Assembly (NCBI GenBank): GCA_001304015.1
Contig: LJUY01000008.1
Span: 12,804 to 76,803 of the forward strand
Length of the DNA stretch: 64,000 nt
Origin: a candidate division Zixibacteria bacterium SM23_81
GTDB taxonomy: Bacteria; SM23-81
Direction of reading: 5' to 3'
Both the position numbers and the translations under genes were made by a program. Within the stretch, counting starts at the first letter, position 1. Each line of letters begins with the position of its first letter. The notes beneath the pieces are model-generated. The model made no database searches. It saw only the letters and a list, made by a program, of their open reading frames with translations, and had not been told where the DNA came from. Shown piece after piece: positions 1-64,000 of the stretch.

Positions 1-410
1 CTGATTAGGACGAGGTCCCTACCTCCTACTTTCGTAAGAATAAGCTTCGTGTGAATGACAGTACGTAAGAAAAGCCATGATTGTTTAGAAATCCAGGATA
101 CGAGCATCAAGAACGACAGACGAGTTTCGTAACGAGCTCCGAAACCGATAAACGACTAACTATATTTTTGGTCATGCCTGCGCATGCAGGCATCTCATAA
201 AACAGGAGTCTTTACAGATTTTGGCAAGAACAAGAATCCTGCTCCCCGCTCCCCGCATACGCGGGGATAGGCTTCGCGGGGATAAGTTCCCACTTTCGTG
301 GGGATAAACTTTGCAGGAATGACAGAAAGAAAAACGGCCATGTTATTCGCATGAATATATTGGGTGCTTCCTAGAGCTCTTATAATACCCAAATTTGAGG
401 CCATGAAATT
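1..410. repeat. Non-coding stretch with degenerate tandem repeat and palindromes
   Basis: No credible gene is seen here. Around 250-330 four imperfect units of about 20 bases follow each other, sharing the core GCGGGGATA (variants GTGGGGATA and GCAGGAATGA), and each ends near an ATAAG/ATAGG-type junction. A perfect palindrome TGCCTGC-GCAT-GCAGGCA lies at about 176-193. A related fragment ending in GAATGACAGTA is at about 45-65. Such sequence resembles dispersed intergenic repeats (GCGGGAATC type) rather than coding DNA; the short open frame across it is only the translation of the repeat. Confidence 0.5.
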
Positions 411-944
411 TTACTCTTTCCGTGTGAAGTGATTCTCAATGTACAACTCAAACTCTTTCTCAGGGGCGGCCAGATCAAAAATCTCGGCAAATTCATCGTC
501 GTTGAGAATGTGACAGGTTATTCTCCCTCGCCAACCTGGAGGAATATTTTCTATGCTCTCCGTCAAAAAGATGAAAGTCTTGCCATCGCTGGCCAGGGTA
601 TCGAGGACATACTGGTTAACAAAGCCCTCCACATGGAATTGTCGCCAGACGAACGTATCTCTGATGCCATCGTGGCTGATAAAACCCAAATCCTGGTGCA
701 CCTCTCCCTTCGGGTTTTGCTCCTGAGGTTCATAGATGGCCCTGTTTGTCACCTGGAGAAAATTTTCCTCCAGAACAAATTGATACTCTCGATCCCCAGT
801 GGAGATGCCAGAACATCCCTTTCCCGTGCTCGTCCACGCCCCGGCGAAAAACCTAAAAGGCTCCCAGGGATCTTGTTTATCGTCTGTTTGTGCAAAGAGG
901 ATGCTGGGTAATAGAACTAAGAAGATAAGAAACTTTTTATTCAT
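411..944 (-). CDS. Small secreted beta-barrel-like protein (DUF1579/nitrobindin-like fold, tentative)
   Basis: A 177-residue protein that starts with a clear signal peptide (residues 1 to about 19, ending LFAQ), so it is exported to the periplasm or beyond. The mature part opens with a PFRFFAGAWTSTGKG motif, the F-x-x-F-x-G-x-W-x-G-x-G pattern seen at the start of lipocalin-like and DUF1579/nitrobindin-type beta barrels; the rest is a series of predicted beta strands. No heme-binding histidine can be assigned with confidence. The start is supported by GGGAGGA seven bases upstream of the ATG. It stands alone behind a non-coding gap and may be monocistronic. The fold suggestion is inference from one motif; the function is unknown. 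Confidence 0.7.
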   Translation of the reverse strand: MNKKFLIFLVLLPSILFAQTDDKQDPWEPFRFFAGAWTSTGKGCSGISTGDREYQFVLEENFLQVTNRAIYEPQEQNPKGEVHQDLGFISHDGIRDTFVWRQFHVEGFVNQYVLDTLASDGKTFIFLTESIENIPPGWRGRITCHILNDDEFAEIFDLAAPEKEFELYIENHFTRKE

Positions 945-1041
945 GGGGAATCCTCCCTGTGATTATTACCAGGCCCGTAAGTTTTAAAAACCTGGCAAGT
1001 GGTAGAGAGATATAAGATCCATGGGGATAAACGTTTTAATG

Positions 1042-2109
1042 TCACTGCGATAACAATCTGTCAGGGTATTTCAAGCGAATTTTCTGGGCACGCCTTTTTA
1101 ATTTTCTGGCCTCTTCTATTCTCCCAAATTTCTGGAACAGCGCTGCCAAATTCTCTAAAACAACCGCCACCTCAAGATGGTCAGGCCCCAAGGTTTTCTC
1201 AAATATCGTCAAAGCCCACTCAAGAATCGGCTCTATTTCCTCATACTTACCCTGAGCATAGTATGATGCTGCCAAAAAATTGAGCGCGGTTGCCACGCTA
1301 GCATGATTAATCCCATGTACTTTCTTGACTATCGTCAGTACCCGTAGGTATAGCGCTTCACATTGTGCGTATTTGCCTTGGACTCTATAGAGCGCTGCCA
1401 GCTTGTAAAGTTGCGTGACCATATCGGTATGATACTTCCGCAGGTTCTTCTGGCATATTTTCAGTGTTCGTTTGAGAATAGATTCCGACTCTTCATATTC
1501 GCCCCAAGATTTGTAGAGTCCTGACAGATTGTTTAGGGTAGTTATAAGGCTTAAATCATCTGGTCCAGTAATCTTTTCACGTATTGTCAATGCTTGTTTA
1601 TAGAGGTGCTCGGCCTGTTCAAATTTATTCTGAGCACCATATATTACCGCCAGGTTGTTCAAGATAGTGGCCAAATATGGATGCTCTGATCCCAGGGCTT
1701 TTTGACAAATTGACAGTGCCCGTTTGTAGAGCGATTCAGCTTCTTCATGTTTACCAAGGTCTATAAGGATTCTAGCGAGATAGTTGAGGGAAGTTAATAT
1801 CTTAAGATCTTCTGGCCCAAAGGTTCGTTCGGCAACTTGCAGTGCCTCTTCGTAGATCTCAACTGCTTCTGAAGGTCGCCTCTGTTTGTTAAGCGCTTCG
1901 GCCTGATGCATCAATTTCTCCCAACGTTTGGTCATTTTGTATTCATATCGCGATTCATAAAGCGTCGTCGAGGGCAGCAGACCAAATGCAGTGCAGGTCT
2001 CAAGGAAAAGCTCTCCCAGTATTTTGAATACCCAGCCCATTAAGAAGAAAAAACCTTCAATAACCTTTCTTGAGCTGAATTTTTCTATGTTGGCGATGTG
2101 GGTTTGCAT
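1042..2109 (-). CDS. Tetratricopeptide repeat protein (kinesin light chain-like TPRs)
   Basis: A 355-residue protein. The N-terminal 60 residues include a hydrophobic stretch (about 18-46, VIEGFFFLMGWVFKILGELF) that could anchor it in the membrane. From about residue 70 to the end it consists of six to seven TPR units of 42 residues, with the longer spacing and the G-x-x-H-P/D-x-x-x-x-x-x-L-N-N-L-A pattern typical of kinesin light chain/NPHP-type TPRs (for example the unit LATILNNLAVIYGAQNKFEQ). Such repeats are protein-binding scaffolds; the partner cannot be told from sequence. No strong ribosome-binding site precedes the listed ATG, and an internal ATG near 1935 would give a protein without the hydrophobic segment. 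Confidence 0.8.
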   Translation of the reverse strand: MQTHIANIEKFSSRKVIEGFFFLMGWVFKILGELFLETCTAFGLLPSTTLYESRYEYKMTKRWEKLMHQAEALNKQRRPSEAVEIYEEALQVAERTFGPEDLKILTSLNYLARILIDLGKHEEAESLYKRALSICQKALGSEHPYLATILNNLAVIYGAQNKFEQAEHLYKQALTIREKITGPDDLSLITTLNNLSGLYKSWGEYEESESILKRTLKICQKNLRKYHTDMVTQLYKLAALYRVQGKYAQCEALYLRVLTIVKKVHGINHASVATALNFLAASYYAQGKYEEIEPILEWALTIFEKTLGPDHLEVAVVLENLAALFQKFGRIEEARKLKRRAQKIRLKYPDRLLSQ

Positions 2110-2163
2110 TATGGGTCCAGAACATTCAAAGACATAAGGTTTATGAACTTTCTTCTCAGCTCG

Positions 2164-2374
2164 TCACGCCACTTTCTCCTTTGCCAGTACCCGCACATCC
2201 ATGGGCGTGCCTTTCCGTCCATCTCGGATCAAGGAGATGGCTTCCTTTGGACACTGGCCGATGCAGGCCCCGCAGGGGGATATCTTGGTTGAGGGTGATG
2301 ACGGGCAGGCCGAGAGCGTTTTCATAAAGTGCTTATCTCCGCCTGATGAGAGGTTCGGCAACTATGCGCGGCAT
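2164..2374 (-). pseudogene. Broken 4Fe-4S ferredoxin-like remnant
   Basis: Two overlapping frames carry pieces of one small protein. From an ATG at 2374 the frame reads MPRIVAEPLIRRR, meets a TAA at 2333-2335, and continues as a sensible sequence (ALYENALGLPVITLNQDIP). The downstream piece PCGACIGQCPKEAISL, with a C-x2-C-x3-CP cluster motif, lies in another frame. Removing one C from the run of five C (minus strand) at 2275-2279 joins the two pieces exactly. The remnant lies beyond the terminator of the upstream operon. It could be a decayed gene or contain a homopolymer sequencing error; the separate in-frame TAA favours real decay. Function: unknown iron-sulfur protein. Confidence 0.5.
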
Positions 2375-2410
2375 AATAAAACTTTTACCAACTGCTCAGG
2401 GCAACTGTTA

Positions 2411-2447
2411 CAAAAACAAAAAGACGGCCCATCCGCTGGACCGCCGT
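2411..2447 (-). terminator. Rho-independent terminator of the GlmL/KOW operon
   Basis: On the minus strand an ACGGC...GCCGT stem with inner CC/GG pairs (2424-2447) is followed directly by a run of T interrupted by single G (2411-2423). It lies about 60 bases after the stop codon of the KOW-domain gene, the expected place for transcription to end. Confidence 0.7.
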
Positions 2448-2509
2448 TCCATCGCAATGCGCAGTCACGTATACCTTTCCTGAGATTCTCCATCATCCCC
2501 CCCGCACCC

Positions 2510-3637
2510 CTACTTCTCGATGAGCTCCACGTTGGCCCGGGGCAGAATCACCTTCTCCCCATTCTCCAGCTCCACCTCCGCAACTCTCACTTTGGCCTCT
2601 GTGGGCAGCTTCTGGAGGGCAGCAGGAAGATCGGTCACCGTGGCCAATATGCCGAAGTAGGGCTGGCGGATGATGCGGATCTGGCTGCCGATAACCATTC
2701 CCTCGCTCTCCTTTTTCTTCTCGGTCTCTTTTTTGACGGTGGTCTCATCCAGGGGAATGACTACCTCAGGACGGATGACTCCAGCCCGGATCTGGGTGGC
2801 GCCGTTAATGGAGGCTTTCTTGCCCTCTAGGTTCTTCAAGAGCTGGAACGTCCTCTGGGCCATACGGATTTTGCCGAAGCCCTCGGTGATCACCAAGGTG
2901 GTGCCCAGCTCCTCGTGGCCGGTGATGGCCACGCCGAGATCGTACCCCAGAATCTCCTTGACATCCTGGTCGCTGAACCCGCCCACCACCACTCCTTTAG
3001 CCCGCAGCTTGATGGCTTTACGCAGCGCCGGCAGCTCGATCAAAGAACCACCCACCAGCACTTTTCCTCGGAACCCCTCATTGATCTCGGATTCGGTGAG
3101 GACCTCATCGGGTCCGGAGGAAGCCATGGCCAGCTCGCCATAAGCCTCTCCACCGAGCCCAAAAATTCCCTGAATGAAAGAGGCCGTTGTCTCCACCGCT
3201 ACGCCCTCCTTGGGGAAGACCTCGGTCACCATCCCGTCGATGTAGGCTTTCACCTCCACGGGGATGGGCGCTTCCCGGATCAGCACCTGACCGGTCACTT
3301 GCGACACACTTTCCACTGTGCCCGCCACCGGCGATTTATAGGTGTTCTTGAACAGGCCGAAGAGTCCGCCACTTCGCGCCAGAGGTTCAACTTTCTCGAT
3401 CTCATCTCCCTCTTTCTTGAGCATGAACTCCTTGATGTCCGCGGGCTCGATGCTCAGGAGGTTGGCCACGTTGATGGGTTGCACATTGCCGGGCAGGTCG
3501 GTTTTGGCCACTACTTGGTCCGCGCTGACCGCGTCACCCTCTGTGACCAGCACCTCTCCGGGAAGAGGCAAACGGCGTTCCTTGCGCAGCATAGTCCTTT
3601 CGGCAACCCTCAATCCTGGCGTATAGGCATGGGCCAC
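2510..3637 (-). CDS. Lipoyl-like/KOW-domain protein paired with the GlmL-type ATPase
   Basis: A 375-residue soluble protein without a signal peptide. The start is GTG with a strong AAGGAGG upstream. Residues about 20-130 contain two short beta-rich stretches with the pattern of biotinyl/lipoyl or hammerhead domains (LPGEVLVTEGDAV and SPVAGTVESVSQVTGQVLI), but no biotinylated or lipoylated lysine motif is evident. The middle (about 180-280) looks like a small alpha/beta domain with glycine-rich turns (VVVGGFSDQDVKEIL). The last 60 residues look like a KOW-type RNA- or protein-binding module (GSQIRIIRQPYFGILATVTD). It follows the GlmL-like gene after a 379-base gap and is the last gene before a terminator. 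Function unknown; the pairing suggests a joint role. I do not recognise a named family. Confidence 0.75.
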   Translation of the reverse strand: MAHAYTPGLRVAERTMLRKERRLPLPGEVLVTEGDAVSADQVVAKTDLPGNVQPINVANLLSIEPADIKEFMLKKEGDEIEKVEPLARSGGLFGLFKNTYKSPVAGTVESVSQVTGQVLIREAPIPVEVKAYIDGMVTEVFPKEGVAVETTASFIQGIFGLGGEAYGELAMASSGPDEVLTESEINEGFRGKVLVGGSLIELPALRKAIKLRAKGVVVGGFSDQDVKEILGYDLGVAITGHEELGTTLVITEGFGKIRMAQRTFQLLKNLEGKKASINGATQIRAGVIRPEVVIPLDETTVKKETEKKKESEGMVIGSQIRIIRQPYFGILATVTDLPAALQKLPTEAKVRVAEVELENGEKVILPRANVELIEK

Positions 3638-4016
3638 AGGTGGCCTCCTTTCCGTAAAAATACCATTGCAAAATGCAAATTGTAAAGTTTAAATTGGAAA
3701 TTTGAAAATCGTGATCGGCGTATTCGGTAATCGTTAATCGGTGATCGTTAAAAAAGCCGGGATCCGAGAATCGGGGTCCGCTAAAACATCATAGCAAATT
3801 TTAAATTTTAAATTGACCCCACTCCACCACGGCCGACTGCCAACTGCTAACATTTCTTTTATTGCCATTACTATTCTTCTTTTGCTATCTCCGGCTTACT
3901 GCCACCCAACACAATCTTCAACCAGGGCAAGGGAACCTCGCCCCTACAATTTTATTATATCTATTGCTTATTGCCATTGCAATTGCCATTTTCCCCAGCT
4001 CTCTCAACTCTCTCAA
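3638..4016. repeat. Repeat-rich intergenic stretch between two operon genes
   Basis: No gene is seen. The 379 bases hold short low-complexity repeats: several copies of a TCGGTAATCG/TCGGTGATCG-like unit at about 3710-3750, repeated AAATTTTAAATT-like A+T stretches near 3670-3700 and 3795-3812, repeated TTGCCATT words at about 3860-3990, and a CTCTCAACT direct repeat at about 4000-4018. A GGGCAAGGGAACCTCGCCCCT near-palindrome lies at about 3928. The placement inside an apparent operon is unusual. Confidence 0.5.
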
Positions 4017-5822
4017 CTATTCCGGATATGAATCCATTGCCTTGTTCCAGGCGCGGAGCTTTGTGACCCTCTCGTTCCGATCGGCTGGAAGCTCAAAGGG
4101 CTGGCGTCCCCTGGCGTCTATGATGATGCCCGTGACACCGCCGGGAGCCTTCGTTTCCACGTTCTTGCCACGGCCAGCGCCGATATCGAAGCCGCGAGCC
4201 GGCTCGATGTTGACGGCCACAGGCTGACCATACGGAGCGGGTAGAACGAAAAAGTCCCCGTACATCACCTCTCGCTCCGTCGTCTCTCCACCGGGAACGG
4301 AGATGGAGATCTTCATGCAGGGCTTGCCGGGTTTGCCGGTTCCCACCGGGGCGATGCAGGTCCCTAGGCGGATGAGGCAATCCTTGGTGAACACTTCCGT
4401 GGCCGCTTTCTTGTGAACCGTCGCCAGAACACCCAGTTGAGGCATCATGAAGATGCTGTCCACGGCTAACTGGGTGATGCCTTCCGGCAGGAAGGCATCG
4501 ATCAGCATGTGGGCGGCCTGCTGCCGGCGCGGCGCGTGGGAGAGCGCCCCACCGCTGCCCACCAGCATATCTAGGCTCATCATGTTCACCAGGGTCTGGC
4601 CGCTGGCTTTCTGGTCGAAAGTGTCCGAGACGGTGCGCTGCTGCTGGATGCCCTTCAGGCCAACGGCAAAGGATTTATGCTGGATGAAAGCCAACCGGAG
4701 AGCCTCCCGGGCGATGGCCTGTTCCACCATCAGCTCCTCCAGGGATTGGGGAATGGTGGTGGGGCGGATCATCTTGTTACCGATCCGGTTGCGCAAATCG
4801 GCCTCATCCATATCGAACGGTACCCAGCGCATGATGTTTGCCATCCCGGCCTCGGCCAGAACGTTGGAAACGCTGTAGCTCATTCCTAAATTAGCGCTGA
4901 CGGTGCGGTTAAATTTCTTTTGAAAGACGGAGAAAATATCCGTGGTGGCTCCGCCAATATCCACGCCGACCACCTCGATATTCTCCATCTCAGCGATGGT
5001 CTGGATGATACTCCCCACGGCGCCCGGGGTGGGCATGATGGGCACGTCGGTCCAGGACATCAATTTGTTGTAACCAGGAGCCTGTGCCATGACGTGCTCC
5101 ATGAACAGATCATGGATCTTCTCGCGAGCCGGACCAAGATTTTCCCGCTCTAAAACCGGGCGTAAGTTCTCCACCACATCCAGGGAGGTCTTCTCCTGCA
5201 GGATAGTCTCGATGTTCTGTGTGGCGTCTTTGTTGCCAGCATAGATGACGGGAAGCTGGTAGCCTATGCCCAAACGTGGCCGAGGATTGGCTGCCTCAAC
5301 GAGCTCTGCCAGCTCCACCACATGAGATATGGTACCTCCGTCGATACCGCCCGAGAGAAGGATCATATCCGGACGCAGGTGCCGGATGCGCTCGATTCTC
5401 TCGTGGGGCAAACGTCCGTCGTTGGAGGCCAAGACATCCATAACGATAGCTCCAGCGCCTAGCGCCGCCCTCTCGGCGCTCTCAGCGGTCATGCTCTTGA
5501 CCACACCGGTGACCATCATCTGGAGGCCGCCGCCGGCGCTGCTGGTGGATAGGAACAAATCGGCACCTCGCTTGCCCTCCTGGGGGGTGATGATTTTCTC
5601 CCCTTCCAGCAGGGTTCGACCGGACAACTCCTCCACCTCCCGGATGGCGTTCAAAGCCCCTTTGGTCACGTCTTCCACGGGGGCCTCCACTGTGGTGGGT
5701 GCCTCTCCGCGAACGATGAGGCGATACTCGCCATCTCGTTTTTCTATGAGGATTGCCTTGGTGGTGGTGCTTCCGCAATCGGTGGCCAGTACGGACTGAA
5801 CGTTTTGTAAGTCCTTGCTCAT
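4017..5822 (-). CDS. GlmL/MutL-family ASKHA ATPase (methylaspartate mutase-reactivase-like)
   Basis: A 601-residue cytosolic protein of the MutL/GlmL family, known from clostridial glutamate mutase operons and assigned to repair or reactivation of B12-dependent mutases. The actin/Hsp70-like nucleotide site is visible: phosphate-1 loop ATDCGSTTTKA (residues 13-23), SGGIDGG (157-163) and phosphate-2 loop VGVDIGGATTD (285-295). It is longer than the clostridial proteins as I remember them; the extra C-terminal 120 residues are rich in beta strands and glycine. No glutamate mutase subunit (GlmS or GlmE) or other B12 enzyme occurs in this window. The ATG overlaps the upstream stop (ATGA) and is preceded by AAAGGGGG, so it is translationally coupled. 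The family assignment is firm; the substrate is not known. Confidence 0.85.
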   Translation of the reverse strand: MSKDLQNVQSVLATDCGSTTTKAILIEKRDGEYRLIVRGEAPTTVEAPVEDVTKGALNAIREVEELSGRTLLEGEKIITPQEGKRGADLFLSTSSAGGGLQMMVTGVVKSMTAESAERAALGAGAIVMDVLASNDGRLPHERIERIRHLRPDMILLSGGIDGGTISHVVELAELVEAANPRPRLGIGYQLPVIYAGNKDATQNIETILQEKTSLDVVENLRPVLERENLGPAREKIHDLFMEHVMAQAPGYNKLMSWTDVPIMPTPGAVGSIIQTIAEMENIEVVGVDIGGATTDIFSVFQKKFNRTVSANLGMSYSVSNVLAEAGMANIMRWVPFDMDEADLRNRIGNKMIRPTTIPQSLEELMVEQAIAREALRLAFIQHKSFAVGLKGIQQQRTVSDTFDQKASGQTLVNMMSLDMLVGSGGALSHAPRRQQAAHMLIDAFLPEGITQLAVDSIFMMPQLGVLATVHKKAATEVFTKDCLIRLGTCIAPVGTGKPGKPCMKISISVPGGETTEREVMYGDFFVLPAPYGQPVAVNIEPARGFDIGAGRGKNVETKAPGGVTGIIIDARGRQPFELPADRNERVTKLRAWNKAMDSYPE

Positions 5823-6148
5823 CGCCGCCCCCTTTTGCGCTCTTTCTTCGCTCTTTTTATCTCCTGATCTCTCAAGATCTGTTCCTCCTGGAGCCTCTCG
5901 ATTCTCTGTATGAGAAACTCGATGTTGTCGCGGTTCTCTATCATATCAGTAACTTCTTCATAATCTTTGAAGTTGAAGATGGGTTGGATGATGGGATTAA
6001 AGAAGACCAGCAGCTGGCTGCCAAGAAAGCTGAGCGGCTTGGTCGACTCCAACAGGAAGATGGCCATGGCTGAGACGCGCAGGTCCACAATGCGTCGTGC
6101 TACCTTCTCCAACAGCTCCGCCTGCCGTGTGTTTAGATCAACAGCCAC
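5819..6148 (-). CDS. Small conserved-looking protein upstream of the GlmL-like gene
   Basis: A 109-residue protein. I chose the GTG at 6148, preceded by GGGGAG ten bases upstream and overlapping the previous stop by 11 bases; a longer start at 6217 would overlap the previous gene by 80 bases. The N-terminal helix is charged (LNTRQAELLEKVARRIVDL), the middle is hydrophobic (AMAIFLLESTKPLSFLGSQ and LLVFFNPIIQPIF), and the C-terminus is a charged helix ending in Lys/Arg clusters. The hydrophobic middle could be a peripheral or re-entrant membrane segment. The stop overlaps the GlmL-like start by four bases. I do not recognise the family; coupling suggests it acts with the ATPase. Confidence 0.75.
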   Translation of the reverse strand: MAVDLNTRQAELLEKVARRIVDLRVSAMAIFLLESTKPLSFLGSQLLVFFNPIIQPIFNFKDYEEVTDMIENRDNIEFLIQRIERLQEEQILRDQEIKRAKKERKRGRR

Positions 6149-6653
6149 AGTCCATTTTCTCCCCGATGAAGTTGAGGATCTCCTCTCTTTTTCCGCCGAA
6201 GGGGAGATAGACTCCACGGAAGCTCTCCAGCCTCGAGGGTCTCGGATATGGGCTTAGGTGAACCCCCTTTTGGCCCACGTAATGTTTCTTCAGCACGGAC
6301 CAATTGCGCTTCTTGCTGGAGAGGAGTCCACGAACTGAGACACTCTCAGGGCCCAGCCGATAGTGCGTGGGAAAGAAAAAGCTGGCCAGCGATCCCAAAA
6401 GGATGAGAGCCGACAGTGAGGCCCATGCGATCCCCAACCATGAGGAGATGGCCCAGACGACCACGACGAGAAGGAGAATCACGGCCGCTGAGCGCCAAAA
6501 GCTTTGGCTTAGGGGCCAGACGGTCCAGCTCAGAGATGGGTTTATTTCGGTCCCATGAGTGGCATCTCCGTTCTGTTTCCGGATGCCCTCCGAAGATTTA
6601 GCCTGTGTTGATGAAAAAGTCGCTCCCATGTTTCGTTGAGTGCTAGCGCCCAC
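6138..6653 (-). CDS. Two-helix membrane protein with PH-like C-terminal domain
   Basis: About 171 residues from a GTG at 6653 (AAGGA lies 12 bases upstream); a TTG at 6701 or an ATG at 6629 are alternatives. After a polar N-terminus come two adjacent membrane segments (AAVILLLVVVVWAISSWLGI and SALILLGSLASFFF), then a beta-rich domain (YRLGPESVSVRGLLSSKKRN, followed by a LYLPFGGKREEILNFI-like end) resembling the bacterial PH-like/DUF304 architecture. It is probably an inner-membrane protein with the C-terminal domain in the cytosol. It lies between the TPR/binding-protein gene and the 109-residue gene, overlapping the latter. The PH resemblance is inference from layout. Confidence 0.65.
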   Translation of the reverse strand: MGASTQRNMGATFSSTQAKSSEGIRKQNGDATHGTEINPSLSWTVWPLSQSFWRSAAVILLLVVVVWAISSWLGIAWASLSALILLGSLASFFFPTHYRLGPESVSVRGLLSSKKRNWSVLKKHYVGQKGVHLSPYPRPSRLESFRGVYLPFGGKREEILNFIGEKMDCGC

Positions 6654-6684
6654 CGTTCGTTCTTTTCCTTGACCCCGCAAAAGC

Positions 6685-8520
6685 TTATTCAAGCTTGACA
6701 ACTTGACCTTCTTGCACGGTTAATATCGAGGCCTCATCATTGGCACCGTTGTTCTTGGCGAAGGTAATTTTGCCGGTCAGGCCAGGAAAACGTTCGGTGT
6801 GAGAGAGAAACTGACGCATCCCCTCTCGATCCAGGATTTTCTGTTGCACACCTTGGAGGACAAGCCGGGCACAATCGTAACTGAAAACGGCTACCTTGCC
6901 CGGTTTTTTGCCATGGCGAATTTCATAGTCAGCGGCAAAGCGCGAATATTCTTTGGTGAAAAGCTCCTCGGAGAAGTCGGTGGCAAAGACAACTCCCTCT
7001 AGATAGTGACCTCCAATGCGCATTGCCTCCTGGCTTCCCCAACCGCTGGTGCCCAGGATGCGAGTCTCGATGCGGTGAAAGGCGATTTGGGGGGCTATCA
7101 TGCCAGCCTCCTCGGGGTAAGCCGGGATGAAGATACCGTCGATGAAGACCCTCCTCTCCTCGGGAGGAATTGAGTCGGGCTCTTCGGGATTCAGTGTCGT
7201 GGGCAATTGGTCCAGACCCATCACGCTATCGTCTTGAGCTTGCCTGAGGAGCCGGATTCGGGTTAACTGGTTTTTAAAATCGGTGGCCCCAACCTGATAC
7301 CACGCTACTGTCAGAATCTCAGCCCCACGTTCTTGAGCCTCTCGGGAGAATCCCTCTACGGCGGCATTGCCGTATTCGTCCCTGGGGGCCAACAAGGCAA
7401 ACTGTCGCATGCCTAGCGCATCTGTTGCGTAAGCTGCCATCTTCTCGCCCAGTACATGAGCAGCCACACTCCGCTGAAATGTGAACTTGCCGATGGTCGA
7501 GATCTCTCCCTCCGAGGCAGTTGGCGTAATGAGTGGCACTCTGTGACAGTCGCTGACGGCTCCTGCGCCAACGGCGGTCGCGCTGAGCAGGGGGCCGATG
7601 ATAGCCAGGGCACCTTCCTGATTAATAAGAGCCCTGGTGACCAGCAGAGCTTCCACTGCGGAGGCCTTGGAGTCTTTCACCTTTAGCCTGACTTTTGTGT
7701 CCCAGAGAGTGTTGTGCTCCTCGACAGCCTGCTGGACACCGCGGTGCAACTCCTCCCCATAGCTGGCTAACGGGCCGGATAAAGGACAGACGACGCCGAT
7801 GTTCACAGTCTGTAGAGGTTTCTGAGCCGCAGCTGTCCTGATCTTGTCCGCCTCAGAAACGAGATCACTGTTTGGAAAGAGGGTGAGGATCCGCTCCGCC
7901 GCCGCCACCGCTTCTTCTCTATGGTCAGCGGCGAGCTCCCGTTGTGCTATTTCCAATAGAATCCTCGGGCTCAAGGCATCATTTGGTAAGCCGTCATAGA
8001 GTTTAGACAGCTGCGATAATGAGAGCTCAGAGGAGATGAGGACGCGAAGACAATCCCTGGCCAGATTCCCTAAGGCGGGAACGTCTGTGTTCCTGATAAC
8101 CTGGCGGAACTGATCGGCGGCGCGCCAGAAGTTCCCCTGGCGATAGTAACAGTTTCCTAGAACGTAATGGGCGTTATCCAGATAGGTGCTGTGTCCAAAT
8201 TTCTTAAGAAGGGTCTGCAGGTTTTCAATGGCCTGATTATAATTTTGCAGCCAATAATAGCATTTGGCCTGCATGAGCAGTGACGCTGTGAACCGTCTGT
8301 GGCTCGGAAAATCCCGAAGTAATCCACGAAAGCCGATAAGCGCCCGGTAGTAGTCTGCATCCCGATAGCTTTCAACAGCCTTTTGAAACAGCCTTTCGGG
8401 ATCCTCTCCAGAAATTATTTCCTCTCCTGCGGGAGATTTTCCCATGAGGCACAAGGCTATTAGCAAAATGGCCAATGCCAAACGGCAGGGTATCGAAAAA
8501 CAAAAGCAGTTTTTTCTCAT
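6685..8520 (-). CDS. Hybrid TPR and periplasmic binding protein (LivK/LpoA-like)
   Basis: About 611 residues from the ATG at 8520; an ATG at 8568 adds 16 residues before the signal peptide and looks less likely. A signal sequence (LALAILLIALCLMGKSPAG) is followed by about 200 residues of TPR units (for example YYRALIGFRGLLRDFP and NYNQAIENLQTLLKKFG), then a type-1 periplasmic binding domain beginning near residue 235 (TVNIGVVCPLSGPLASYGEE, later AIIGPLLSATAVGAG and PLITPTASE). This is the Leu/Ile/Val-binding fold. The order TPR then PBP-1 matches the outer-membrane lipoprotein LpoA, which activates penicillin-binding proteins, and several YfgA/LppC-like proteins. No lipobox cysteine is evident. 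No ABC permease or ATPase gene is adjacent, so a sensor or scaffold role is more likely than transport. Confidence 0.85.
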   Translation of the reverse strand: MRKNCFCFSIPCRLALAILLIALCLMGKSPAGEEIISGEDPERLFQKAVESYRDADYYRALIGFRGLLRDFPSHRRFTASLLMQAKCYYWLQNYNQAIENLQTLLKKFGHSTYLDNAHYVLGNCYYRQGNFWRAADQFRQVIRNTDVPALGNLARDCLRVLISSELSLSQLSKLYDGLPNDALSPRILLEIAQRELAADHREEAVAAAERILTLFPNSDLVSEADKIRTAAAQKPLQTVNIGVVCPLSGPLASYGEELHRGVQQAVEEHNTLWDTKVRLKVKDSKASAVEALLVTRALINQEGALAIIGPLLSATAVGAGAVSDCHRVPLITPTASEGEISTIGKFTFQRSVAAHVLGEKMAAYATDALGMRQFALLAPRDEYGNAAVEGFSREAQERGAEILTVAWYQVGATDFKNQLTRIRLLRQAQDDSVMGLDQLPTTLNPEEPDSIPPEERRVFIDGIFIPAYPEEAGMIAPQIAFHRIETRILGTSGWGSQEAMRIGGHYLEGVVFATDFSEELFTKEYSRFAADYEIRHGKKPGKVAVFSYDCARLVLQGVQQKILDREGMRQFLSHTERFPGLTGKITFAKNNGANDEASILTVQEGQVVKLE

Positions 8521-8647
8521 GGCTCCACAAAAAAAATCGAGGTGGAAATGCCCTGTCCCTCTTCGCATTAGAAAACGGACAGCACCTCGATAATCCTCGC
8601 GTTCATGTGGTCACCGACGTGCCTGGCCGAAGCACAAACCGAGGGCG

Positions 8648-9148
8648 TCACTCATTAAACGAAAACTTGCCGAAATCCTCTGGATTAATTTTCTTCAGGC
8701 GCTCTCGTAAACTTTGAGCTCTATCTTCCTCGCTGAGCCCCGTTTTTTTCCGATCAGCCTCCAAGACGTGGTTGGCCACATATATAGGCGCGTCACAGCG
8801 AAGGGCGAGGGCGATAGAATCGCTGGGGCGCGCGTCGATAGTGAGCAGAGAATTTTCCCGCTCTACGTAAATTTGGGCGTAAAAGGTCTGATCCCGCAAA
8901 TCGTTGATAACCACCTTAATGACTTTGCCGTCGAACCCATCGATGATCAATTTCATAAGATCATGAGTCAAAGGGCGCTTAATGCTGAGATCGGCCAATT
9001 TCATGGCGATGGCTGCGGCTTCTGCATGACCAATCCAGATGGGCAAAACGCGTTTTCCTTCGTCTTGAGTTTCTGCAAGAACCACAACAGGGGAATTAGT
9101 TCCCATATCGATGGCTAATCCGCTGACATACATCTGTCGCATAATCAT
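8648..9148 (-). CDS. Bifunctional nuclease family protein (DUF151)
   Basis: A 166-residue protein matching the BFN/DUF151 family: GLAIDMGTNSPVVVLAET near the N-terminus, LPIWIGHAEAAAIAMKL, LTHDLMKLIIDGFDGKV and the conserved RPSDSIALALRCDAPIYV. Known members act on DNA and RNA or as regulators; in many bacteria the activity is unproven. The C-terminal 30 residues (RAQSLRERLKKINPEDFGKF) are typical of the long bacterial form. The ATG is preceded by GAGAG. It follows the DUF3307 gene by 33 bases and is likely in the same operon. Confidence 0.92.
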   Translation of the reverse strand: MIMRQMYVSGLAIDMGTNSPVVVLAETQDEGKRVLPIWIGHAEAAAIAMKLADLSIKRPLTHDLMKLIIDGFDGKVIKVVINDLRDQTFYAQIYVERENSLLTIDARPSDSIALALRCDAPIYVANHVLEADRKKTGLSEEDRAQSLRERLKKINPEDFGKFSFNE

Positions 9149-9181
9149 GAACTCTCTTTCTGGTCGCAGAAGTTGACGAGT

Positions 9182-9895
9182 CTATTTCGCTCCGAAGATG
9201 GCGGCCCAAGCCCCGGCGATAATGGCGATGATGGAGCCCAGGCCGAACTCCCATCGTGAGAAAGTTCTCTTGCTGGCGAACAATGAAAAACCAACTCGGG
9301 GCAAAAAGATCAGGGGGCTCAGGAGAAAGAGCCTTCCCCCCCCGGCCACAATTGTTGTGAGCATCCATCTCTCAGCATAAGCCAACATTCGCCAGGGGGA
9401 TGATTGATCAGCTGCAAATTCCAACTTCTCCGGAGAGATGGCCTTGTGAATGTAAAAACAGATCAGTGGACTTCCCCACACGGAGATGACGTATGCGATG
9501 CCCAGCTTAACCAGGGGAACACTGGCCGCGAGGTCCTGAGCTATGGCCCTTATCTGAGGGATTCGGTTCAGCAAGAAGCCGATTAGGACCACTGAGCCGA
9601 TATGAAGCGCTTGGTCTAGAAGAAAATAAGCTAGGCGATCTTTACGTCCGCCACCGACGAGGATAAGCTTGCCCTTGTCAATAGCGATGTGGGAGAGCCA
9701 CAAAATGAACAGGCCACCCCATACTGCCGCCATCTTCAAGAAAGGTTTGGCCAACAATATGGCCACCAGTCCGAAGATTGTGCCGTGGAGGAAAACGCCC
9801 CAACCTTTTTCTTTCTTGACCGCGAAGACCGAGTCCGTCTGGAGAGGGAAGTCGGCGATAAGATGGGCCAGCAATAACCTCCACAAGAGGGCCAT
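9182..9895 (-). CDS. DUF3307 family polytopic membrane protein
   Basis: A 237-residue inner-membrane protein. The start at 9895 is chosen because GGGAG lies nine bases upstream and because the promoter at 9949-9977 would begin transcription near 9942, excluding the longer reading from 9943. The N-terminus LLLAHLIADFPLQTD is the signature of DUF3307 proteins (function unknown, often next to SatD genes, not seen here). About six hydrophobic segments follow, with a conserved-looking SHIAIDKGK loop and a LLDQALHIGSVVLIGF helix containing the family's DQ-x-x-H motif. First gene of the minus-strand train. Confidence 0.85.
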   Translation of the reverse strand: MALLWRLLLAHLIADFPLQTDSVFAVKKEKGWGVFLHGTIFGLVAILLAKPFLKMAAVWGGLFILWLSHIAIDKGKLILVGGGRKDRLAYFLLDQALHIGSVVLIGFLLNRIPQIRAIAQDLAASVPLVKLGIAYVISVWGSPLICFYIHKAISPEKLEFAADQSSPWRMLAYAERWMLTTIVAGGGRLFLLSPLIFLPRVGFSLFASKRTFSRWEFGLGSIIAIIAGAWAAIFGAK

Positions 9896-9948
9896 ATGTG
9901 CATCTCCCAACCAAAACAGACCAGACCTGAGCCCTCGGCACAAAGCAA

Positions 9949-9977
9949 AATATACAAAGTCGGTAAAAATAGGTCAA
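9949..9977 (-). promoter_or_regulatory. Sigma-70-type promoter for the minus-strand operon
   Basis: On the minus strand TTGACC (9972-9977) and TATATT (9949-9954) are separated by 17 bases, a near-consensus housekeeping promoter. Transcription would start near 9942, 47 bases before the DUF3307 start codon. Confidence 0.7.
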
Positions 9978-10010
9978 GGACTTTTTCATCGCCGAGGTCT
10001 CAAAATCTCC

Positions 10011-10039
10011 TTGACAAGGCCAAATTTATGGACTACTGT
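10011..10039 (+). promoter_or_regulatory. Sigma-70-type promoter, plus strand
   Basis: TTGACA (10011-10016) and TACTGT (10034-10039) are separated by 17 bases. It points at the triple-repeat protein gene at 10217 with a leader of about 170 bases, and lies back to back with the minus-strand promoter at 9949-9977. The long leader holds no obvious riboswitch. Confidence 0.6.
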
Positions 10040-10216
10040 GAGAAGAAAGAGGGATGTAGGGGGGGCTGAGGTAAAAAATGGTGGACATACCAGGCAAATC
10101 TCTCTGGCTGTGAAACTTTTTTACCTTTTCTGGCGTAAGGGCAACAGAGGACTTGTTCGAGTAAGATGTTTATTTTGGCTAGCTCACGATTTTTTCTTTT
10201 TTGGAGGTGAACACCT

Positions 10217-11458
10217 ATGAAGGCAAAACCAGCCTATATCGTCATCACCGCGGTGGCGATCCCTTTTGCAGGTGCTCAGACACATGAGGCGAGCTGCCGA
10301 ATTTATGGACAGGTCTATACCCGAGATGACCAGGTTTTCGAAGGACAGATTCGTTGGGACGATCACGAGACATTTTGGGACGATATTCTTGACGCTGCGA
10401 AATACGGCTCGACGCGTGACTTTGATGAAAGTCGTGGGGTGCAAAGGCGCATTGAAATCTTAGGCATCAAGATATCGTGGACCGAGACCGAAGAGGTGGA
10501 GAGCGACAATCGTTTTGGGATTCGCATGGGCCGATTGAGCTCCATCAAGCGCCGTAACAGGAACTCGGCAGTTCTTGAGCTCAAAGACGGAACCCGGATT
10601 CGGGTGGGCAGCTCTGGAACGGACATCGGGTTGTCCAACCGCGGCATCGTGGTCATCGATGGGAATGTGGGCCGCACGAGCATTCAATGGTCTGATTTCG
10701 AAAAGGTGGTTTTCTCTCCGGAGCCCAGTGGGAAAGTGCAGGTCCCGAGTCAGGAAGCCTGGCGTCTTTATGGCACCGTGACCACCTGGGATGGCCAGCA
10801 ATTCCGTGGGTTCATCATGTGGGACAATGACGAGTGTCTCTCCTCTGATTTCCTGGATGGGGAATACGGAGGCAATGACATGGAGATACCCTTCTCCAAA
10901 ATCAAGGCCATTGAGCGGAAATCCAGCAGTTCAGCCATAGTGGAGTTAACCAGTGGGAAACAGCTCCGTCTTGAGAACTCCAACGACGTAAACGACGAAA
11001 ACCGAGGTATCGTGGTGAAGATCCCCCACTATGGCAGGTTAATCTTGGATTGGGACGACTTCGATCGGGCGGTATTCGAGAAGCCCCCCCAGGTAGACTT
11101 ACAGGGGTATAACTATTATGATGTGGGGGAGGCTCTTTACGGCAGGGTATGGGACGATCAGGGCAGGGAGTATCAGGGGCTGATTCGCTGGGACGATGAT
11201 GAAACCATGACCTACGAGTTTCTGGACGGGGAGCTGGAGGACATTTCCGTGATGATCGAGTTTGGGGATATCGAGTCCATCCAGAAACGTTCCAACAGCT
11301 CTGCGAAAGTGGGGTTGAAGAGTGGACGATCTCTGGAGCTCACCGGCACCTGCGACGTCAACGACAAGAACCGGGGCATCTTCATAGAGGAGGGCACTGG
11401 CCAGGTCATCGAGTTGGATTGGGACGAGTTCGATCGAGTGGTTTTCGGGAGGCCGTAA
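10217..11458 (+). CDS. Secreted protein of three homologous repeats, family not recognised
   Basis: A 413-residue protein with a signal peptide (residues 1 to about 20, ending FAGAQ) and a good ribosome-binding site (TTTGGAGGTG). The mature part is three copies of a domain of roughly 110-140 residues, at about 28-165, 180-298 and 305-412. Each copy starts with a (I/L)YG-x-V-x-(T/D)-x-D-x-Q motif, then G-x-I-x-W-D-(D/N)-(D/H)-E, then I-x-x-I-x-(K/R)-(K/R)-S-S-A-x-(V/L)-x-L-x-S/D-G, then (S/D)-(N/K)-RGI and ends W-(S/D)-(D/E)-F-(E/D)-(K/R)-x-VF. The first copy has an insert of about 25 residues. Copies 2 and 3 carry VND(E/K)NRGI. Acidic surface loops suggest calcium binding or interaction with envelope polymers, but no function can be assigned. 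It leads the only plus-strand gene block. Confidence 0.8.
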   Translation: MKAKPAYIVITAVAIPFAGAQTHEASCRIYGQVYTRDDQVFEGQIRWDDHETFWDDILDAAKYGSTRDFDESRGVQRRIEILGIKISWTETEEVESDNRFGIRMGRLSSIKRRNRNSAVLELKDGTRIRVGSSGTDIGLSNRGIVVIDGNVGRTSIQWSDFEKVVFSPEPSGKVQVPSQEAWRLYGTVTTWDGQQFRGFIMWDNDECLSSDFLDGEYGGNDMEIPFSKIKAIERKSSSSAIVELTSGKQLRLENSNDVNDENRGIVVKIPHYGRLILDWDDFDRAVFEKPPQVDLQGYNYYDVGEALYGRVWDDQGREYQGLIRWDDDETMTYEFLDGELEDISVMIEFGDIESIQKRSNSSAKVGLKSGRSLELTGTCDVNDKNRGIFIEEGTGQVIELDWDEFDRVVFGRP

Positions 11459-11548
11459 TGCCTTTGCTCAAGGGAGCAGCTCGCCATTTCGTTACTCTAG
11501 AAAGAGAACACCACTTAGCAAATAGGCATCGCCTCAAAGAGGTTTAGT

Positions 11549-12232
11549 GTGTCAGAGGAGCAAGACAACTACCAGCAGCTTAAGACGTTCGCGCTTAGCC
11601 AGGGCGTCTGTCTTTTCGGTGTGGCGGATGTCACGCCCATTCAGGACAGTTTTCACATAGAACCCCAGGAGAGCATCGCCCATCTGAAATGGGGCATCTC
11701 CATGGCCGTCCGGCTTTCCGATGCCGTCTTGGAGGGCATCGAAGACCGCCCGACTCTGTTGTACAAGCACCACTACCGGGAGGCCAATGAGTTGCTGGAC
11801 GCCGTGGCCTTCCGGATCGCATCGCTCATCCAGGAAATGGGGTATCGAGCAATGGCCATCGCCGCCTCACAGACCATCGACTGGAGGCGCCAGGTGGGGC
11901 ATCTTTCCCACAAGAAGGTGGCAGTTCTGGCCGGATTGGGGTGGCTCGGGCGCCACAACCTGGTGGTCAATCCCAGCCATGGTGCCAGGATCCGCCTGGT
12001 GACGGTGCTCACCGATCTGCCCCTGGAGGTTGACCAGCCTGTCCAGGAGGACTGCGGTAAATGTCGGGATTGCATCCCCGTCTGCCCCGCCGGGGCGATC
12101 CATGATCGCCGGGAGGAATTCGAGCATCAGTCTTGCTTTGAGCAGCTTCAGTATTTCGCTAAAAAGGAGAACATCGGGTATTACATCTGTGGGGTCTGTC
12201 AGAAAGCGTGTCGGGAAGGTCGTGGGAAGTAG
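11549..12232 (+). CDS. QueG-like 4Fe-4S protein (short form)
   Basis: A 227-residue protein starting at GTG (AAAGAGG upstream). The first 140 residues resemble the catalytic region of epoxyqueuosine reductase-like proteins (KKVAVLAGLGWLGRHNLVVN is the signature around the cobalamin site in QueG). The C-terminal part carries two clusters: CGKCRDCIPVCPAGAI and, later, CGVCQKAC. It is clearly shorter than QueG, lacking the C-terminal HEAT-like repeats, so a true tRNA role is uncertain; similar short proteins are annotated as iron-sulfur reductases. Next gene downstream after 200 bases is a PLP enzyme in the same direction. Confidence 0.8.
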   Translation: MSEEQDNYQQLKTFALSQGVCLFGVADVTPIQDSFHIEPQESIAHLKWGISMAVRLSDAVLEGIEDRPTLLYKHHYREANELLDAVAFRIASLIQEMGYRAMAIAASQTIDWRRQVGHLSHKKVAVLAGLGWLGRHNLVVNPSHGARIRLVTVLTDLPLEVDQPVQEDCGKCRDCIPVCPAGAIHDRREEFEHQSCFEQLQYFAKKENIGYYICGVCQKACREGRGK

Positions 12233-12432
12233 AATCGCACTCGTTGTCAAGGGTCGAGGATTGGGGGGAGAGTATTTAGGGGAGAGGGACTCCATCTCGT
12301 GTTCCGATCTCTAAAACAGTGTGACCAGATTTGATATATTTTTCCCTCAATCCTAATTCCTCTATCCGAAAATCTGAGATAGGGAGTTGGGAGGGGGAAG
12401 ACGCTACTTCTCAAACAGTAAGGATTCAAGTC

Positions 12433-13440
12433 ATGTTTTCCAACGAACCCAAACGAATCTCCTTGGCTCGTTTGCCTACTCCCATCCAGAAGCTGGAGAA
12501 GCTGATCGCCCTGTTTGGCGGGCCGGAGCTGTATATCAAAAGAGACGACCTGACGGGCATCGGGTTGTCAGGGAACAAGGTGCGCAAGCTGGAGTATCTT
12601 CTGGCCGATGCCAAAGACCAAGGCGCCGACACATTGATTACCTGCGGTGGCATCCAGTCCAATCACAGCCGGGCCACAGCCATCGCCGCCACTCAGAACG
12701 GCATGGATTCAGTTCTCGTCCTGCGAGGCAAGAGAGAGACCCCTTACGATGGCAACGTCCTTTTGGACAAGCTGGTGGGTGCTGAGATCCGGCTGGTCAC
12801 CCCCGAACAGTATGCCCAGCGGATCGACCAGATCATGGAGCAGGTGGGCCAAGAGCTCAGAGACCAGGGGCGTCGACCATACGTCATCCCCGAAGGTGGG
12901 TCCAATCCCATCGGGGTCTGGGGCTATATCCGAGCAAGCGGCGAGATCAAGGACCAGCTGGAGGAGATGAACCTGAAGGTCGATGCGGTGGTCACCGCCG
13001 TGGGCTCCGGGGGGACCCAGGCTGGACTGTTAATCGGTGGGAAGCTGAGTGACTTAGGAGCTCGCGTTGTGGGATTCAACGTCTGCGATACCGCGAAGCA
13101 CTTTCAAGCTCGCATCGGCCGTCTGGTGGCTGAGACTATTGAGAAATACGCCCTGCCATGCCAGATCTTCCCAGATGAGATTCTCCTGGTGGATGGATAC
13201 GTCGGCCGAGGATACGCTTTAAGTCGGCCCCAGGAGCTGAAGCTCATCAAGACGGTAGCCCGCCAGGAGGGCGTCTTCCTGGATCCAGTTTACACGGGCA
13301 AAGCCCTCTTCGGCCTGGCCGATCAGATTCGCCGGGGACGTTTTAAAAAAGGGGAGAAGATTCTTTTCCTGCACACTGGAGGCATCTTCGGACTTTTCGT
13401 CCAGGAGAAGAGAGAGGGGTTATTCCCCGGAAAGGCTTGA
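12433..13440 (+). CDS. D-cysteine desulfhydrase / ACC deaminase family PLP enzyme
   Basis: A 335-residue fold-type II PLP enzyme. Start chosen at 12433 (MFSNEPKRISLARLPTPIQ), with AAGGA nine bases before; the open frame extends 34 codons further upstream without support. Motifs: LYIKRDDLTGIGLSGNKVRK with the PLP-binding Lys of SGNKVRK near residue 50, TCGGIQSNHSRATA for the substrate pocket, VVTAVGSGGTQAG as the phosphate-binding loop and LFLHTGGIFGLF near the end, all typical of D-cysteine desulfhydrase (DcyD) and ACC deaminase. These enzymes break D-cysteine or related amino acids to pyruvate, ammonia and sulfide. Which substrate is used here cannot be decided by eye. A terminator follows. 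Confidence 0.88.
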   Translation: MFSNEPKRISLARLPTPIQKLEKLIALFGGPELYIKRDDLTGIGLSGNKVRKLEYLLADAKDQGADTLITCGGIQSNHSRATAIAATQNGMDSVLVLRGKRETPYDGNVLLDKLVGAEIRLVTPEQYAQRIDQIMEQVGQELRDQGRRPYVIPEGGSNPIGVWGYIRASGEIKDQLEEMNLKVDAVVTAVGSGGTQAGLLIGGKLSDLGARVVGFNVCDTAKHFQARIGRLVAETIEKYALPCQIFPDEILLVDGYVGRGYALSRPQELKLIKTVARQEGVFLDPVYTGKALFGLADQIRRGRFKKGEKILFLHTGGIFGLFVQEKREGLFPGKA

Positions 13441-13480
13441 AACTCGAAGGGGAGTAGAGCTGTTCTATCCAAGTATTTTT

Positions 13481-13518
13481 AAAACCTCCTGTGTTCTTTT
13501 TCCCAGGAGGTTTTCTTA
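13481..13518 (+). terminator. Rho-independent terminator after the PLP enzyme gene
   Basis: Perfect 11-base inverted repeat AAAACCTCCTG (13481-13491) and CAGGAGGTTTT (13504-13514) with a 12-base loop, followed by CTTATG. It sits 40 bases after the stop codon. The A-rich and T-rich flanks allow it to work in both directions. Confidence 0.85.
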
Positions 13519-13726
13519 TGAAAATTGGGTACGCTGTACTCAATTGAGATGTTCCCCGTGACCGAGTCTAACAGCGCTGGTGTTCGCGAATTGGCGACAG
13601 TGCCATGAGCAGTTTGTCCTAAGTGCTAAGTGGCAGAGTGAGCCGAGGGTCGAGATCTTGATTTTTAGTTAAAGCTAATTGATTGATATACTAGTAGTTA
13701 TCTTTGTTTTCGGCGCGCCGCCCGGA

Positions 13727-13743
13727 TTGGCACGCAGCTTGCA
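13727..13743 (+). promoter_or_regulatory. Sigma-54 (RpoN) -24/-12 promoter
   Basis: TTGGCACG-CAGC-TTGCA matches the sigma-54 consensus at every fixed position, with GG and GC elements separated by ten bases. Transcription would start near 13754, directly before the inverted-repeat element at 13765. No enhancer-binding site with clear dyad symmetry was recognised upstream, although the region 13660-13710 is A+T-rich as expected for bending. No protein gene follows on this strand for several kilobases. Confidence 0.75.
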
Positions 13744-13753
13744 CCTTGAGCTT

Positions 13754-13860
13754 CACACATCCGGAAACTGAACGGGGGGAGATGTTGGTGCCCCTGTCAC
13801 GCATCTGTGATCTGACATCTCGCTACCGCCCAGGTCTTCCCCCGTCAGTTTCATCATGCT
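13754..13860 (+). ncRNA. Candidate structured small RNA downstream of a sigma-54 promoter
   Basis: The expected transcript begins with a few bases and then an outer stem of 13 base pairs with one bulged A: AAACTGA(A)CGGGGG at 13765-13778 pairs with CCCCCGTCAGTTT at 13839-13851. Inside are a seven-base stem GAGATGT (13779-13785) with ACATCTC (13815-13821) and a small hairpin TCAC/GTGA (13797-13810). GAGAT can also pair with the outer strand (TCTT side) or with CATCT at 13802, so alternative folds exist. No T-run terminator follows. No open frame with a ribosome-binding site lies in it. The promoter plus the nested stems support an RNA; expression is inferred. Confidence 0.5.
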
Positions 13861-13950
13861 CGTATGGTGAGGATGCGAGATCTGCCGGTGAGGGGAGGAA
13901 TGCGTGATTCGAGTGCCTCAATGAGAGAGCTTGGTCTTATCAGTCTGTTG

Positions 13951-14015
13951 TCATTGCGAGCCCCTTCACGAAGTGAAGCATCTAGGGCAGGCTCCGGCGA
14001 AGCAATCTTCGGGAA
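13951..14015. repeat. CATTGCGAGC-type dispersed intergenic repeat
   Basis: The sequence TCATTGCGAGCCCCTTCACG followed by AAGTGAAGCATC and later GGCGAAGCAATCTTCGGGA is the widespread CATTGCGAGC...GAAGCAATC repeat found between genes in many bacterial lineages. It contains a TTCACGAAGTGAA palindrome. Only one clear copy is seen in this window. Confidence 0.6.
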
Positions 14016-14290
14016 AAAGATGGTAGGTATTCGGCATACTATGCCCTGTGCTGAGAAATGCCGGATGCGATCTGTACACATGGTAAATGTTGGGTTTCGT
14101 TTATAGGGGGGAATGGTTGTTCGCTTCTGCGTGGGATGATAGCGCCCCACAAGCATGACGTCTAAAGGTACAGCGATTGGGATAAGACTGTGAAGGTGTA
14201 CTTTCATATGCCCTTGCTGCTGTATTGGCAGTATGAAGCTTGGTGAGGGCTCGGAGTCTTTTGTTAATATTGGTCTTCACATTTAAATTT

Positions 14291-14313
14291 CCCGAAAGTT
14301 TCAAACTTTCGGG
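14291..14313. repeat. Perfect inverted repeat (hairpin)
   Basis: CCCGAAAGTTT and AAACTTTCGGG, eleven bases each, separated by one base. Preceded by AAATTT and followed by AAGTT; lacks a T-run, so terminator function on either strand is uncertain. Confidence 0.6.
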
Positions 14314-14357
14314 AAGTTACACCTTCATCTGCTCTTCATCTATCAGCACTACCACTT

Positions 14358-14400
14358 ATAAACTCCAAACTCCGCCTAAAAGAGCGGCGGAGGCTGGAGT
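14358..14400. repeat. Long imperfect hairpin
   Basis: ACTCCAAACTCCGCC and GGCGGAGGCTGGAGT pair over 15 positions with two mismatches around a TAAAAGAGC loop. Near the perfect hairpin at 14291, it may be part of a small palindromic repeat unit. Confidence 0.55.
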
Positions 14401-14568
14401 CTAAGGTATGCCAACTGGAGCGAGAGGGAAAAATCTCCCTCGTAAGAAGCATTTAAAGATTTAAGGGAGAAAAGTCACAACGTATGCAGGGGCGATTCGC
14501 GAACCGTTCCAACAATATTACGTAGAAATTGCTTGGGAATTTTAAGGCAAAGCTGTCCCAAAGAAGAC

Positions 14569-14760
14569 CTACCGGATCAGCAATCCCAAGATGAGCAGAA
14601 TTGCGCCTATGTAGGCCTTGTGGATGTGAATGCCGAAAGGTCTGATGGTATACTTGGCCGGAATGTGGCCCACGGGGCTGTGATGTCTCCACATCCAGAA
14701 GTGTTCGTAGAGATCGGTTAGGATGAGCAGCATTCCTAGAGCTAGCAGGACCTTTGTCAT
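14569..14760 (-). CDS. Small two-helix membrane protein
   Basis: A 63-residue protein consisting of two hydrophobic helices (residues about 3-16, VLLALGMLLILTDL, and 48-61, KAYIGAILLILGLLI) joined by a histidine-rich loop (YEHFWMWRHHSPVGH). The composition and hairpin layout look like a real small membrane protein, possibly metal-binding through the histidines, but no ribosome-binding site is obvious and the family is not recognised. It lies downstream of the L9 gene on the same strand, 224 bases away and beyond a hairpin. Confidence 0.5.
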   Translation of the reverse strand: MTKVLLALGMLLILTDLYEHFWMWRHHSPVGHIPAKYTIRPFGIHIHKAYIGAILLILGLLIR

Positions 14761-14814
14761 GGCCAGGGCTCAGAGGTTCGGCTAAATGGCTAGGTGTGAT
14801 TGTCTGTCAAGACG

Positions 14815-14845
14815 AAGGCCCTCCCGGATCTCAAGAGGGCCTTTT
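14815..14845. terminator. Terminator-like hairpin between L9 and the small membrane protein
   Basis: AAGGCCCTC (14815-14823) and GAGGGCCTT (14835-14843), a perfect nine-base stem with an 11-base loop, followed by TT on the plus strand. On the minus strand, the direction of the L9 operon, the stem is not followed by a T-run, so it may instead protect the 3' end of the transcript. Confidence 0.5.
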
Positions 14846-14984
14846 CGACCTTGTAATTCGAAATCGTCACGACATTTCATGCAATAACCACGATTCATTA
14901 CTAGGGTGGAAGGGAGGGTCTCGAATCCCGAATACCTAAATCCGGACCCCTGACCCCTGGAAGGGTAGAGGTATGGGGCGGCCC

Positions 14985-15428
14985 CTATTCCTTCACCACC
15001 CAGACCTTCACTTTTCCTTCCACATCGTGGTGGAGCTTGAGGGGAACGGTATAGACGCCCAGAGCCTTAATGGGTTCCTCCAAGAGAATTTTCTTCTTAT
15101 CGATCTCGTAGCCCTTCTCTTTCAACAGACCTGAGATGGTCTGAGCCGTGACCGAGCCGAAGACGCGGTCCTCTTCTCCCACTGCCACAGTAGCCGTGAT
15201 GGAGACCGATTTCAGCTTTTTGGCTAACTGTTCGGCCAAACGACGATCCTTGTTTTCTCGCACGTCGAGCTGTTTTTTCTCCTCCTGGAAAGCCCTCAAA
15301 TTGCCTGGTGTGGCCACTAAAGCCAGTTTCCGCGGAATAAGGTAATTTCGCGCAAAGCCGTCCTTTACCGTGACGATGTCTCCCCTCTGCCCGAGGCGCT
15401 CCACATTTTGCCTGAGAATGATCTTCAT
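14985..15428 (-). CDS. rplI: 50S ribosomal protein L9
   Basis: A 147-residue L9, the usual length. The N-terminal domain has the signature GQRGDIVTVKDGFARNYLIP (residues 13-32), followed by the long connecting helix (AFQEEKKQLDVRENKDRRLA) and the C-terminal rRNA-binding domain ending HHDVEGKVKVWVV. It binds 23S rRNA at the L1-stalk base. GGAG lies eight bases before the ATG. Last gene of the S6-S18-L9 operon, 15 bases after S18. Confidence 0.98.
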   Translation of the reverse strand: MKIILRQNVERLGQRGDIVTVKDGFARNYLIPRKLALVATPGNLRAFQEEKKQLDVRENKDRRLAEQLAKKLKSVSITATVAVGEEDRVFGSVTAQTISGLLKEKGYEIDKKKILLEEPIKALGVYTVPLKLHHDVEGKVKVWVVKE

Positions 15429-15443
15429 GAGGAAGCTCCAGAA

Positions 15444-15686
15444 TCATCGATAAATTTCTGAGGTAAACGGTAATAATGCTAGGTGTCGAGCTCTTTTGAT
15501 GGCGGTGGTCAGCTGTCGTTGATGCCGCGCACAGGTTCCCGAGATCCTTCGGGGCACGATTTTTCCTCTCTCGGTCTGAAACCTCTGAAGACGTCTCTCG
15601 TCCTTGTAGTCGATCTGGTCGATTTTGGCCTCACAAAACCGGCAGACCTTCCTCCTTCTCCCTCTGCCCAATCTCGTTGGAGTCAT
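15444..15686 (-). CDS. rpsR: 30S ribosomal protein S18
   Basis: An 80-residue S18 with the core [20 protein letters not shown] and the conserved [20 protein letters not shown], ending with LALLPFTSE. The N-terminus has [15 protein letters not shown], retaining a C-x2-C pair; with the single later cysteine this looks like a partly kept zinc-ribbon type. GGGAGG precedes the ATG. It pairs with S6 on 16S rRNA. No ssb gene lies between S6 and S18, unlike the common arrangement. Confidence 0.97.
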
Positions 15687-15730
15687 TCTCGTAACCTCCC
15701 TATGACACGTGTGGATCTCAAACCAAAATT

Positions 15731-16408
15731 TTAATCACTGGATGATTCAGGAGTTTTATCCTCTTCCTTCTTTTTCGTGTCCTTCTCCTGCTCCGCTTCC
15801 TCCGAAGGTTCCATTTCTGCTGCTGTATCGCCAACAGACTCTGCTAGCTGGGCTGGCTTCCTCTTTTCGTCAGCCTCGGCTTGGGAAGGCATCTCCTCGG
15901 TTTTTTCAACCGTGGCCTCTGTTTTTTCGTCTCCCTCAAGAGCCTCCTCGGTTTGCTCCGCTGGCAGCTCAGTTGTCTCAGCCCTCTCCTCGGGGGATTC
16001 TTCTGCTTTTTCCTTTTCGGGGACCGTTTTCTCCTCAGCCCTTTCGGCAGCCGGCTTTGGCGCGGCAGCTGCTTTTGTTGCGGGCCGTGCCTCGACCTTC
16101 TCGGCCCGAGCAGCGATCTCTTCCGGTGTATGAATGGAGACCACGGTGAGATAACGCAGGCAGGATTCATTCAGCTTGTAGTAACTTTCCAGATGAGCAG
16201 GCAGGTTCTTATCGCCTTTGAAGTACACACAGGTATAATAGCCTTGCTCCTTTTTCCGGATCTCATAAGCAAATTTCTTCATGCCCCAACGATCGACGTG
16301 GACTACCTGTCCTTTGTTGGTGGTGATCAGGTCCACCACTTTCTGAATCTCAGCATCGATGGCATCTGGTGCAGAGCCCAGAATAAAGATGGTTTCATAA
16401 AATTCCAT
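15731..16408 (-). CDS. rpsF: 30S ribosomal protein S6 with long Glu-rich tail
   Basis: The first 95 residues are a normal S6: [40 protein letters not shown] and [10 protein letters not shown], the fold that binds S18 and 16S rRNA. Standard S6 is about 95-135 residues; this one has 225. The extra 130 residues are low-complexity Ala/Glu/Lys/Pro/Thr, with several EEP, EKTE and AEE runs and no hydrophobic core, so the tail is expected to be disordered and strongly acidic. In E. coli S6 receives glutamates post-translationally; here a much longer acidic tail is gene-encoded. GGGAGG precedes the ATG. Confidence 0.95.
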
Positions 16409-16548
16409 GGCGTCGCAACCTCCCTTTGGACGTCAGACGAACGGCCCCAGCTCGTGGCTGGAGCAGGGATTGTTTTGGCGCACGCCTCATGGCGCACACC
16501 GTGCTATTCTCATTTGCGGTGACCTAGCTCTTTAACCCTCAGCGGTGG

Positions 16549-17643
16549 TCATCCCGTGTGAAACTTCACCGTCAGTACATCGCCGTCCTGGACGACGTAA
16601 TCTTTGCCCTCAACTGCCCAGTGCCCGTGTTCGCGAGCGGCATGTTCGCTTCCGTACTTCTCCAGATCTTCGAATTTTATCACCTCTGCCTTGATGAATC
16701 CCTTTTCCATGTCGGAGTGAACCTTACCAGCTGCTGTTGGAGCTTTTTGACCACGGCTTAAGGTCCAGGCACGGACCTCGTTTTCACCAGCGATGGTGTA
16801 GAAGGTAATCAAGTCCAGCAGTCGGTAGCCCACTTTGATGACCTTCGCTAGGCTGGATTCTGTGACACTGTAGCTCAGTAGAAATTCCTTGGCCTCCTCG
16901 GGAGAGAGATCTGTCAGCTCGCTTTCCAGCTTTGAGGAGACGTTAACCACTTCACTGTGGACGGCAGCGGCGTGTTCGGCCACCGCTCGGGAGTAATCAT
17001 TGCCGTCGGTGATGGCTTGCTCGTCGATGTTGGCCACATAAAGCTGGGGTTTGATGGTCAGCAGGGGGGTATCGGTGATATGCTCTAGATCACTCTGCTT
17101 GAGCGACAGGCTTTGGGCTGCTTTTCCGCCCTCCAGGGTTTCTTTAATACGCCCTAGCAATTCTCCTTCCTTTTCAGCCTCGGCTGTCCCGGCTCTGCTC
17201 AGCTTTTGCATCTTGGACAGACGGCGCTCAACCATCTCCAGGTCGGCCAACATCAGCTCCGTCTCCACCACCTCGATGTCACGAAGAGGATTGATGGTGG
17301 CATCCACGTGGGCGACGTTTTGATCTTCGAAGCAGCGCACTACATGAACGATGGCATCAACGTTTCGGATGTGGCTCAGGAACTGATTGCCCAGACCCTC
17401 CCCATGACTCGCGCCTTTGACCAATCCGGCGATGTCCACGAAATCGATGTGCGTAGGAGTCAGCTTCGGTGGTCGAAGGATTTCGCCAAGCTTCTTCAGC
17501 CGCTCGTCGGGGACGATGGCCACCCCCACGTTCTGGTCTATAGTGCAAAAGGGGTAGTTGCTGGCCGGGGCGTGTCCCCCAGTCAGAGCGTTGAACAGCG
17601 TGGACTTGCCTACATTGGGCAGGCCGATAATCCCCAACTTCAT
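16549..17643 (-). CDS. ychF: Ribosome-binding ATPase/GTPase YchF (OLA1 family)
   Basis: A 364-residue full-length YchF. P-loop GLPNVGKS (7-14), switch region [20 protein letters not shown] (68-87), and the C-terminal TGS domain starting near residue 277 ([20 protein letters not shown]) with [15 protein letters not shown]-like end. Known members bind ribosomes and hydrolyse ATP. A coiled-coil insert lies in the middle ([17 protein letters not shown]). Placed 52 bases after the membrane pyrophosphatase gene; no clear ribosome-binding site before the ATG. Confidence 0.97.
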
Positions 17644-17694
17644 GGGAATACCGCTTGTTAGAGACCAAATGTCAAGGTCGTCGAGGAAATCCTT

Positions 17695-19734
17695 TTATCG
17701 AATGAAAAGGGGTGCCAGGACCAGAGAGATGACCGTCATCAGCTTGATCAGGATGTTAATGGAGGGCCCCACCGTATCCTTCAGGGGATCGCCGACGGTA
17801 TCTCCCACCACAGCCGCCTTATGAGTGTCGGATCCCTTGCCGCCCAAGTTCCCCTCTTCGATGTATTTTTTGGCGTTGTCCAGAGCCCCGCCGCTGTTGG
17901 CCGTTTGAATGCCCAGCATCACCCCGGTGACGATGGCTCCCACCAAAACGCCGCTGAGGGCCACGGGCCCCAGGGTGAAGCCAACCACCACCGGAACCAG
18001 AACGGCCATCAGGCCCGGGAGCATCATGCCTCGCAAAGCCCCCGCGGTGCTGATGTCCACGCACTTGGTGGAATCGGGCATGGCTTTTCCCTCCATCAGC
18101 CCTGGGATTTCTTTGAACTGCCTGCGCACCTCTGCGATGAGCCGGAAGGCCGATTGGCCCACTGCTCTGAACAGCATGGAGGAGAAGAGGAAAGGTAGCA
18201 TGCCCCCGATGAGGAGACCAGCCATCACCTTCGGCTCCGTGAGGGAGAGTCTGGCAGGCTGCACCAGGGAGGTCTTCATGTAGGCCGAGAGAAGGCCGAT
18301 GGCGGCGAAAGCCGCCGAGCCAATGGCAAAGCCCTTGCCGATGGCCGCTGTGGTGTTGCCCACTGCGTCCAAGTGATCGGTGATCTTGCGAACCTCGGAG
18401 GGCAGCTTGGCCATCTCCGCGATGCCGCCAGCGTTATCGGCGATTGGACCGTATGAGTCTACGGCCACCACCATGCCTGTAGTGGCCAGCATTCCCACTG
18501 CAGCCATGGCCACCCCGTACATGCCGGCCAGATGGTGTGAGACCAGAACGGCCGCGGCCAGCACCAGAATGGGCAGGGCGGTGCTCCGCATGCCCAAGGC
18601 CAGCCCGCCAGTGACGGTGACTGCTGGTCCGGTTTCAGCGCTCTGAGCCAGGGCGCGGACGGGGCGATATTTTGCTGAGGTGAAGTACTCACTGGTCAAG
18701 CCGACAAAGATGCCGGAAATCAGCCCGGCCAAGATGGCCCAGAAGGGCCCCAGTTTGCCATGGCCGGCGAACTCGATGCCCAGACGGTTGATGATTAAGA
18801 ATGAGGCCAAGGCGGTCAAAACCGCGCTGACATAAGTGCCCCCCATAAGTGCCGATTGGGGATTGGATCGACCGATAACTCTGACGAAGGCCACCCCCAG
18901 GATGGAAGCGATGACGCCTGCGCTGGCCACGTAGATGGGCAAAAAGATGAGCGTTTGGGAGATCAGGGCGGCGTTCGGTGTCGCCAAGGTGGCAAAGGTG
19001 GCCGCGATGGCCATGGAGGCGATGATGGATTCCACGTATGACTCCAGAAGATCGGAACCCAATCCAGCCACGTCTCCCACGTTGTCGCCCACATTATCTG
19101 CGATCACCGCTGGGTTGCGAGGATCGTCCTCCGGGATCCCGGCCTCCACCTTTCCCACCAGGTCAGCCCCCATGTCAGCCCCCTTGGTGTAGATTCCGCC
19201 CCCAGAACGAGCGAACAGGGCCATAAGGCTAGCGCCCATAGCGTAACCGTTAATGATCACGGCTTTATCAGGGGTGATGCCCGCTGGGGCGAAAACCGAG
19301 ATGACAGCCACTAAACCCAGAAGAGCTAATCCTACCACGCTGAGTCCCATCACCGCCCCGCCGGAGACGGCCACCGCCAGCGCTTTGCTCAAACCGCTTT
19401 GAGCGGCGTTGGTAGTGCGGGCGTTGGATTGGGTGGCGATGCGCATTCCTATATACCCAGCCAGAGCGGAGACCAGGGCGCCAAAGGCAAAGCTAATCCC
19501 CGTGTTCCAACCTAAATTAGTGAAGGAGATGGCCACGGCTATGACCACCACCACCAGAAAAACGGTCTTATACTCCCGAAACAGAAAGGCCTTTGCTCCA
19601 TCCTGGATGGCTCGAGAGAGGGCCTTCATTTTGTCGGTGCCCTGGTTTTTCCGCAAGGTCCAGATGGCCAGATAGAGCACGAAGATCATGGCTGCAAGCC
19701 CAGCCACCAAAGGTATCCAGAGACCTTTGGTCAT
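17695..19734 (-). CDS. hppA: Membrane-bound ion-translocating pyrophosphatase, K+-dependent type
   Basis: 679 residues from the ATG at 19734, which has a perfect AGGAGG; the open frame runs 39 codons further without support. Around 15-16 membrane helices. The pyrophosphate-binding motif [19 protein letters not shown] and DNVGDNVGD are intact, as is the C-terminal second site ([19 protein letters not shown]). The [17 protein letters not shown] segment has Ala where K+-independent enzymes have Lys, so K+ dependence is expected. It couples PPi hydrolysis to H+ or Na+ pumping; the ion cannot be decided from this reading. Located between Pth and YchF genes. Confidence 0.96.
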
Positions 19735-19799
19735 ACGCGCCTCCTGAGGTGTGTTTTTTTCCGTTAACGGCGCCAACAGGTCTTGGTTGTCACGCAGTG

Positions 19800-20360
19800 T
19801 CAGGCGTTGAATCTGTTCATGGCAACCTCTATGCCATGCTGAAAAAAACAAATGGCCGCCTCAGCCGCCAACGTGATCATCTCGGTCACCATTTTCTTCT
19901 CTTCGGGTTCAAAATCGGCCAGAACAAAAGCGACCATATCTTGATTCATTGGCAGGGGGCCGATGCCCATTCTCAGACGGGGAAATTCTTCACAGGCCAA
20001 GTAAGCAATGATCGACTCCAATCCTCGGTGGCCGCCCTCAGATCCGCTCCGTCGAAGGCGAATCTTCCCCAAGGGCAAATTCGTATCATCACAGATAACG
20101 AGCAGCTTGCTAAGCTCTATCTGATAGTATTCTAATAGTTGGCTAGCTGCCCGTCCACTCTCGTTCATATAGGTGAGGGGCTTTACCAGGGCGATACTGA
20201 CTTCATCCAGGAAACCCTGCCCGATGAGATAGAGATCCTCATGAGGTTGAAAGGAGATATGCAACCGCTCGCCCAGAAGATCCAGGACTCGAAATCCCAA
20301 GTTATGTCGGGTGAAGGTGTATTTCTCTCCCGGATTGCCCAGGCCCATTGTGAGCTGCAA
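19800..20360 (-). CDS. pth: Peptidyl-tRNA hydrolase
   Basis: 186 residues from a TTG start directly after the L25 stop (TAA-A-TTG), reading MQLTMGLGNPGEKY, which aligns with the usual M-K-L-I-V-GLGNPG start; the GGAGG inside the L25 tail serves as ribosome-binding site. Catalytic features: GLGNPG, TRHNLGFRVLD with the active-site His, KPLTYMNESG with the substrate-binding Asn, and the end of the core LPLGKIRLRRSGSEGGHRGL. It frees peptides from prematurely released tRNA. An upstream Arg/Lys-rich extension seen in the open frame is only the L25 tail read in another frame. Confidence 0.95.
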   Translation of the reverse strand: MQLTMGLGNPGEKYTFTRHNLGFRVLDLLGERLHISFQPHEDLYLIGQGFLDEVSIALVKPLTYMNESGRAASQLLEYYQIELSKLLVICDDTNLPLGKIRLRRSGSEGGHRGLESIIAYLACEEFPRLRMGIGPLPMNQDMVAFVLADFEPEEKKMVTEMITLAAEAAICFFQHGIEVAMNRFNA

Positions 20361-20361
20361 T

Positions 20362-21060
20362 TTATTTCTGTTCCTCCTCTTTTTTCTCTTCTTCTTCTTG
20401 CTCCTCCTCCTTTTCCTTACGTTCCTTCTCGACCAGTTCTGGTTCCTCCACCGCTTCCTCCTCAGCAAGCACCTCTTCCTCCTCAACGGGAACCTTGATC
20501 ACGGTGGGAGGAACGACAGTGGCCACTGAGCGCTGGGATTCGGTGAGGATCTTCACTTTCTCCACGGGCAGGTCTTGTATATGAATGGAATCGCCCACGT
20601 CCAATTCGGTGACATCTACCTCAATATGCTCGGGGATATCCGCGGGAAGACATTCGATCTCCACTTCGTGGAGGATGTGTTGGAGGATGCCGCCTTTGGT
20701 CCTGACTCCAAGGGGGGATCCGATGAGAACCACCGGAATCCGAACGGTGATTTTCTCCTTCATGGAGATGTGCTGAAGATCCAGGTGGAGAATATCGCCT
20801 CGCACCGGATCATGCTGAACCTCGCGGATAATGGCCTTCACGGCCTTCTTGTGCCCGGGCACTTTGATGTCGAAAATGACGCTTTCGCCAATATGTGCGT
20901 GTAAGATGGCGTGTAGGTTTTTGGCGTCTAAGGTCAAAGGGACGGACTCCTCTCCACGTCCGTATAAGACGGCTGGGATTTTCCCCTCAGCACGAAGTTT
21001 CTTTGCCGGCCCTTTTCCCCTCGACTCCCGCTTCTCTACTTCCAACGTGACTTCTGCCAT
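20362..21060 (-). CDS. rplY: 50S ribosomal protein L25/CTC with acidic tail
   Basis: 232 residues: N-terminal 5S rRNA-binding domain (EKRESRGKGPAKKLRAEGKI, AVLYGRGEE), then the CTC-type C-terminal domain (DPVRGDILHLDLQHISMKEK, VRIPVVLIGSPLGVRTKGGI, ECLPADIPEHIEVDV). The last 45 residues are almost all Glu with Lys and Val (LAEEEAVEEPELVEKERKEK), an acidic disordered tail longer than usual. The protein binds 5S rRNA and is linked to stress in some bacteria. Immediately upstream of pth, as in many genomes; prs lies 33 bases before its start. Confidence 0.96.
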   Translation of the reverse strand: MAEVTLEVEKRESRGKGPAKKLRAEGKIPAVLYGRGEESVPLTLDAKNLHAILHAHIGESVIFDIKVPGHKKAVKAIIREVQHDPVRGDILHLDLQHISMKEKITVRIPVVLIGSPLGVRTKGGILQHILHEVEIECLPADIPEHIEVDVTELDVGDSIHIQDLPVEKVKILTESQRSVATVVPPTVIKVPVEEEEVLAEEEAVEEPELVEKERKEKEEEQEEEEKKEEEQK

Positions 21061-21093
21061 CTTGAAATCCTCCTGCCTGCAAGGGATGGGCCT

Positions 21094-22029
21094 CTAATCG
21101 AAAAGCGAGCTCACGGATTCCTCTCGATGTATGCGATCTATAGCCTCTCCAAAGAGCTCTGCCACCGAGACGACTTCAAATTTACCGTTTAGAGCGTCTT
21201 CCCGGAGCGGGATGGTGTCGGTAACGACGACCTGGGTGAGGGAGGAGTCAGTCACATTTTTAATGGCCTCGCCGGAGAGCACAGGATGGGTGCAGTAGGC
21301 GAAAATTTCCCTGGCTCCCCTCTGGTCAAGAGCCATCGCTCCCTTGGCCAGGGTGCTGGCGGTACTGATCATGTCGTCCTGAATAACGACGTTGTGGCCA
21401 GCCACCTCGCCGACGACGTGCATCACCATGGTTTTGTCCTTTTCGAATCGGCGTTTGTCGATGAAGGCCAGGGAGGTCTTCAGTTTTTGAGCAAAATATC
21501 GAGTCATGGGGATGCTGCCAGGATCGGGGGCTACCAGGGTTAGATCTGAGAGATTGCGCCGCTGGATGTGTCTGATAAACACAGGGGCTGCGAACAGATG
21601 GTCCAGGGGAATATCGAAAAAGCCCTGAATCTGAGCGGCATGCAGGTCCATGGTTAACACTCGGTTGGCTCCAGAGACCGAGAGAAGGTCGGCCACAAGC
21701 TTAGCGGTGATGGGCACTCGAGGCTGATCTTTTCTGTCTTGGCGAGCATATCCAAAGTACGGGATGACCGCTGTAATCCTACGGGCTGAGGCACGTTTGG
21801 CCGCATCCAGCATAATCAGAAGCTCCAGCAAGTGCTCGGCGGGGGCGTGGGTGGACTGAATGATGAAGATATCCGTGCCCCGTACGTTTTCCTCGATTTT
21901 CACAGAGATCTCTCCGTCGGAAAACCGAGATACATCGGCTCGAGAGAGGGGCACCTTGAGATAGGCGCTGATTCTCTCTGCCAGTGGGCGGTTGGAATTG
22001 CCGCAGAATAGTTTCAGCTCATCCTTCAT
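21094..22029 (-). CDS. prs: Ribose-phosphate pyrophosphokinase (PRPP synthetase)
   Basis: 311 residues from the ATG at 22029 (GGAG eight bases before; the open frame starts 12 codons earlier without support). Class I PRPP synthetase: LKLFCGNSNRPLAERIS, GEISVKIEENVRGTDIFIIQ, the ribose-5-phosphate/PPi loop, the PRPP signature-like VVIQDDMISTASTLAKGA and the SARRITAVIPYFGYARQDRK region. Makes PRPP for nucleotides, His and Trp. Lies between tRNA-Gln and L25, a frequent arrangement with spoVG and ispE upstream. Confidence 0.97.
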   Translation of the reverse strand: MKDELKLFCGNSNRPLAERISAYLKVPLSRADVSRFSDGEISVKIEENVRGTDIFIIQSTHAPAEHLLELLIMLDAAKRASARRITAVIPYFGYARQDRKDQPRVPITAKLVADLLSVSGANRVLTMDLHAAQIQGFFDIPLDHLFAAPVFIRHIQRRNLSDLTLVAPDPGSIPMTRYFAQKLKTSLAFIDKRRFEKDKTMVMHVVGEVAGHNVVIQDDMISTASTLAKGAMALDQRGAREIFAYCTHPVLSGEAIKNVTDSSLTQVVVTDTIPLREDALNGKFEVVSVAELFGEAIDRIHREESVSSLFD

Positions 22030-22048
22030 GGGATGTCTCCAATAAAGG

Positions 22049-22073
22049 TCCACCCAGCTCAGCACTGGGTGGA
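22049..22073 (-). promoter_or_regulatory. Hairpin between tRNA-Gln and prs
   Basis: TCCACCCAG and CTGGGTGGA form a perfect nine-base stem with a seven-base loop, 20 bases before the prs start codon on the minus strand and just before its ribosome-binding site. It could be a terminator or attenuator for tRNA read-through or a processing site; a T-run is absent apart from TTTATT. Confidence 0.45.
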
Positions 22074-22169
22074 ATTGTCTCGCACCTCTTCTCTCAGCGA
22101 GGGGATTTTCAACTGTAGACTGCGGCTCAGAATCTCAGCCAGTGATCTCTCTTTTTCCCCATCCCTACG

Positions 22170-22243
22170 TGGCTGGGGCGGGAGGATTCGAACCTCCGAT
22201 GCAGGATCCAAAGTCCTGAGTCTTACCACTTGACGACGCCCCA
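22170..22243 (-). tRNA. tRNA-Gln (UUG)
   Basis: 74 bases including an encoded CCA. The seven-base acceptor stem TGGGGCG/CGCCCCA is perfect, the D arm has GTCAAGTGGTAAGAC, the anticodon stem-loop CAGGACTTTGGATCCTG carries anticodon TTG, and the T arm is CGGAGGTTCGAATCCTCCCG with the expected TTCGAAT loop. Discriminator base G. It lies between spoVG and prs. Confidence 0.97.
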
Positions 22244-22248
22244 ACTCC

Positions 22249-22653
22249 TCACGTCTCCTTTTTGGGCTCCAGTCCCTCTTCCTCTGCTTCCTCTTCTAGA
22301 GCTTCCTCCGTTGTCTCCTCTGGGGCTTCTTCTTCGGCTTCCTCAACGGTCTCCTCTGGTTCCTTAGTCGGCGCAGCCTTATCCTGAAGAGAGGCGCTGG
22401 CTTGCCGCTCGTTTTCATAGGCGCCGAGCACGGCGTCCTCAATCATTCGTCTCATCTCATTGTTGATGGGATGAGCGATGTCTTGATAGGTGCCGTCCGG
22501 CCGTTTTCTGCTGGGCATGGAAACGAAGTAACCATTGGTACCATTGATAACTTTTAATCCGCGCACCACAAAGGCGTCGTCAAACGTCACATTGGCGAAG
22601 GCCTTCAGTTTCTCTTCGTCTCTCAGTGTGATTCTAACCTCGGTGATCTCCAC
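22249..22653 (-). CDS. spoVG: SpoVG family RNA/DNA-binding regulator with acidic tail
   Basis: 134 residues from a GTG start with a strong AAAGGAGG. The first 85 residues are a clear SpoVG: EITEVRITLRDEEKLKAFAN, the VVRGLKVINGTNGYFVSMPS core and DGTYQDIAHPINNEMRRMIE. SpoVG proteins bind nucleic acid and regulate gene expression and translation. After residue 95 there is an acidic tail of 40 residues (EEPEETVEEAEEEAPEETTE), unlike the short tails of Firmicutes members. Located just upstream of tRNA-Gln and prs, downstream of ispE, which is the classic ispE-spoVG-(glmU)-prs order without glmU. Confidence 0.95.
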   Translation of the reverse strand: MEITEVRITLRDEEKLKAFANVTFDDAFVVRGLKVINGTNGYFVSMPSRKRPDGTYQDIAHPINNEMRRMIEDAVLGAYENERQASASLQDKAAPTKEPEETVEEAEEEAPEETTEEALEEEAEEEGLEPKKET

Positions 22654-22745
22654 TCTAGGTCCTCCTTTACAAAATGATGTGGTGAAACGCCCCTGAAAAG
22701 CATGTGCTCGCTTTTGCTCGAGAGCACCGATTTTCGATGATCAAG

Positions 22746-23618
22746 TTACCCCAGACCTTCACACCTCCTTACAGGCCGAACGACGAAAATTTGCCATTTG
22801 GGACGACTCATGCCCTCGGCCAACCTCTCAGCGGCCATTTTGGTTTTCACCAAACCGAACACCGCCGAGCCGCTCCCCGACATAGTCGCCCCCATGGCGC
22901 CCTTTGATAAAAGCTCAGCTTTAATATTGGCAATGGAGGGATAAACTTCCCCTACTGCCTTTTCCAAGTCGTTGTCCAAGAAACTGAGGAGCTGCTCTAA
23001 GTTTGATATTTCTTGTAAGCCTTCTAATTTAACATCTAAAGAATTTGATGTCAAGGGAATTTTGACTTGTCGATACGCCCATTCCGTGGCGATGGAGAGC
23101 TCGGGTTTGATCAAAACCATCCAAAAATCTGGAATGAGTCGCAGGGGAATCAGCTGCTCTCCTCGTCCTCTTGCCAGGGCTGTTCCGCCTTGTATGAAGA
23201 AGGGCACATCCGATCCCAATTTTGCCGACAGGGACAAGATCCTCTTGGTGGGAAGTTTCAACTTCCACAAGCTATTGAGTCCCAACAATGTAGTCGCAGC
23301 GTTGCTGCTGCCACCTCCGAGTCCTGCGCCGGGCGGAATTCTCTTGTTGATCTCAATGCGGCAACCTCGCCGAACCTCGCACTCCTCTTGGAGCAATTGA
23401 GCAGCCTTATAGGCCAGGTTCTCTGGACCTGATGGCACGTCCTGATGGTCGCACTGAAGCAGGATCTTCCCGTCCTGGACAGGCGATATAGTTACTGTAT
23501 CCCGAAGATCGATGGTCTGCAGAACTGTCTCGATGTCGTGGAACCCATCGGACCGTTTACGCAGAATGCGCAGCCCGAAATTTACCTTTGCATAGGATAT
23601 GAAAGAAGAAGTTTCCAC
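22746..23618 (-). CDS. ispE: 4-diphosphocytidyl-2-C-methyl-D-erythritol kinase
   Basis: 290-residue GHMP kinase. SYAKVNFGLRILRKRSDGFH (8-27) carries the catalytic Lys and substrate contacts, PPGAGLGGGSSNAATTLLGL (about 92-111) is the ATP loop, SDVPFFIQGGTALARGRGEQ the third motif, and TMSGSGSAVFGLV the C-terminal Gly-rich motif. Phosphorylates CDP-ME in the MEP isoprenoid route. Start is GTG at 23618 without a clear ribosome-binding site. The gene opens the housekeeping side right after the polysaccharide locus. Confidence 0.96.
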   Translation of the reverse strand: METSSFISYAKVNFGLRILRKRSDGFHDIETVLQTIDLRDTVTISPVQDGKILLQCDHQDVPSGPENLAYKAAQLLQEECEVRRGCRIEINKRIPPGAGLGGGSSNAATTLLGLNSLWKLKLPTKRILSLSAKLGSDVPFFIQGGTALARGRGEQLIPLRLIPDFWMVLIKPELSIATEWAYRQVKIPLTSNSLDVKLEGLQEISNLEQLLSFLDNDLEKAVGEVYPSIANIKAELLSKGAMGATMSGSGSAVFGLVKTKMAAERLAEGMSRPKWQIFVVRPVRRCEGLG

Positions 23619-23669
23619 GGGGGGCCTTGCGGTGGCTTCGAGAAAGAGAGCTTTTCGTAATGTGGGGGC

Positions 23670-24356
23670 TCAGGCCTGGTATGGGGCCCAGAGGTAGGGT
23701 CTCTCGAAAAAGCCCGGTGGACATGTCAGGTCCTGAACGCGCTTGATGACCTTTGCGGGATTGCCCACCACAACGGCATCGTTGGGAACGTCCTCCACCA
23801 CTACGGATCCGGCTCCAACCAGGGCGTTTCTGCCAATGATCACGCCAGGTAGGATTGTCACGTTGGCTCCGATACGGGCTAGATCTTCCACCACCGCGCC
23901 CCCCAAGCACTGCTTGTAGTGTGGGCAATTCATGGGATGGGGGTCATCGGTAAAGACGGCATTAGGGCCTATGAAAACGTTGTCTCCCAACGTGACCATT
24001 TCTAAAAAGCAACCGCTATGAACACGCACGTTATTGCCGATTTTGTTGTCGAACTCAAGGATGGCGTTGGTGCCGATGCTGACTCCATCTCCCAGCACAT
24101 TTTTTTCCCGAATAGAAGTTCCCTGGCCGGTTTGGAAATCCTTGCCAATCTGGTTGCCGGCATAAATGGTGGTGAAAGGGCGAACCACAGCTCCTTCGCC
24201 GATGACCACCGGCAGCTCGCCAGCTTTTTTACCCCGAGGAGGTTGACCGATAATGGATGGCCCATAGATGACGGAACCCCGCCCGATCTTCACGTTAGGA
24301 AAGATGCGGCAGCCCTCATCGATTTGCACTTCGGGGAATTCTTCGTGTATTCTCAC
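23670..24356 (-). CDS. Left-handed beta-helix acyltransferase (WbpD/WlbB-like)
   Basis: 228 residues dominated by hexapeptide repeats of the LbH fold (VKIGRGSVIYGPSIIG, VVIGEGAVVRPFTTIYAG, IGKDFQTGQGTSIRE, LGDGVSIGTNAILE, VTILPGVIIGRNALVGAGSV). The end GNPAKVIKRVQDL matches N-acetyltransferases that act on UDP-3-amino-sugars. The start GTG overlaps the stop of the preceding oxidoreductase gene by four bases (GTGA), so the two are coupled, as WlbA-WlbB/WbpB-WbpD pairs are. Probably acetylates the 3-amino group of a UDP-2-acetamido-3-amino uronic acid. It is the last gene of the polysaccharide locus. A second paralog lies at 55005-55754. Confidence 0.85.
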   Translation of the reverse strand: MRIHEEFPEVQIDEGCRIFPNVKIGRGSVIYGPSIIGQPPRGKKAGELPVVIGEGAVVRPFTTIYAGNQIGKDFQTGQGTSIREKNVLGDGVSIGTNAILEFDNKIGNNVRVHSGCFLEMVTLGDNVFIGPNAVFTDDPHPMNCPHYKQCLGGAVVEDLARIGANVTILPGVIIGRNALVGAGSVVVEDVPNDAVVVGNPAKVIKRVQDLTCPPGFFERPYLWAPYQA

Positions 24357-25378
24357 TCTATTCTCTCCACGTGTCCGTTGTTTTCCAGCGATTTCTGAGT
24401 GGCCTCCAGAGCTTGGACTACCCGTAAGCCGCTATACCCATCTGTTCTCGGCTTTTTCCCGTTCCTGATGCAGTCGAAGAAATGGGCCACTTCTACACCC
24501 AAAGGCTCGTAACTATCTAACTTGGGGGAGACGATGTCACCAGCTCGATAGCTCAGTTGAAATTCCCCAAAGGAATACGGTTCTTTGTAATCCACTCCCT
24601 TGTCGTAAATTTTGACCTTTTCCATGACCTCGGTGTCGTCGTATACCAGCATCTTCTCACTACCGATAACCGCTGTCCGGCGCAACTTGCTGGGTGCCAA
24701 CCAACTCACCTCAACGTGAGCGACGCAACCCGATGGGAACTCCATGTTGATGAAAGCCACATCCGGAATGCCGCGTTGGACATAATCCTTGCCCAGGGCG
24801 GATATTCTTAGTGGGGCTGCTTTGAGCCAGTAAAAGAGGATGGCGAAGTCATGGGAAGCTAAATCCCATATTACACTGACATCCTTTCGGTGCAGACCCA
24901 GGTTTACCCGTGAGGAGCTGATGAAGTAGATTTCGCCCAACGCCCCTTGAGAAATGAGCTCTCCGATCTTCACAACTGGAGGGCTATATTCAAAGGTGTG
25001 GCCTACCATGAGGGTTAATCCTTCCTTCTCTGCCAGCTGGATGAGCTCAAGAGCCTCGGCAGTACTAGCGGTAAAGGGTTTTTCCACAAAAACGTGCTTG
25101 CCCGCCTTGAGAGCATCTCGAGTGAGATTGAAATGGGTATTCACAGGGGTTGCGATGGCCACGGCGTCGACCTCGTTTGAATCCATGAGATCCTCATAAT
25201 GTGATGTGACCTTCAGGGAAGGGTACCGCCCCTGAATGCGATCCAATTTGGACTTGTCCAGATCGCAAGCGATAACTTGCTGGCACGTTTTGTTGTTCAG
25301 AAAGTTTCTGATCAGATTAGGCCCCCAGTACCCACATCCCACGACGCCCACGGCGATCTTTTCCTTTGTTTTGTACAT
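24353..25378 (-). CDS. Gfo/Idh/MocA oxidoreductase (WbpB/WlbA-like)
   Basis: 341 residues. N-terminal Rossmann fold with VGVVGCGYWGPNLIRNF (residues 9-25), the EKP motif in HVFVEKPFTASTAEALELI (catalytic Lys near residue 96), GHTFEYSPPVVKIGE and the C-terminal VIWDLASHDFAILFYWL with the family's Asp-x-x-x-His. It resembles WlbA/WbpB, which oxidise the 3-hydroxyl of UDP-GlcNAcA. GAGGGTGAT before the ATG. Coupled to the acyltransferase. Paralog at 55812-56822 has the same layout. Confidence 0.85.
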   Translation of the reverse strand: MYKTKEKIAVGVVGCGYWGPNLIRNFLNNKTCQQVIACDLDKSKLDRIQGRYPSLKVTSHYEDLMDSNEVDAVAIATPVNTHFNLTRDALKAGKHVFVEKPFTASTAEALELIQLAEKEGLTLMVGHTFEYSPPVVKIGELISQGALGEIYFISSSRVNLGLHRKDVSVIWDLASHDFAILFYWLKAAPLRISALGKDYVQRGIPDVAFINMEFPSGCVAHVEVSWLAPSKLRRTAVIGSEKMLVYDDTEVMEKVKIYDKGVDYKEPYSFGEFQLSYRAGDIVSPKLDSYEPLGVEVAHFFDCIRNGKKPRTDGYSGLRVVQALEATQKSLENNGHVERIE

Positions 25379-25385
25379 ATCACCC

Positions 25386-26861
25386 TCACAGTGCGCCTTT
25401 CCCCGAGAGTGCTACGGGGATGGTTTTTAATAAGAGTTGAAGGTCGAAAAGCAGAGACCAATGCTCGACGTAGTACAAATCCAGCATCACCATGTCGTCG
25501 AAGCCCACCGCACTCCGAGCGCTGACCTGCCATAAGCCGGTGATGCCCGGTTTCACCTGGAGGCGCTTGGTATGCCAGTCCTTATACAGCTTCACCTCAT
25601 AAGGCAGTGGTGGACGAGGTCCCACCAAGCTCATCTCTCCTCGGATGACGTTGATGAGTTGGGGAAGCTCGTCCAGACTCAGCCTGCGTAGAAATTTTCC
25701 CACTCTGGTGATGCGAGGGTCGTTGGCCAGCTTAAACAACTTCTCTCCCTGTTTGTTTTCCCCCGCCGTTTGGCTATTTGAGATGAAATCTTTTAGATAT
25801 TTACGGTGGACGGCGTCACCCGGGTCACTGACCATAGTGCGTAGCTTATAAATGGTAAAAGGATGCCCATTTTTACCGAGCCTGGTCTGCTTAAAGAAAA
25901 CCGGTCCCGGCGAACTTACCTTAATCACTATACCTGTGAGGACTAAAACCGGTAAGGCTGTGAGCAATCCCAGGCTGGACAGGATTAAGTCCATAACACG
26001 CTTGATGAATTGGCCCACCTCCAAAAACCTGTTAGGTTGAATGGTAACAGCTGGAATGCCGTTGATCTTATCTACGGAGGAGTACTGACTCACCACATTT
26101 AGAAGTTCGGAGGTTAAGGTCAGCGGAAGTTGGGTGGCTTTGCATTTATCGATGAGAGTCAGCAACTCTGCATAGCTCAGCGAGGGGATACCTAGGAAGA
26201 TCTCCCCCACGTCGTACTTTTGAACTACCTCTGTGATGTCCGAGGTTGTGCCCAAAACAGCCAAATTACCCACTTTGGCGCCAGGCAGGGCCAATTTGTC
26301 GTCGACGAAACCGACGATGTCCAGACCAAGAGAGGGGCATTCTGTGATATATCTTGCCAGATGGCAGCCCCGTTGTCCCGCCCCAACGATGAGAGCTCTT
26401 CTGCCAGCCCCTTTCTTTCCAAGCAGTCCACAAACAAGCTTGCTGAATAGGAAACCGCGCCACAAGAAGAGAAATACCAAACTGGTGAGAAAGCTGAAAC
26501 CCACGAAGAGTCGGCTTTGAAGGTGCGAATCGGCCTTGAGCAGAAAGGTCAAGACCAATAGAAGGATGGTACCTGCCACCACTGCTTTAAACAATCGGAA
26601 AAGCTGGTCCAGGACCGGAAAAAAGTTTCTTTCCCGATACAGCCCCAAGATTGCAAAGAGGACCAGCCATCCCGCTGAGATAGCCAGCAAGAAGAACACG
26701 TTCTGGCCGCGCAAGCCAGCAGCTTCCCCAAAAAGTCCAGAGCCGAAGCGCAACCACTGTGCGAAGAGAAAGGAAGACAAGATGGCGACGAAATCGGCTA
26801 CTGCCAGCAAGGTCACCATGGTGTTTCGCTTCTCATAATGTTCCCTGTTCACCGCAGCCAT
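25386..26861 (-). CDS. Polyprenyl phosphosugar transferase (WbaP/WcaJ-type initiating enzyme)
   Basis: 491 residues. Four N-terminal hydrophobic helices (about 18-140), a Rossmann-like soluble domain ([20 protein letters not shown], about 160-250), a fifth helix ([20 protein letters not shown]) and the catalytic PGT domain: [56 protein letters not shown] and [13 protein letters not shown]. This enzyme transfers the first sugar phosphate to undecaprenyl phosphate in the inner membrane, starting polymer repeat synthesis. A hydrophilic insert of 25 residues ([15 protein letters not shown]) lies within the PGT domain. Confidence 0.93.
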
Positions 26862-26921
26862 ACAAGCTCACCGATTTTCCAAAGTTCGGAAAATGCTGGT
26901 CAGAGATTCTTCATTGTTTAT

Positions 26922-28019
26922 TTACACGAACTTCTTGATCCCTTGAATCACATGCTGAATTTGCTCTTCGCTTAATTCGGCAAACATAGGCAGAGATAGA
27001 ACCTGAGCAGCACACTGCTCGGCGACGGGGAATGCGCCTGGCTGAAATCCCAAGTGAGCATATGCCTCTTGAAGATGGAGTGCGATGGGGTAATGAAACC
27101 CCACAGCTACCCCATGGGCCTGCAGGTGTTCTGCCAGCGCGTCACGATCTTTCAGTCGGATAATATATAGATGAAAAACGTGTTTCGCAAATTTTTTTTC
27201 GATAGGGGTGATAATATCTACATCCTGGAGTAACTCACTATAACGCTGAGCGTTGTTGCGCCGCCGGCGTGTCCAATCCTCCAAATGCCTGAGTTTTACG
27301 GTGAGAACAGCGGCCTGAATGCCATCTAATCGGTAGTTGAAGCCCTCACGAGTGTGTTTGTTTTTCTCCGCCTGGCCATGATTACATAGAATTCGGATCT
27401 TATCAGCCAACTGGGAGTCATTGGTCAGCACCATACCCCCATCTCCGTAAGCGCCCAGGTTTTTCCCTGGGTAAAAACTTATACAGCCCACCCTGCCGAG
27501 GGCTCCCACCTTCCTCCCCTTATACTCCGCCCCATGAGCCTGGCAGGCATCCTCGATGACGGTGAGGCCGTGGCGGCTGGCGATCTCCAGGATGGGGTCC
27601 ATGTCCGCTGGTTGACCATAAAGATGGACCGGCATGATGGCCTTTGTCCTGGGAGTAATGGCCCCCTCTATCTTGGAGACGTCGATGTTGTAACTTTCTA
27701 GGTCCACGTCCACAAAGACCGGGCTGGCACCGGATAAGGTGATGGCTTCGGTTGTAGCGATAAATGTGTTGGGAACGGTGATCACTTCATCGCCGGGTCC
27801 GATGTCGCAGGCCACAAGGCTGACGTGAAGGGCAGCGGTCCCGGAGCTGACTCCAATGGCGTGTTTTGCCTCACAAAAAGCGGCAAATTTGTCTTCAAAT
27901 ACCTTTAGGTGGGGCCCACCTACGAAACTGCACTTGTCGATGACCTCCTGAATGGCGAGGTTGATCTCATCGCGAATCTGTGAAAGCTGGGCCTTCAGGT
28001 CTACGAAGGGTACGTTCAT
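26922..28019 (-). CDS. DegT/DnrJ/EryC1/StrS aminotransferase (first copy, WbpE-like)
   Basis: 365 residues. Motifs: NVPFVDLKAQLSQIRDEINL at the N-terminus, SSGTAALHVSLVACDIGPGD, PVHLYGQPADMDPILEIA, IEDACQAHGAEYKGRKVG and the PLP lysine in SFYPGKNLGAYGDGG (about residue 184). Sugar aminotransferase of the WbpE/PglE class, moving an amino group to a keto sugar on UDP. The gene is 60 bases from the initiating transferase gene and fits with the adjacent oxidoreductase and acyltransferase. A paralog is at 52769-53872. Confidence 0.9.
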   Translation of the reverse strand: MNVPFVDLKAQLSQIRDEINLAIQEVIDKCSFVGGPHLKVFEDKFAAFCEAKHAIGVSSGTAALHVSLVACDIGPGDEVITVPNTFIATTEAITLSGASPVFVDVDLESYNIDVSKIEGAITPRTKAIMPVHLYGQPADMDPILEIASRHGLTVIEDACQAHGAEYKGRKVGALGRVGCISFYPGKNLGAYGDGGMVLTNDSQLADKIRILCNHGQAEKNKHTREGFNYRLDGIQAAVLTVKLRHLEDWTRRRRNNAQRYSELLQDVDIITPIEKKFAKHVFHLYIIRLKDRDALAEHLQAHGVAVGFHYPIALHLQEAYAHLGFQPGAFPVAEQCAAQVLSLPMFAELSEEQIQHVIQGIKKFV

Positions 28020-28256
28020 TGAAGATCCTTTCTAGTGTTGTAGTCTTTACCCGTGCAGATAAAAATCAAGTTGCGATCGTGTGCAACGGTAAAAATATGC
28101 TTCGGTGTGGATGAAAAAACTTACTTCGTCAATATGTTTTGGATCTTTACAAACGCTGATAAAACAGCATTTTCCTCCCTGCTGTAGCAAGATTTCAAAA
28201 TCTCCGAGTAAAACAGACGACATCATGTGCTGCTTTTACGGTCATAAATTGATAGA

Positions 28257-29444
28257 TCAGCTTCTTCCAACTCTCGGTGAATGCACCGTATAGGCACCCA
28301 AAGCTTTCTTAAACACTGTGATCATATTTGATATGTTTATATCCATTGTATAAAACTGTTCATACCTCCTCCTTCCGGTTAACCCCATTTTCCTTCGGAG
28401 CTCTGGATGTTCTATGAGCCTCTTTAATGCTCTGGCAAGTTCTTCCACATTTTCTTTTTCCACCAAGATTCCCGTTTCACCATGAATGACCGTTTCAGGG
28501 ATGGCTGCATGCCAGGTGGAGATAACCGGGCATCCCGCAGCCATTGCTTCGATAATGCTGTGTGGATGAGCTTCAACTGGATAGAAGGTAGGCAATACAA
28601 ATATATCTGTTTCTTTTAATAATTCTTCCTTCGTTTTGCCCGCCACAATTCCAGCGAAACGAACGACTTCTCTCAATGAGCTTTGATTGATAAAGCCCTC
28701 AACCTTTTTTTTAACTTCCAGACCACTCGATGTCCAAGCTCCTGCGATTGTTAATTGAAAAGGTTGAGTATGATCAAAGATGTTTTTTATAGCTTCTAAT
28801 AAAATCAACACCCCTTTTGTAGGATCAATATTGCTCATATAAGTTAATTGTACTGGATTATTGTGATCAAAGGATTTTATAACCTTTCCTCCGGGATAAG
28901 GATCAAATGCTGTGCCGTTTGGAATAACATCGACTCTGTCCACTGGAAACCAAGGTTCTACCATTGGTCGTAAGCACTCCCCTAGGACAATCGCTCGGTT
29001 CGTCCTTTTGAGAAAAAAATCGATAAAGCGCCTATAAATCCACTTGCTATGATAATAAAAGTTCTTAAAATAACTTGTGCGGAAATGGCTAATAATAATA
29101 GAGTTGCCCAGGAGTTTTGTCAGAATAATAAACAGACCCTCTCTCAAACATGACCCTGTATTTGTACCTGGAAGGACGTAGATGGCATCGGGTTTTTTGA
29201 AAATACAAGTAAAGGCAAGTTGCAGCAAATTTTTTAAAGCCAGTGATATATTTATTAAATCAAATTTTCCTAGATTTTTAAAATCTCTGTGATCTGAAGT
29301 ATCTAAATGGAGGAGATCAAATTCCTCCTTTATACGTGAGTTCAATAAATTCTGTATCGCAATTGTGCAGCCGTGGTAGGGAGGAGGTATAGAACCGATA
29401 ATCATTATTTTAGGCTTACGCTTTGCCGAGGATTCTTTTAACAT
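28257..29444 (-). CDS. GT4-type glycosyltransferase
   Basis: 395 residues with the GT-B fold: N-terminal MIIGSIPPPYHGCTIAIQNL, nucleotide-sugar half with VQLTYMSNIDPTKGVLILLE, the E-x7-E motif HPHSIIEAMAAGCPVISTWH and a helical end. Adds a sugar from a nucleotide donor to the lipid-linked repeat at the cytosolic face. It is clearly related to the enzyme at 46578-47708 (shared PPPxHG start and LHLDTSDxRxxxNxGxxD segment). The 236 bases before the next gene (28020-28256) hold nothing recognisable. Confidence 0.88.
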   Translation of the reverse strand: MLKESSAKRKPKIMIIGSIPPPYHGCTIAIQNLLNSRIKEEFDLLHLDTSDHRDFKNLGKFDLINISLALKNLLQLAFTCIFKKPDAIYVLPGTNTGSCLREGLFIILTKLLGNSIIISHFRTSYFKNFYYHSKWIYRRFIDFFLKRTNRAIVLGECLRPMVEPWFPVDRVDVIPNGTAFDPYPGGKVIKSFDHNNPVQLTYMSNIDPTKGVLILLEAIKNIFDHTQPFQLTIAGAWTSSGLEVKKKVEGFINQSSLREVVRFAGIVAGKTKEELLKETDIFVLPTFYPVEAHPHSIIEAMAAGCPVISTWHAAIPETVIHGETGILVEKENVEELARALKRLIEHPELRRKMGLTGRRRYEQFYTMDINISNMITVFKKALGAYTVHSPRVGRS

Positions 29445-29542
29445 CGATCATACTCTTGATATGAAAATCGTTTTAGAAGAAAACCAACTCTTCAATAATT
29501 TAATATTCGAATACAATACAAACCAAATACGCGAAACAGTGT

Positions 29543-30964
29543 TCACTGCACGCTGGCATTTCTCGCTTTTTCCATGGACCTTTTCACAATCAGTGCAGCC
29601 AGTATGAGCAGATATGCCCCGCTCACGTGGGTGTAGTCAAATACATGTGATACAAAAGACCAAGAAAATAGAGCGACTGTAAATCCACAAAGTGATAAGC
29701 CAAGACTCTTCAAAATTTCGTCGTCAGAATTTCTGAATTTCCAGCCCAACCTAAATAAAGACAGCCACATAAATAAGTATAGAGCAAATCCTAAATACCC
29801 TGTTTCGATGAGATATTGCAGCATGTCATTGTGTAGTTCATTATACTCACCAAAGGCCGTTTTTAGATAAACTGGTGTTGTTCCAAAGCCCTCGCCCAAA
29901 AGAGATTGCTGAAGCTCCCGAGCAACCTGCCACAGTTCCAGCCTTCCCTTAAATCGCACCAAATGCAGCGCTGAGCCAATATCCCCCTGGAATAGATGCG
30001 TAAAAAATTGACTTGGCCCGTATGTGGATTTGAACATGCTTTCTTGAAACCCTGTCGTATAGAAAAGAACATATATTCCCAGGATAACAAGTCCTAATGA
30101 CAATATTCCCTTAGCAACCATGGAGAGAGAAATCTTTTTAATTGATAGCAGAACAACTGAAAGACCACCTAACACCAGAGCGAGTATGGCCGCCCGTTGC
30201 ACTATAAACAAGAGGATGATGAAGCTATGAATCATAATGAAAATAGGTAGTTTTTTTGTTTTATTTACCAACCACAAACTCAATGCAAGAAGAGCCACAA
30301 AGACTATGTAGAACTTTGAAGGGTGTCGTCCTGAATAGCCTTCAAAATAAAGCGTTGAAGTTCCTGGCCAAAGAGTTTGCGCAAAAGGAGCTGCAATAGT
30401 TGAAACTATTAAAAAGATTATAGCTCCAATTATGAGCATTTTAACACATCGTTCGGAGGAAATACGATTGTCCAACATCAGAGATAGCGCTAAAAATGCT
30501 GCCATAAGAAACTTTGGATAGTACCTCATAGAATCCATGGGCGAGATAGCCCAAATAATGGTTATTCCTAGATAGCCTATCCATGGGAATATGCCGAGCA
30601 GCAACCTCCTCCCCTCCCAGGTCTTAGCGACGGCATGCATATTTTTTACCAAAAACAAACTATACAACAAGTAAATAACAGCTAAGAAGGTCGTTCTTGC
30701 CCAATTTAAAGTGACTAACCCTCCTAGGCGGTCCAAGGCTCCAGGAAAAGTTAATGCGCCGAGAACAAGATAATAATATAGCACATACTCAGTACGAGAT
30801 ATCAAGATCGCCAATACGATGGAACAGAATAGGACCATAACGAGCACTGAGTAATAGCCCCATCCGGCTATTAAGCCTACGACACATGAGAAAAGTGCTA
30901 TAAACAGAACGGGAATAATGTTGGGAGATTTTAAATATGCTATTGAGTTACGGTAGTTTGTCAC
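29543..30964 (-). CDS. O-antigen polymerase/ligase (Wzy/WaaL family), copy 1
   Basis: 473 residues with about 11 hydrophobic helices and one large periplasmic loop (about residues 310-370) that contains the family pattern: SALHLVRFKGRLELWQVARE and LLGEGFGTTPVYLKTAFGEY followed by NELHNDMLQYLIETGYLGF, i.e. the R-x3-W, G-x-G and HND-x-x-Q elements of Wzy_C/WaaL. It polymerises or ligates lipid-linked glycans in the periplasm. The gene at 33849-35339 is a close paralog over the whole length. Confidence 0.88.
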   Translation of the reverse strand: MTNYRNSIAYLKSPNIIPVLFIALFSCVVGLIAGWGYYSVLVMVLFCSIVLAILISRTEYVLYYYLVLGALTFPGALDRLGGLVTLNWARTTFLAVIYLLYSLFLVKNMHAVAKTWEGRRLLLGIFPWIGYLGITIIWAISPMDSMRYYPKFLMAAFLALSLMLDNRISSERCVKMLIIGAIIFLIVSTIAAPFAQTLWPGTSTLYFEGYSGRHPSKFYIVFVALLALSLWLVNKTKKLPIFIMIHSFIILLFIVQRAAILALVLGGLSVVLLSIKKISLSMVAKGILSLGLVILGIYVLFYTTGFQESMFKSTYGPSQFFTHLFQGDIGSALHLVRFKGRLELWQVARELQQSLLGEGFGTTPVYLKTAFGEYNELHNDMLQYLIETGYLGFALYLFMWLSLFRLGWKFRNSDDEILKSLGLSLCGFTVALFSWSFVSHVFDYTHVSGAYLLILAALIVKRSMEKARNASVQ

Positions 30965-31108
30965 TTCTTTTGTCCAGCTTGGCGGTTTTCAAATTTCGGC
31001 GATGCGATAGATATATGCAACGTGTAAAGTTAAAAACCTCTGAACTGAGGGAGTTTGAAATGAAATCACATAAGTATTGACCAATGGTAGAGTAGAATCT
31101 GTGCATCT

Positions 31109-31341
31109 ATGGTTATACGTGAACTCAGGTACTTTAAGCTAAACGAAAAGGGTTCCTGGCAGAGATATCGTGAAGCTATAGCGACGGCTCCTTATACCTG
31201 CTTTAAGGGCTCTCAAGATCGCTGGTGAAACTCAACTCCCCACCGTCCAGGATGCCAATTCGTATGTGGCGGGTTTGGTCATTTTTCCCGATTATATTCC
31301 TTTCTCGGCGACCACGGACAAAAAAGGTTCCGACTAAGAAG
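31109..31341 (+). pseudogene. Possible decayed coding fragment
   Basis: In the 440-base gap (30965-31406) two overlapping plus-strand frames look protein-like: from an ATG at 31109 MVIRELRYFKLNEKGSWQRY and onward to a TGA at 31226-31228, and in the next frame, beginning about 31195, ALKIAGETQLPTVQDANSYV continuing to a TAA near 31339. A single frameshift would join them. No family was recognised and no ribosome-binding site is seen. It may be a remnant of a gene damaged when the surrounding A+T-rich block was acquired. Confidence 0.25.
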
Positions 31342-31406
31342 AACAACTAGGGGATAAAGTACCCCACCATGGAGCAAAGGAGGCCGCCATTGGAGTTCGA
31401 TATAAT

Positions 31407-32258
31407 TTAGATTTTTTCCCCAATGCAGTAAATTGAAGGTCTTAAACTTGGCAGTAGAATATGCGAAATATATATGCCATATAAACCCATGGTTATTGGA
31501 GTAAAAAGACCGTGTTTACAATTACGATACCTATTAAGAGCACGCGTCTTCGAATGTTCTAGAGACATTATTGTCTGAATATGTTTAAAGCCAGAGAGCT
31601 CGAGGAGCCTGCGGTACTCCTTCCGGTTGTATTCTCGATAGTGTGAATAATACTTATCTGCAATCCAAAGATCAAACGGTATATAAGGATGTTTACCGAA
31701 AAACAATTTAACTTTCTTAACTAGAGATACTGAATTTGGGCCACCGAGAATGAGTTTACCATTGTGTTTTAGAACTCGCCCAATTTCTCTGAGTAACCTT
31801 AATGGATGCCCTGGCAGATGCTCGATAACCGCGAAGATAGTAACAACATCAAAAAAATCTGATTTGAATGGTAACTTTGCGTTAAGCCAAAAGTCTTGAG
31901 TAATAACAGAAATCTTCGCTTCACCCATGAGTTTCAAGCCCCTATCACTTGGCCCCATCCTGTTCTCTTCCGTGTATTCTTCGAATCTGTCTACTAGGTG
32001 AAGTTTAAGATCTTGGTTTACTAGTCTTTGAATACAGAGGAGATTTACACCCATCCCTCCTCCTACATCGAGTATCCGCGTTCCATCTTCAAGATTTTTA
32101 AGGATTAATTGTATTTCAAACAAGTATTTTCCATAGTTCTCAAATAAGATTTTGTTTTTTGCTGGTAGCCCAAAAGCTTCAGCTACTTCAAGTAGCCTGG
32201 CTGCAATATTATTGGCTGTAAATTTAAACTTATTCATTTTGTTTATTTGATTCTTCAA
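31407..32258 (-). CDS. Class I SAM-dependent methyltransferase
   Basis: 283 residues. SAM-binding motif I TRILDVGGGMGVNLLC near residue 62, motif II-like KLHLVDRFEE, motif III DVVTIFAVIEHLPGHPLRLL and motif post-III GKLILGGPNSVSL. These are typical of small-molecule or glycan O-methyltransferases of the Methyltransf_11/23 type. Placed in the A+T-rich block among polysaccharide genes, so a sugar methylation role is likely but not shown. No clear ribosome-binding site. Confidence 0.85.
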   Translation of the reverse strand: MKNQINKMNKFKFTANNIAARLLEVAEAFGLPAKNKILFENYGKYLFEIQLILKNLEDGTRILDVGGGMGVNLLCIQRLVNQDLKLHLVDRFEEYTEENRMGPSDRGLKLMGEAKISVITQDFWLNAKLPFKSDFFDVVTIFAVIEHLPGHPLRLLREIGRVLKHNGKLILGGPNSVSLVKKVKLFFGKHPYIPFDLWIADKYYSHYREYNRKEYRRLLELSGFKHIQTIMSLEHSKTRALNRYRNCKHGLFTPITMGLYGIYISHILLPSLRPSIYCIGEKI

Positions 32259-32884
32259 ATATATATTCTCAAAACATTACGTGAAACGAATTGCTACTTT
32301 TATATCTAAATCTTGCCGAAGGATGTTAACCTCCCTTTTCCCAATTAAAGGGACTTTGTTGTTTTCACAAACAATGACTTCCGATGTTGCGGTATCCTAG
32401 TAAAGATAGATAGTTGACTACAGTCTGGCAAGAAATCTCAGAGACCAAACGGAAAATTCATAGAAGAAATGCCGAAATACTTGATAAAGACTCCTTTTGC
32501 CCATCCTCTAAGATCATCAGGATCGTCTACTCAAACTCAGCCTTTCGTACCATGGTACAGAAGCTTGGACACTTAGCTGCCGGACCGCAGTTTCGATTCA
32601 TTTTGGTTCTACCACAGACTGGAACTCAACGGCCTCAATTCCATCTTGTGGGGAGCTTCAGGATTTAATTCTGTGAACGACGAATAGTATGCAACTAATC
32701 GTAATTAACTTACGGACCGGATTGTGAGGAATCCGCATCCGAACGGTGATTTTCCCCTCATGAAGAAAATAAAACACCTCTTCGCAAGCCAACTGCTTCA
32801 AGGTCATAATTGCTAACTAGGAATTATAACTCATTAAAATCGATAAAGACACGCCTCGATTTCTTCATAGCAGGTGTTGTGGAT
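32259..32884. other. Non-coding gap within the polysaccharide locus
   Basis: 626 bases without a credible gene. A plus-strand open frame (about 32414-32668) has no ribosome-binding site and no recognisable domain. An 18-base word ATCCGAACGGTGATTTTC at about 32738-32755 also occurs inside the L25 gene (near 20738), which could be chance or a tiny duplicated fragment. Confidence 0.5.
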
Positions 32885-33841
32885 TTACTCCAATGCAGGA
32901 TGTCTAGGTGCCAAAGCATACCTATATCTCATCAGTAATGGCCAAGTAATCAGTGTAGTTAAAATCTTATATCGTAATTTCAACTGAGAGTGCCATTCTG
33001 TATCTGGAAGAATCTGAATTTTCCCTTGATGAAAACGTGTCGGATTTCCGGAAAAAGCGTGAGCATGCGCTAGATCAACATGGTTTTTAGAAATGAAGGG
33101 GAGGTCCGAAGGACTCTCGCCGACAAATCTAACGATGTTTTCTATAATAACCTTAGGTTGGGTAACAAAATCCTGGTAGTGAACTTGCATGTATTTAGCG
33201 CTTTGGTCGGAATTATTCCACAAAAGTTCAATAATTACATTCCAAGCTAACCATGATAAGGAGCTTTTTAAAGGACTTAATGTGGGCATGAATATCCCAG
33301 TGCCAGGATCGAACTTTTTTCGCTGCCACGAATAGGTAATCGCTCGGGGATCCCGGATGAGGTGAATAACATATAGGTCGATGACAGATAACATTTTAAG
33401 TAGATACGCATGTGAGGGAAATTTTGAAGAGTCGATGATAATCTTGCTACCGGTTATAGATTGAACTGCTTGATACAGCCGCTGAAATTCATTGGGGTAT
33501 TTTCCCAATCGGGCAGATAGAAATCGCTTTCCCCGGGGCAACAAACCTAGCAGAGTGTGACGCGTACGAATCTTCTCCCTAAAGGCTTGCATCTTCTGGG
33601 CGTCAATTCGATCCAAGGCGCCAAATGCTTCACATAACACCTCTTTCCACATTTTGCATTCTCTAAATGGCACACCGCATGCACAAACTCTGTTTTCTAT
33701 TAAGCCTCGATCCCATATATAGTTCATCTCACCTACTGAGAAGAAGCCATCAATTTCGCCTAGGATTTTGTCTAGAATTGTACTTCCACTTCGACCCAAG
33801 CCAGCAATATATAAAACCTTGATTTTTTTGCTCATTTCCAC
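32885..33841 (-). CDS. PAPS-dependent sulfotransferase-like protein
   Basis: 318 residues. The N-terminus VLYIAGLGRSGSTILDKILG is the 5'-phosphosulfate loop of sulfotransferases (GRSGST), and the later VIHLIRDPRAITYSWQRKKF is the 3'-phosphate-binding motif (RDPR, then Ser). Between them a cysteine-containing stretch (CACGVPFRECKMW) recalls Sulfotransfer_3 proteins of polysaccharide loci. It would transfer sulfate from PAPS to a hydroxyl or amino group on the glycan. No PAPS synthesis gene is in the window. Eight bases downstream of the second polymerase gene's... the neighbour at 33849; same strand, likely co-transcribed. Confidence 0.85.
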   Translation of the reverse strand: MEMSKKIKVLYIAGLGRSGSTILDKILGEIDGFFSVGEMNYIWDRGLIENRVCACGVPFRECKMWKEVLCEAFGALDRIDAQKMQAFREKIRTRHTLLGLLPRGKRFLSARLGKYPNEFQRLYQAVQSITGSKIIIDSSKFPSHAYLLKMLSVIDLYVIHLIRDPRAITYSWQRKKFDPGTGIFMPTLSPLKSSLSWLAWNVIIELLWNNSDQSAKYMQVHYQDFVTQPKVIIENIVRFVGESPSDLPFISKNHVDLAHAHAFSGNPTRFHQGKIQILPDTEWHSQLKLRYKILTTLITWPLLMRYRYALAPRHPALE

Positions 33842-33848
33842 TCCTGGA

Positions 33849-35339
33849 TCAAAGTTGTTTAAAGGCTAGCATGATTGCAGTCGATGTAGTTGAGGTCCAA
33901 ACACCATCATCAGGTGTTTGTTTCACCCCAGCACTTCTTGTATTTTCCATGACCCTTTTTACGACAAGCGCCGCCAATATAAACATGTAAGCTCCACTCA
34001 TGTGAGAATAATCAAACACGTGTTCCACGAAAGACCAAGAAAACAGAGCTACTGTATACCCACACAGTGCTAAACAAAGGATTCTTAAAATTTTATCGTC
34101 TGAATGCCTGAATTTCCAGCCTAAGCTAAATATAGATATCCACATAAATAAGTAGAGCACAAATCCTATATACCCTGTTTCAATGCGATATTGAAGGACG
34201 TCATTGTGCAGTTCAAAGTATTGACCTGAAATCCTTTTTATATAAACTGGCGTAGTTCCAAAACCCTTACCCAGAAAAGATTCTTGTAACTCCTTGGCAA
34301 CTTCCCACTGCTCAAATCGACCCTTAAAATCGATTGAATGTACCGCTGAGCTTACATCGCCTTTGAGCATATACCCAAAGAATTGATTCGGACCGTAGTG
34401 AGGTTTGAACATGCTTTCTTGGAAGCTCGGTGTGTAGAAAAGTACATATATCCCTAGGATGATGAGACCCAAAGAAAGCATGCCCTTAGTTATCAAGGAG
34501 AAAGGCGCTTTTCTGATTGTTAATAAAAAGACCGTAAGTCCACCGAGAACGAGGGCGAGAATAGCTCCCCTTTGTAATATCCAAATGAGCATGATGAAAC
34601 TGTAAATTAACATAAATATTGAAAGTTTTTTTCTTTTGTTCACTAGCCACATGCTTAATGCCAGAATAGCGATAAAAAGAACATAAAACTTAGATGCATG
34701 CCGTCCTGAATATCCTCTGAAGTAATCCGGTGGATTGCCTGGCCAGAGAGCTTTCGCAAAAGGAATTGCAATAGTCGAAACCACCAAGAAAATTATGGCT
34801 CCAATTATGAGCATCTTGAAACACTTTGTAGATGGAATACGCCTGTCCAGCAGCAGAGATAGTGCTAAAAATGCCGCCATGAGTAATTTTGGATAGTACC
34901 TCATTGAATCAACCGGTGAGATGGCCCATAAAATGGTTATTCCTAAATAGCCTATCCATGGAAATATGGCCAAAAGGAATCTTTTGGATTCTCGAGATTT
35001 GACGACCTCGCGTATATTTTGAGCGAAAACCAAGCTATATAGTAAATAAAGGATCGCCAAAAAAGCCGTCCTCACCCAATTTAAAGTGACTAAACCTCCT
35101 ATGCGGTCCAAAGCTCCAGGAAAAGTTAATGCCCCCAGAACGAGATAATAGTACAACAGGTACTCAGCCCGAAACATGAAGATAGCAAATACGATTGAAC
35201 AAAATAGGAGAATAACAAGTATTGAATAGTAGCCCAATCCAGTTATCAAGCCTATTGCACAAGTGAAGAGCATTATTAATAGGATTAGAGTAACTTTAGA
35301 GGATTTTATATTATCTATTGGAGTACGATAACTAATCAC
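33849..35339 (-). CDS. O-antigen polymerase/ligase (Wzy/WaaL family), copy 2
   Basis: About 496 residues from a GTG at 35339 (GGAG just before), which aligns with the start of copy 1 at 29543-30964; a TTG at 35399 overlapping the previous gene is the alternative. Same topology and same loop motifs: SIDFKGRFEQWEVAKE, LGKGFGTTPVYIK and FELHNDVLQYRIETGYIGFV. The two proteins agree at most positions in the helices (for example ALTFPGALDRIGGLVTLNW against ALTFPGALDRLGGLVTLNW), so one arose by duplication. The 24 C-terminal residues are unique to this copy. Confidence 0.88.
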   Translation of the reverse strand: MISYRTPIDNIKSSKVTLILLIMLFTCAIGLITGLGYYSILVILLFCSIVFAIFMFRAEYLLYYYLVLGALTFPGALDRIGGLVTLNWVRTAFLAILYLLYSLVFAQNIREVVKSRESKRFLLAIFPWIGYLGITILWAISPVDSMRYYPKLLMAAFLALSLLLDRRIPSTKCFKMLIIGAIIFLVVSTIAIPFAKALWPGNPPDYFRGYSGRHASKFYVLFIAILALSMWLVNKRKKLSIFMLIYSFIMLIWILQRGAILALVLGGLTVFLLTIRKAPFSLITKGMLSLGLIILGIYVLFYTPSFQESMFKPHYGPNQFFGYMLKGDVSSAVHSIDFKGRFEQWEVAKELQESFLGKGFGTTPVYIKRISGQYFELHNDVLQYRIETGYIGFVLYLFMWISIFSLGWKFRHSDDKILRILCLALCGYTVALFSWSFVEHVFDYSHMSGAYMFILAALVVKRVMENTRSAGVKQTPDDGVWTSTTSTAIMLAFKQL

Positions 35340-35392
35340 TGTCTCCACTCTATGGCAGCGGTTATGACAATTATCTACTATGCTGCAAATAT

Positions 35393-36532
35393 TTAGCAAT
35401 TTCCTGACACATAAGAGATCGCGTCATGAAATCCTGTTATCATTTTTTCAAGAGAACAGTCTTTGACCGCTGTCTCAAAAGCGGCTTTAGACATACTGAT
35501 ATGTACTGCCTCATCCCCCAACAGTTTTTTTATTGATGTCGAAATAGACTCGACAGATGGATCGCATAGAAGTCCATTTTTTCCGTGCTTTAAATATTCA
35601 ATCTCCGGGCCATGAAAGGGGCCTTGCGGCGTTGCTGGGCAAGTAATCACTGGTGTCGCAAAACAAAAAGCATGAACGATAGATAAGCCGATATGACCTG
35701 GATTTATAAAGAGATCTGACGCATACAGATATTTACCAGTCACCTTGCTATCAAAAATTGCTCCGTGGTAATATAACGACGGAAGTTTATGACAATGCTC
35801 TTTAATAACTTCGACTTCAGGACCTGTTCCAATGACATGCAAGGCTATATCAAACTTCGACTGCAATTTTTCAAACACAGATAGCAGAAGGTCAATTCTT
35901 TTTCCCTTTACAAGGCGTCCTATGAATATGAGATGATACCGTTCCTTAAACTGTAATTGGCTCCGAATTTTTTCTCTGCCTATCTTTAGAAATCTATGAT
36001 ATAAGGGAATCAATTCAGAGGTGTCCATCGTATTTTGTGCCACGAATAATTTGGCATCATCGCCCAAGAACTTTGAAACTAACTGTTTCCGAAAATAAGA
36101 GTAAAGTATCACGCCGTCTAATTTTTTGTAGCACATGAGCAGTATCTTGGTTTTGATTGAGAAGGCAGGGTTTATGAATTCTTTGTTGCTGAATCCATGT
36201 GTCCAGGCAACGAATTTGTATCTAAAGAGCGATTTCAAAAAAAACAGAGCCCAAAAGGACAGGTAGCCTAAGGAAAATTCGGAAATCACAATTTCAGGTT
36301 TTTTTTTGAGCAAAGGATTCAGCACGTTTTGAATTACAAGGTTTTCCTTTTTAGGAAAATAAATTCTGTTCATACAAAAATTTGGATAATCCATCATTTT
36401 ATAATTTGATGCCAGGTTAGATCGGAACTTCTCTTTACTGTGGCAGACGATAACACCGTATTTCTTAAATAGCTTCCGGAATATCGGAACGCGATAATGC
36501 GGGACAATTCGCTGATAAAGGAGAATATTCAT
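35393..36532 (-). CDS. GT4-type glycosyltransferase
   Basis: 379 residues starting MNILLYQRIVPHYRVPIFRK, a start typical of GT4 enzymes acting on polymers. The C-terminal half has YHLIFIGRLVKGKRIDLLLS and the nucleotide-sugar contact LFINPGHIGLSIVHAFCFAT, in place of the common E-x7-E (here G-x2-I-V-H-A-F). A hydrophobic segment (LSFWALFFLKSLFRY) lies in the N-terminal half. Co-oriented with the polymerase gene, which starts 54 bases further on. Confidence 0.85.
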   Translation of the reverse strand: MNILLYQRIVPHYRVPIFRKLFKKYGVIVCHSKEKFRSNLASNYKMMDYPNFCMNRIYFPKKENLVIQNVLNPLLKKKPEIVISEFSLGYLSFWALFFLKSLFRYKFVAWTHGFSNKEFINPAFSIKTKILLMCYKKLDGVILYSYFRKQLVSKFLGDDAKLFVAQNTMDTSELIPLYHRFLKIGREKIRSQLQFKERYHLIFIGRLVKGKRIDLLLSVFEKLQSKFDIALHVIGTGPEVEVIKEHCHKLPSLYYHGAIFDSKVTGKYLYASDLFINPGHIGLSIVHAFCFATPVITCPATPQGPFHGPEIEYLKHGKNGLLCDPSVESISTSIKKLLGDEAVHISMSKAAFETAVKDCSLEKMITGFHDAISYVSGNC

Positions 36533-36581
36533 ACACTTTAGCAGGTTCTGAAAACAGGTTCTTACATAGAATATTGCTCTT

Positions 36582-37289
36582 TCACAATGATGTTTTCTTC
36601 AATACTATGGTATATCCATCTGGCTGCCAGTATTTCTTGGCGCCAAGAGCGTACAAGATGTCAGATAATACTGTAAAAGCAAATCTCACTTTTGCCTTGC
36701 ACATTAAAACTGACCTTGGAATAAGCGGTCGGTACAGTCTGGCATACCGAAAGAAGAATTCAATTACTTCGTAGTTGCTCGAAATTTTTTGAAATGTATG
36801 CTGATGGCTATCGATACCAGTGAGATGAGTAATCAAAATGTTTGGTGGATACGCTCGTTGGTGTGTAAAATCATCATAAAAATGGTCCGACAACAGGGGA
36901 GATTGAAAAATAAGTGTTCCTCCAAATTTCAACACGCGGTCTAACTCAATGAGCAGCTTGTATGCTGCAGCAGGTTGAAAATGCTCAATAAGATGTGCAC
37001 AAAAAATTGCGTCGTATGCTGTATCTCTGAAGGGGAGTCGAAGTGCATCGGCTTGAACTACTTTCCCCCCTTTGTCCATGGCAATCCGTAAATGCTCCAT
37101 GTTTAGATCGATACCGATGACCTTTTGATCAAAGGGTGTCATGGAATTTTGTTTGCTAATCTCAATAAATGTACCGGCTCCGCATGGAACATCAAGGATT
37201 ACTCTGCGTTCTCTCAAGAATCGATGATAGATTTTGGAGTAGTCCTGCCGCGATAAAAAGAATTTTCGATATATATCGACGTATTTCAT
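36582..37289 (-). CDS. Class I SAM-dependent methyltransferase
   Basis: 235 residues. Motif I RRVILDVPCGAGTFIE near residue 30, acidic loop VIGIDLNMEHLRIA, motif ALRLPFRDTAYDAIFCAHLI and EHFQPAAAYKLLIELDRVLK, then GGTLIFQSPLLSDHFYDDFT. Methyltransf_11-like fold with an additional C-terminal 80 residues that may hold the substrate pocket. In a block of glycan genes, next to an insertion element; specificity unknown. Confidence 0.85.
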   Translation of the reverse strand: MKYVDIYRKFFLSRQDYSKIYHRFLRERRVILDVPCGAGTFIEISKQNSMTPFDQKVIGIDLNMEHLRIAMDKGGKVVQADALRLPFRDTAYDAIFCAHLIEHFQPAAAYKLLIELDRVLKFGGTLIFQSPLLSDHFYDDFTHQRAYPPNILITHLTGIDSHQHTFQKISSNYEVIEFFFRYARLYRPLIPRSVLMCKAKVRFAFTVLSDILYALGAKKYWQPDGYTIVLKKTSL

Positions 37290-37449
37290 GGTTAGTCAAC
37301 AGAGAAGCTGCACAGATGATTCTCTTGCAGTGTTCATTTGACAAAGTTACGGTTTCTTCTGGGGCTCTGCGCAGAGCATTTCCATCATCTGCAACGATAA
37401 GCAAAACTAGACTCAAGGTATGTAACCGAATAAGATGTGAGTAAGTCAC

Positions 37450-38336
37450 GCGTTGTTTACAGATCTTCGGGATAAAAGTATTCCAGCAACTTCTCCAGTG
37501 GAGTCATGTTCCCGATGGATTTATGAGGCTTGACTGTGTTATAGTAGTTCACGAAGCGTTTGAGTTCCGTCTGGCGATGAGCTGAAGAGTTGAACTTGGT
37601 CTTCTGGTGCCACATGTGCATGATCGTCTTCAGCACTCGTTCGGCTTTGCCATTGGTCTTGGGATTGCGCACCTTGGTGAAGCGCTGCTCAATGTGATGG
37701 TCTTGGCACAACAGCATAAAGGCATGATGCTCAGGATCGCCCTTGTACTCCTTGCCATTGTCGGTGTAATACTGCTCGATGGTGTAGGGACATTCATCCA
37801 GGACCTGCTCTAAGAACTGCTTGGCGGCGTATTGGGTCTTATTGGGCAGGATGGCAGCATACAGCTCCCGGGAGAAATCGTCAAGGGCCACGAACAGATA
37901 CTCGTGGCGATCTAAGGACGATTGACCCTGGATCACCGGCAGCCGTTTGGTATCGCCATGCAGCATCTGGCCAGGATAGTCCTTGTTATAGCGCTTGGCC
38001 TGACGCTTGCGCTGTTCTTCTAAAGCCCGCTCGATCTTGGCCAGACGCTTGAGACCATGCTTCACACAGCGATACCGCTTATTGGTGCTGTTGTGAATCG
38101 AGAAGTCCCGATCCCGACCACGCTGAATGATCTTATAGATCGTCGGCCGACTGACATGGTACTCCCGGGCCAGATCGGTGAGCCGACAACTCTCTTGATA
38201 GTACCGTCGATAGATCTCTTTTCGCTGGAGCGGGGTCAACCGCGTCCTCTTGTGAATGACCATCTGGGATCTCCTTTTCTGAAAAACCACCTTCTGTTAA
38301 ATCTAGTATAGGAAATCCCAAAACTGTAAACAACGC
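37450..38336 (-). mobile_element. IS481-like insertion sequence (887 bp)
   Basis: A single transposase gene is flanked by a perfect 13-base inverted repeat, GCGTTGTTTACAG at 37450-37462 and CTGTAAACAACGC at 38324-38336. The TGT/ACA core inside it matches IS481-family ends. No target-site duplication is obvious beside the repeats. The element lies between two methyltransferase genes without clearly interrupting either. Confidence 0.8.
37457..38260 (-). CDS. DDE transposase of the IS481 family
   Basis: 267 residues from the ATG at 38260 (MVIHKRTRLTPLQRKEIYRR). N-terminal helix-turn-helix (LTDLAREYHVSRPTIYKIIQ), a basic linker and the integrase core with the catalytic triad: Asp in MLHGDTKRLP, Asp in YYTDNGKEYKGD, Glu in KTNGKAERVLKT. 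The C-terminus YNTVKPHKSIGNMTPLEKLL is typical for the rve family. The gene looks intact, so the element may still be active. The open frame continues 10 codons further upstream. Confidence 0.92.
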   Translation of the reverse strand, partial: VIHKRTRLTPLQRKEIYRRYYQESCRLTDLAREYHVSRPTIYKIIQRGRDRDFSIHNSTNKRYRCVKHGLKRLAKIERALEEQRKRQAKRYNKDYPGQMLHGDTKRLPVIQGQSSLDRHEYLFVALDDFSRELYAAILPNKTQYAAKQFLEQVLDECPYTIEQYYTDNGKEYKGDPEHHAFMLLCQDHHIEQRFTKVRNPKTNGKAERVLKTIMHMWHQKTKFNSSAHRQTELKRFVNYYNTVKPHKSIGNMTPLEKLLEYFYPEDL

Positions 38337-38649
38337 TAATATAAATCACAAATAAGAACTTTAAGAATGCCTGTGATAACAAACCAGCGTGGACTGTTAG
38401 ATGGCTTCAAAATAACGCTAGAGAAATCTGGCCTGTGAACGGGAGGACATACGGATCACCTTTTCTTGTAAAGAGTCCCAAAGTTTAGGTCCGCCCAAGT
38501 TCGAGCCACCCAGTTCGGTATAAGATGAAATTAATTTACTGTTTAACCTCGATGGTGAAAACACCCTCAGAAATGGAAATGACTTTAGAGGTAAATGTCT
38601 GGATATAGGGATTTGATATGTGAAACAATGCATGAGCAGGCCAATTTGT
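38337..38649. other. Non-coding gap beside the insertion element
   Basis: 313 bases with no convincing gene. The minus strand has a short protein-like run near 38410-38520 (TELGGSNLGGPKLWDSLQEK) in an open frame without a proper start, possibly a leftover of another gene. Confidence 0.45.
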
Positions 38650-39309
38650 TCAAACAACAATCTTCTTGCATAAGTAGAATATTTGAGAATTATTATATGC
38701 ATACAACCACTCTTTTTGAATATCAAAATATCGTGTTATATTCCGCCTTATTCTTCGCTTTGAGAAACCCCTCTTACCTGGTTCCCAATAATGTCCGCCG
38801 GTAACAACATGAGATTTCCAAAACAAAGGCAACCTCTTGATGATGTTTAGCTGTCGTTCACCATACTTGCTTAGGTAAAGATGGACCTTAAACGTAAGGC
38901 CCGCGTATGGTAAAGACATAATTAAATAGCTACGCGTAATTGCTGCAATATTTTGTAAAGCATTGCCAAAGTCACTAAACTTCAAATGTTCCAGGACTTC
39001 ATAGCATAAAACAAGATCAAACTGTTGTTTCACTTTTCGCCGTAATTCTGTAACAGAACAGACGATATCAGGATTTAATTTGGGATTATAATCTATCGTG
39101 ACAGGATAAAAGCCAAAATTTCTCAATAACGATGACGTCACCACATTTCCTATGCCGATCTCTGCGATCGTGTTAATGGGCTCAGCTCTAGCCAATTCCA
39201 AGACCGACATCAGTTGTTCACGATAGGTTAAAAATCGGCTAATTCCCAAGTAGGCGTCAGTAAAATATATGCCGGAATCCACTCGGGGCTTGTAAATATG
39301 TTTTCTCAT
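38650..39309 (-). CDS. Class I SAM-dependent methyltransferase-like protein
   Basis: 219 residues. TIAEIGIGNVVTSSLLRNFG is a motif-I variant (E-I-G-I-G-N), YPVTIDYNPKLNPDIVCSV a motif-II-like acidic strand, and FDLVLCYEVLEHLKFSDFGN motif III. Similar proteins occur in archaeal and bacterial surface-glycan loci. The C-terminal third is basic and aromatic. The motif I change leaves catalytic activity likely but unproven. Confidence 0.78.
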   Translation of the reverse strand: MRKHIYKPRVDSGIYFTDAYLGISRFLTYREQLMSVLELARAEPINTIAEIGIGNVVTSSLLRNFGFYPVTIDYNPKLNPDIVCSVTELRRKVKQQFDLVLCYEVLEHLKFSDFGNALQNIAAITRSYLIMSLPYAGLTFKVHLYLSKYGERQLNIIKRLPLFWKSHVVTGGHYWEPGKRGFSKRRIRRNITRYFDIQKEWLYAYNNSQIFYLCKKIVV

Positions 39310-39465
39310 GCTGATCGTCGCTAAGAGCCAGGCTATTTTTTAATACAATATTGGGGATTGTTCAAATAACCATGCTTAGGCTGGGAAATCAAACGTGTCA
39401 AATTCTCACAGGAGCGGCTGAAGTTTACGTTTTCTCCTCCATACTTTTGGAATAATCCTGTTATT

Positions 39466-40506
39466 TCAGTGCTCTGTGGCGGTTAAAATTTCCTTGAGAA
39501 TTACGTCGATGATCCTCTTATTGCTCTGAGGTGACGGAAGACATACCTCTCTCTTTCGCGGAACGATGTGTTGAACATCTGCAATCGATTGGAGGAAATG
39601 CAATTTGCCTTGCTCGACCAGAGTCTGATCAAGAATTCCTCGCTTACCGCTGAACACGCTGAAGACAGGCAGTCCCAGAAGAGCAGCCTCCCGGTTCATG
39701 GTGCCCCCGCCGCTGATAACAAGATCTGAGTGCCACAGCAAGTTAAGCCCGTCAACGGGTTTTTCAGGAATCACCAAGCCCTGGTGAGAGGGATAGGAAC
39801 GCAAAAGGTCTATTCTTTGGTCCTCGGTCCGGGGCAGCACCACAGCCACAGCTGCTTTTTGAGCCAGGATATGTTGCAGGGCTGCCTCAAAGAGCAACTC
39901 GCTGCGAGGATTATGATAATGGGCCAATGTCGCGGGTGGACGCAGTGTCACCAACACTTGATCCTTGCCTATGCCCAATTGGCTGTATATCTCAGAATCC
40001 GGTTGAAAATCTCCCAGATAGACCTCCTCTTTAAAACCAGGGTACCTGACCACCTTTGTGGCATCCAGACCAATAGATCCGAGAATATTATCTGGGATGA
40101 GCTCAGGGAGAAGGACTTTCGTTGAAAACTTGTTAAAGATTCCTGTGAAGACGTGTTCGTAGTCATACAAAGTGACACACGGGATTCTCATCAAGTAAGA
40201 GGTCCATACCAATGATCGAGAGCCATGGCTGACAGCTACATCGATCTTCTGCCGGCGAACGAAACGGAGTAGCTGTAAGGAGCGAATACCCAATCCGGCT
40301 ATCTTCGATAGTAACGCCTTCCCATAATGTCGCCCGATGGGGACGAAGGCAATCTGATGGAGCTCGAGAAGACCGTGGGTTTGGGCACATGCTCTTGCCG
40401 TGATAACCACTTCATGTCCGGCCTCCTGTAGCTGCTTCACGATGGGCGCAAAGAAGAGCACGTGGGGAGAATTGTCGATGTCGATCCAGATGCATTTTCT
40501 GGTCAT
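39466..40506 (-). CDS. DUF354 family protein (GT-B-like fold)
   Basis: 346 residues from the ATG at 40506, overlapping the preceding stop as ATGA. The start KCIWIDIDNSPHVLFFAPIV and the core (PCVTLYDYEH, LWHSDLVISGGGTMNREAAL) identify DUF354, a family with the two-Rossmann layout of UDP-GlcNAc 2-epimerase/MurG-type proteins, found in polysaccharide loci. It probably binds a nucleotide sugar or polymer; the reaction is unknown. Last gene of a four-gene coupled cassette. Confidence 0.85.
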   Translation of the reverse strand: MTRKCIWIDIDNSPHVLFFAPIVKQLQEAGHEVVITARACAQTHGLLELHQIAFVPIGRHYGKALLSKIAGLGIRSLQLLRFVRRQKIDVAVSHGSRSLVWTSYLMRIPCVTLYDYEHVFTGIFNKFSTKVLLPELIPDNILGSIGLDATKVVRYPGFKEEVYLGDFQPDSEIYSQLGIGKDQVLVTLRPPATLAHYHNPRSELLFEAALQHILAQKAAVAVVLPRTEDQRIDLLRSYPSHQGLVIPEKPVDGLNLLWHSDLVISGGGTMNREAALLGLPVFSVFSGKRGILDQTLVEQGKLHFLQSIADVQHIVPRKREVCLPSPQSNKRIIDVILKEILTATEH

Positions 40507-41687
40507 GTCTTTTCTTTCCCCTCGTTCAAGGCCGATAAAAGCTCGCTTAGGGCATAGAACATCCATGCTTGACCCCAGCGCATGTAAGGGATTTTGTTAG
40601 TTAAAAACCGTCCTTTTCGGTAGTAAAAGTAGCCCTCCCGGTCCTGCAGATTCTGGATGGACCACCGGGCTATCTTTTGGGCAAAAGCCAAGCTGTTTTT
40701 GCTTCGTGCACGTAATCGCGTAAAGGTGATGACACCTTGAGTGGCGCAATGGATATCGATGGGGTAGAGGCTGTTATGGTAATACTTTGGTACCCCATTC
40801 CGATGGAACAGATGTCGCCGATAAAAATCTAAACCGGCCTCCAGATGGGTCAACAGATCTGTGCTGCCAATGCTCGTCATGATGTTGTCGAGAGCCACGA
40901 GGATAAAACCGGTGTGATGGCCATCCACCCAGTGCTGAGTCTCCTCTTTTCCGTAAAACCACGAACCGTCTTTGTTTTGGTGCCTGACCACGAAGTTGGT
41001 GGCCTTTTGTGCCGCATCGAGAAGAGGCTTATCCCTACACAGCCGGTGGACGCGACTCAGTATGTGGGCAGCGAGGATGTTTGCGTTGTAGACCTGAAGA
41101 TGATCCAAGGGCGTGTAGCTGAAGCAGAGTTCGTCTTTCTGTTCCCAGCGGTGAAGGTCCTGAAGGAAGAAGTCGCAGGAGCTTCGGGCCATCTGTAGCA
41201 CCTCTTCTTGTCCCAGAACCTCGTAGAGATTCAGAAGCGCATCGGCGACGAAAGCTGTGTTGACGGCAGTAGGAGTGCCTTGCGGTAAGAAAAAGAAACG
41301 TGACTGCCAGTCGAAATTGTATCCCCAGCAATATCCACTATAACCTTGACAAGTAAGTTTTTTGAGAAGATTCAGGAAACGCTGACATAGCAAAAGATAT
41401 CTTTGCTCCCCAGAGAGGCGATGGAGGATCACGCAGCCGCTTAGAAAGAGACTGAGCCCTTTGGGATTCAAACCTTTCTTCGTTCCCAGGATGGGTCTTA
41501 GGTTAATGGGCGACCTCTTGGCAATTTGAGCAAAAGCCAATCTTGCCCACCAACTCTTGAGGGGCAACGCGTGGAAGAACTTGCTGTTTAAACCATCATA
41601 TGGATCGTATCCGCTCCATTCCTGCGATTGACAGTAGACAAACAGTCGCTGGAGCGCCACGCTATAATATCTGTCCGGTTCGCTCAT
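40503..41687 (-). CDS. Alpha/alpha-toroid protein of a polysaccharide cassette
   Basis: 394 residues from the ATG at 41687, which forms ATGA with the stop of the fused oxidoreductase gene. Pairs of helices repeat through the protein (for example TAFVADALLNLYEVLGQEEV and YNANILAAHILSRVHRLCRD), with conserved-looking HWVDGHHTGFILVALDNI, KDGSWFYGKEE and YMRWGQAWMFYALSELL. This layout is an (alpha/alpha)6 barrel as in glycan lyases, epimerases and unsaturated hydrolases; such genes are often wrongly labelled aminolevulinate dehydratase. No signal peptide, so cytosolic. It may act on a sugar intermediate. Function unproven. Confidence 0.8.
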   Translation of the reverse strand: MSEPDRYYSVALQRLFVYCQSQEWSGYDPYDGLNSKFFHALPLKSWWARLAFAQIAKRSPINLRPILGTKKGLNPKGLSLFLSGCVILHRLSGEQRYLLLCQRFLNLLKKLTCQGYSGYCWGYNFDWQSRFFFLPQGTPTAVNTAFVADALLNLYEVLGQEEVLQMARSSCDFFLQDLHRWEQKDELCFSYTPLDHLQVYNANILAAHILSRVHRLCRDKPLLDAAQKATNFVVRHQNKDGSWFYGKEETQHWVDGHHTGFILVALDNIMTSIGSTDLLTHLEAGLDFYRRHLFHRNGVPKYYHNSLYPIDIHCATQGVITFTRLRARSKNSLAFAQKIARWSIQNLQDREGYFYYRKGRFLTNKIPYMRWGQAWMFYALSELLSALNEGKEKT

Positions 41688-43867
41688 TGATCTATAATCT
41701 GGGAGAGATCTACCTTTACAGGCGCCCCTACCTTGAGAGCCTCCATGATCTGAAAGGTGACCAACGTAGCCCACAGGGCATCTTGGAACGATACTGGCAG
41801 CTGTGAGCCTCTCTTGAGGGCGGTTACAAAGGCTTTTAGCTCATTCCGGTGTCCCTTGTCCTGTCTGCGGTGTCGAATGTGTCTTCTTTTCCCGCCTCGC
41901 GACGTGGTCAGGGTCTTGAAATCGTCGATGACCACCACTGAGTTTTGGTCGAAGATCTCGATCCTTTCCTTGGGGAAAGAAGGGTCCCCCACGGACAGAT
42001 ACTGAATGGTTCCCAAAGACCCATCGGACAGCGCGATGGTCACCATCACGTTATCCGGTAAGGCCTGACGAGGATGTGCGTGGGGCATAGCCTGGGCGAA
42101 TACTCTCTGAGGTGTTGCCTTGGCCAGAAAATGGATCAGGTCCACGAAATGACAAACCTCCCCGATAATCCGGCCTCCCCCCTCTTGGGGATCCTGAATC
42201 CAATGGTCCCAAGGAATGGGTCCCGCGTTGACTCGATAGGTGATGCCCAGGGGCCCTGAGGAGGAGAGAAGAAAATCCTTGGCTTGTTGCACCAGGGGAG
42301 CAAACCGGCGATTGAAGCCCACCATAAGCCTCCCGCCTGTAGTTTTATAGGCGTTGGTCAGTTCTCTGAGCTCATTCATCTCCACGGCCAGCGGTTTCTC
42401 CAGGAAAACGGCTTTTCCATGCTCTAAGGCTTCCTGGGCTATAGTGGCGTGCAAATTGTGTCTAGTGGCGATGAACACACAATCCACGGCTGCATCCTGA
42501 AGGACCTCTCGGTAGTCGCTGGTGCAGTTGGCGAATCCGTATTTGTCGGCCACCCTTCTGGCTGTTGTCCCCACAGCGTCAGCCACAGCCTCCAGATTAA
42601 CTGTCGATATATGGGCTAAGTTGGGAAGCAAGATGCTTTGTGCGAAGCTTCCCGTGCCGATAAATCCGACGCCGAGAGTGTCTTTTTGCAAAGGCCTTTT
42701 CTGAGCCGCTGGTGCCAGTTTCGCCAGGGCTGGGGTCTCGCCGGGCTCATATTCAAGCAAAACCCCAAGAAAGAAATCTCCTTGCTGTCCCGAAATCAAC
42801 TGGTAAGCCTCCAGGGCGTTCTCGATGGGAAATCGGTGGGTGATAATCTCTTCCAAGCGAATTTTGCCCCCGGATACTAGCCGCAGAAATTCCTCCATGT
42901 TTCGCCTTTCCGTCCAGCGGACATACCCGATGGGATAATCAACTCCCTTTTCCTCGTAATAACTGTCATATCTTCCAGGTCCATAGGATCTAGAAAGTGT
43001 GAGAGAGAGTTCCTTTTCGTAGTAGTCCTTCCTAGGCACATCCATGCCCGTCATTCCCACCATGACCACGTTTCCTCGATCGCGAGCAAGCTGGCCGGCT
43101 AACCTCACCGGCTCGCTGCTGGAGGAAGCGGCTGTGATGATCACGGCATCGGCACCGCGTCCTTCGGTAAAACTCGTCGTCCTGTGGACAATCTGTTCCT
43201 CTCCTGCGAGGGCTCCATCGTGGGCTCCCAACTCCAAGGCCAGTTTCAAGAGCTCCGGCTTCAGGTCGACTCCGAACACACGGCAGCCCGCGGCGCTGAG
43301 CAGCTGGACGGTCAGCTGTCCCAAGAGGCCCAAACCGATGACCACCACGCTCTCGCCCAGAACCACTTTCGCCTGCCGTATTCCCTGCATAGCGATGGCG
43401 CCCAAAGTGCTGAAGGCGGCATGATTCAGAGGGAGCCCCTGGGGGACCTTAACGCACAAATTTTTAGGCACAAAAATGATCTCGGCATGATTCGCGTACC
43501 CTCCCCCGGCGCATGCCACGCGGTCACCGGGCTGAAATTCCTCAGCCCCGTTGGCGACTCGAATCACTGTGCCCGCGCAGCTATATCCCAGGGGATTGAG
43601 GGTGTCCAGCTTGTTCATGGTTTTCTTATAGGTTTTCAACAGGCCTTCCCGTTTGACGTTCTGTATCACCTGCTTGAGCTGATCGGGCCGCGCCCGAGCC
43701 TTTGCCAATAGGTTCTTTTGGCCCAACTCAATTTTTCCCCTTTCGGTTCCAGCGCTGATCACAGAGAAGGCGTTGCGCACTAAAACGCCACCTGGCTTTA
43801 GAATGGGAGGGGGAACCTCTTCTATCTTCAGCTCACCGGTCTTGTAATTTTGGACGACTTGTCGCAT
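41684..43867 (-). CDS. Fused MDR dehydrogenase plus Gfo/Idh/MocA oxidoreductase
   Basis: 727 residues from the ATG at 43867 (GAGAG before it; a GTG at 43879 overlapping the upstream stop is the alternative). Residues 1 to about 370 form a zinc-type alcohol dehydrogenase-like domain: NPLGYSCAGTVIRV, DRVACAGGGYANHAEIIFV, and a nucleotide loop VVVIGLGLLGQLTVQLLSAA. From about residue 400 a second Rossmann domain begins (LGVGFIGTGSFAQSILLPNL) with the EKP motif GKAVFLEKPLAVEMNEL and GGRIIGEVCHFVDLIHFL. This bi-domain type is common in exopolysaccharide loci. Two redox steps on one sugar are likely; substrate unknown. Confidence 0.9.
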   Translation of the reverse strand: MRQVVQNYKTGELKIEEVPPPILKPGGVLVRNAFSVISAGTERGKIELGQKNLLAKARARPDQLKQVIQNVKREGLLKTYKKTMNKLDTLNPLGYSCAGTVIRVANGAEEFQPGDRVACAGGGYANHAEIIFVPKNLCVKVPQGLPLNHAAFSTLGAIAMQGIRQAKVVLGESVVVIGLGLLGQLTVQLLSAAGCRVFGVDLKPELLKLALELGAHDGALAGEEQIVHRTTSFTEGRGADAVIITAASSSSEPVRLAGQLARDRGNVVMVGMTGMDVPRKDYYEKELSLTLSRSYGPGRYDSYYEEKGVDYPIGYVRWTERRNMEEFLRLVSGGKIRLEEIITHRFPIENALEAYQLISGQQGDFFLGVLLEYEPGETPALAKLAPAAQKRPLQKDTLGVGFIGTGSFAQSILLPNLAHISTVNLEAVADAVGTTARRVADKYGFANCTSDYREVLQDAAVDCVFIATRHNLHATIAQEALEHGKAVFLEKPLAVEMNELRELTNAYKTTGGRLMVGFNRRFAPLVQQAKDFLLSSSGPLGITYRVNAGPIPWDHWIQDPQEGGGRIIGEVCHFVDLIHFLAKATPQRVFAQAMPHAHPRQALPDNVMVTIALSDGSLGTIQYLSVGDPSFPKERIEIFDQNSVVVIDDFKTLTTSRGGKRRHIRHRRQDKGHRNELKAFVTALKRGSQLPVSFQDALWATLVTFQIMEALKVGAPVKVDLSQIIDQ

Positions 43868-43875
43868 GGTTTCTC

Positions 43876-45297
43876 TCACAATTCAAAGGGCACCTTGGAT
43901 ATGGTAAACCGGAATTTCCCAGTAGAGGTTCGAGGTATTTGATCCACTCTTTTAATCTCGATGTGCATCTGCGAACCCAATTTTTCCCTGAGTCCTCTCA
44001 AGAGAAGCGCTCCATCATCATCAGAGAAGCTGTCTTCGGCTACGATCTTTACCGTGACCCTGTCCACATTTTCTTGGATGATTTGCGATTCATGGATGTG
44101 CGAGAGAGGTTTGAAGGCATAGGTGAGGTTAGAGGCCGAGATGAACCGGCCGTCTTCCGTGGTGATGATATCTTCAACTTTGGTTTGAACCGGCTCTATC
44201 AGCACAAGTCCCCTGCCGCAGGGGCATGTTTCTGCTCTATATTCGCTGACATCGCCCGTTTTATATCGGAGAAGAGGCATCGCGTAATTCACTAGGGAAG
44301 TTCCCACAATCTCGCCCTTTGAGCCATCGGTATGCCTTCCCCCTTCAGAGATAATTTCCACGATGGTGTCCTCCATGGTCACGTGGAGGCCATCGTGGCG
44401 TTCGCACTCCCCGGCCGAGGCGACTTTCTCTGTCAACCCATAATAGTCGGAGACTCGGCATTGAAGAGCCTCTTCGATAACCTGGCGTTGATTGAAATAC
44501 AGTGGTTCGGCACCGGTGAAAATAGCCGCCATGGGCAGCCGTTCACCAGTACTTCTCAGGAATTTCGCCAGGATGAAGATGGTCGACGGGTAACCATCGA
44601 TGACACGAACTTTCTGTGCTTTCAGTTTTTCCACATAGACAGACAGGTTTGGCCTGGTCATGTGATACGTGGAGAAGTGAATTTGTTTGCCGGGAAAATT
44701 GTATCGCCAAAAAGGCGGTTTCTTCTGCTCAAAAGGAACGATAGGGTGACCACCGAATGTGGCCCTCCAGCTCTTCGCTCTCCATGTCGTGCGCAGATCA
44801 TATCCGCCCCAGGTCCGATGTCTCCAAATCCAGGCCCACTCCGCCAAAAGCACCGAGTGGTTAAGAGCCAGTTTCAAGGGGGAACCCGTTGTGCCGCTTG
44901 TGGCCTGGTGTAGCACTTTCTTCTTGGGAAAGGCCGGAGCGCAGAGCAGGTCTCTATGGGACTTAACCTGTTCTTTGGATAACAGGGGTATCTTGGGCAG
45001 ATCTGAGAGATCACGTATCTGGCCAGGCCTGAGCCCGTGTCTATCGAAAAGTCGCCGATAAAAAGGGATTTCTTCATAGGCGTATTTTACCAGCTTTCGG
45101 AGCTTTTGAGACTGGATCTTTTTCAAAGAAGCGGTGTCCAGCCATTGTGTTTCCAAAAGATCGGCCAGTCTGGTTTTGAGATCAGCCCGGCGCTCCAGGA
45201 AGCATCTTCTCAGGCCGAAGGTGGAGCTAAAAAGGTTCTGAATAGGAACGGAACTTTTCTCGTAGACGGAGAGGATGTATTTTCTGGCTATGGCCAT
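43876..45297 (-). CDS. CapK/phenylacetate-CoA ligase-like AMP-forming enzyme
   Basis: 473 residues of the adenylate-forming superfamily. Phosphate loop HQATSGTTGSPLKLAL (about residue 133), YYGLTEKVASAGE as the adenine-binding region, YKTGDVSEYRAETCPCGRGL with a cysteine pair, and a C-terminal domain ending RTSTGKFRFTISKV with the catalytic Lys. CapK-type enzymes sit in capsule loci and may activate an acid for attachment to the polymer. The gene leads the four-gene coupled cassette; the CapA gene ends 27 bases before its start. Confidence 0.88.
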   Translation of the reverse strand: MAIARKYILSVYEKSSVPIQNLFSSTFGLRRCFLERRADLKTRLADLLETQWLDTASLKKIQSQKLRKLVKYAYEEIPFYRRLFDRHGLRPGQIRDLSDLPKIPLLSKEQVKSHRDLLCAPAFPKKKVLHQATSGTTGSPLKLALNHSVLLAEWAWIWRHRTWGGYDLRTTWRAKSWRATFGGHPIVPFEQKKPPFWRYNFPGKQIHFSTYHMTRPNLSVYVEKLKAQKVRVIDGYPSTIFILAKFLRSTGERLPMAAIFTGAEPLYFNQRQVIEEALQCRVSDYYGLTEKVASAGECERHDGLHVTMEDTIVEIISEGGRHTDGSKGEIVGTSLVNYAMPLLRYKTGDVSEYRAETCPCGRGLVLIEPVQTKVEDIITTEDGRFISASNLTYAFKPLSHIHESQIIQENVDRVTVKIVAEDSFSDDDGALLLRGLREKLGSQMHIEIKRVDQIPRTSTGKFRFTISKVPFEL

Positions 45298-45324
45298 GGC
45301 AAATTCTCAGATCGAGGCGAAAGC

Positions 45325-46467
45325 TTATCTTCTAGCATTGACAACCTTGGACCATAAAAATCTGGAGATGAGCTTTACGTATCTCCATTTGAAGTTTCGA
45401 AATCCCCTCAGCAGGCAACTCAAACCCTCTTTGTGCAAGAGGACCCAGTAGGTTCTCAGTTCCCTCCGCAGGATCCCCTCCACGCCCTCTCGGTAGAAAA
45501 AATCCCCGGCCTGATTTTGGGCGATGATTTTGGAAAGCTCTTTGATTCTGTCTAAAATTTCTTCTTTGACCTCTCCCTGGGCGGGGACAACATGGAGGTC
45601 CTCTGTGATCTGCGTGGGGACGATATCGTAATCAAAGACGTGATTCTTGCCTAAGCGGGCGCGCAAAAAAATTCCTTGGTGTCGTTTATCCCAGGACTGC
45701 TGTGACACGATATGCCCAGCTCTATTATCGAAGATGAAGTTTCCCAGGCTGTAGGCAATCAATCCTCCGTTGCGCTCCTCGATGCCCTGTATAACGTGAG
45801 GATGATGGCCCAAGATGATGTCGGCACCAGCATCCATAAGTCTATGAGCTATTTTGATATCTTGGGGATATGGATGATCCGATAGCTCCAATCCCCAATG
45901 AAGGGATACCACCAAAATGTCCACCTCTTCCCTGAGGGCGACGATATCTTTCACTATTTCCTGTGGGTCAAGCAGAGCCGAACCTGGTGTATTTCCGGTA
46001 CTGCTGTATTCGCCTTTTTTGCAATAGCCCAGAAATCCAGCGCGCAGGTCTTTTGTCCTGATAATGGCGGGTTTTCGAGCCTCCCTTTCATTGCGGCCAG
46101 CGCCCACCGTTTCGATGCCCCGTTCACTTAACAGCGTCAAGGTCAGTTCAATGGCCTCTGGTCCCCAATCTAGGACGTGGTTGGTGGCCAAGTTCACCAC
46201 CTTCAAACGGAGAGCTTCAACTGCCTGGACGCAGGAGGGAGGAACGCGGTAACTGGGGTGTACCCCACCGAGGTACGGTTCATTGCTATTTGAAAATGGC
46301 ATTTCCAGGTTTCCAAAAATCAATGCTGAAGGTTCTGTATACCCTCGCATGCCGTCGAGGAGCTGACGGGCACCGGCTTTTTCTATGGCCGATGCCACGC
46401 GACCGCCCAACATGATATCACCGAGGGCGATAAAAGGGACAGTTGATCTTTCCTGCGGAATTCTCAT
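45325..46467 (-). CDS. CapA-family metallophosphatase
   Basis: 380 residues with the CapA/PgsA pattern: IALGDIMLGGRVA (metal-binding Asp), LIFGNLEMPF (Asn/Glu), NLATNHVLDWGPEAI (NH-x3-DWG), VVSLHWGLELSDHPYP (HWG) and ILGHHPHVIQGIEERNGGLI (GHHPHVIQ). No signal peptide or anchoring helix, so it appears cytosolic, unlike B. subtilis PgsA. The family is required for polyglutamate or capsule production in several bacteria. Its biochemical role is unsettled. Confidence 0.92.
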   Translation of the reverse strand: MRIPQERSTVPFIALGDIMLGGRVASAIEKAGARQLLDGMRGYTEPSALIFGNLEMPFSNSNEPYLGGVHPSYRVPPSCVQAVEALRLKVVNLATNHVLDWGPEAIELTLTLLSERGIETVGAGRNEREARKPAIIRTKDLRAGFLGYCKKGEYSSTGNTPGSALLDPQEIVKDIVALREEVDILVVSLHWGLELSDHPYPQDIKIAHRLMDAGADIILGHHPHVIQGIEERNGGLIAYSLGNFIFDNRAGHIVSQQSWDKRHQGIFLRARLGKNHVFDYDIVPTQITEDLHVVPAQGEVKEEILDRIKELSKIIAQNQAGDFFYREGVEGILRRELRTYWVLLHKEGLSCLLRGFRNFKWRYVKLISRFLWSKVVNARR

Positions 46468-46577
46468 CTGCTTCGCAAAGGGTTGAAGAATTTTAGTGGG
46501 ACGAGAGTCTCGTTTCAGTAAAGTAGGTGCTCGCTCTTCTACAGGTTAATTTAATGAATTTGAGTAAACGGCCTTCG

Positions 46578-47708
46578 TTAAACCTCGTGCAAAAGGGCCT
46601 CAAATATGCTCCGTAGCTTTTGCGCGCTCTGTTCTATGGTAAAGTGTTGTTTAACTCTTTTCCGCCCTGCTGTGCCCATTGATATTCGCAGATTTGGGTT
46701 TTCTATCAATCGGATAATAGCATGTGCTATTTGCCCAGGCCGTTTTTTTTCAACCAAAACGCCTGTTTTACCATCTAGCACTACTTCAGGTATAGCACCG
46801 GTGTCTTTTGTTGATATGACCGGGCAACTGGCCGCCATCGCCTCTAAGATAGCCATTGGGAAACTATCTATCCATGAGGGAAATGTGAAGATATCGGTCT
46901 TCAGCAAAAAATCTTCTTTATCTTTCCCCTCAACTTTTCCAAGGAACTTGACGGAGCTCTCAAGCTTATGCTCCGCAATAAAATGCAGTGCTTCTGCTTG
47001 TGTCTCCGGTTCCCGTACTCGCCATTCTCCGGCAAAAAGAAATTGTGCCTGAGGATGTTTCTCTCGTACTATGGGAATGGCATAGAGAAGGTCGAGAACG
47101 CCCTTCGCTCGACAGAGACGGCCTAAAAATGACACCTGGATCGTTTCAGGAACCGCTTGCCGGGAACTTCCTCTTAACGCGGGATTGAGAATTGTCCCAT
47201 TATATACTACTTCGACAGAGTTGACATCTGATGCGAAAATATGTTTCAAACGTTCGCCCAGCACGATCAATATGTCTGTTCTTCTCAAGGTAACTGGTAT
47301 CAGCCACCGCATGAAGCTATTCGTTTTCTCGCGAAAACTGATAAACGTTTCACTTCCATGATAATGAACGATGATTTTCGCTTTTGAGAACAGCTTGGCT
47401 ATCCATATAAAACAAGCGTCTCGGAAAAATCCAAGGTTGTTCTGCGATAAAGGCAGATAGACAACTTTCAAATTTTTCAATAAGCAGTAGATGAAAAGAC
47501 GGCCAATTCGTTTCACAGCAAGGGAGACATTTACGAAATCCAAAACCCCAAAGTTATCGAGGCCCCTTCTGTCGGAAGTGTCCAGATGAATGACATTGAA
47601 GTCTTTGACGAAGGAAGATCCAAGAATAGCTTGCGTGCTCACAGCAACACCATGATGTGGCGGAGGTACAGGTCCGATGAGTAGGATATAACCAGCTGAA
47701 AATTTCAT
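46578..47708 (-). CDS. GT4-type glycosyltransferase
   Basis: 376 residues from the ATG at 47708 (AAGGA eight bases before). Start ILLIGPVPPPHHGVAVSTQA; donor half IQVSFLGRLCRAKGVLDLLY and the E-x7-E motif SFPMAILEAMAASCPVISTK, all typical of GT4. Paralogous to the enzyme at 28257-29444. It follows the flippase gene after about 150 bases with nothing recognisable in between. Confidence 0.9.
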   Translation of the reverse strand: MKFSAGYILLIGPVPPPHHGVAVSTQAILGSSFVKDFNVIHLDTSDRRGLDNFGVLDFVNVSLAVKRIGRLFIYCLLKNLKVVYLPLSQNNLGFFRDACFIWIAKLFSKAKIIVHYHGSETFISFREKTNSFMRWLIPVTLRRTDILIVLGERLKHIFASDVNSVEVVYNGTILNPALRGSSRQAVPETIQVSFLGRLCRAKGVLDLLYAIPIVREKHPQAQFLFAGEWRVREPETQAEALHFIAEHKLESSVKFLGKVEGKDKEDFLLKTDIFTFPSWIDSFPMAILEAMAASCPVISTKDTGAIPEVVLDGKTGVLVEKKRPGQIAHAIIRLIENPNLRISMGTAGRKRVKQHFTIEQSAQKLRSIFEALLHEV

Positions 47709-47855
47709 ATTACATCCTTGAGCCGGGAGCCACATTTCACATATCCGCTCCACTGACTATGAGCTTACCCTCTCGTGTACATCATCAAGGTCGTCTCCTC
47801 GTTAGATTGAGGAGTTTCATCGCTTGCGTCACGAGGACCTGCCCCATGATCATGT

Positions 47856-49364
47856 TTACCTTCTTGTTTTTAATTTGGCCATTAAGGTCCTTAATACGAG
47901 TTTTTCCTCCTCCGGCAATTTGAGAAGGACTATCATCACGGTATAAGCGACAAAATGCATCAGGATCCCCGCGACAAGCATGAGTGAAGAAGGAGTTTGT
48001 GCGTTTCTCAGGAATAAAACGTATGTGCAAACGGCTGCTAATGTTCCGGCTAGGAGAGGCTTCAGAAAACTCCATTGATAGGGGTGGACTTTTAGAATGT
48101 AGTGGACTTCGACGAGTCGCAGAAGATTGATGATCGCCATGGAGCTTGCCGCGGCGATTGCGGCGCCCATAATACCGAATTTCGGGATCAGGATAACATT
48201 CAAGCCGACATTCAAAAGAGCAAGGGCCAGAGAGTTGACTAAATTAAACTTAGGATGACCGGTCATCATGATCATAAAATTCACAGGACCAGTGGCCGCA
48301 TTGACCAGCTGCCCCCCGGTCAGGATGACAAGGGCCTTACTTCCCTCGGTGAACTCAGCGCCAAAAAGTCTCAGCAGAGGGGCCGGAAACAGCAATACTA
48401 AGAGGCACAGGGGGAAAACGAGAGAAAAGATCCATCTGGTGGCCACCTTGAAATTCCTGCGCAGGCTGATGAGATCTCCTCGGCCGTAGTATTCGGCGAT
48501 CATAGGTGCGAAGATGGCGTTCACGGAAGCGAGCGGAATCGCTAGGAGCAAAGCCACCCGAACCGCCGCGTTGTATATCCCGACCTGTTGAGACATGAGA
48601 AAAATACCGATCATTATGATATCCACTCTTCTCATAATAAAATTCAAGGCGTCCACCAGAAAAAGAGGCGCAGAAAAACCAAGGAGCTCTCTCCGGTCGG
48701 GAGCCGCCTGGGTCTTTTCCCATTGTATTGGCAGAAGTCTTCTTAGGAAATAGAGACCCAAGCCCGCGGCCAACAAAGTGCTGGCCAATTCCGAGAACAC
48801 CAGGGAGTACAATTTTAAGCCAACGAGAAAAAGAAGAGATAAGAGCGCCAGGCATATTACCGGTCGAACGATTTTCCCCACCAGGACCGTGTATTTCAAG
48901 GCTCGGAACGCCCGAACTCCGCTCAGCCACAGCTTGCTAAAGGCCAGCCATGGGATCGAGAAAGCAAAAACCTTCAGCACAGCGGTCATACCGGGAGTAT
49001 GAAAGGCATTCACGGCAATGTAATCCGCACACAGGTAAAGAAGAGCCGCAGTGCCAAAGCTGAAGAGGGCGGTGAGTTGCGTACTGGCTCGCAAGGTTCC
49101 TTTGGCGCGGCCCCAATTCTCCTTCCCTTTGTAAAAGGGAAGGAAGTGAAGCAATCCTTGATGAATGCCGAAATTGCCCAAGACGCCACCTACAATTGTT
49201 ATGTTTTTGGCTAACACAAAGGTGCCGTAGATGGAGGCGCCCACCGTTCTGGTCATGACGATGTTTGTGCCGAAGATCATCGCCGCAGAAAAAATATCGC
49301 CCAGGCCGCTGATCCCCGCATTACGGGCTATCGTTTTGATATCGGCTTGGTGTCCCTTGTCCAT
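47856..49364 (-). CDS. wzx: Wzx-type polysaccharide flippase
   Basis: 502 residues from the ATG at 49364; the open frame extends 25 codons and overlaps the previous gene. About 14 hydrophobic helices in the MATE/MOP pattern, starting TIARNAGISGLGDIFSAAMI and AKNITIVGGVLGNFGIHQGL, a pattern of the Polysacc_synt family. Moves the lipid-linked repeat across the inner membrane. Directly downstream of the beta-helix lipoprotein gene. Confidence 0.9.
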   Translation of the reverse strand: MDKGHQADIKTIARNAGISGLGDIFSAAMIFGTNIVMTRTVGASIYGTFVLAKNITIVGGVLGNFGIHQGLLHFLPFYKGKENWGRAKGTLRASTQLTALFSFGTAALLYLCADYIAVNAFHTPGMTAVLKVFAFSIPWLAFSKLWLSGVRAFRALKYTVLVGKIVRPVICLALLSLLFLVGLKLYSLVFSELASTLLAAGLGLYFLRRLLPIQWEKTQAAPDRRELLGFSAPLFLVDALNFIMRRVDIIMIGIFLMSQQVGIYNAAVRVALLLAIPLASVNAIFAPMIAEYYGRGDLISLRRNFKVATRWIFSLVFPLCLLVLLFPAPLLRLFGAEFTEGSKALVILTGGQLVNAATGPVNFMIMMTGHPKFNLVNSLALALLNVGLNVILIPKFGIMGAAIAAASSMAIINLLRLVEVHYILKVHPYQWSFLKPLLAGTLAAVCTYVLFLRNAQTPSSLMLVAGILMHFVAYTVMIVLLKLPEEEKLVLRTLMAKLKTRR

Positions 49365-49422
49365 AGACGGCTCGTTCCCTGATAGAGAGGAAATGCTCGC
49401 TTTCGATCCTTTCGGCCAGTTC

Positions 49423-50868
49423 CTACAGCAGGCCAGCACTATCTATTTCGGCCGTTTCCATAGGGAGATAAAAGACCTGGGCCACGTAAGGAGCCAGGTC
49501 TGGTGTGGCGTCGCTCTTGTCGAGGATAAGTCTGTCGATCTCCTCGACGCTGAAGCCGCCCCAGAAGTTATTGGTGGCGTCTATATCCAGGTCATTGGGC
49601 GCCTGCGGCCCTCCGGTGACGCGGATCAAGATGGTCTGCTCCTCAAAGTTGCTATACCGGATCGTCGGCTGCGCTCGACTACCACGGGGTGGTATGAATA
49701 TATGAATTGCCCCCTGGGAGTTATCCGTAAAATTGCAGAGACGCAGCAGGGGCTTGGAATCTCCTCCACATGCCATGCCCCAATCGTTGTTCAGTAAAAC
49801 ATTGTTTCGGCATTGGGCATTCGAGTTATACACCAAGTACAGCCCATACTCGTTCGCCATACACAGGTTGTTTTTCAAGAGAGGAGAGCTTTGCTGGCAC
49901 CCAATTCCTAACTCCTGGTTCTCGAAGGCGATGTTGTTCTCAATGGTGCCGTTCCCAACATCCTCCAACCAGAGGCCCTTGTTGCTGTTTATTATAAGAT
50001 TGTTCTTCACCTCAACCGGCATAGTGAATGTGGAGAAGATCAAGATGCCGTTCTCCGTGCTGTTCCTGACCACATTGTGGCTGAGGCTAAGGGGAACGGC
50101 TTTCCCATATATCCCGCTTGTGGCGTATTCAATTTTGCACCAGCACATCTCGCTCCCTTGGCCTGAAGAGGAGAACTCGATTCTTTTCCAGTCATCTTTG
50201 GATGGAACCTGTTTCTGAGATGTGAAGACGATCATGTCCTCCTCAGTTCCCACGGCTTCCATGCGGCCATTGATGAGCAGAGTGTAATAGCCGTCGAATT
50301 TGATATGGACTCCGGGTTCAATGGTCAGGGTGATATACGAGGGGACAGTCACATCGCCGATGACGAGGTAATGTCTGTGTGCCTCAAGGGCCGTATTGGC
50401 TATCAGAGTGCCGGACAACTCTTTTTCTTCCAAGAGATTTATTTCGGGGATAGCGGTTTCGCTGCTGGCCTTAACGGTGACATCACATCTTTTTTGATGA
50501 CCGAATCCATCCTTTTCCGCGACGAGGACAAATCTCCCTATGGGGAGATTCTTAAGGGAGTACGAGCCATTCGCAGCGGTGTTGGCGGTGGCAATGAGAT
50601 CGGCCAGCCTGTGGTCGAAAATGACTTTCTGGTTGAGGGTTATGCCAATATTGGGATGAAGACTCTGGAGGTCAGCCAGATCTGGGTCAATTTCTGCAGG
50701 AGCATAAAGCTTCACGGTCACCCCCGCGTTGTCAGTCTGGTTCTCCAGGACCACCGTACCAGTGACTGTGCCTGTGGATGGAGAGGAAGGATTTGAACAG
50801 TGACAAAGAACCAATATGGCGCTTGCCAGCACAGTCACCATTGTCACAGCGCATCGATCAGACCTCAT
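49423..50868 (-). CDS. Lipoprotein with regulatory-like and right-handed beta-helix domains
   Basis: 481 residues from an ATG at 50868 (AGAGG nine bases before; GTG at 50874 is the alternative). A signal peptide (TMVTVLASAILVLCHCSNPS) with cysteines after LVL suggests a lipoprotein, though the lipobox is not canonical. Residues about 35-145 resemble a carboxypeptidase-regulatory/CNA-B beta sandwich (GTVTGTVVLENQTDNAGVTV; NGSYSLKNLPIGRFVLVAEK). From about 190 on short repeats like ENGILIFSTFTMPVEVKNNL and NNIAFENQELGIGCQQSSPL form a right-handed beta-helix (PbH1). Likely a surface protein or polysaccharide-active protein; placed between methyltransferase and flippase genes. Confidence 0.82.
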   Translation of the reverse strand: MRSDRCAVTMVTVLASAILVLCHCSNPSSPSTGTVTGTVVLENQTDNAGVTVKLYAPAEIDPDLADLQSLHPNIGITLNQKVIFDHRLADLIATANTAANGSYSLKNLPIGRFVLVAEKDGFGHQKRCDVTVKASSETAIPEINLLEEKELSGTLIANTALEAHRHYLVIGDVTVPSYITLTIEPGVHIKFDGYYTLLINGRMEAVGTEEDMIVFTSQKQVPSKDDWKRIEFSSSGQGSEMCWCKIEYATSGIYGKAVPLSLSHNVVRNSTENGILIFSTFTMPVEVKNNLIINSNKGLWLEDVGNGTIENNIAFENQELGIGCQQSSPLLKNNLCMANEYGLYLVYNSNAQCRNNVLLNNDWGMACGGDSKPLLRLCNFTDNSQGAIHIFIPPRGSRAQPTIRYSNFEEQTILIRVTGGPQAPNDLDIDATNNFWGGFSVEEIDRLILDKSDATPDLAPYVAQVFYLPMETAEIDSAGLL

Positions 50869-50870
50869 CT

Positions 50871-51637
50871 TCACGATCCTCTCACCGCCGTGATCACCAA
50901 GTAATCGTTGCCCAAACAGAAACCAAAGCCAAATTTTGCACCCGCGATACCTATGGCCTGCCCAGAGAAGGCCTCATCCAGACGCCGCCAGAGATGAGAG
51001 GAGATCAGGCGGTTGATCATCTCCTAACAAGGGTAATTAAAGATGCAAAGTCGATGGCCTCTGGGGCGAAAACCCACTCCCCGTAGCAGGCGCATCTTGC
51101 CCGATAACGTTTACACTTGGAGATGTTTGCGGAAATTTTACCTCCTCGTCTCATTTTCGTCAACTAACGGGAGATGGCCGCATTGAAGCTAGAGCTCACT
51201 GGCACAGACAAAAAAAGGGTGCCTCCAGGCCGGAGGACCCGGGCGATCTCTTTCAGGGAGGCGTCTGGATCCATCAGGAGCTCCAACGTTTCCAAGGAGC
51301 AAACCGTATGGAAGGTCTCAGCAGAGAAGGGAAACCTCTCGGCGTCGCGTTTCGCCACCTGGCAGGACGCTAGGCTATGTCGGGCTGTCCTGAGCTTTTG
51401 GGTCGAGATGACAAGCCCAACGAACAGGGCGTAATTTAATCCCTCCAGCACCATTGATGAACCATAACCGTCCCCGTAGCTCATATCCAAAACGCGGGTC
51501 TCGTTCGCGCCAAGATCGATGCGCCCCCGGATCAAGCTCCTGACCAACTCACATCTCCGCATCTGCTGGTAGCGCCGGAAGAGCTTGGTGTACATCCGCT
51601 CACTATCGACCTCCTGAGCGTGATAGTAGGCCAACAA
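50871..51637 (-). pseudogene. Disrupted class I methyltransferase gene
   Basis: The first 157 codons (from a TTG at 51637) hold a good SAM-binding core: TRVLDMSYGDGYGSSMVLEG, AKRDAERFPFSAETFHTVCS and EIARVLRPGGTLFLSVPVSS. A TAG at 51164-51166 then stops the frame, but the same frame continues without further stops to 51017 as protein-like sequence (CYGEWVFAPEAIDFASLITL). After a one-base shift near 51017-51025 the rest (MINRLISSHLWRRLDEAFSG to CLGNDYLVITAVRGS) runs to a TGA at 50871-50873, which overlaps the next gene's GTG start. The restored length, about 255 residues, fits the family. One nonsense and one frameshift change, or assembly errors. Confidence 0.7.
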
Positions 51638-51685
51638 GTCCGTTTTTCCCGTTGTTCTAGCTCCATGTGGTCCTATCGAAAGACG

Positions 51686-52765
51686 TCACAGCTGATCGAG
51701 CAGGGCAATCATCTTCTCCGCGGCGTGCCCATCGCCGAAAGTTTCTGGCCGAGAGCCCCGAGGGGGATCCTTCCTAAGAGCTAGGCCGATGGCCCGGGGA
51801 TCGGTCCCCACCAGGGAGTTCCACCCCCCTTGGAGAGTCTCCACCCACTCGGTCTCATCTCTTAGAGTAATGCAGGGGACGCCGAGGAAATAGGCTTCTT
51901 TCTGCACCCCACCCGAGTCGGTTAGGACCTTTCTGGCGTTTTTCTCCAAGATAAGCATGTCCAGATAGCTCACCGGGTCGATGAGATGCTGCAAAGGTTT
52001 TGCAGAGTGAAGCTTTTTTTCCAGTTTTTTCAACGCCTTGCGCGTGCGCGGATGTATCGGAAAGACGGCTGGGAGGTCCAGGTGTCCCAGTCCTTTCAGA
52101 ATTTTCCTCAGGTTCTCGGGGTTATCGGTGTTGCTGGCACGATGGATCGTAACTAAATAATAACTTCCCGGTTGTATGCTCAGGCGAGCTGAGATAGTAG
52201 AGATCTTTTCAGACCTGTTCGCATTATATAAAAACGCGTCGTACATCACATCGCCGGTGTTGTGAGCCCCCTGAGTAATGCCCTCCTTTTTCAAGTTGTC
52301 CACAGCTGTCTTTGTGGGACAGAACAGCAGAGCAGAGAGTCGATCGGTCAACACTCTGTTGATCTCCTCGGGCATGTTTCGATTGAAACTCCTCAGCCCC
52401 GCCTCTACATGGACCACGGGAATCCACAGTTTGGCAGCTGCCAGGGCGCCGGCCAGGGTCGTGTTAGTGTCTCCGTAAACCAATACCACCTGGGGATTCT
52501 CTTGGAGCAAGACCTCCTCGACTCGTTCGAGAATCTGGCCCGTTTGTTCCCCGTGGTTTCCCGAGCCCACGTTCAGATGAAAGTCTGGTTTGGGTATCTC
52601 CAACTGGTCGAAAAAGATCTGGGATAAATCCCTGTCGTAATGCTGACCGGTATGGATCAGCACCTCGCGGTGTCTCTGTCGTAGCAATCGGCTTAACGGG
52701 GCACACTTGATGAACTGGGGACGAGCCCCCACGATGCTGGCGATTTTCAGTGGTGTCCCGGCCAC
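51686..52765 (-). CDS. wecB: Non-hydrolysing UDP-GlcNAc 2-epimerase (first copy)
   Basis: 359 residues. KIASIVGARPQFIKCAPLSR, VLIHTGQHYDRDLSQIFFDQ, VLVYGDTNTTLAGALAAAKL, VVHVEAGLRSFNRNMPEEIN with the catalytic Asn/Glu set, and KVLTDSGGVQKEAYFLGVPC, the classic WecB pattern. It interconverts UDP-GlcNAc and UDP-ManNAc or acts on the related diacetamido uronic acid. A paralog lies two genes upstream (53869-55008). The ATG is three bases after the stop of the aminotransferase gene. Confidence 0.92.
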   Translation of the reverse strand: MAGTPLKIASIVGARPQFIKCAPLSRLLRQRHREVLIHTGQHYDRDLSQIFFDQLEIPKPDFHLNVGSGNHGEQTGQILERVEEVLLQENPQVVLVYGDTNTTLAGALAAAKLWIPVVHVEAGLRSFNRNMPEEINRVLTDRLSALLFCPTKTAVDNLKKEGITQGAHNTGDVMYDAFLYNANRSEKISTISARLSIQPGSYYLVTIHRASNTDNPENLRKILKGLGHLDLPAVFPIHPRTRKALKKLEKKLHSAKPLQHLIDPVSYLDMLILEKNARKVLTDSGGVQKEAYFLGVPCITLRDETEWVETLQGGWNSLVGTDPRAIGLALRKDPPRGSRPETFGDGHAAEKMIALLDQL

Positions 52766-52768
52766 TGC

Positions 52769-53872
52769 TCATGCTCCGGTAACATCGATGATCCGGGCGA
52801 CGACATATTCTTGCTGTTGAAGAGTCAGCTCCGGGTAGACGGGCAGGGAGATGCTCTCCTTGGCGGCTCGTTCTGACTCAGGGAAATCGCCCTCCCGGTA
52901 ACCCAGGTTTCGGTAACACTCCTGTAGGTGAAGAGGCAGGGGATAATAGAGAGCCGTTCCCACGTTTTTTATCTTCAGATGTTGCTCCAGCCCCTCGCGA
53001 TTTTTAACCCGGATGGTATATTGATTGTAGATATGTCGATTATACTCCTGGGCATGGGGGGTGCTCACGGGCAGGTCCTTCAGCATGTCATCATAAATGC
53101 GAGCGTGCTCCCGCCGCTTATCGGTCCACTCATCGAGATATTTGAGCTTTACTCCTAAGGCCGCAGCCTGAAGGGCGTCCAAACGGCTGTTGTAACCTAC
53201 GATGGAGTGGAAGTACTTGGGTTTACTGCCATGAACGCGCAGGATACGAACTAGCTCGGCCAGCTCGGGGTCGTTGGTGACCACCATACCACCATCTCCC
53301 AGACCGCCCAGGTTTTTGCTGGGGAAGAAGCTGAAACATCCCAGATGTCCAATACTACCTGATTTGCGACCTCGGTACTCCGCCCCAATAGCCTGGGCGG
53401 CGTCCTCCACAACCTTCAAGTTGTGTTCCTCGGCCAGGGACAGGATAGGGTCCATCTCGGCACACTGCCCAAATAGGTGGACCGGCATGATGGCTTTGGT
53501 TTGGGAAGTGATCTTCTCGGAAATGAGGTCTGGATTGATATTGAACGTGATGGGATCGATATCCACGAATACGGGGGTGGCTCCCAGGCGGGAAATTACC
53601 CCTGCTGTGGCGAAAAAGCTGTAAGGGACGGTAATCACCTCGTCTCCGGGGCCGACTCCACAGGCTCGCAGGGAAAGCAGGAGTGCATCTGTCCCGGAGG
53701 CGACTCCGATAGCGTATTTGGTATCGGTATAGACAGCCACTTTTTCCTCGAAATCCCGAACGTAAGGCCCTAGAATGAAACTGCAGCTTTCCATGACCTC
53801 GTCCACGGCTGCCTTAAGCTCTTCTTTGATCGTAGCAAACTGGGCTTTCAGGTCCAGAAGGGGAACGTTCAT
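52769..53872 (-). CDS. wbpE: DegT/DnrJ/EryC1/StrS aminotransferase (WbpE-like)
   Basis: 367 residues from the ATG at 53872, overlapping the epimerase stop as ATGA. Start NVPLLDLKAQFATIKEELKA, ASGTDALLLSLRACGVGPGD, PVHLFGQCAEMDPILSLAEE, VEDAAQAIGAEYRGRKSG and the PLP lysine in SFFPSKNLGGLGDGG (about residue 184). This is the canonical WbpE/WlbC pattern: transamination of UDP-3-keto-GlcNAcA with glutamate. It completes a contiguous oxidoreductase, acyltransferase, epimerase and aminotransferase set. The other DegT copy is at 26922-28019. Confidence 0.9.
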   Translation of the reverse strand: MNVPLLDLKAQFATIKEELKAAVDEVMESCSFILGPYVRDFEEKVAVYTDTKYAIGVASGTDALLLSLRACGVGPGDEVITVPYSFFATAGVISRLGATPVFVDIDPITFNINPDLISEKITSQTKAIMPVHLFGQCAEMDPILSLAEEHNLKVVEDAAQAIGAEYRGRKSGSIGHLGCFSFFPSKNLGGLGDGGMVVTNDPELAELVRILRVHGSKPKYFHSIVGYNSRLDALQAAALGVKLKYLDEWTDKRREHARIYDDMLKDLPVSTPHAQEYNRHIYNQYTIRVKNREGLEQHLKIKNVGTALYYPLPLHLQECYRNLGYREGDFPESERAAKESISLPVYPELTLQQQEYVVARIIDVTGA

Positions 53873-55008
53873 CCTTTCCTCCGAATTTTCGATACCTTTG
53901 AGGGGTGCATGGTTTTGAGCAGCACATTCACTATTCTTGCAGCGGCACGGCCATCCCATAACTTTGGCCTTCGAGGTCTTCTATTCGGGAGCTCTAAGAT
54001 GGCCTGGGTTTCCTGGACGATCCTGTCTGGATTAGTACCCACCACAAGATTGGTGCCCTCTCGAACCGTGATCGGTCGCTCCGTGTTTTCCCGCAAAGTC
54101 AGGCAAGGTATGCCCAGCACGGTGGTTTCCTCCTGAATCCCACCGGAATCGGTGAACACTAACTGGGCTAGATCCATTAACCTGAGAAAGTCGATGTATC
54201 CCACCGGGTCGATTAACCGCAGTCCCGATATACGGGCAACCTCCCCTTCCAATTTGAAGTGTTGTAACATTTTGCGCGAACGCGGATGGATGGGAAAAAT
54301 TATGGGCAAGTGCCGCTGGATTATTTCCATGGCGCGGAGAATGCCCCGTAGTTTGCCAACCTCGTCCACGTTTGAGGGGCGATGAAGAGTTATCAGGCCA
54401 TACCCCCGTCGCCGGAGACCGAGCCTTTCCACAATGGAGGAGCCCGTGGATTTCTCTCGAAATTTCAGCAGAGAATCGATCATCACGTTGCCAACAAAAA
54501 AGATCCTCTCCGAAGGGATTCCCTCCCTGAGAAGGTTCTCGTTGGCGTCCGTACAGGTTGTGAACAGATAGTTGGAGACAGCATCTGTGAGAACGCGGTT
54601 GATTTCCTCTGGCATGCGGCGGTCGAAACTCCGCAGGCCGGCCTCCACGTGTGCCACGGGGATATGCATCTTGGCCGCCACAAGCGAACAGGCTACCGTG
54701 GAATTTACATCTCCCACTACCATCACCAGGTCGGGCGGAGCCTTGAGAACCACGCGTTCAAACTCCCGCATAATCTGGCCAGTTTGCTGAGCCTGACGGC
54801 CTGATCCCACCTTCAGGTTAACGTCCGGCGGCGAGAGTTCCAGATCCCGGAAAAAGGCCTGGGACATGTCGTTGTCGTAATGCTGCCCGGTGTGGATGAC
54901 CACAGGTCGAAAGGAGGTCCGCCCTCGTAGCTGGGACAGGATGGGAGCAATCTTCATGAAGTTGGGCCGTGCTCCAGCCACCAGAAAGATTTTGGACCCA
55001 GAGCTCAC
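53869..55008 (-). CDS. wbpI: UDP-2-epimerase, second copy (WbpI-like)
   Basis: 379 residues from a GTG at 55008, which forms GTGA with the acyltransferase stop. IFLVAGARPNFMKIAPILSQ, VVIHTGQHYDNDMSQAFFRD, MVVGDVNSTVACSLVAAKMH, AHVEAGLRSFDRRMPEEINR and LVFTDSGGIQEETTVLGIPC show an intact non-hydrolysing 2-epimerase. Position between WbpD- and WbpE-like genes suggests WbpI: epimerisation of UDP-GlcNAc3NAcA to UDP-ManNAc3NAcA. The two epimerases differ enough to have separate substrates; which one is WecB is inference. Confidence 0.88.
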   Translation of the reverse strand: MSSGSKIFLVAGARPNFMKIAPILSQLRGRTSFRPVVIHTGQHYDNDMSQAFFRDLELSPPDVNLKVGSGRQAQQTGQIMREFERVVLKAPPDLVMVVGDVNSTVACSLVAAKMHIPVAHVEAGLRSFDRRMPEEINRVLTDAVSNYLFTTCTDANENLLREGIPSERIFFVGNVMIDSLLKFREKSTGSSIVERLGLRRRGYGLITLHRPSNVDEVGKLRGILRAMEIIQRHLPIIFPIHPRSRKMLQHFKLEGEVARISGLRLIDPVGYIDFLRLMDLAQLVFTDSGGIQEETTVLGIPCLTLRENTERPITVREGTNLVVGTNPDRIVQETQAILELPNRRPRRPKLWDGRAAARIVNVLLKTMHPSKVSKIRRKG

Positions 55009-55754
55009 CAATCCTGGTTCTCCAGAAGCTGCTCGTCTGGCACGTTCCTCCAGATCCGGGCGGGGACACCGCGAACGATCTTCTTGGGCGGGACATCTTT
55101 GGTCACCACGGATCCACCTGCCACTAGAGCATCCTCGCCGATGACTTTTCCCGGCAGCACTACGGCGCCGACTCCCACACGACCACCCTTTTTCACGGTG
55201 ATGCCCTTGAAATGCTTAAATCTCTCTTCGGTGCGCCCCGTGTAATTATCGTTGGAGGTTGTGACCTGGGGAGCGATGAAGACCCGATCCTCCAAGACTG
55301 AGTAAGCAGTTATATAGCTTTCGGTTTCTAGTTTGCAATAGCGGCCTACGGTGCAGTAGTTCTCTATGGTCACCCCTCGGCCCACTATGGTATAAGCGCC
55401 CACCGTGACCTTCTCGCGCACGGATGCATAGTCGGCTACCAGCACCTTCTGCTCGATCTCGCAGCCAGCGTAGATAATCGCCGAGGTCCCTATGATACAG
55501 TCATCTCCTAACTTTGTGGGTGGGAGATTGTCCTCCGCCTTCATAATACTATTGGCCGCCCGCATGGGCTGCTTGCCAATGACAGTATGGTCATCGATGC
55601 GCACATTTTTCCCGATGCGAACATTGGGGTGGATCACCACCCCATGACCGATTAGACAGCCCGGGCCAATGGTCGCCCCCTGAGAGATAATGGTGTTTTC
55701 CCCGACGGTGGTGCCTTTGCCCACCTTTGCCGTGGGATGGATGCTCTGGGTCAC
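55005..55754 (-). CDS. wbpD: Left-handed beta-helix N-acyltransferase (WbpD-like)
   Basis: 249 residues, hexapeptide repeats from the N-terminus (KVGKGTTVGENTIISQGATI, VVIHPNVRIGKNVRIDDHTV) through VTVGAYTIVGRGVTIENYCT and GGRVGVGAVVLPGKVIGEDA. An insert around residues 60-85 (RAANSIMKAEDNLPPTKLGD) and the end DVPPKKIVRGVPARIWRNVP belong to sugar N-acetyltransferases. It would acetylate the 3-amino group in UDP-GlcNAc3N-uronic acid. Follows the oxidoreductase gene after 57 bases and overlaps the epimerase start. Confidence 0.85.
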   Translation of the reverse strand: MTQSIHPTAKVGKGTTVGENTIISQGATIGPGCLIGHGVVIHPNVRIGKNVRIDDHTVIGKQPMRAANSIMKAEDNLPPTKLGDDCIIGTSAIIYAGCEIEQKVLVADYASVREKVTVGAYTIVGRGVTIENYCTVGRYCKLETESYITAYSVLEDRVFIAPQVTTSNDNYTGRTEERFKHFKGITVKKGGRVGVGAVVLPGKVIGEDALVAGGSVVTKDVPPKKIVRGVPARIWRNVPDEQLLENQDW

Positions 55755-55811
55755 TGCCTGCCTCCTTTTTTTAAAACGATCCCGCAGTTCGTCAGTGGGT
55801 TCGGTCTCCCA

Positions 55812-56822
55812 TCAGGGCTTCAGCTGCACGGGCTTTCCCCGCTCCTCCAGGGACTTCTGGGTGGCCTCAAGAACGCGAAGCACTTGCAGTCCGTTCCAAC
55901 CGTCACTCAGCGGCTTTTTACCACTTTGTACGCAATCCAGAAAGTGCTGACACTCATTCTTCAAAGGTTCGGACATCTGGACCTTGGGGATAATGATGTC
56001 CCCAATCCTCAAAGTTTGATAGTCGCCGTAAGTATCGTAGGATTCCAGAGCGTCCACACCTTTGTCGTACAGCTTGATCTTCTCGGCACTCTCCATGTCG
56101 TCAAAGACCACCATCTTCTTGCTGCCCACCACCGTAATTTTTCGGATCTTGTGTGGGTCCAACCAGCTTACCTGACCGTGACCCATGACATTGTTGGGGA
56201 AATGGAGAGTGAAGAAGGTCACGTCTTCCACCCCGGGATTGATATAAGACTGGCCTGTGGCTAAAACCAGGTCTGGCATCGTTTCCGTCAGAAAGAGCAT
56301 CACCGAAATGTCATGGGGGGCAAAGCTCCAAAGGGCGTTTTCCGCGGTTCGCACCTTACCCAGGTTGATGCGACTGGAGTACATGTAGTAAATTTGGCCC
56401 AGCTCCCCGCTGTCCACGTACTCCTTTAATTTCCGAACGCCCGGATGATAAAGCAGCAGATGGCCCACCATGAGCACCCGGCCATTCTTCTCCGCCAACT
56501 GGACCAGCTCCTCTCCCTGATCGCTTCTCAAGACCAGGGGTTTCTCCACCAGCACGTGCTTGCCGACCGTCAATGCGGCCTTGGCGATCTCGTAATGGCT
56601 CTCAGCGCTGGTGGTTACCACAACAGCGTCGAGATCTTTCTGCTTTACGACAGGACGATAGTCCTTTTCCGTTTTCACATCTCGAAAGCTTGTGGTCACC
56701 CTGGCTAGCGCCTTGTCGTCTTTGTCCACCACCATTTGGAGGTGACAATCCGTGAGTTGATCAAAGGCTCGGACGTGGTTGAAACCCCAGGCCCCTGCGC
56801 CTATAACGGCGACACGTACCAT
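55812..56822 (-). CDS. wbpB: Gfo/Idh/MocA oxidoreductase (WbpB-like)
   Basis: 336 residues from the ATG at 56822 with GGGGAGGAG before it. RVAVIGAGAWGFNHVRAFDQ, VVVTTSAESHYEIAKAALTV, HVLVEKPLVLRSDQGEELVQ and GHLLLYHPGVRKLKEYVDSG, then NALWSFAPHDISVMLFL give the complete oxidoreductase pattern with the EKP lysine and the His of the active site. It oxidises the 3-position of UDP-GlcNAcA in the WbpB family. The paralog at 24353-25378 keeps nearly all of these residues. Confidence 0.88.
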   Translation of the reverse strand: MVRVAVIGAGAWGFNHVRAFDQLTDCHLQMVVDKDDKALARVTTSFRDVKTEKDYRPVVKQKDLDAVVVTTSAESHYEIAKAALTVGKHVLVEKPLVLRSDQGEELVQLAEKNGRVLMVGHLLLYHPGVRKLKEYVDSGELGQIYYMYSSRINLGKVRTAENALWSFAPHDISVMLFLTETMPDLVLATGQSYINPGVEDVTFFTLHFPNNVMGHGQVSWLDPHKIRKITVVGSKKMVVFDDMESAEKIKLYDKGVDALESYDTYGDYQTLRIGDIIIPKVQMSEPLKNECQHFLDCVQSGKKPLSDGWNGLQVLRVLEATQKSLEERGKPVQLKP

Positions 56823-56846
56823 TGCTCCTCCCCGAGACACATTCAG

Positions 56847-58151
56847 TTAGAGTTTGACAATCTTGCCTTTGCTGCTCACAACTCCTTTGGTGGCATTTCT
56901 CGTGTCCACAGCGCATTGAACGTTATCGGCAATCCATTGATAGTCGTAGTCACTATGATCCGTGATGATGACCACGCAGTCCATCTGGTTAAGCAGTTTC
57001 ACATCGAGTTCCACAGAGGACATAGAGCCTTTGTCAAGGGATATCTTGGGCACGCGAGGATCGTTGTACTGGATCTGCGCGCCCTTCTCTTGAAGGAGCT
57101 TGATGACATCAAGTGCCGGGGACTCACGCACATCGGAGATGTCTCGTTTATAGGCCACACCAAGGATGAGGATTCGTGACCCATTGATGCTTTTGTGATG
57201 CAAGTTAAGAGCATCGTTGACTTTTCTGATGACATAATCTGGCATGTTGGCGTTGATATCCCCGGCGAGCTCGATGAAACGGGCTCTATAGTTAAGGGTT
57301 CTTAATTTCCAGGAGAGATAGTGGGGGTCGATTGGGATGCAGTGTCCCCCAAGGCCGGGACCGGGGTAGAAAGGCATATAGCCGAAAGGCTTTGTCGCTG
57401 CTGCATCAATCACCTCCCAAACATCGATGCCCAGCCGATCGCACATAAGGGCCACCTCGTTGACCATCCCGATGTTGACACTCCGGAAAGTATTTTCTAC
57501 CAGTTTGACGACCTCCGCGCTCTGGGAGGAGGAGACATCAATCACCTCCGAGACGGTCTGCTCGTAAAACAGCTTGGCCATCTGTGTGCATTTGTCGGTG
57601 ATACCCCCCACCACTTTGGGCGTGTTTTTCACCCCATAGGTTTTGTTACCCGGATCTATTCTCTCTGGAGAGAAGGCCAGGAAGAAATCCTGGCCCACCT
57701 TCAACCCCGTGGTCTCCAAAATAGGCAGGATCAGCTCCTCTGTGGTGCCTGGATAGGTGGTGCTCTCCAGGATGATGAGATGTCCGGGACGAAGGTGTTT
57801 TTTGATACCATTTACCGCCGATAGAATATAGGACACGTCCGGGTCTTTAGTCTTGCTCAGAGGGGTGGGAACGCAAATGACGACCACGTCGAGTTTTTGA
57901 ATGGCTGCGTAAGTATTAGTAGCGGTTAAGTTTTTGGAACCCACCAGAGCAGCAACGATAGAGCTGGCCACATCTTCTACGTCGGACTTCCCGGTGTTGA
58001 TGGTGGTTACTTTACTTTTAGAGCGGTCGATGCCCGTGATCCTAAATCCGACCTTGGCGAAGGCTACAGCTAACGGAAGGCCCACGTACCCAAGGCCGAC
58101 CACGCCCACTAGGGCACGTTTGCTCTCAATCTTTTTCCGCAGTTTCTCCAT
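56847..58151 (-). CDS. wbpA: UDP-N-acetylglucosamine 6-dehydrogenase-like enzyme (WbpA)
   Basis: 434 residues. VGVVGLGYVGLPLAVAFAKV is the NAD fold, CVPTPLSKTKDPDVSYILSA the substrate side, ESTTYPGTTEELILPIL, FLAFSPERIDPGNK, SAEVVKLVENTFRSVNIGMV, and the catalytic cysteine in GPGLGGHCIPIDPHYLSWK (about residue 270). The last part carries VAYKRDISDVRESPALDVIK. Close to WbpA/TviB-type dehydrogenases, which make UDP-GlcNAcA. AAGGAGC before the ATG. Heads the contiguous uronic-acid set. Confidence 0.93.
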   Translation of the reverse strand: MEKLRKKIESKRALVGVVGLGYVGLPLAVAFAKVGFRITGIDRSKSKVTTINTGKSDVEDVASSIVAALVGSKNLTATNTYAAIQKLDVVVICVPTPLSKTKDPDVSYILSAVNGIKKHLRPGHLIILESTTYPGTTEELILPILETTGLKVGQDFFLAFSPERIDPGNKTYGVKNTPKVVGGITDKCTQMAKLFYEQTVSEVIDVSSSQSAEVVKLVENTFRSVNIGMVNEVALMCDRLGIDVWEVIDAAATKPFGYMPFYPGPGLGGHCIPIDPHYLSWKLRTLNYRARFIELAGDINANMPDYVIRKVNDALNLHHKSINGSRILILGVAYKRDISDVRESPALDVIKLLQEKGAQIQYNDPRVPKISLDKGSMSSVELDVKLLNQMDCVVIITDHSDYDYQWIADNVQCAVDTRNATKGVVSSKGKIVKL

Positions 58152-58163
58152 GCGATAGCTCCT

Positions 58164-58886
58164 TCATTCCGAACACGTTTCGGCGATGAGGCATGTTGCG
58201 CGATAAAGAGATTCAAAGGTACCCGCATCCGTCCACCAACCCTCCAAGATCTCAAAAGTCATAGTGCCCTGGGCGATGTAGGCATTATTTACGTCGGTGA
58301 TCTCCAGTTCGCCACGATTTGAGGGTTTCAAAGTCTTGATGATCTCAAAGACCCGATCATCGTACATGTAGATGCCAGTGACGGCAAGATTACTTTTGGG
58401 AACTTTGGGTTTTTCAGCGATGCCCTCGATGTGGTCTCCCTTGACCTCGGCCACACCAAAGCGTTGTGGTTCAGGCACTTCTTTAAGCAAGATCCTAGCC
58501 CCTCTATCCTGACGCTGGAAGGCCGCCACCGACTTGGAGATTCCGTGCTGAATGAGGTTGTCTCCCAGGATTACCACGATCTTCTCCCCGGCAGCGAAAT
58601 ATTCGGCTAAGCCCAGTGCCTCAGCGATACCTCCCTCTCCCTCCTGGTAGGTATAGTTGAGATGTTTCAGGCCGAACTCCTTGCCATTGCCCAGCAACCG
58701 CAGGAAGTCCCCAGCGTTGTTGCCGCCGGTGACGATGAGGATATCCTTGATACCTGCTTCTACGAGTGTTTGAATTGGATAATAGATCATCGGTTTATTG
58801 TAGACGGGGAGGAGATGCTTGTTTGTGATTTTGGTCAGAGGAAACAGTCTCGTTCCAAGCCCGCCAGCCAGAACAATTCCCTTCAC
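58164..58886 (-). CDS. Glucose-1-phosphate thymidylyltransferase-like nucleotidyltransferase
   Basis: 240 residues from a GTG with AAGGAGGAG upstream. GIVLAGGLGTRLFPLTKITN is the activation loop, NKHLLPVYNKPMIYYPIQTL, VILGDNLIQHG with the metal-binding Asp, GIAEKPKVPKSNLAVTGIYM and EGWWTDAGTFESL are typical of the short RmlA type lacking the C-terminal allosteric domain. Activates a sugar-1-phosphate with dTTP or UTP. No RmlB, RmlC or RmlD gene is in the window, so rhamnose is not implied. Confidence 0.88.
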   Translation of the reverse strand: MKGIVLAGGLGTRLFPLTKITNKHLLPVYNKPMIYYPIQTLVEAGIKDILIVTGGNNAGDFLRLLGNGKEFGLKHLNYTYQEGEGGIAEALGLAEYFAAGEKIVVILGDNLIQHGISKSVAAFQRQDRGARILLKEVPEPQRFGVAEVKGDHIEGIAEKPKVPKSNLAVTGIYMYDDRVFEIIKTLKPSNRGELEITDVNNAYIAQGTMTFEILEGWWTDAGTFESLYRATCLIAETCSE

Positions 58887-58899
58887 ATACTCCTCCTTT

Positions 58900-61143
58900 T
58901 CAATGGGGAGCCCTTTTCAGTTTCTTCTTTTTTTTGCCCTTTTTTCCAGATTCGTAATAGTGGTAATAGTAATAGTGGTAATAAGAGCCGTATCGACCCT
59001 CTGCCCTCACGTTGTTTAGCACCGCGCCGAGGATCTGTGCCCGAACGTTGTTCAGAAGCGTTTTAGCGCGATTCTCGGCTTTTCTGGTGGTTTCACCCGA
59101 GGAGATGACCAGAACGACCCCATCGGTATGAGCACCTAACACCGCAGCGTCGGTGACGGCCACCACCGGCGGCGAGTCGAACAGGATGACCTCGAAGTTC
59201 TTTTTAAGCTGTTCCAAAAGATCTCGCATGGCCTGGGAACTCAGCAGTTCTGCGGGGTTTGGTGGCAAGGTGCCGCAGCAGAGAAGGCTCAGATTCTTCA
59301 CTTCCAATTCGTGCAGAGCTGCGTCCATGTGATTGTTGCCCAGGAGGATATCGGTTAATCCAAGGCTTCTCTTACACTTGAAGATGGAATCTAACACCGG
59401 ACGTCTCAAATCGGCATCTACCAAAAGGGTTTTTGTGCCCATTTGGGCCATGGTGATGGCCAGATTGGCCACAGTGGTGGATTTGCCCTCGCCGGGTCCA
59501 GCGCTGGTGACCAGGAGTGTTTTCATAGGTCGGTCGAACTGGGAGAACTGTATGTTGGTTCGGAAGCTGCGGTATGCCTCTGAGACGGGCGATCTGGGCT
59601 CTAAGTGAGTCACCAAACGTGAGGCTATCGTGATAATCTCCTGTTCTTCAGATGAGCCGGCAGTTTTTCGAAGAGTCTTTTTCTTCTCGTTAACCTTGAT
59701 CTGCGGTATGGAACCCAAGACACGCAGTCCGGTATGCCGTTCTACTTCCTCGATGTCTTTTAGAGAGTCGTCCAAGTAGTCCATAAGCAGGGTGGCTCCG
59801 ATGCCTAAGCCCAGGCCGATGATCATACCGAGGAGGAGGTTGAGCTTTTTTCTGGGACGAATAGGCCACTTGGGTTCTTTGGCGCTGTCGATCACCTGTA
59901 CCATGCCAATCTGGCCAGCCTCGGTGATGCGGGCCTCCTCCCACTTCTCTCTCATCATGAGGTAGACGTTCTCGTTCACCTTGGCCGTTCGTTCCAGCCG
60001 GGCCAGTTGAAGGCTTTTCTCGGGGAGAGCCTGAAGCTTTTCTTCATAAAGTTGGACCACATCGTCCAAGGCTCGGGCCTTGGCGTTCAAAGAGCTCACC
60101 TCGATCTGCAGAGAGAGGATCCGGTCGATGAGGTCTTGGGAATACAGGAGAGGATTTTCCGGCGCCAGATCCCTGGAGACAACCTTGGTTGCCTCCTCTT
60201 TCATTTTCGCCTTGGTCTTCTCAATCTGGGATCGAATCTCCACCATCTTATCGAAGTCCTCGGTATACCCCCTGGCGATAAATCCCGCTCGAATTGCTTC
60301 CAGATTGGCGATCTCTGCACGTAAATCTTGAATCAAGGGGCTGGAAACCTGAATGATGTCCTCCACCATGGTGCTTTTTGTTTTGGCCAGCTCCCTTTTC
60401 ATATAGTCAAGGCGTTTTTGTGCCGCATCTCGCGATGTTTCCGCCTCGTTGTAGAGACCTTCGAATTCTGCCAGCTGCTGAACAAGGGCTTCAGTCTCCT
60501 CCGAAAGGGCGACCACCTTCTCGTTCTCCTTGAAGCGTCGCAATTGCTCCTCAGAAAGCTGAAGGTCTCCTTGGATGGTGTTCAGCTGTTCCTCGAGGAA
60601 CTTACGCACCTCGGTGATTTCGCCCCTGGAGACCTCTAAGTCTCGCTGGTAATACTGGGCGGCATATGCGTTGGCAATATAAGATGCCTCCCAGGGCGTA
60701 CCAGCTTGATATTTGATCTCGATGATATCGGTATCTCTGAGGGGTACAATGGTCAAATTGTCTCGCAGCGCCTGCACCGCATCGTCATCGCTGGCCCCTT
60801 GAGATATGGCTTTGAAAAGAGCAAACCGGTTTTTCTCCGGCGCGTCTAGGAGCCTTTTCAGCACCTTCTCTGCGAGGGATCTGCTTTTGAGGATCTCCAC
60901 CTGGTTGTTGATGGCGGTTTCCCTTTCTATGAAGCCGGAGACCCCGAACAGTGATTCCTGCATGCCACCGTCTTTCTCGATCATCAAGGTGGTTTTGGCC
61001 TCGTAAACCGGCTGGGCAACAAAAGAGAAGATGGCGGCGGCGATCACCGTGGTGAAGAAGGCCAAGACGATGATCCAGCGACCTCGATAGAGGGTGCGAA
61101 GGTATTCGTTCAACGCCACTGGGCGAGCATCCAATTCCGCCAA
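58900..61143 (-). CDS. wzc: Wzc-like tyrosine autokinase/chain-length regulator
   Basis: 747 residues. The start is TTG at 61143, six bases after a perfect AGGAGG; TTG at 61149 touches that motif. Wzz-type domain with two membrane helices (IIVLAFFTTVIAAAIFSFVA near residue 30; LNLLLGMIIGLGLGIGATLL near 430), a long coiled coil in between (about 180-390), then BY-kinase: SAGPGEGKSTTVANLAITMA (Walker A, about 545), LLVDADLRRPVLDSIF (Walker A') and EVILFDSPPVVAVTDAAVLG (Walker B). The C-terminus has a tyrosine cluster (RYGSYYHYYYYHYY) and a Lys-rich tail. Autophosphorylation there controls polymer length and export. Confidence 0.94.
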   Translation of the reverse strand: MAELDARPVALNEYLRTLYRGRWIIVLAFFTTVIAAAIFSFVAQPVYEAKTTLMIEKDGGMQESLFGVSGFIERETAINNQVEILKSRSLAEKVLKRLLDAPEKNRFALFKAISQGASDDDAVQALRDNLTIVPLRDTDIIEIKYQAGTPWEASYIANAYAAQYYQRDLEVSRGEITEVRKFLEEQLNTIQGDLQLSEEQLRRFKENEKVVALSEETEALVQQLAEFEGLYNEAETSRDAAQKRLDYMKRELAKTKSTMVEDIIQVSSPLIQDLRAEIANLEAIRAGFIARGYTEDFDKMVEIRSQIEKTKAKMKEEATKVVSRDLAPENPLLYSQDLIDRILSLQIEVSSLNAKARALDDVVQLYEEKLQALPEKSLQLARLERTAKVNENVYLMMREKWEEARITEAGQIGMVQVIDSAKEPKWPIRPRKKLNLLLGMIIGLGLGIGATLLMDYLDDSLKDIEEVERHTGLRVLGSIPQIKVNEKKKTLRKTAGSSEEQEIITIASRLVTHLEPRSPVSEAYRSFRTNIQFSQFDRPMKTLLVTSAGPGEGKSTTVANLAITMAQMGTKTLLVDADLRRPVLDSIFKCKRSLGLTDILLGNNHMDAALHELEVKNLSLLCCGTLPPNPAELLSSQAMRDLLEQLKKNFEVILFDSPPVVAVTDAAVLGAHTDGVVLVISSGETTRKAENRAKTLLNNVRAQILGAVLNNVRAEGRYGSYYHYYYYHYYESGKKGKKKKKLKRAPH

Positions 61144-61164
61144 AGTCAACCTCCTTGAGGGTAT

Positions 61165-61677
61165 TTATCGTCTGTAAGAGAGGAGCACGATGACGTTGGC
61201 CACGATGGCCAGCTGGGAGACAAAGGTGGCAAAGCGGGCGAACATGCGAAAGACGGTTCCTGAGACGACCACCGTGTCGCCCGGCTTGAGCACGGGGATA
61301 AGGTTGATATCCCCGGTGTTCATGTATTTTTTCACGTTGACCGTTATCACCTCTGAATCCGAAGCCCCGGTACGGATAATTTTTACCTCACTCAGCTTGG
61401 CATGATCCGTGGGTCCGCCGGCCAGGGAGAGGGCGGCGATGAGGTCGGTTCCATCCGGCACTTCATAAACCCCAGGCAGTTCCACCTGCCCCCAGATAAA
61501 GACCTTGATCATCAAGGCATCTTCAGTGCCCAAAGAAAGGTAGTACCGGGGAGATCGAGCTCCAGAGGTTTCAGAGGAACCGCGAATTTCCTGTCCCAGG
61601 AGCGGAGGAACACCCAATTGAAGCCAGAGGACGAAGAGGAGTACCAAAGCCATCCAATCCCGCCAGGTTTTTAGCAT
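61165..61677 (-). CDS. Minimal SLBB-domain export protein
   Basis: 170 residues: signal peptide (LVLLFVLWLQLGVPPLLGQE), one SLBB beta-grasp domain (KVFIWGQVELPGVYEVPDGT, LIAALSLAGGPTDHAKLSEV, LIPVLKPGDTVVVSG) and a C-terminal hydrophobic helix (FVSQLAIVANVIVLLSYRR). The Poly_export domain of Wza is missing, so it cannot form the full outer-membrane channel alone. The C-terminal helix may anchor it in a membrane. AAGGAGTGAC precedes the ATG. First gene of the export operon, followed 21 bases later by wzc. Confidence 0.87.
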   Translation of the reverse strand: MLKTWRDWMALVLLFVLWLQLGVPPLLGQEIRGSSETSGARSPRYYLSLGTEDALMIKVFIWGQVELPGVYEVPDGTDLIAALSLAGGPTDHAKLSEVKIIRTGASDSEVITVNVKKYMNTGDINLIPVLKPGDTVVVSGTVFRMFARFATFVSQLAIVANVIVLLSYRR

Positions 61678-61776
61678 GGAGTCACTCCTTGTTGGTATCT
61701 GAGAATAGGTTTCAAGGTATTAAGTCCAGCCACCCCTCTTTTAAGGACCGCGCCTGGTGTACCACTGAGATGAAAC

Positions 61777-62526
61777 TTATCGAACGGTGAAGCTCACCCA
61801 GTTGGACTCCGAACCCGAGCGCAACTCGGTACCCTCCCGATCCACTCGCCACCAGTATTCATGGCTGGGAATCAGAAGCGATTCGGTCGCGCGCCCGTCA
61901 TCATTATAGAGGACTGAGTGGGGTGAAGAGAAGGGATCATGGCCTGAGCTCACCCAAACGGTTCGATCCTCCAAGACATCGTAAACTCGCAAGTGATTCT
62001 CCAAAGACTCCCCCGTTGAGATCCAAGAGAAAACCGGCCGTCTTACCTGAATTTCCCCCCGGGGAGAGGTGAGGTTTTCGGGGCTCGGCTTTAAAATCAG
62101 CATGTAATCTACAGTATCCGAGGTCGCGCTCTCGTTGCCCGCTTGATCGAAAGCTGTTATCTGGTACTTATAGCGCAGCCCAATTTCAACGGTTGAGTCC
62201 TGGTAGACAGTATCGCACTCGTCTCTTCCCAGGATTTTGGTGGCCAGCAGAGTCAAGATCTCACTGGGAGGAGTCGATCGATAGATTTGGTAACCTCTCA
62301 GATCGCTCTCCGATCCCCTGAACCAGACCAGCTCTATCCAATCCTCACCGGGGATAGCGTCTGTCCCCATCTCGTTCCAAGCGCTATCCGGCGGAGCTGC
62401 AAGCAGAGCAGGCTTGCCCGGTGGGGTGGTATCTGTGGGGGTGCTCTTATCGGTACAGCCAATCCAAGCGAGCAGAGCTATTGTCAGCAGAACGATGGGG
62501 AAAATATGCTGAGGTTTGGTGATCAT
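61777..62526 (-). CDS. Fibronectin type III-like lipoprotein
   Basis: 249 residues from the ATG at 62526 (AAAGG eight bases before); the open frame continues 43 codons into the neighbour. Signal peptide IFPIVLLTIALLAWIGC with a lipobox-like cysteine at about residue 24. Residues 40-145 have the FN3 pattern (DWIELVWFRGSESDLRGYQI, GLRYKYQITAFDQAGNESAT). The second half is another beta sandwich (EIQVRRPVFSWISTGESLEN, SHEYWWRVDREGTELRS). Probably an outer-membrane surface protein; likely translated with the PorV-like gene. Confidence 0.82.
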   Translation of the reverse strand: MITKPQHIFPIVLLTIALLAWIGCTDKSTPTDTTPPGKPALLAAPPDSAWNEMGTDAIPGEDWIELVWFRGSESDLRGYQIYRSTPPSEILTLLATKILGRDECDTVYQDSTVEIGLRYKYQITAFDQAGNESATSDTVDYMLILKPSPENLTSPRGEIQVRRPVFSWISTGESLENHLRVYDVLEDRTVWVSSGHDPFSSPHSVLYNDDGRATESLLIPSHEYWWRVDREGTELRSGSESNWVSFTVR

Positions 62527-62554
62527 CGGTATGCCTTTGATAATGACACAATGG

Positions 62555-63583
62555 TTAAAAGCCCACCGAGCCGCTGACCCGATGGATGTTCCCCAAATCG
62601 TAGGACACGAAGGCGTAATCCAGGACCAACCTCCAGAAACGAAATCCTGCCCCAACTGCCAGTTTTTCTCCCTCTAGACCAAGGCGCAGAGCCAGCCGAT
62701 CTCGATAGGCCATTTCCAGCCCAAAGTGGTTTTGTCCCTGGTAGGCGGTATCCCGGTCGTAGGCAATGGTGGCCTTTGTGCCCCGGGCGGAGAAGGGTTG
62801 TGCATAGCTGAAGCCGAACTTCACGTTGAATGGGATGTGATCGCGATGTTTTGCTGAGGTGTCCCAACTGAGAGCCGTTTTACCTATGTTTTGCAAGTTC
62901 AATCCCCCAACGAAATATCCCAGGGGCTCAAAGTCAAACAATTTATCCAGCCCGAATCCTATCTGTGCACCCAGATCGATGCCCATACCACTGGCGGTAG
63001 CATCTCCAAGGCTCTGGCGGATGTACTTCAGGTTCAAACCCAGAGGAATTCGCATAGGCAGGACGAAATACTGCCATCCCAGGTCTAGATCAAAATGGTT
63101 CATCTTGGCGAAGGTGAAGATGAAGGCATCCTCAGCATCATTGAAAAACTTCACTGGATCGACGACCCACTCTTCTATGGGTCGGAGTTCTCCCCCTGAG
63201 AACCTGCCGGGCTCTGGAAATACGGGGATGTCATCGACGCTCAGTCGAATCCAGCTAAATCCCAAAGTGGCATCACTTGGTAAGGGCAAGGCCAGATTAA
63301 TGTACTCGTGCTCGGCCAGATTGAAGAGAGTCGCATGCTGCACCGAGAGTTCCAATCTTCGCTGATGGGCACTGCCGGCTGGATTCCAGAATGGAGCCCA
63401 CCCCTCTTGGGTTAGAGAGCAGTAAGCGCCCCCCAGCCCAAGTGGTCGTGCCCCCACGGCCACTTGGAGAAACTCCCCAGCATATTTGCCAGCCTCTGCT
63501 GACCGTGCTGGGACCAAGGCCAAGCCCAGACAGAGGGCGATCACGATGCAACGCCTGATATTCTGAAAAGTATGTGCCAACAC
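62555..63583 (-). CDS. PorV/PorQ-family outer-membrane protein
   Basis: 342 residues with a GTG start (or the adjacent TTG at 63580) after GGGGGAGAG. Signal peptide (CIVIALCLGLALVPARSAEA), then AGEFLQVAVGARPLGLGGAY and the WNPAGSAHQRRLELSVQHAT motif characteristic of the PorV/PorQ family, followed by amphipathic beta strands and a C-terminal strand. Members belong to outer-membrane parts of type IX-like secretion or are general barrels in FCB bacteria. A secreted protein with a FlgD-like C-terminal domain lies immediately upstream. Confidence 0.88.
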   Translation of the reverse strand: MLAHTFQNIRRCIVIALCLGLALVPARSAEAGKYAGEFLQVAVGARPLGLGGAYCSLTQEGWAPFWNPAGSAHQRRLELSVQHATLFNLAEHEYINLALPLPSDATLGFSWIRLSVDDIPVFPEPGRFSGGELRPIEEWVVDPVKFFNDAEDAFIFTFAKMNHFDLDLGWQYFVLPMRIPLGLNLKYIRQSLGDATASGMGIDLGAQIGFGLDKLFDFEPLGYFVGGLNLQNIGKTALSWDTSAKHRDHIPFNVKFGFSYAQPFSARGTKATIAYDRDTAYQGQNHFGLEMAYRDRLALRLGLEGEKLAVGAGFRFWRLVLDYAFVSYDLGNIHRVSGSVGF

Positions 63584-63616
63584 CTCTCCCCCGGTAGGGA
63601 GGAGTTGAGAAATTCC

Positions 63617-64000
63617 TCACTTCAGAATGGCCAGCTTGCCCGTCTTGCTGACCACTTGGTCTTCCCATTTGGCTCGAATTTTGTAAAAATAGACCCCGTT
63701 GGCCAATGGTTCTCCCTGCTCGTCCCGACCGTCCCAGGTTTTTAGGTGATAGTCTAGCGCAGTCCCCAGTTGCCCCTCTTGGTCTAGAAAGTTATGAAAG
63801 CTCCTCACCAGTCTCCCGGAAACGGTATAGATTTTTAAGAAAATTTCCTCGGCGTGATTGGGTCCCGTCAGGCGATAGGTGAAGACCGTCTCTTTCTCGA
63901 ACTAACAGGCACGCTGTTACGCTCTGGGGAAGCGGAGACGACGATCTGATGGGCTTCCACGTCTTGCCCGTTGTGACGCACCTCGATGGGTCGCTCAATC
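63617..64000 (-). pseudogene. 3' end of a secreted protein with FlgD-like C-terminal domain, frame disrupted
   Basis: Partial at the window edge. The last part (about 63617-63902) reads FEKETVFTYRLTGPNHAEEI, LKIYTVSGRLVRSFHNFLDQ and GEPLANGVYFYKIRA, the FlgD Ig-like fold used as a C-terminal sorting tail. Immediately before it on the minus strand is a TAG (63903-63905). The upstream coding sequence continues in another frame (IERPIEVRHNGQDVEAHQIV, then SASPERNSVPV). A single shift near 63900-63910 would join them. The expected NPF-type lead-in before FEKE is absent, so a short deletion may also have occurred. Real mutation and assembly error cannot be told apart here. Confidence 0.65.

Follow-up and report, generated by a model that had tools for sequence, protein, structure and literature searches.

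Does a consensus sigma-54 promoter, followed by a strong hairpin and by no recognisable protein gene, mark a real small RNA (sRNA) gene in an uncultured member of the candidate division Zixibacteria? We have considered this question for an intergenic locus of a 64,000-nucleotide stretch of the SM23_81 genome (referred to here as the window), in which a first-pass annotation had proposed a regulated small RNA or an RNA switch. Judging from its sequence and from that of a relative, the locus is very probably a real sRNA gene under the control of sigma-54 through a far-upstream activator site. Its features are as follows:

12331-13440, + strand: PLP-dependent enzyme gene (Pfam PF00291, PALP fold), the syntenic anchor directly upstream of the RNA
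13482-13513, + strand: hairpin resembling a terminator (AAACCTCCTG/CAGGAGGTTT, followed by TTCTTAT), read from the sequence, assigned to the upstream gene and outside the RNA
13527-13541, no strand assigned: palindrome GGGTACGCTGTACTC, putative site of an enhancer-binding protein (upstream activating sequence)
13728-13743, + strand: sigma-54 (-24/-12) promoter TGGCACGCAGCTTGCA, perfect consensus, with a predicted start at about 13754
13754-13764, + strand: predicted 5' leader of the RNA, unconserved (38% identical in the relative, i.e., background)
13765-13851, + strand: long hairpin with arms 13765-13788 and 13830-13851, 22 pairs
13791-13812, + strand: invariant loop segment CCCCTGTCACGCATCTGTGATC, 22 nt identical in both genera

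Promoter and hairpin in two genera

The promoter and the hairpin are each weak evidence when taken alone. The promoter has no mismatch to TGGCAC-N5-TTGCW, so that its description in the first-pass annotation as consensus-perfect was accurate, and a pattern scan found it to be the sole perfect match in the window. By itself it proves little, since around two chance sites are expected per 64 kb (three matches with at most one mismatch versus 2.05 expected) and the whole 3.07-Mb genome contains nine perfect sites versus five for the reversed control. The folding energy of the window hairpin (-46.9 kcal/mol, z -3.4, with z -2.9 for the copy in the relative) is not exceptional either, because 16 of the 3196 segments of equal length in the same 64 kb fold equally well.

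What places the locus above chance is that a second genus has these elements arranged in the same way. The search of relatives provided one further copy of the RNA unit, in G001, a Candidatus Zixiibacteriota MAG (DAOVRJ010000014.1) from another genus of the same family, where it follows the ortholog of the PLP-dependent enzyme gene (80% identical as protein), in the same orientation. This enzyme is presumably similar to D-cysteine desulfhydrase or ACC deaminase. A terminator-like hairpin similar to that at 13482-13513 appears at the matching place in G001; our automatic terminator scan, limited to 8-nt loops, missed the one in the window, whose loop is longer. The spacing from palindrome to promoter (186 bp) and from promoter start to stem start (37 nt) is the same to the base in both genomes, and the G001 promoter (TGGCACACAACTTGCC, 13 of 16 columns identical) also keeps its distance to the hairpin. 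Identity reaches 87% in the hairpin (78 of 90 columns), with ca. 35% in the DNA between palindrome and promoter and 51% at the four-fold-degenerate sites of the neighbouring enzyme gene, and it stops where the hairpin ends. From these comparisons, the locus shows the pattern of an enhancer-promoter-RNA unit apparently under selection. The main limit on this evidence is how few lineages it covers, namely two genera within a single family. In another genome of the phylum (G003) the orthologous region is interrupted by a contig end, and in G002 there is no match to the upstream PLP-dependent enzyme gene.

The RNA product and its rival readings

The window hairpin begins 11 nt past the predicted start, where the first-pass annotation had located a stem-loop, and the 13-bp outer stem with one bulge that had been described there is confirmed and does not vary between the two genomes. 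This stem continues to 22 pairs, all of them kept in both copies. As regards the compensatory changes suggested earlier as a check, two U-A/U-G changes are compatible with the stem, but they are one-sided, and the comparison of two sequences contains no two-sided covariation, a result that points to consistency and not to proof by covariation. The inner 7-bp stem (GAGATGT/ACATCTC) does exist in the window, but two of its seven pairs are broken in G001, and because of this loss the nested structure with alternative pairings is not supported. Within these two sequences the 22-pair stem is kept and no reading frame is (an ATG in the window hairpin is ATC in G001), as in a structured non-coding product. 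The loop at 13791-13812 is the best candidate for a functional contact.

A sub-case of the sRNA explanation, possible but doubtful, is that the RNA is a protein-binding decoy that works through this invariant loop, in the way CrcZ sequesters Hfq/Crc. The loop segment shows no change, whereas compatible changes are tolerated in the stem, and duplex predictions between the loop and the few mRNA leaders compared (those of ssb, the secreted protein, the regulator, the kinase and the upstream gene, see below) gave no convincing complementarity, with one value of 0.025 among 12 tests that is not significant. However, a pairing seed would likewise be invariant, and the repeated A-rich or GGA motifs of known Hfq/CsrA decoys are absent by eye.

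It is improbable that the hairpin instead belongs to the 5' leader of an overlooked + strand gene, perhaps one for a small protein, and serves it as an attenuator or RNA switch. The automatic scan (loops up to 8 nt) detected no canonical terminator directly 3' of the hairpin, small ORFs exist downstream (e.g., 13864-14106), and the G001 contig stops 101 nt beyond the hairpin, leaving its downstream side beyond comparison. Nevertheless, the downstream ORFs are without a Pfam match, as would agree with the earlier statement that no protein gene follows on the strand, and conservation ends with the hairpin, two facts for which action in trans would be favoured over a cis switch. With no recognised gene following on the same strand, and with the inner stem broken in G001, the features of a riboswitch or cis-leader, a controlled gene downstream and conserved alternative pairings, are not found, as far as the G001 contig extends, and the RNA switch of the first-pass annotation was not sustained. 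That the hairpin functions as DNA, be it the end of a mobile element, a recombination site or a dispersed repeat, with a promoter beside it by chance, is very improbable, for although it forms a strong inverted repeat whose reverse strand also folds, it is single copy in each genome, at an orthologous position, and the sigma-54 promoter and the palindrome are conserved with it at identical distances.

Some other features were noticed further downstream in the window. The region 13950-14010 contains GTCATTGCGAG...CGAAGCAATCT, which we take to resemble the dispersed palindromic repeats of environmental bacterial genomes (GTCATTGCGAG is found once in the window). At 14286-14318, in the intergenic region, two 16-nt arms separated by a 1-nt gap form a nearly perfect inverted repeat (AATTTCCCGAAAGTTT/AAACTTTCGGGAAGTT). 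Finally, between the RNA and the ribosomal L9 gene, an ORF of 63 aa (14569-14760, - strand) with hydrophobic, membrane-like stretches has no Pfam match.

Upstream palindrome and putative regulon

The earlier reading had overlooked both a putative regulon and the palindrome (13527-13541) to which it is attached. The position of this palindrome relative to the promoter, equal in both genomes, falls within the 100-200 bp expected of an upstream activator site, a role for which it is a candidate, and activators of this type usually bind far-upstream palindromes (PMC6296734). Perfect palindromes of the form GRGTAC-N3-GTACYC occur at three places in the 3.07-Mb genome (~0.7 expected by uniform chance), all three upstream of a sigma-54 promoter, at 146, 186, and 199 bp, with a mismatch to the 16-base pattern at the final position of the third of these promoters. 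The palindrome was first spotted at 13527-13541, so the independent evidence comes from the other two places; the chance probability of two perfect palindrome-promoter pairs is about 2e-6. Palindromes with one mismatch were taken as chance occurrences and rejected as regulatory sites, none of the seven examined in this genome having a comparable sigma-54 promoter beside it.

The second palindrome-promoter pair precedes the gene for a secreted protein, the C-terminus of which resembles FlgD_ig and Por_Secre_tail (just under the Pfam cut-offs); in G001 the ortholog of this protein, 59% identical, has retained the sigma-54 promoter, with a degenerate palindrome at 150 bp. Another pair precedes a gene for a single-strand-binding protein (SSB; L102 16009-16404, on contig G000:C79) that is without the usual acidic C-terminal tail, a DDDLPF tail being present on another SSB in G001. 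This SSB unit is located directly 3' of the genes for a histidine kinase and an NtrC-type response regulator, and its palindrome starts a few bases past the stop codon of the regulator gene. This response regulator is the strongest candidate for the activator. It was not found in G001, where contigs end on either side of the kinase/regulator stretch and the gene would fall in that assembly gap.

As for the rest of the machinery, whose presence the first-pass annotation had proposed to verify, rpoN (PF04552) was found once in the genome together with about ten full-length sigma-54 activator proteins (PF00158). Like the -24/-12 promoter at the 5' side of the RNA, kept in the second genus, they are what is found with sigma-54-activated sRNAs. 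Regulators of ca. 1,700 residues were also seen, conserved between both genera (L102 1-4923 on G000:C79 and L103 2758-7866 on G001:C296), which presumably join a Ser/Thr-kinase-like domain, an ATPase, TPR-like repeats, GAF, a sigma-54 activator AAA+ and an HTH in one chain.

The promoter, the palindrome, the spacings in two genera, the conserved hairpin, rpoN, and the palindrome-promoter pairs upstream of two further genes are read directly from the sequence, and the regulated small RNA of the first-pass annotation gains support from the conserved promoter and hairpin, the fixed spacing, the upstream palindrome, rpoN, and the enhancer-binding proteins. We consider it likely that the locus produces a stand-alone non-coding sRNA from about 13754, under sigma-54 and an NtrC-type regulator, and acting in trans. 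Going beyond what is read directly, we infer transcription, the regulator that binds, the 3' end, the trans action, and the existence of targets. The response regulator, likely phosphorylated and most likely the one on G000:C79, would bind the palindrome at 13527-13541 and contact the sigma-54 polymerase across a DNA loop of ~186 bp, activating the promoter at 13728-13743, from which transcription would start at about 13754. The predicted product, of about 100 nt, would consist of a short leader and a long hairpin of about 88 nt that exposes the invariant loop, and this loop would most likely act in trans, either by base-pairing to target mRNAs or as the binding site of a protein.

A probable new family among sigma-54-dependent sRNAs

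None of the covariance models of Rfam 15 matched at its gathering score (with permissive thresholds the best E-values were 1.9 and 0.43, their scores falling far short of the gathering level), and a covariance model of the RNA run over 386 genomes, all four of the phylum included, recovered only the copies of the window and G001 and no homologue outside the family. When 84,980 genomes were searched with a 17-mer taken from the invariant loop, matches came from G001 and from seven unrelated places, the latter discarded since the covariance model finds no copy there. Matches with two mismatches in G002 and G003 were likewise rejected as they are inside genes that, in our own reading, code for proteins. 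Given the absence of an Rfam match and of any relative outside the family in the 386 genomes, the RNA is best filed as a new family that would function like known sigma-54-dependent sRNAs (GlmY, CrcZ, NrsZ).

Sigma-54-dependent sRNAs also include the Qrr RNAs, which are under LuxO. NrsZ of Pseudomonas aeruginosa is under NtrB/C and RpoN (PMC8395346), and shares with the RNA described here an RpoN promoter with an NtrC-type response regulator as (here predicted) activator; however, NrsZ is beside ntrC, whereas our candidate regulator is on another contig and the RNA has no Rfam match. The Pseudomonas CrcZ/CrcY, under CbrA/B and RpoN (PMC6296734, PMC8395346), have a sigma-54 promoter, a two-component response regulator, and upstream activator sites, as predicted here, but the CbrB sites are three non-palindromic subsites (PMC6296734) instead of one perfect palindrome, and CrcZ measures 407 nt (PMC8395346) versus the about 100 nt predicted for this RNA. 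The arrangement also recalls GlmY of E. coli, controlled by QseE/QseF = GlrK/GlrR (PMC6075780, PMC3162934), with a two-component system, upstream activating sequences, a sigma-54 promoter, a structured sRNA, and a regulon that includes another gene (rpoE for GlmY), although the partner protein of GlmY is RapZ and the RNA here matches no Rfam family.

The locus would extend sigma-54-controlled sRNAs beyond the examples of Pseudomonas, enterobacteria, and Vibrio. An uncultured and sparsely sampled phylum (four genomes) gains, from sequence alone, a concrete regulatory RNA candidate with its promoter, enhancer site, and probable activator, and a putative regulon of three members can be named. It is a speculative and on the whole unlikely proposal that this sRNA family, specific to the lineage, serves as the RNA branch of a regulon under two-component and sigma-54 control (site GGGTAC-N3-GTACCC) that also drives the tail-less SSB and the secreted FlgD-like protein, in an envelope and DNA-handling response in which the loop would make a new RNA-protein or RNA-mRNA contact. 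If true, such a regulon would be a combined envelope and DNA-handling response without earlier description.
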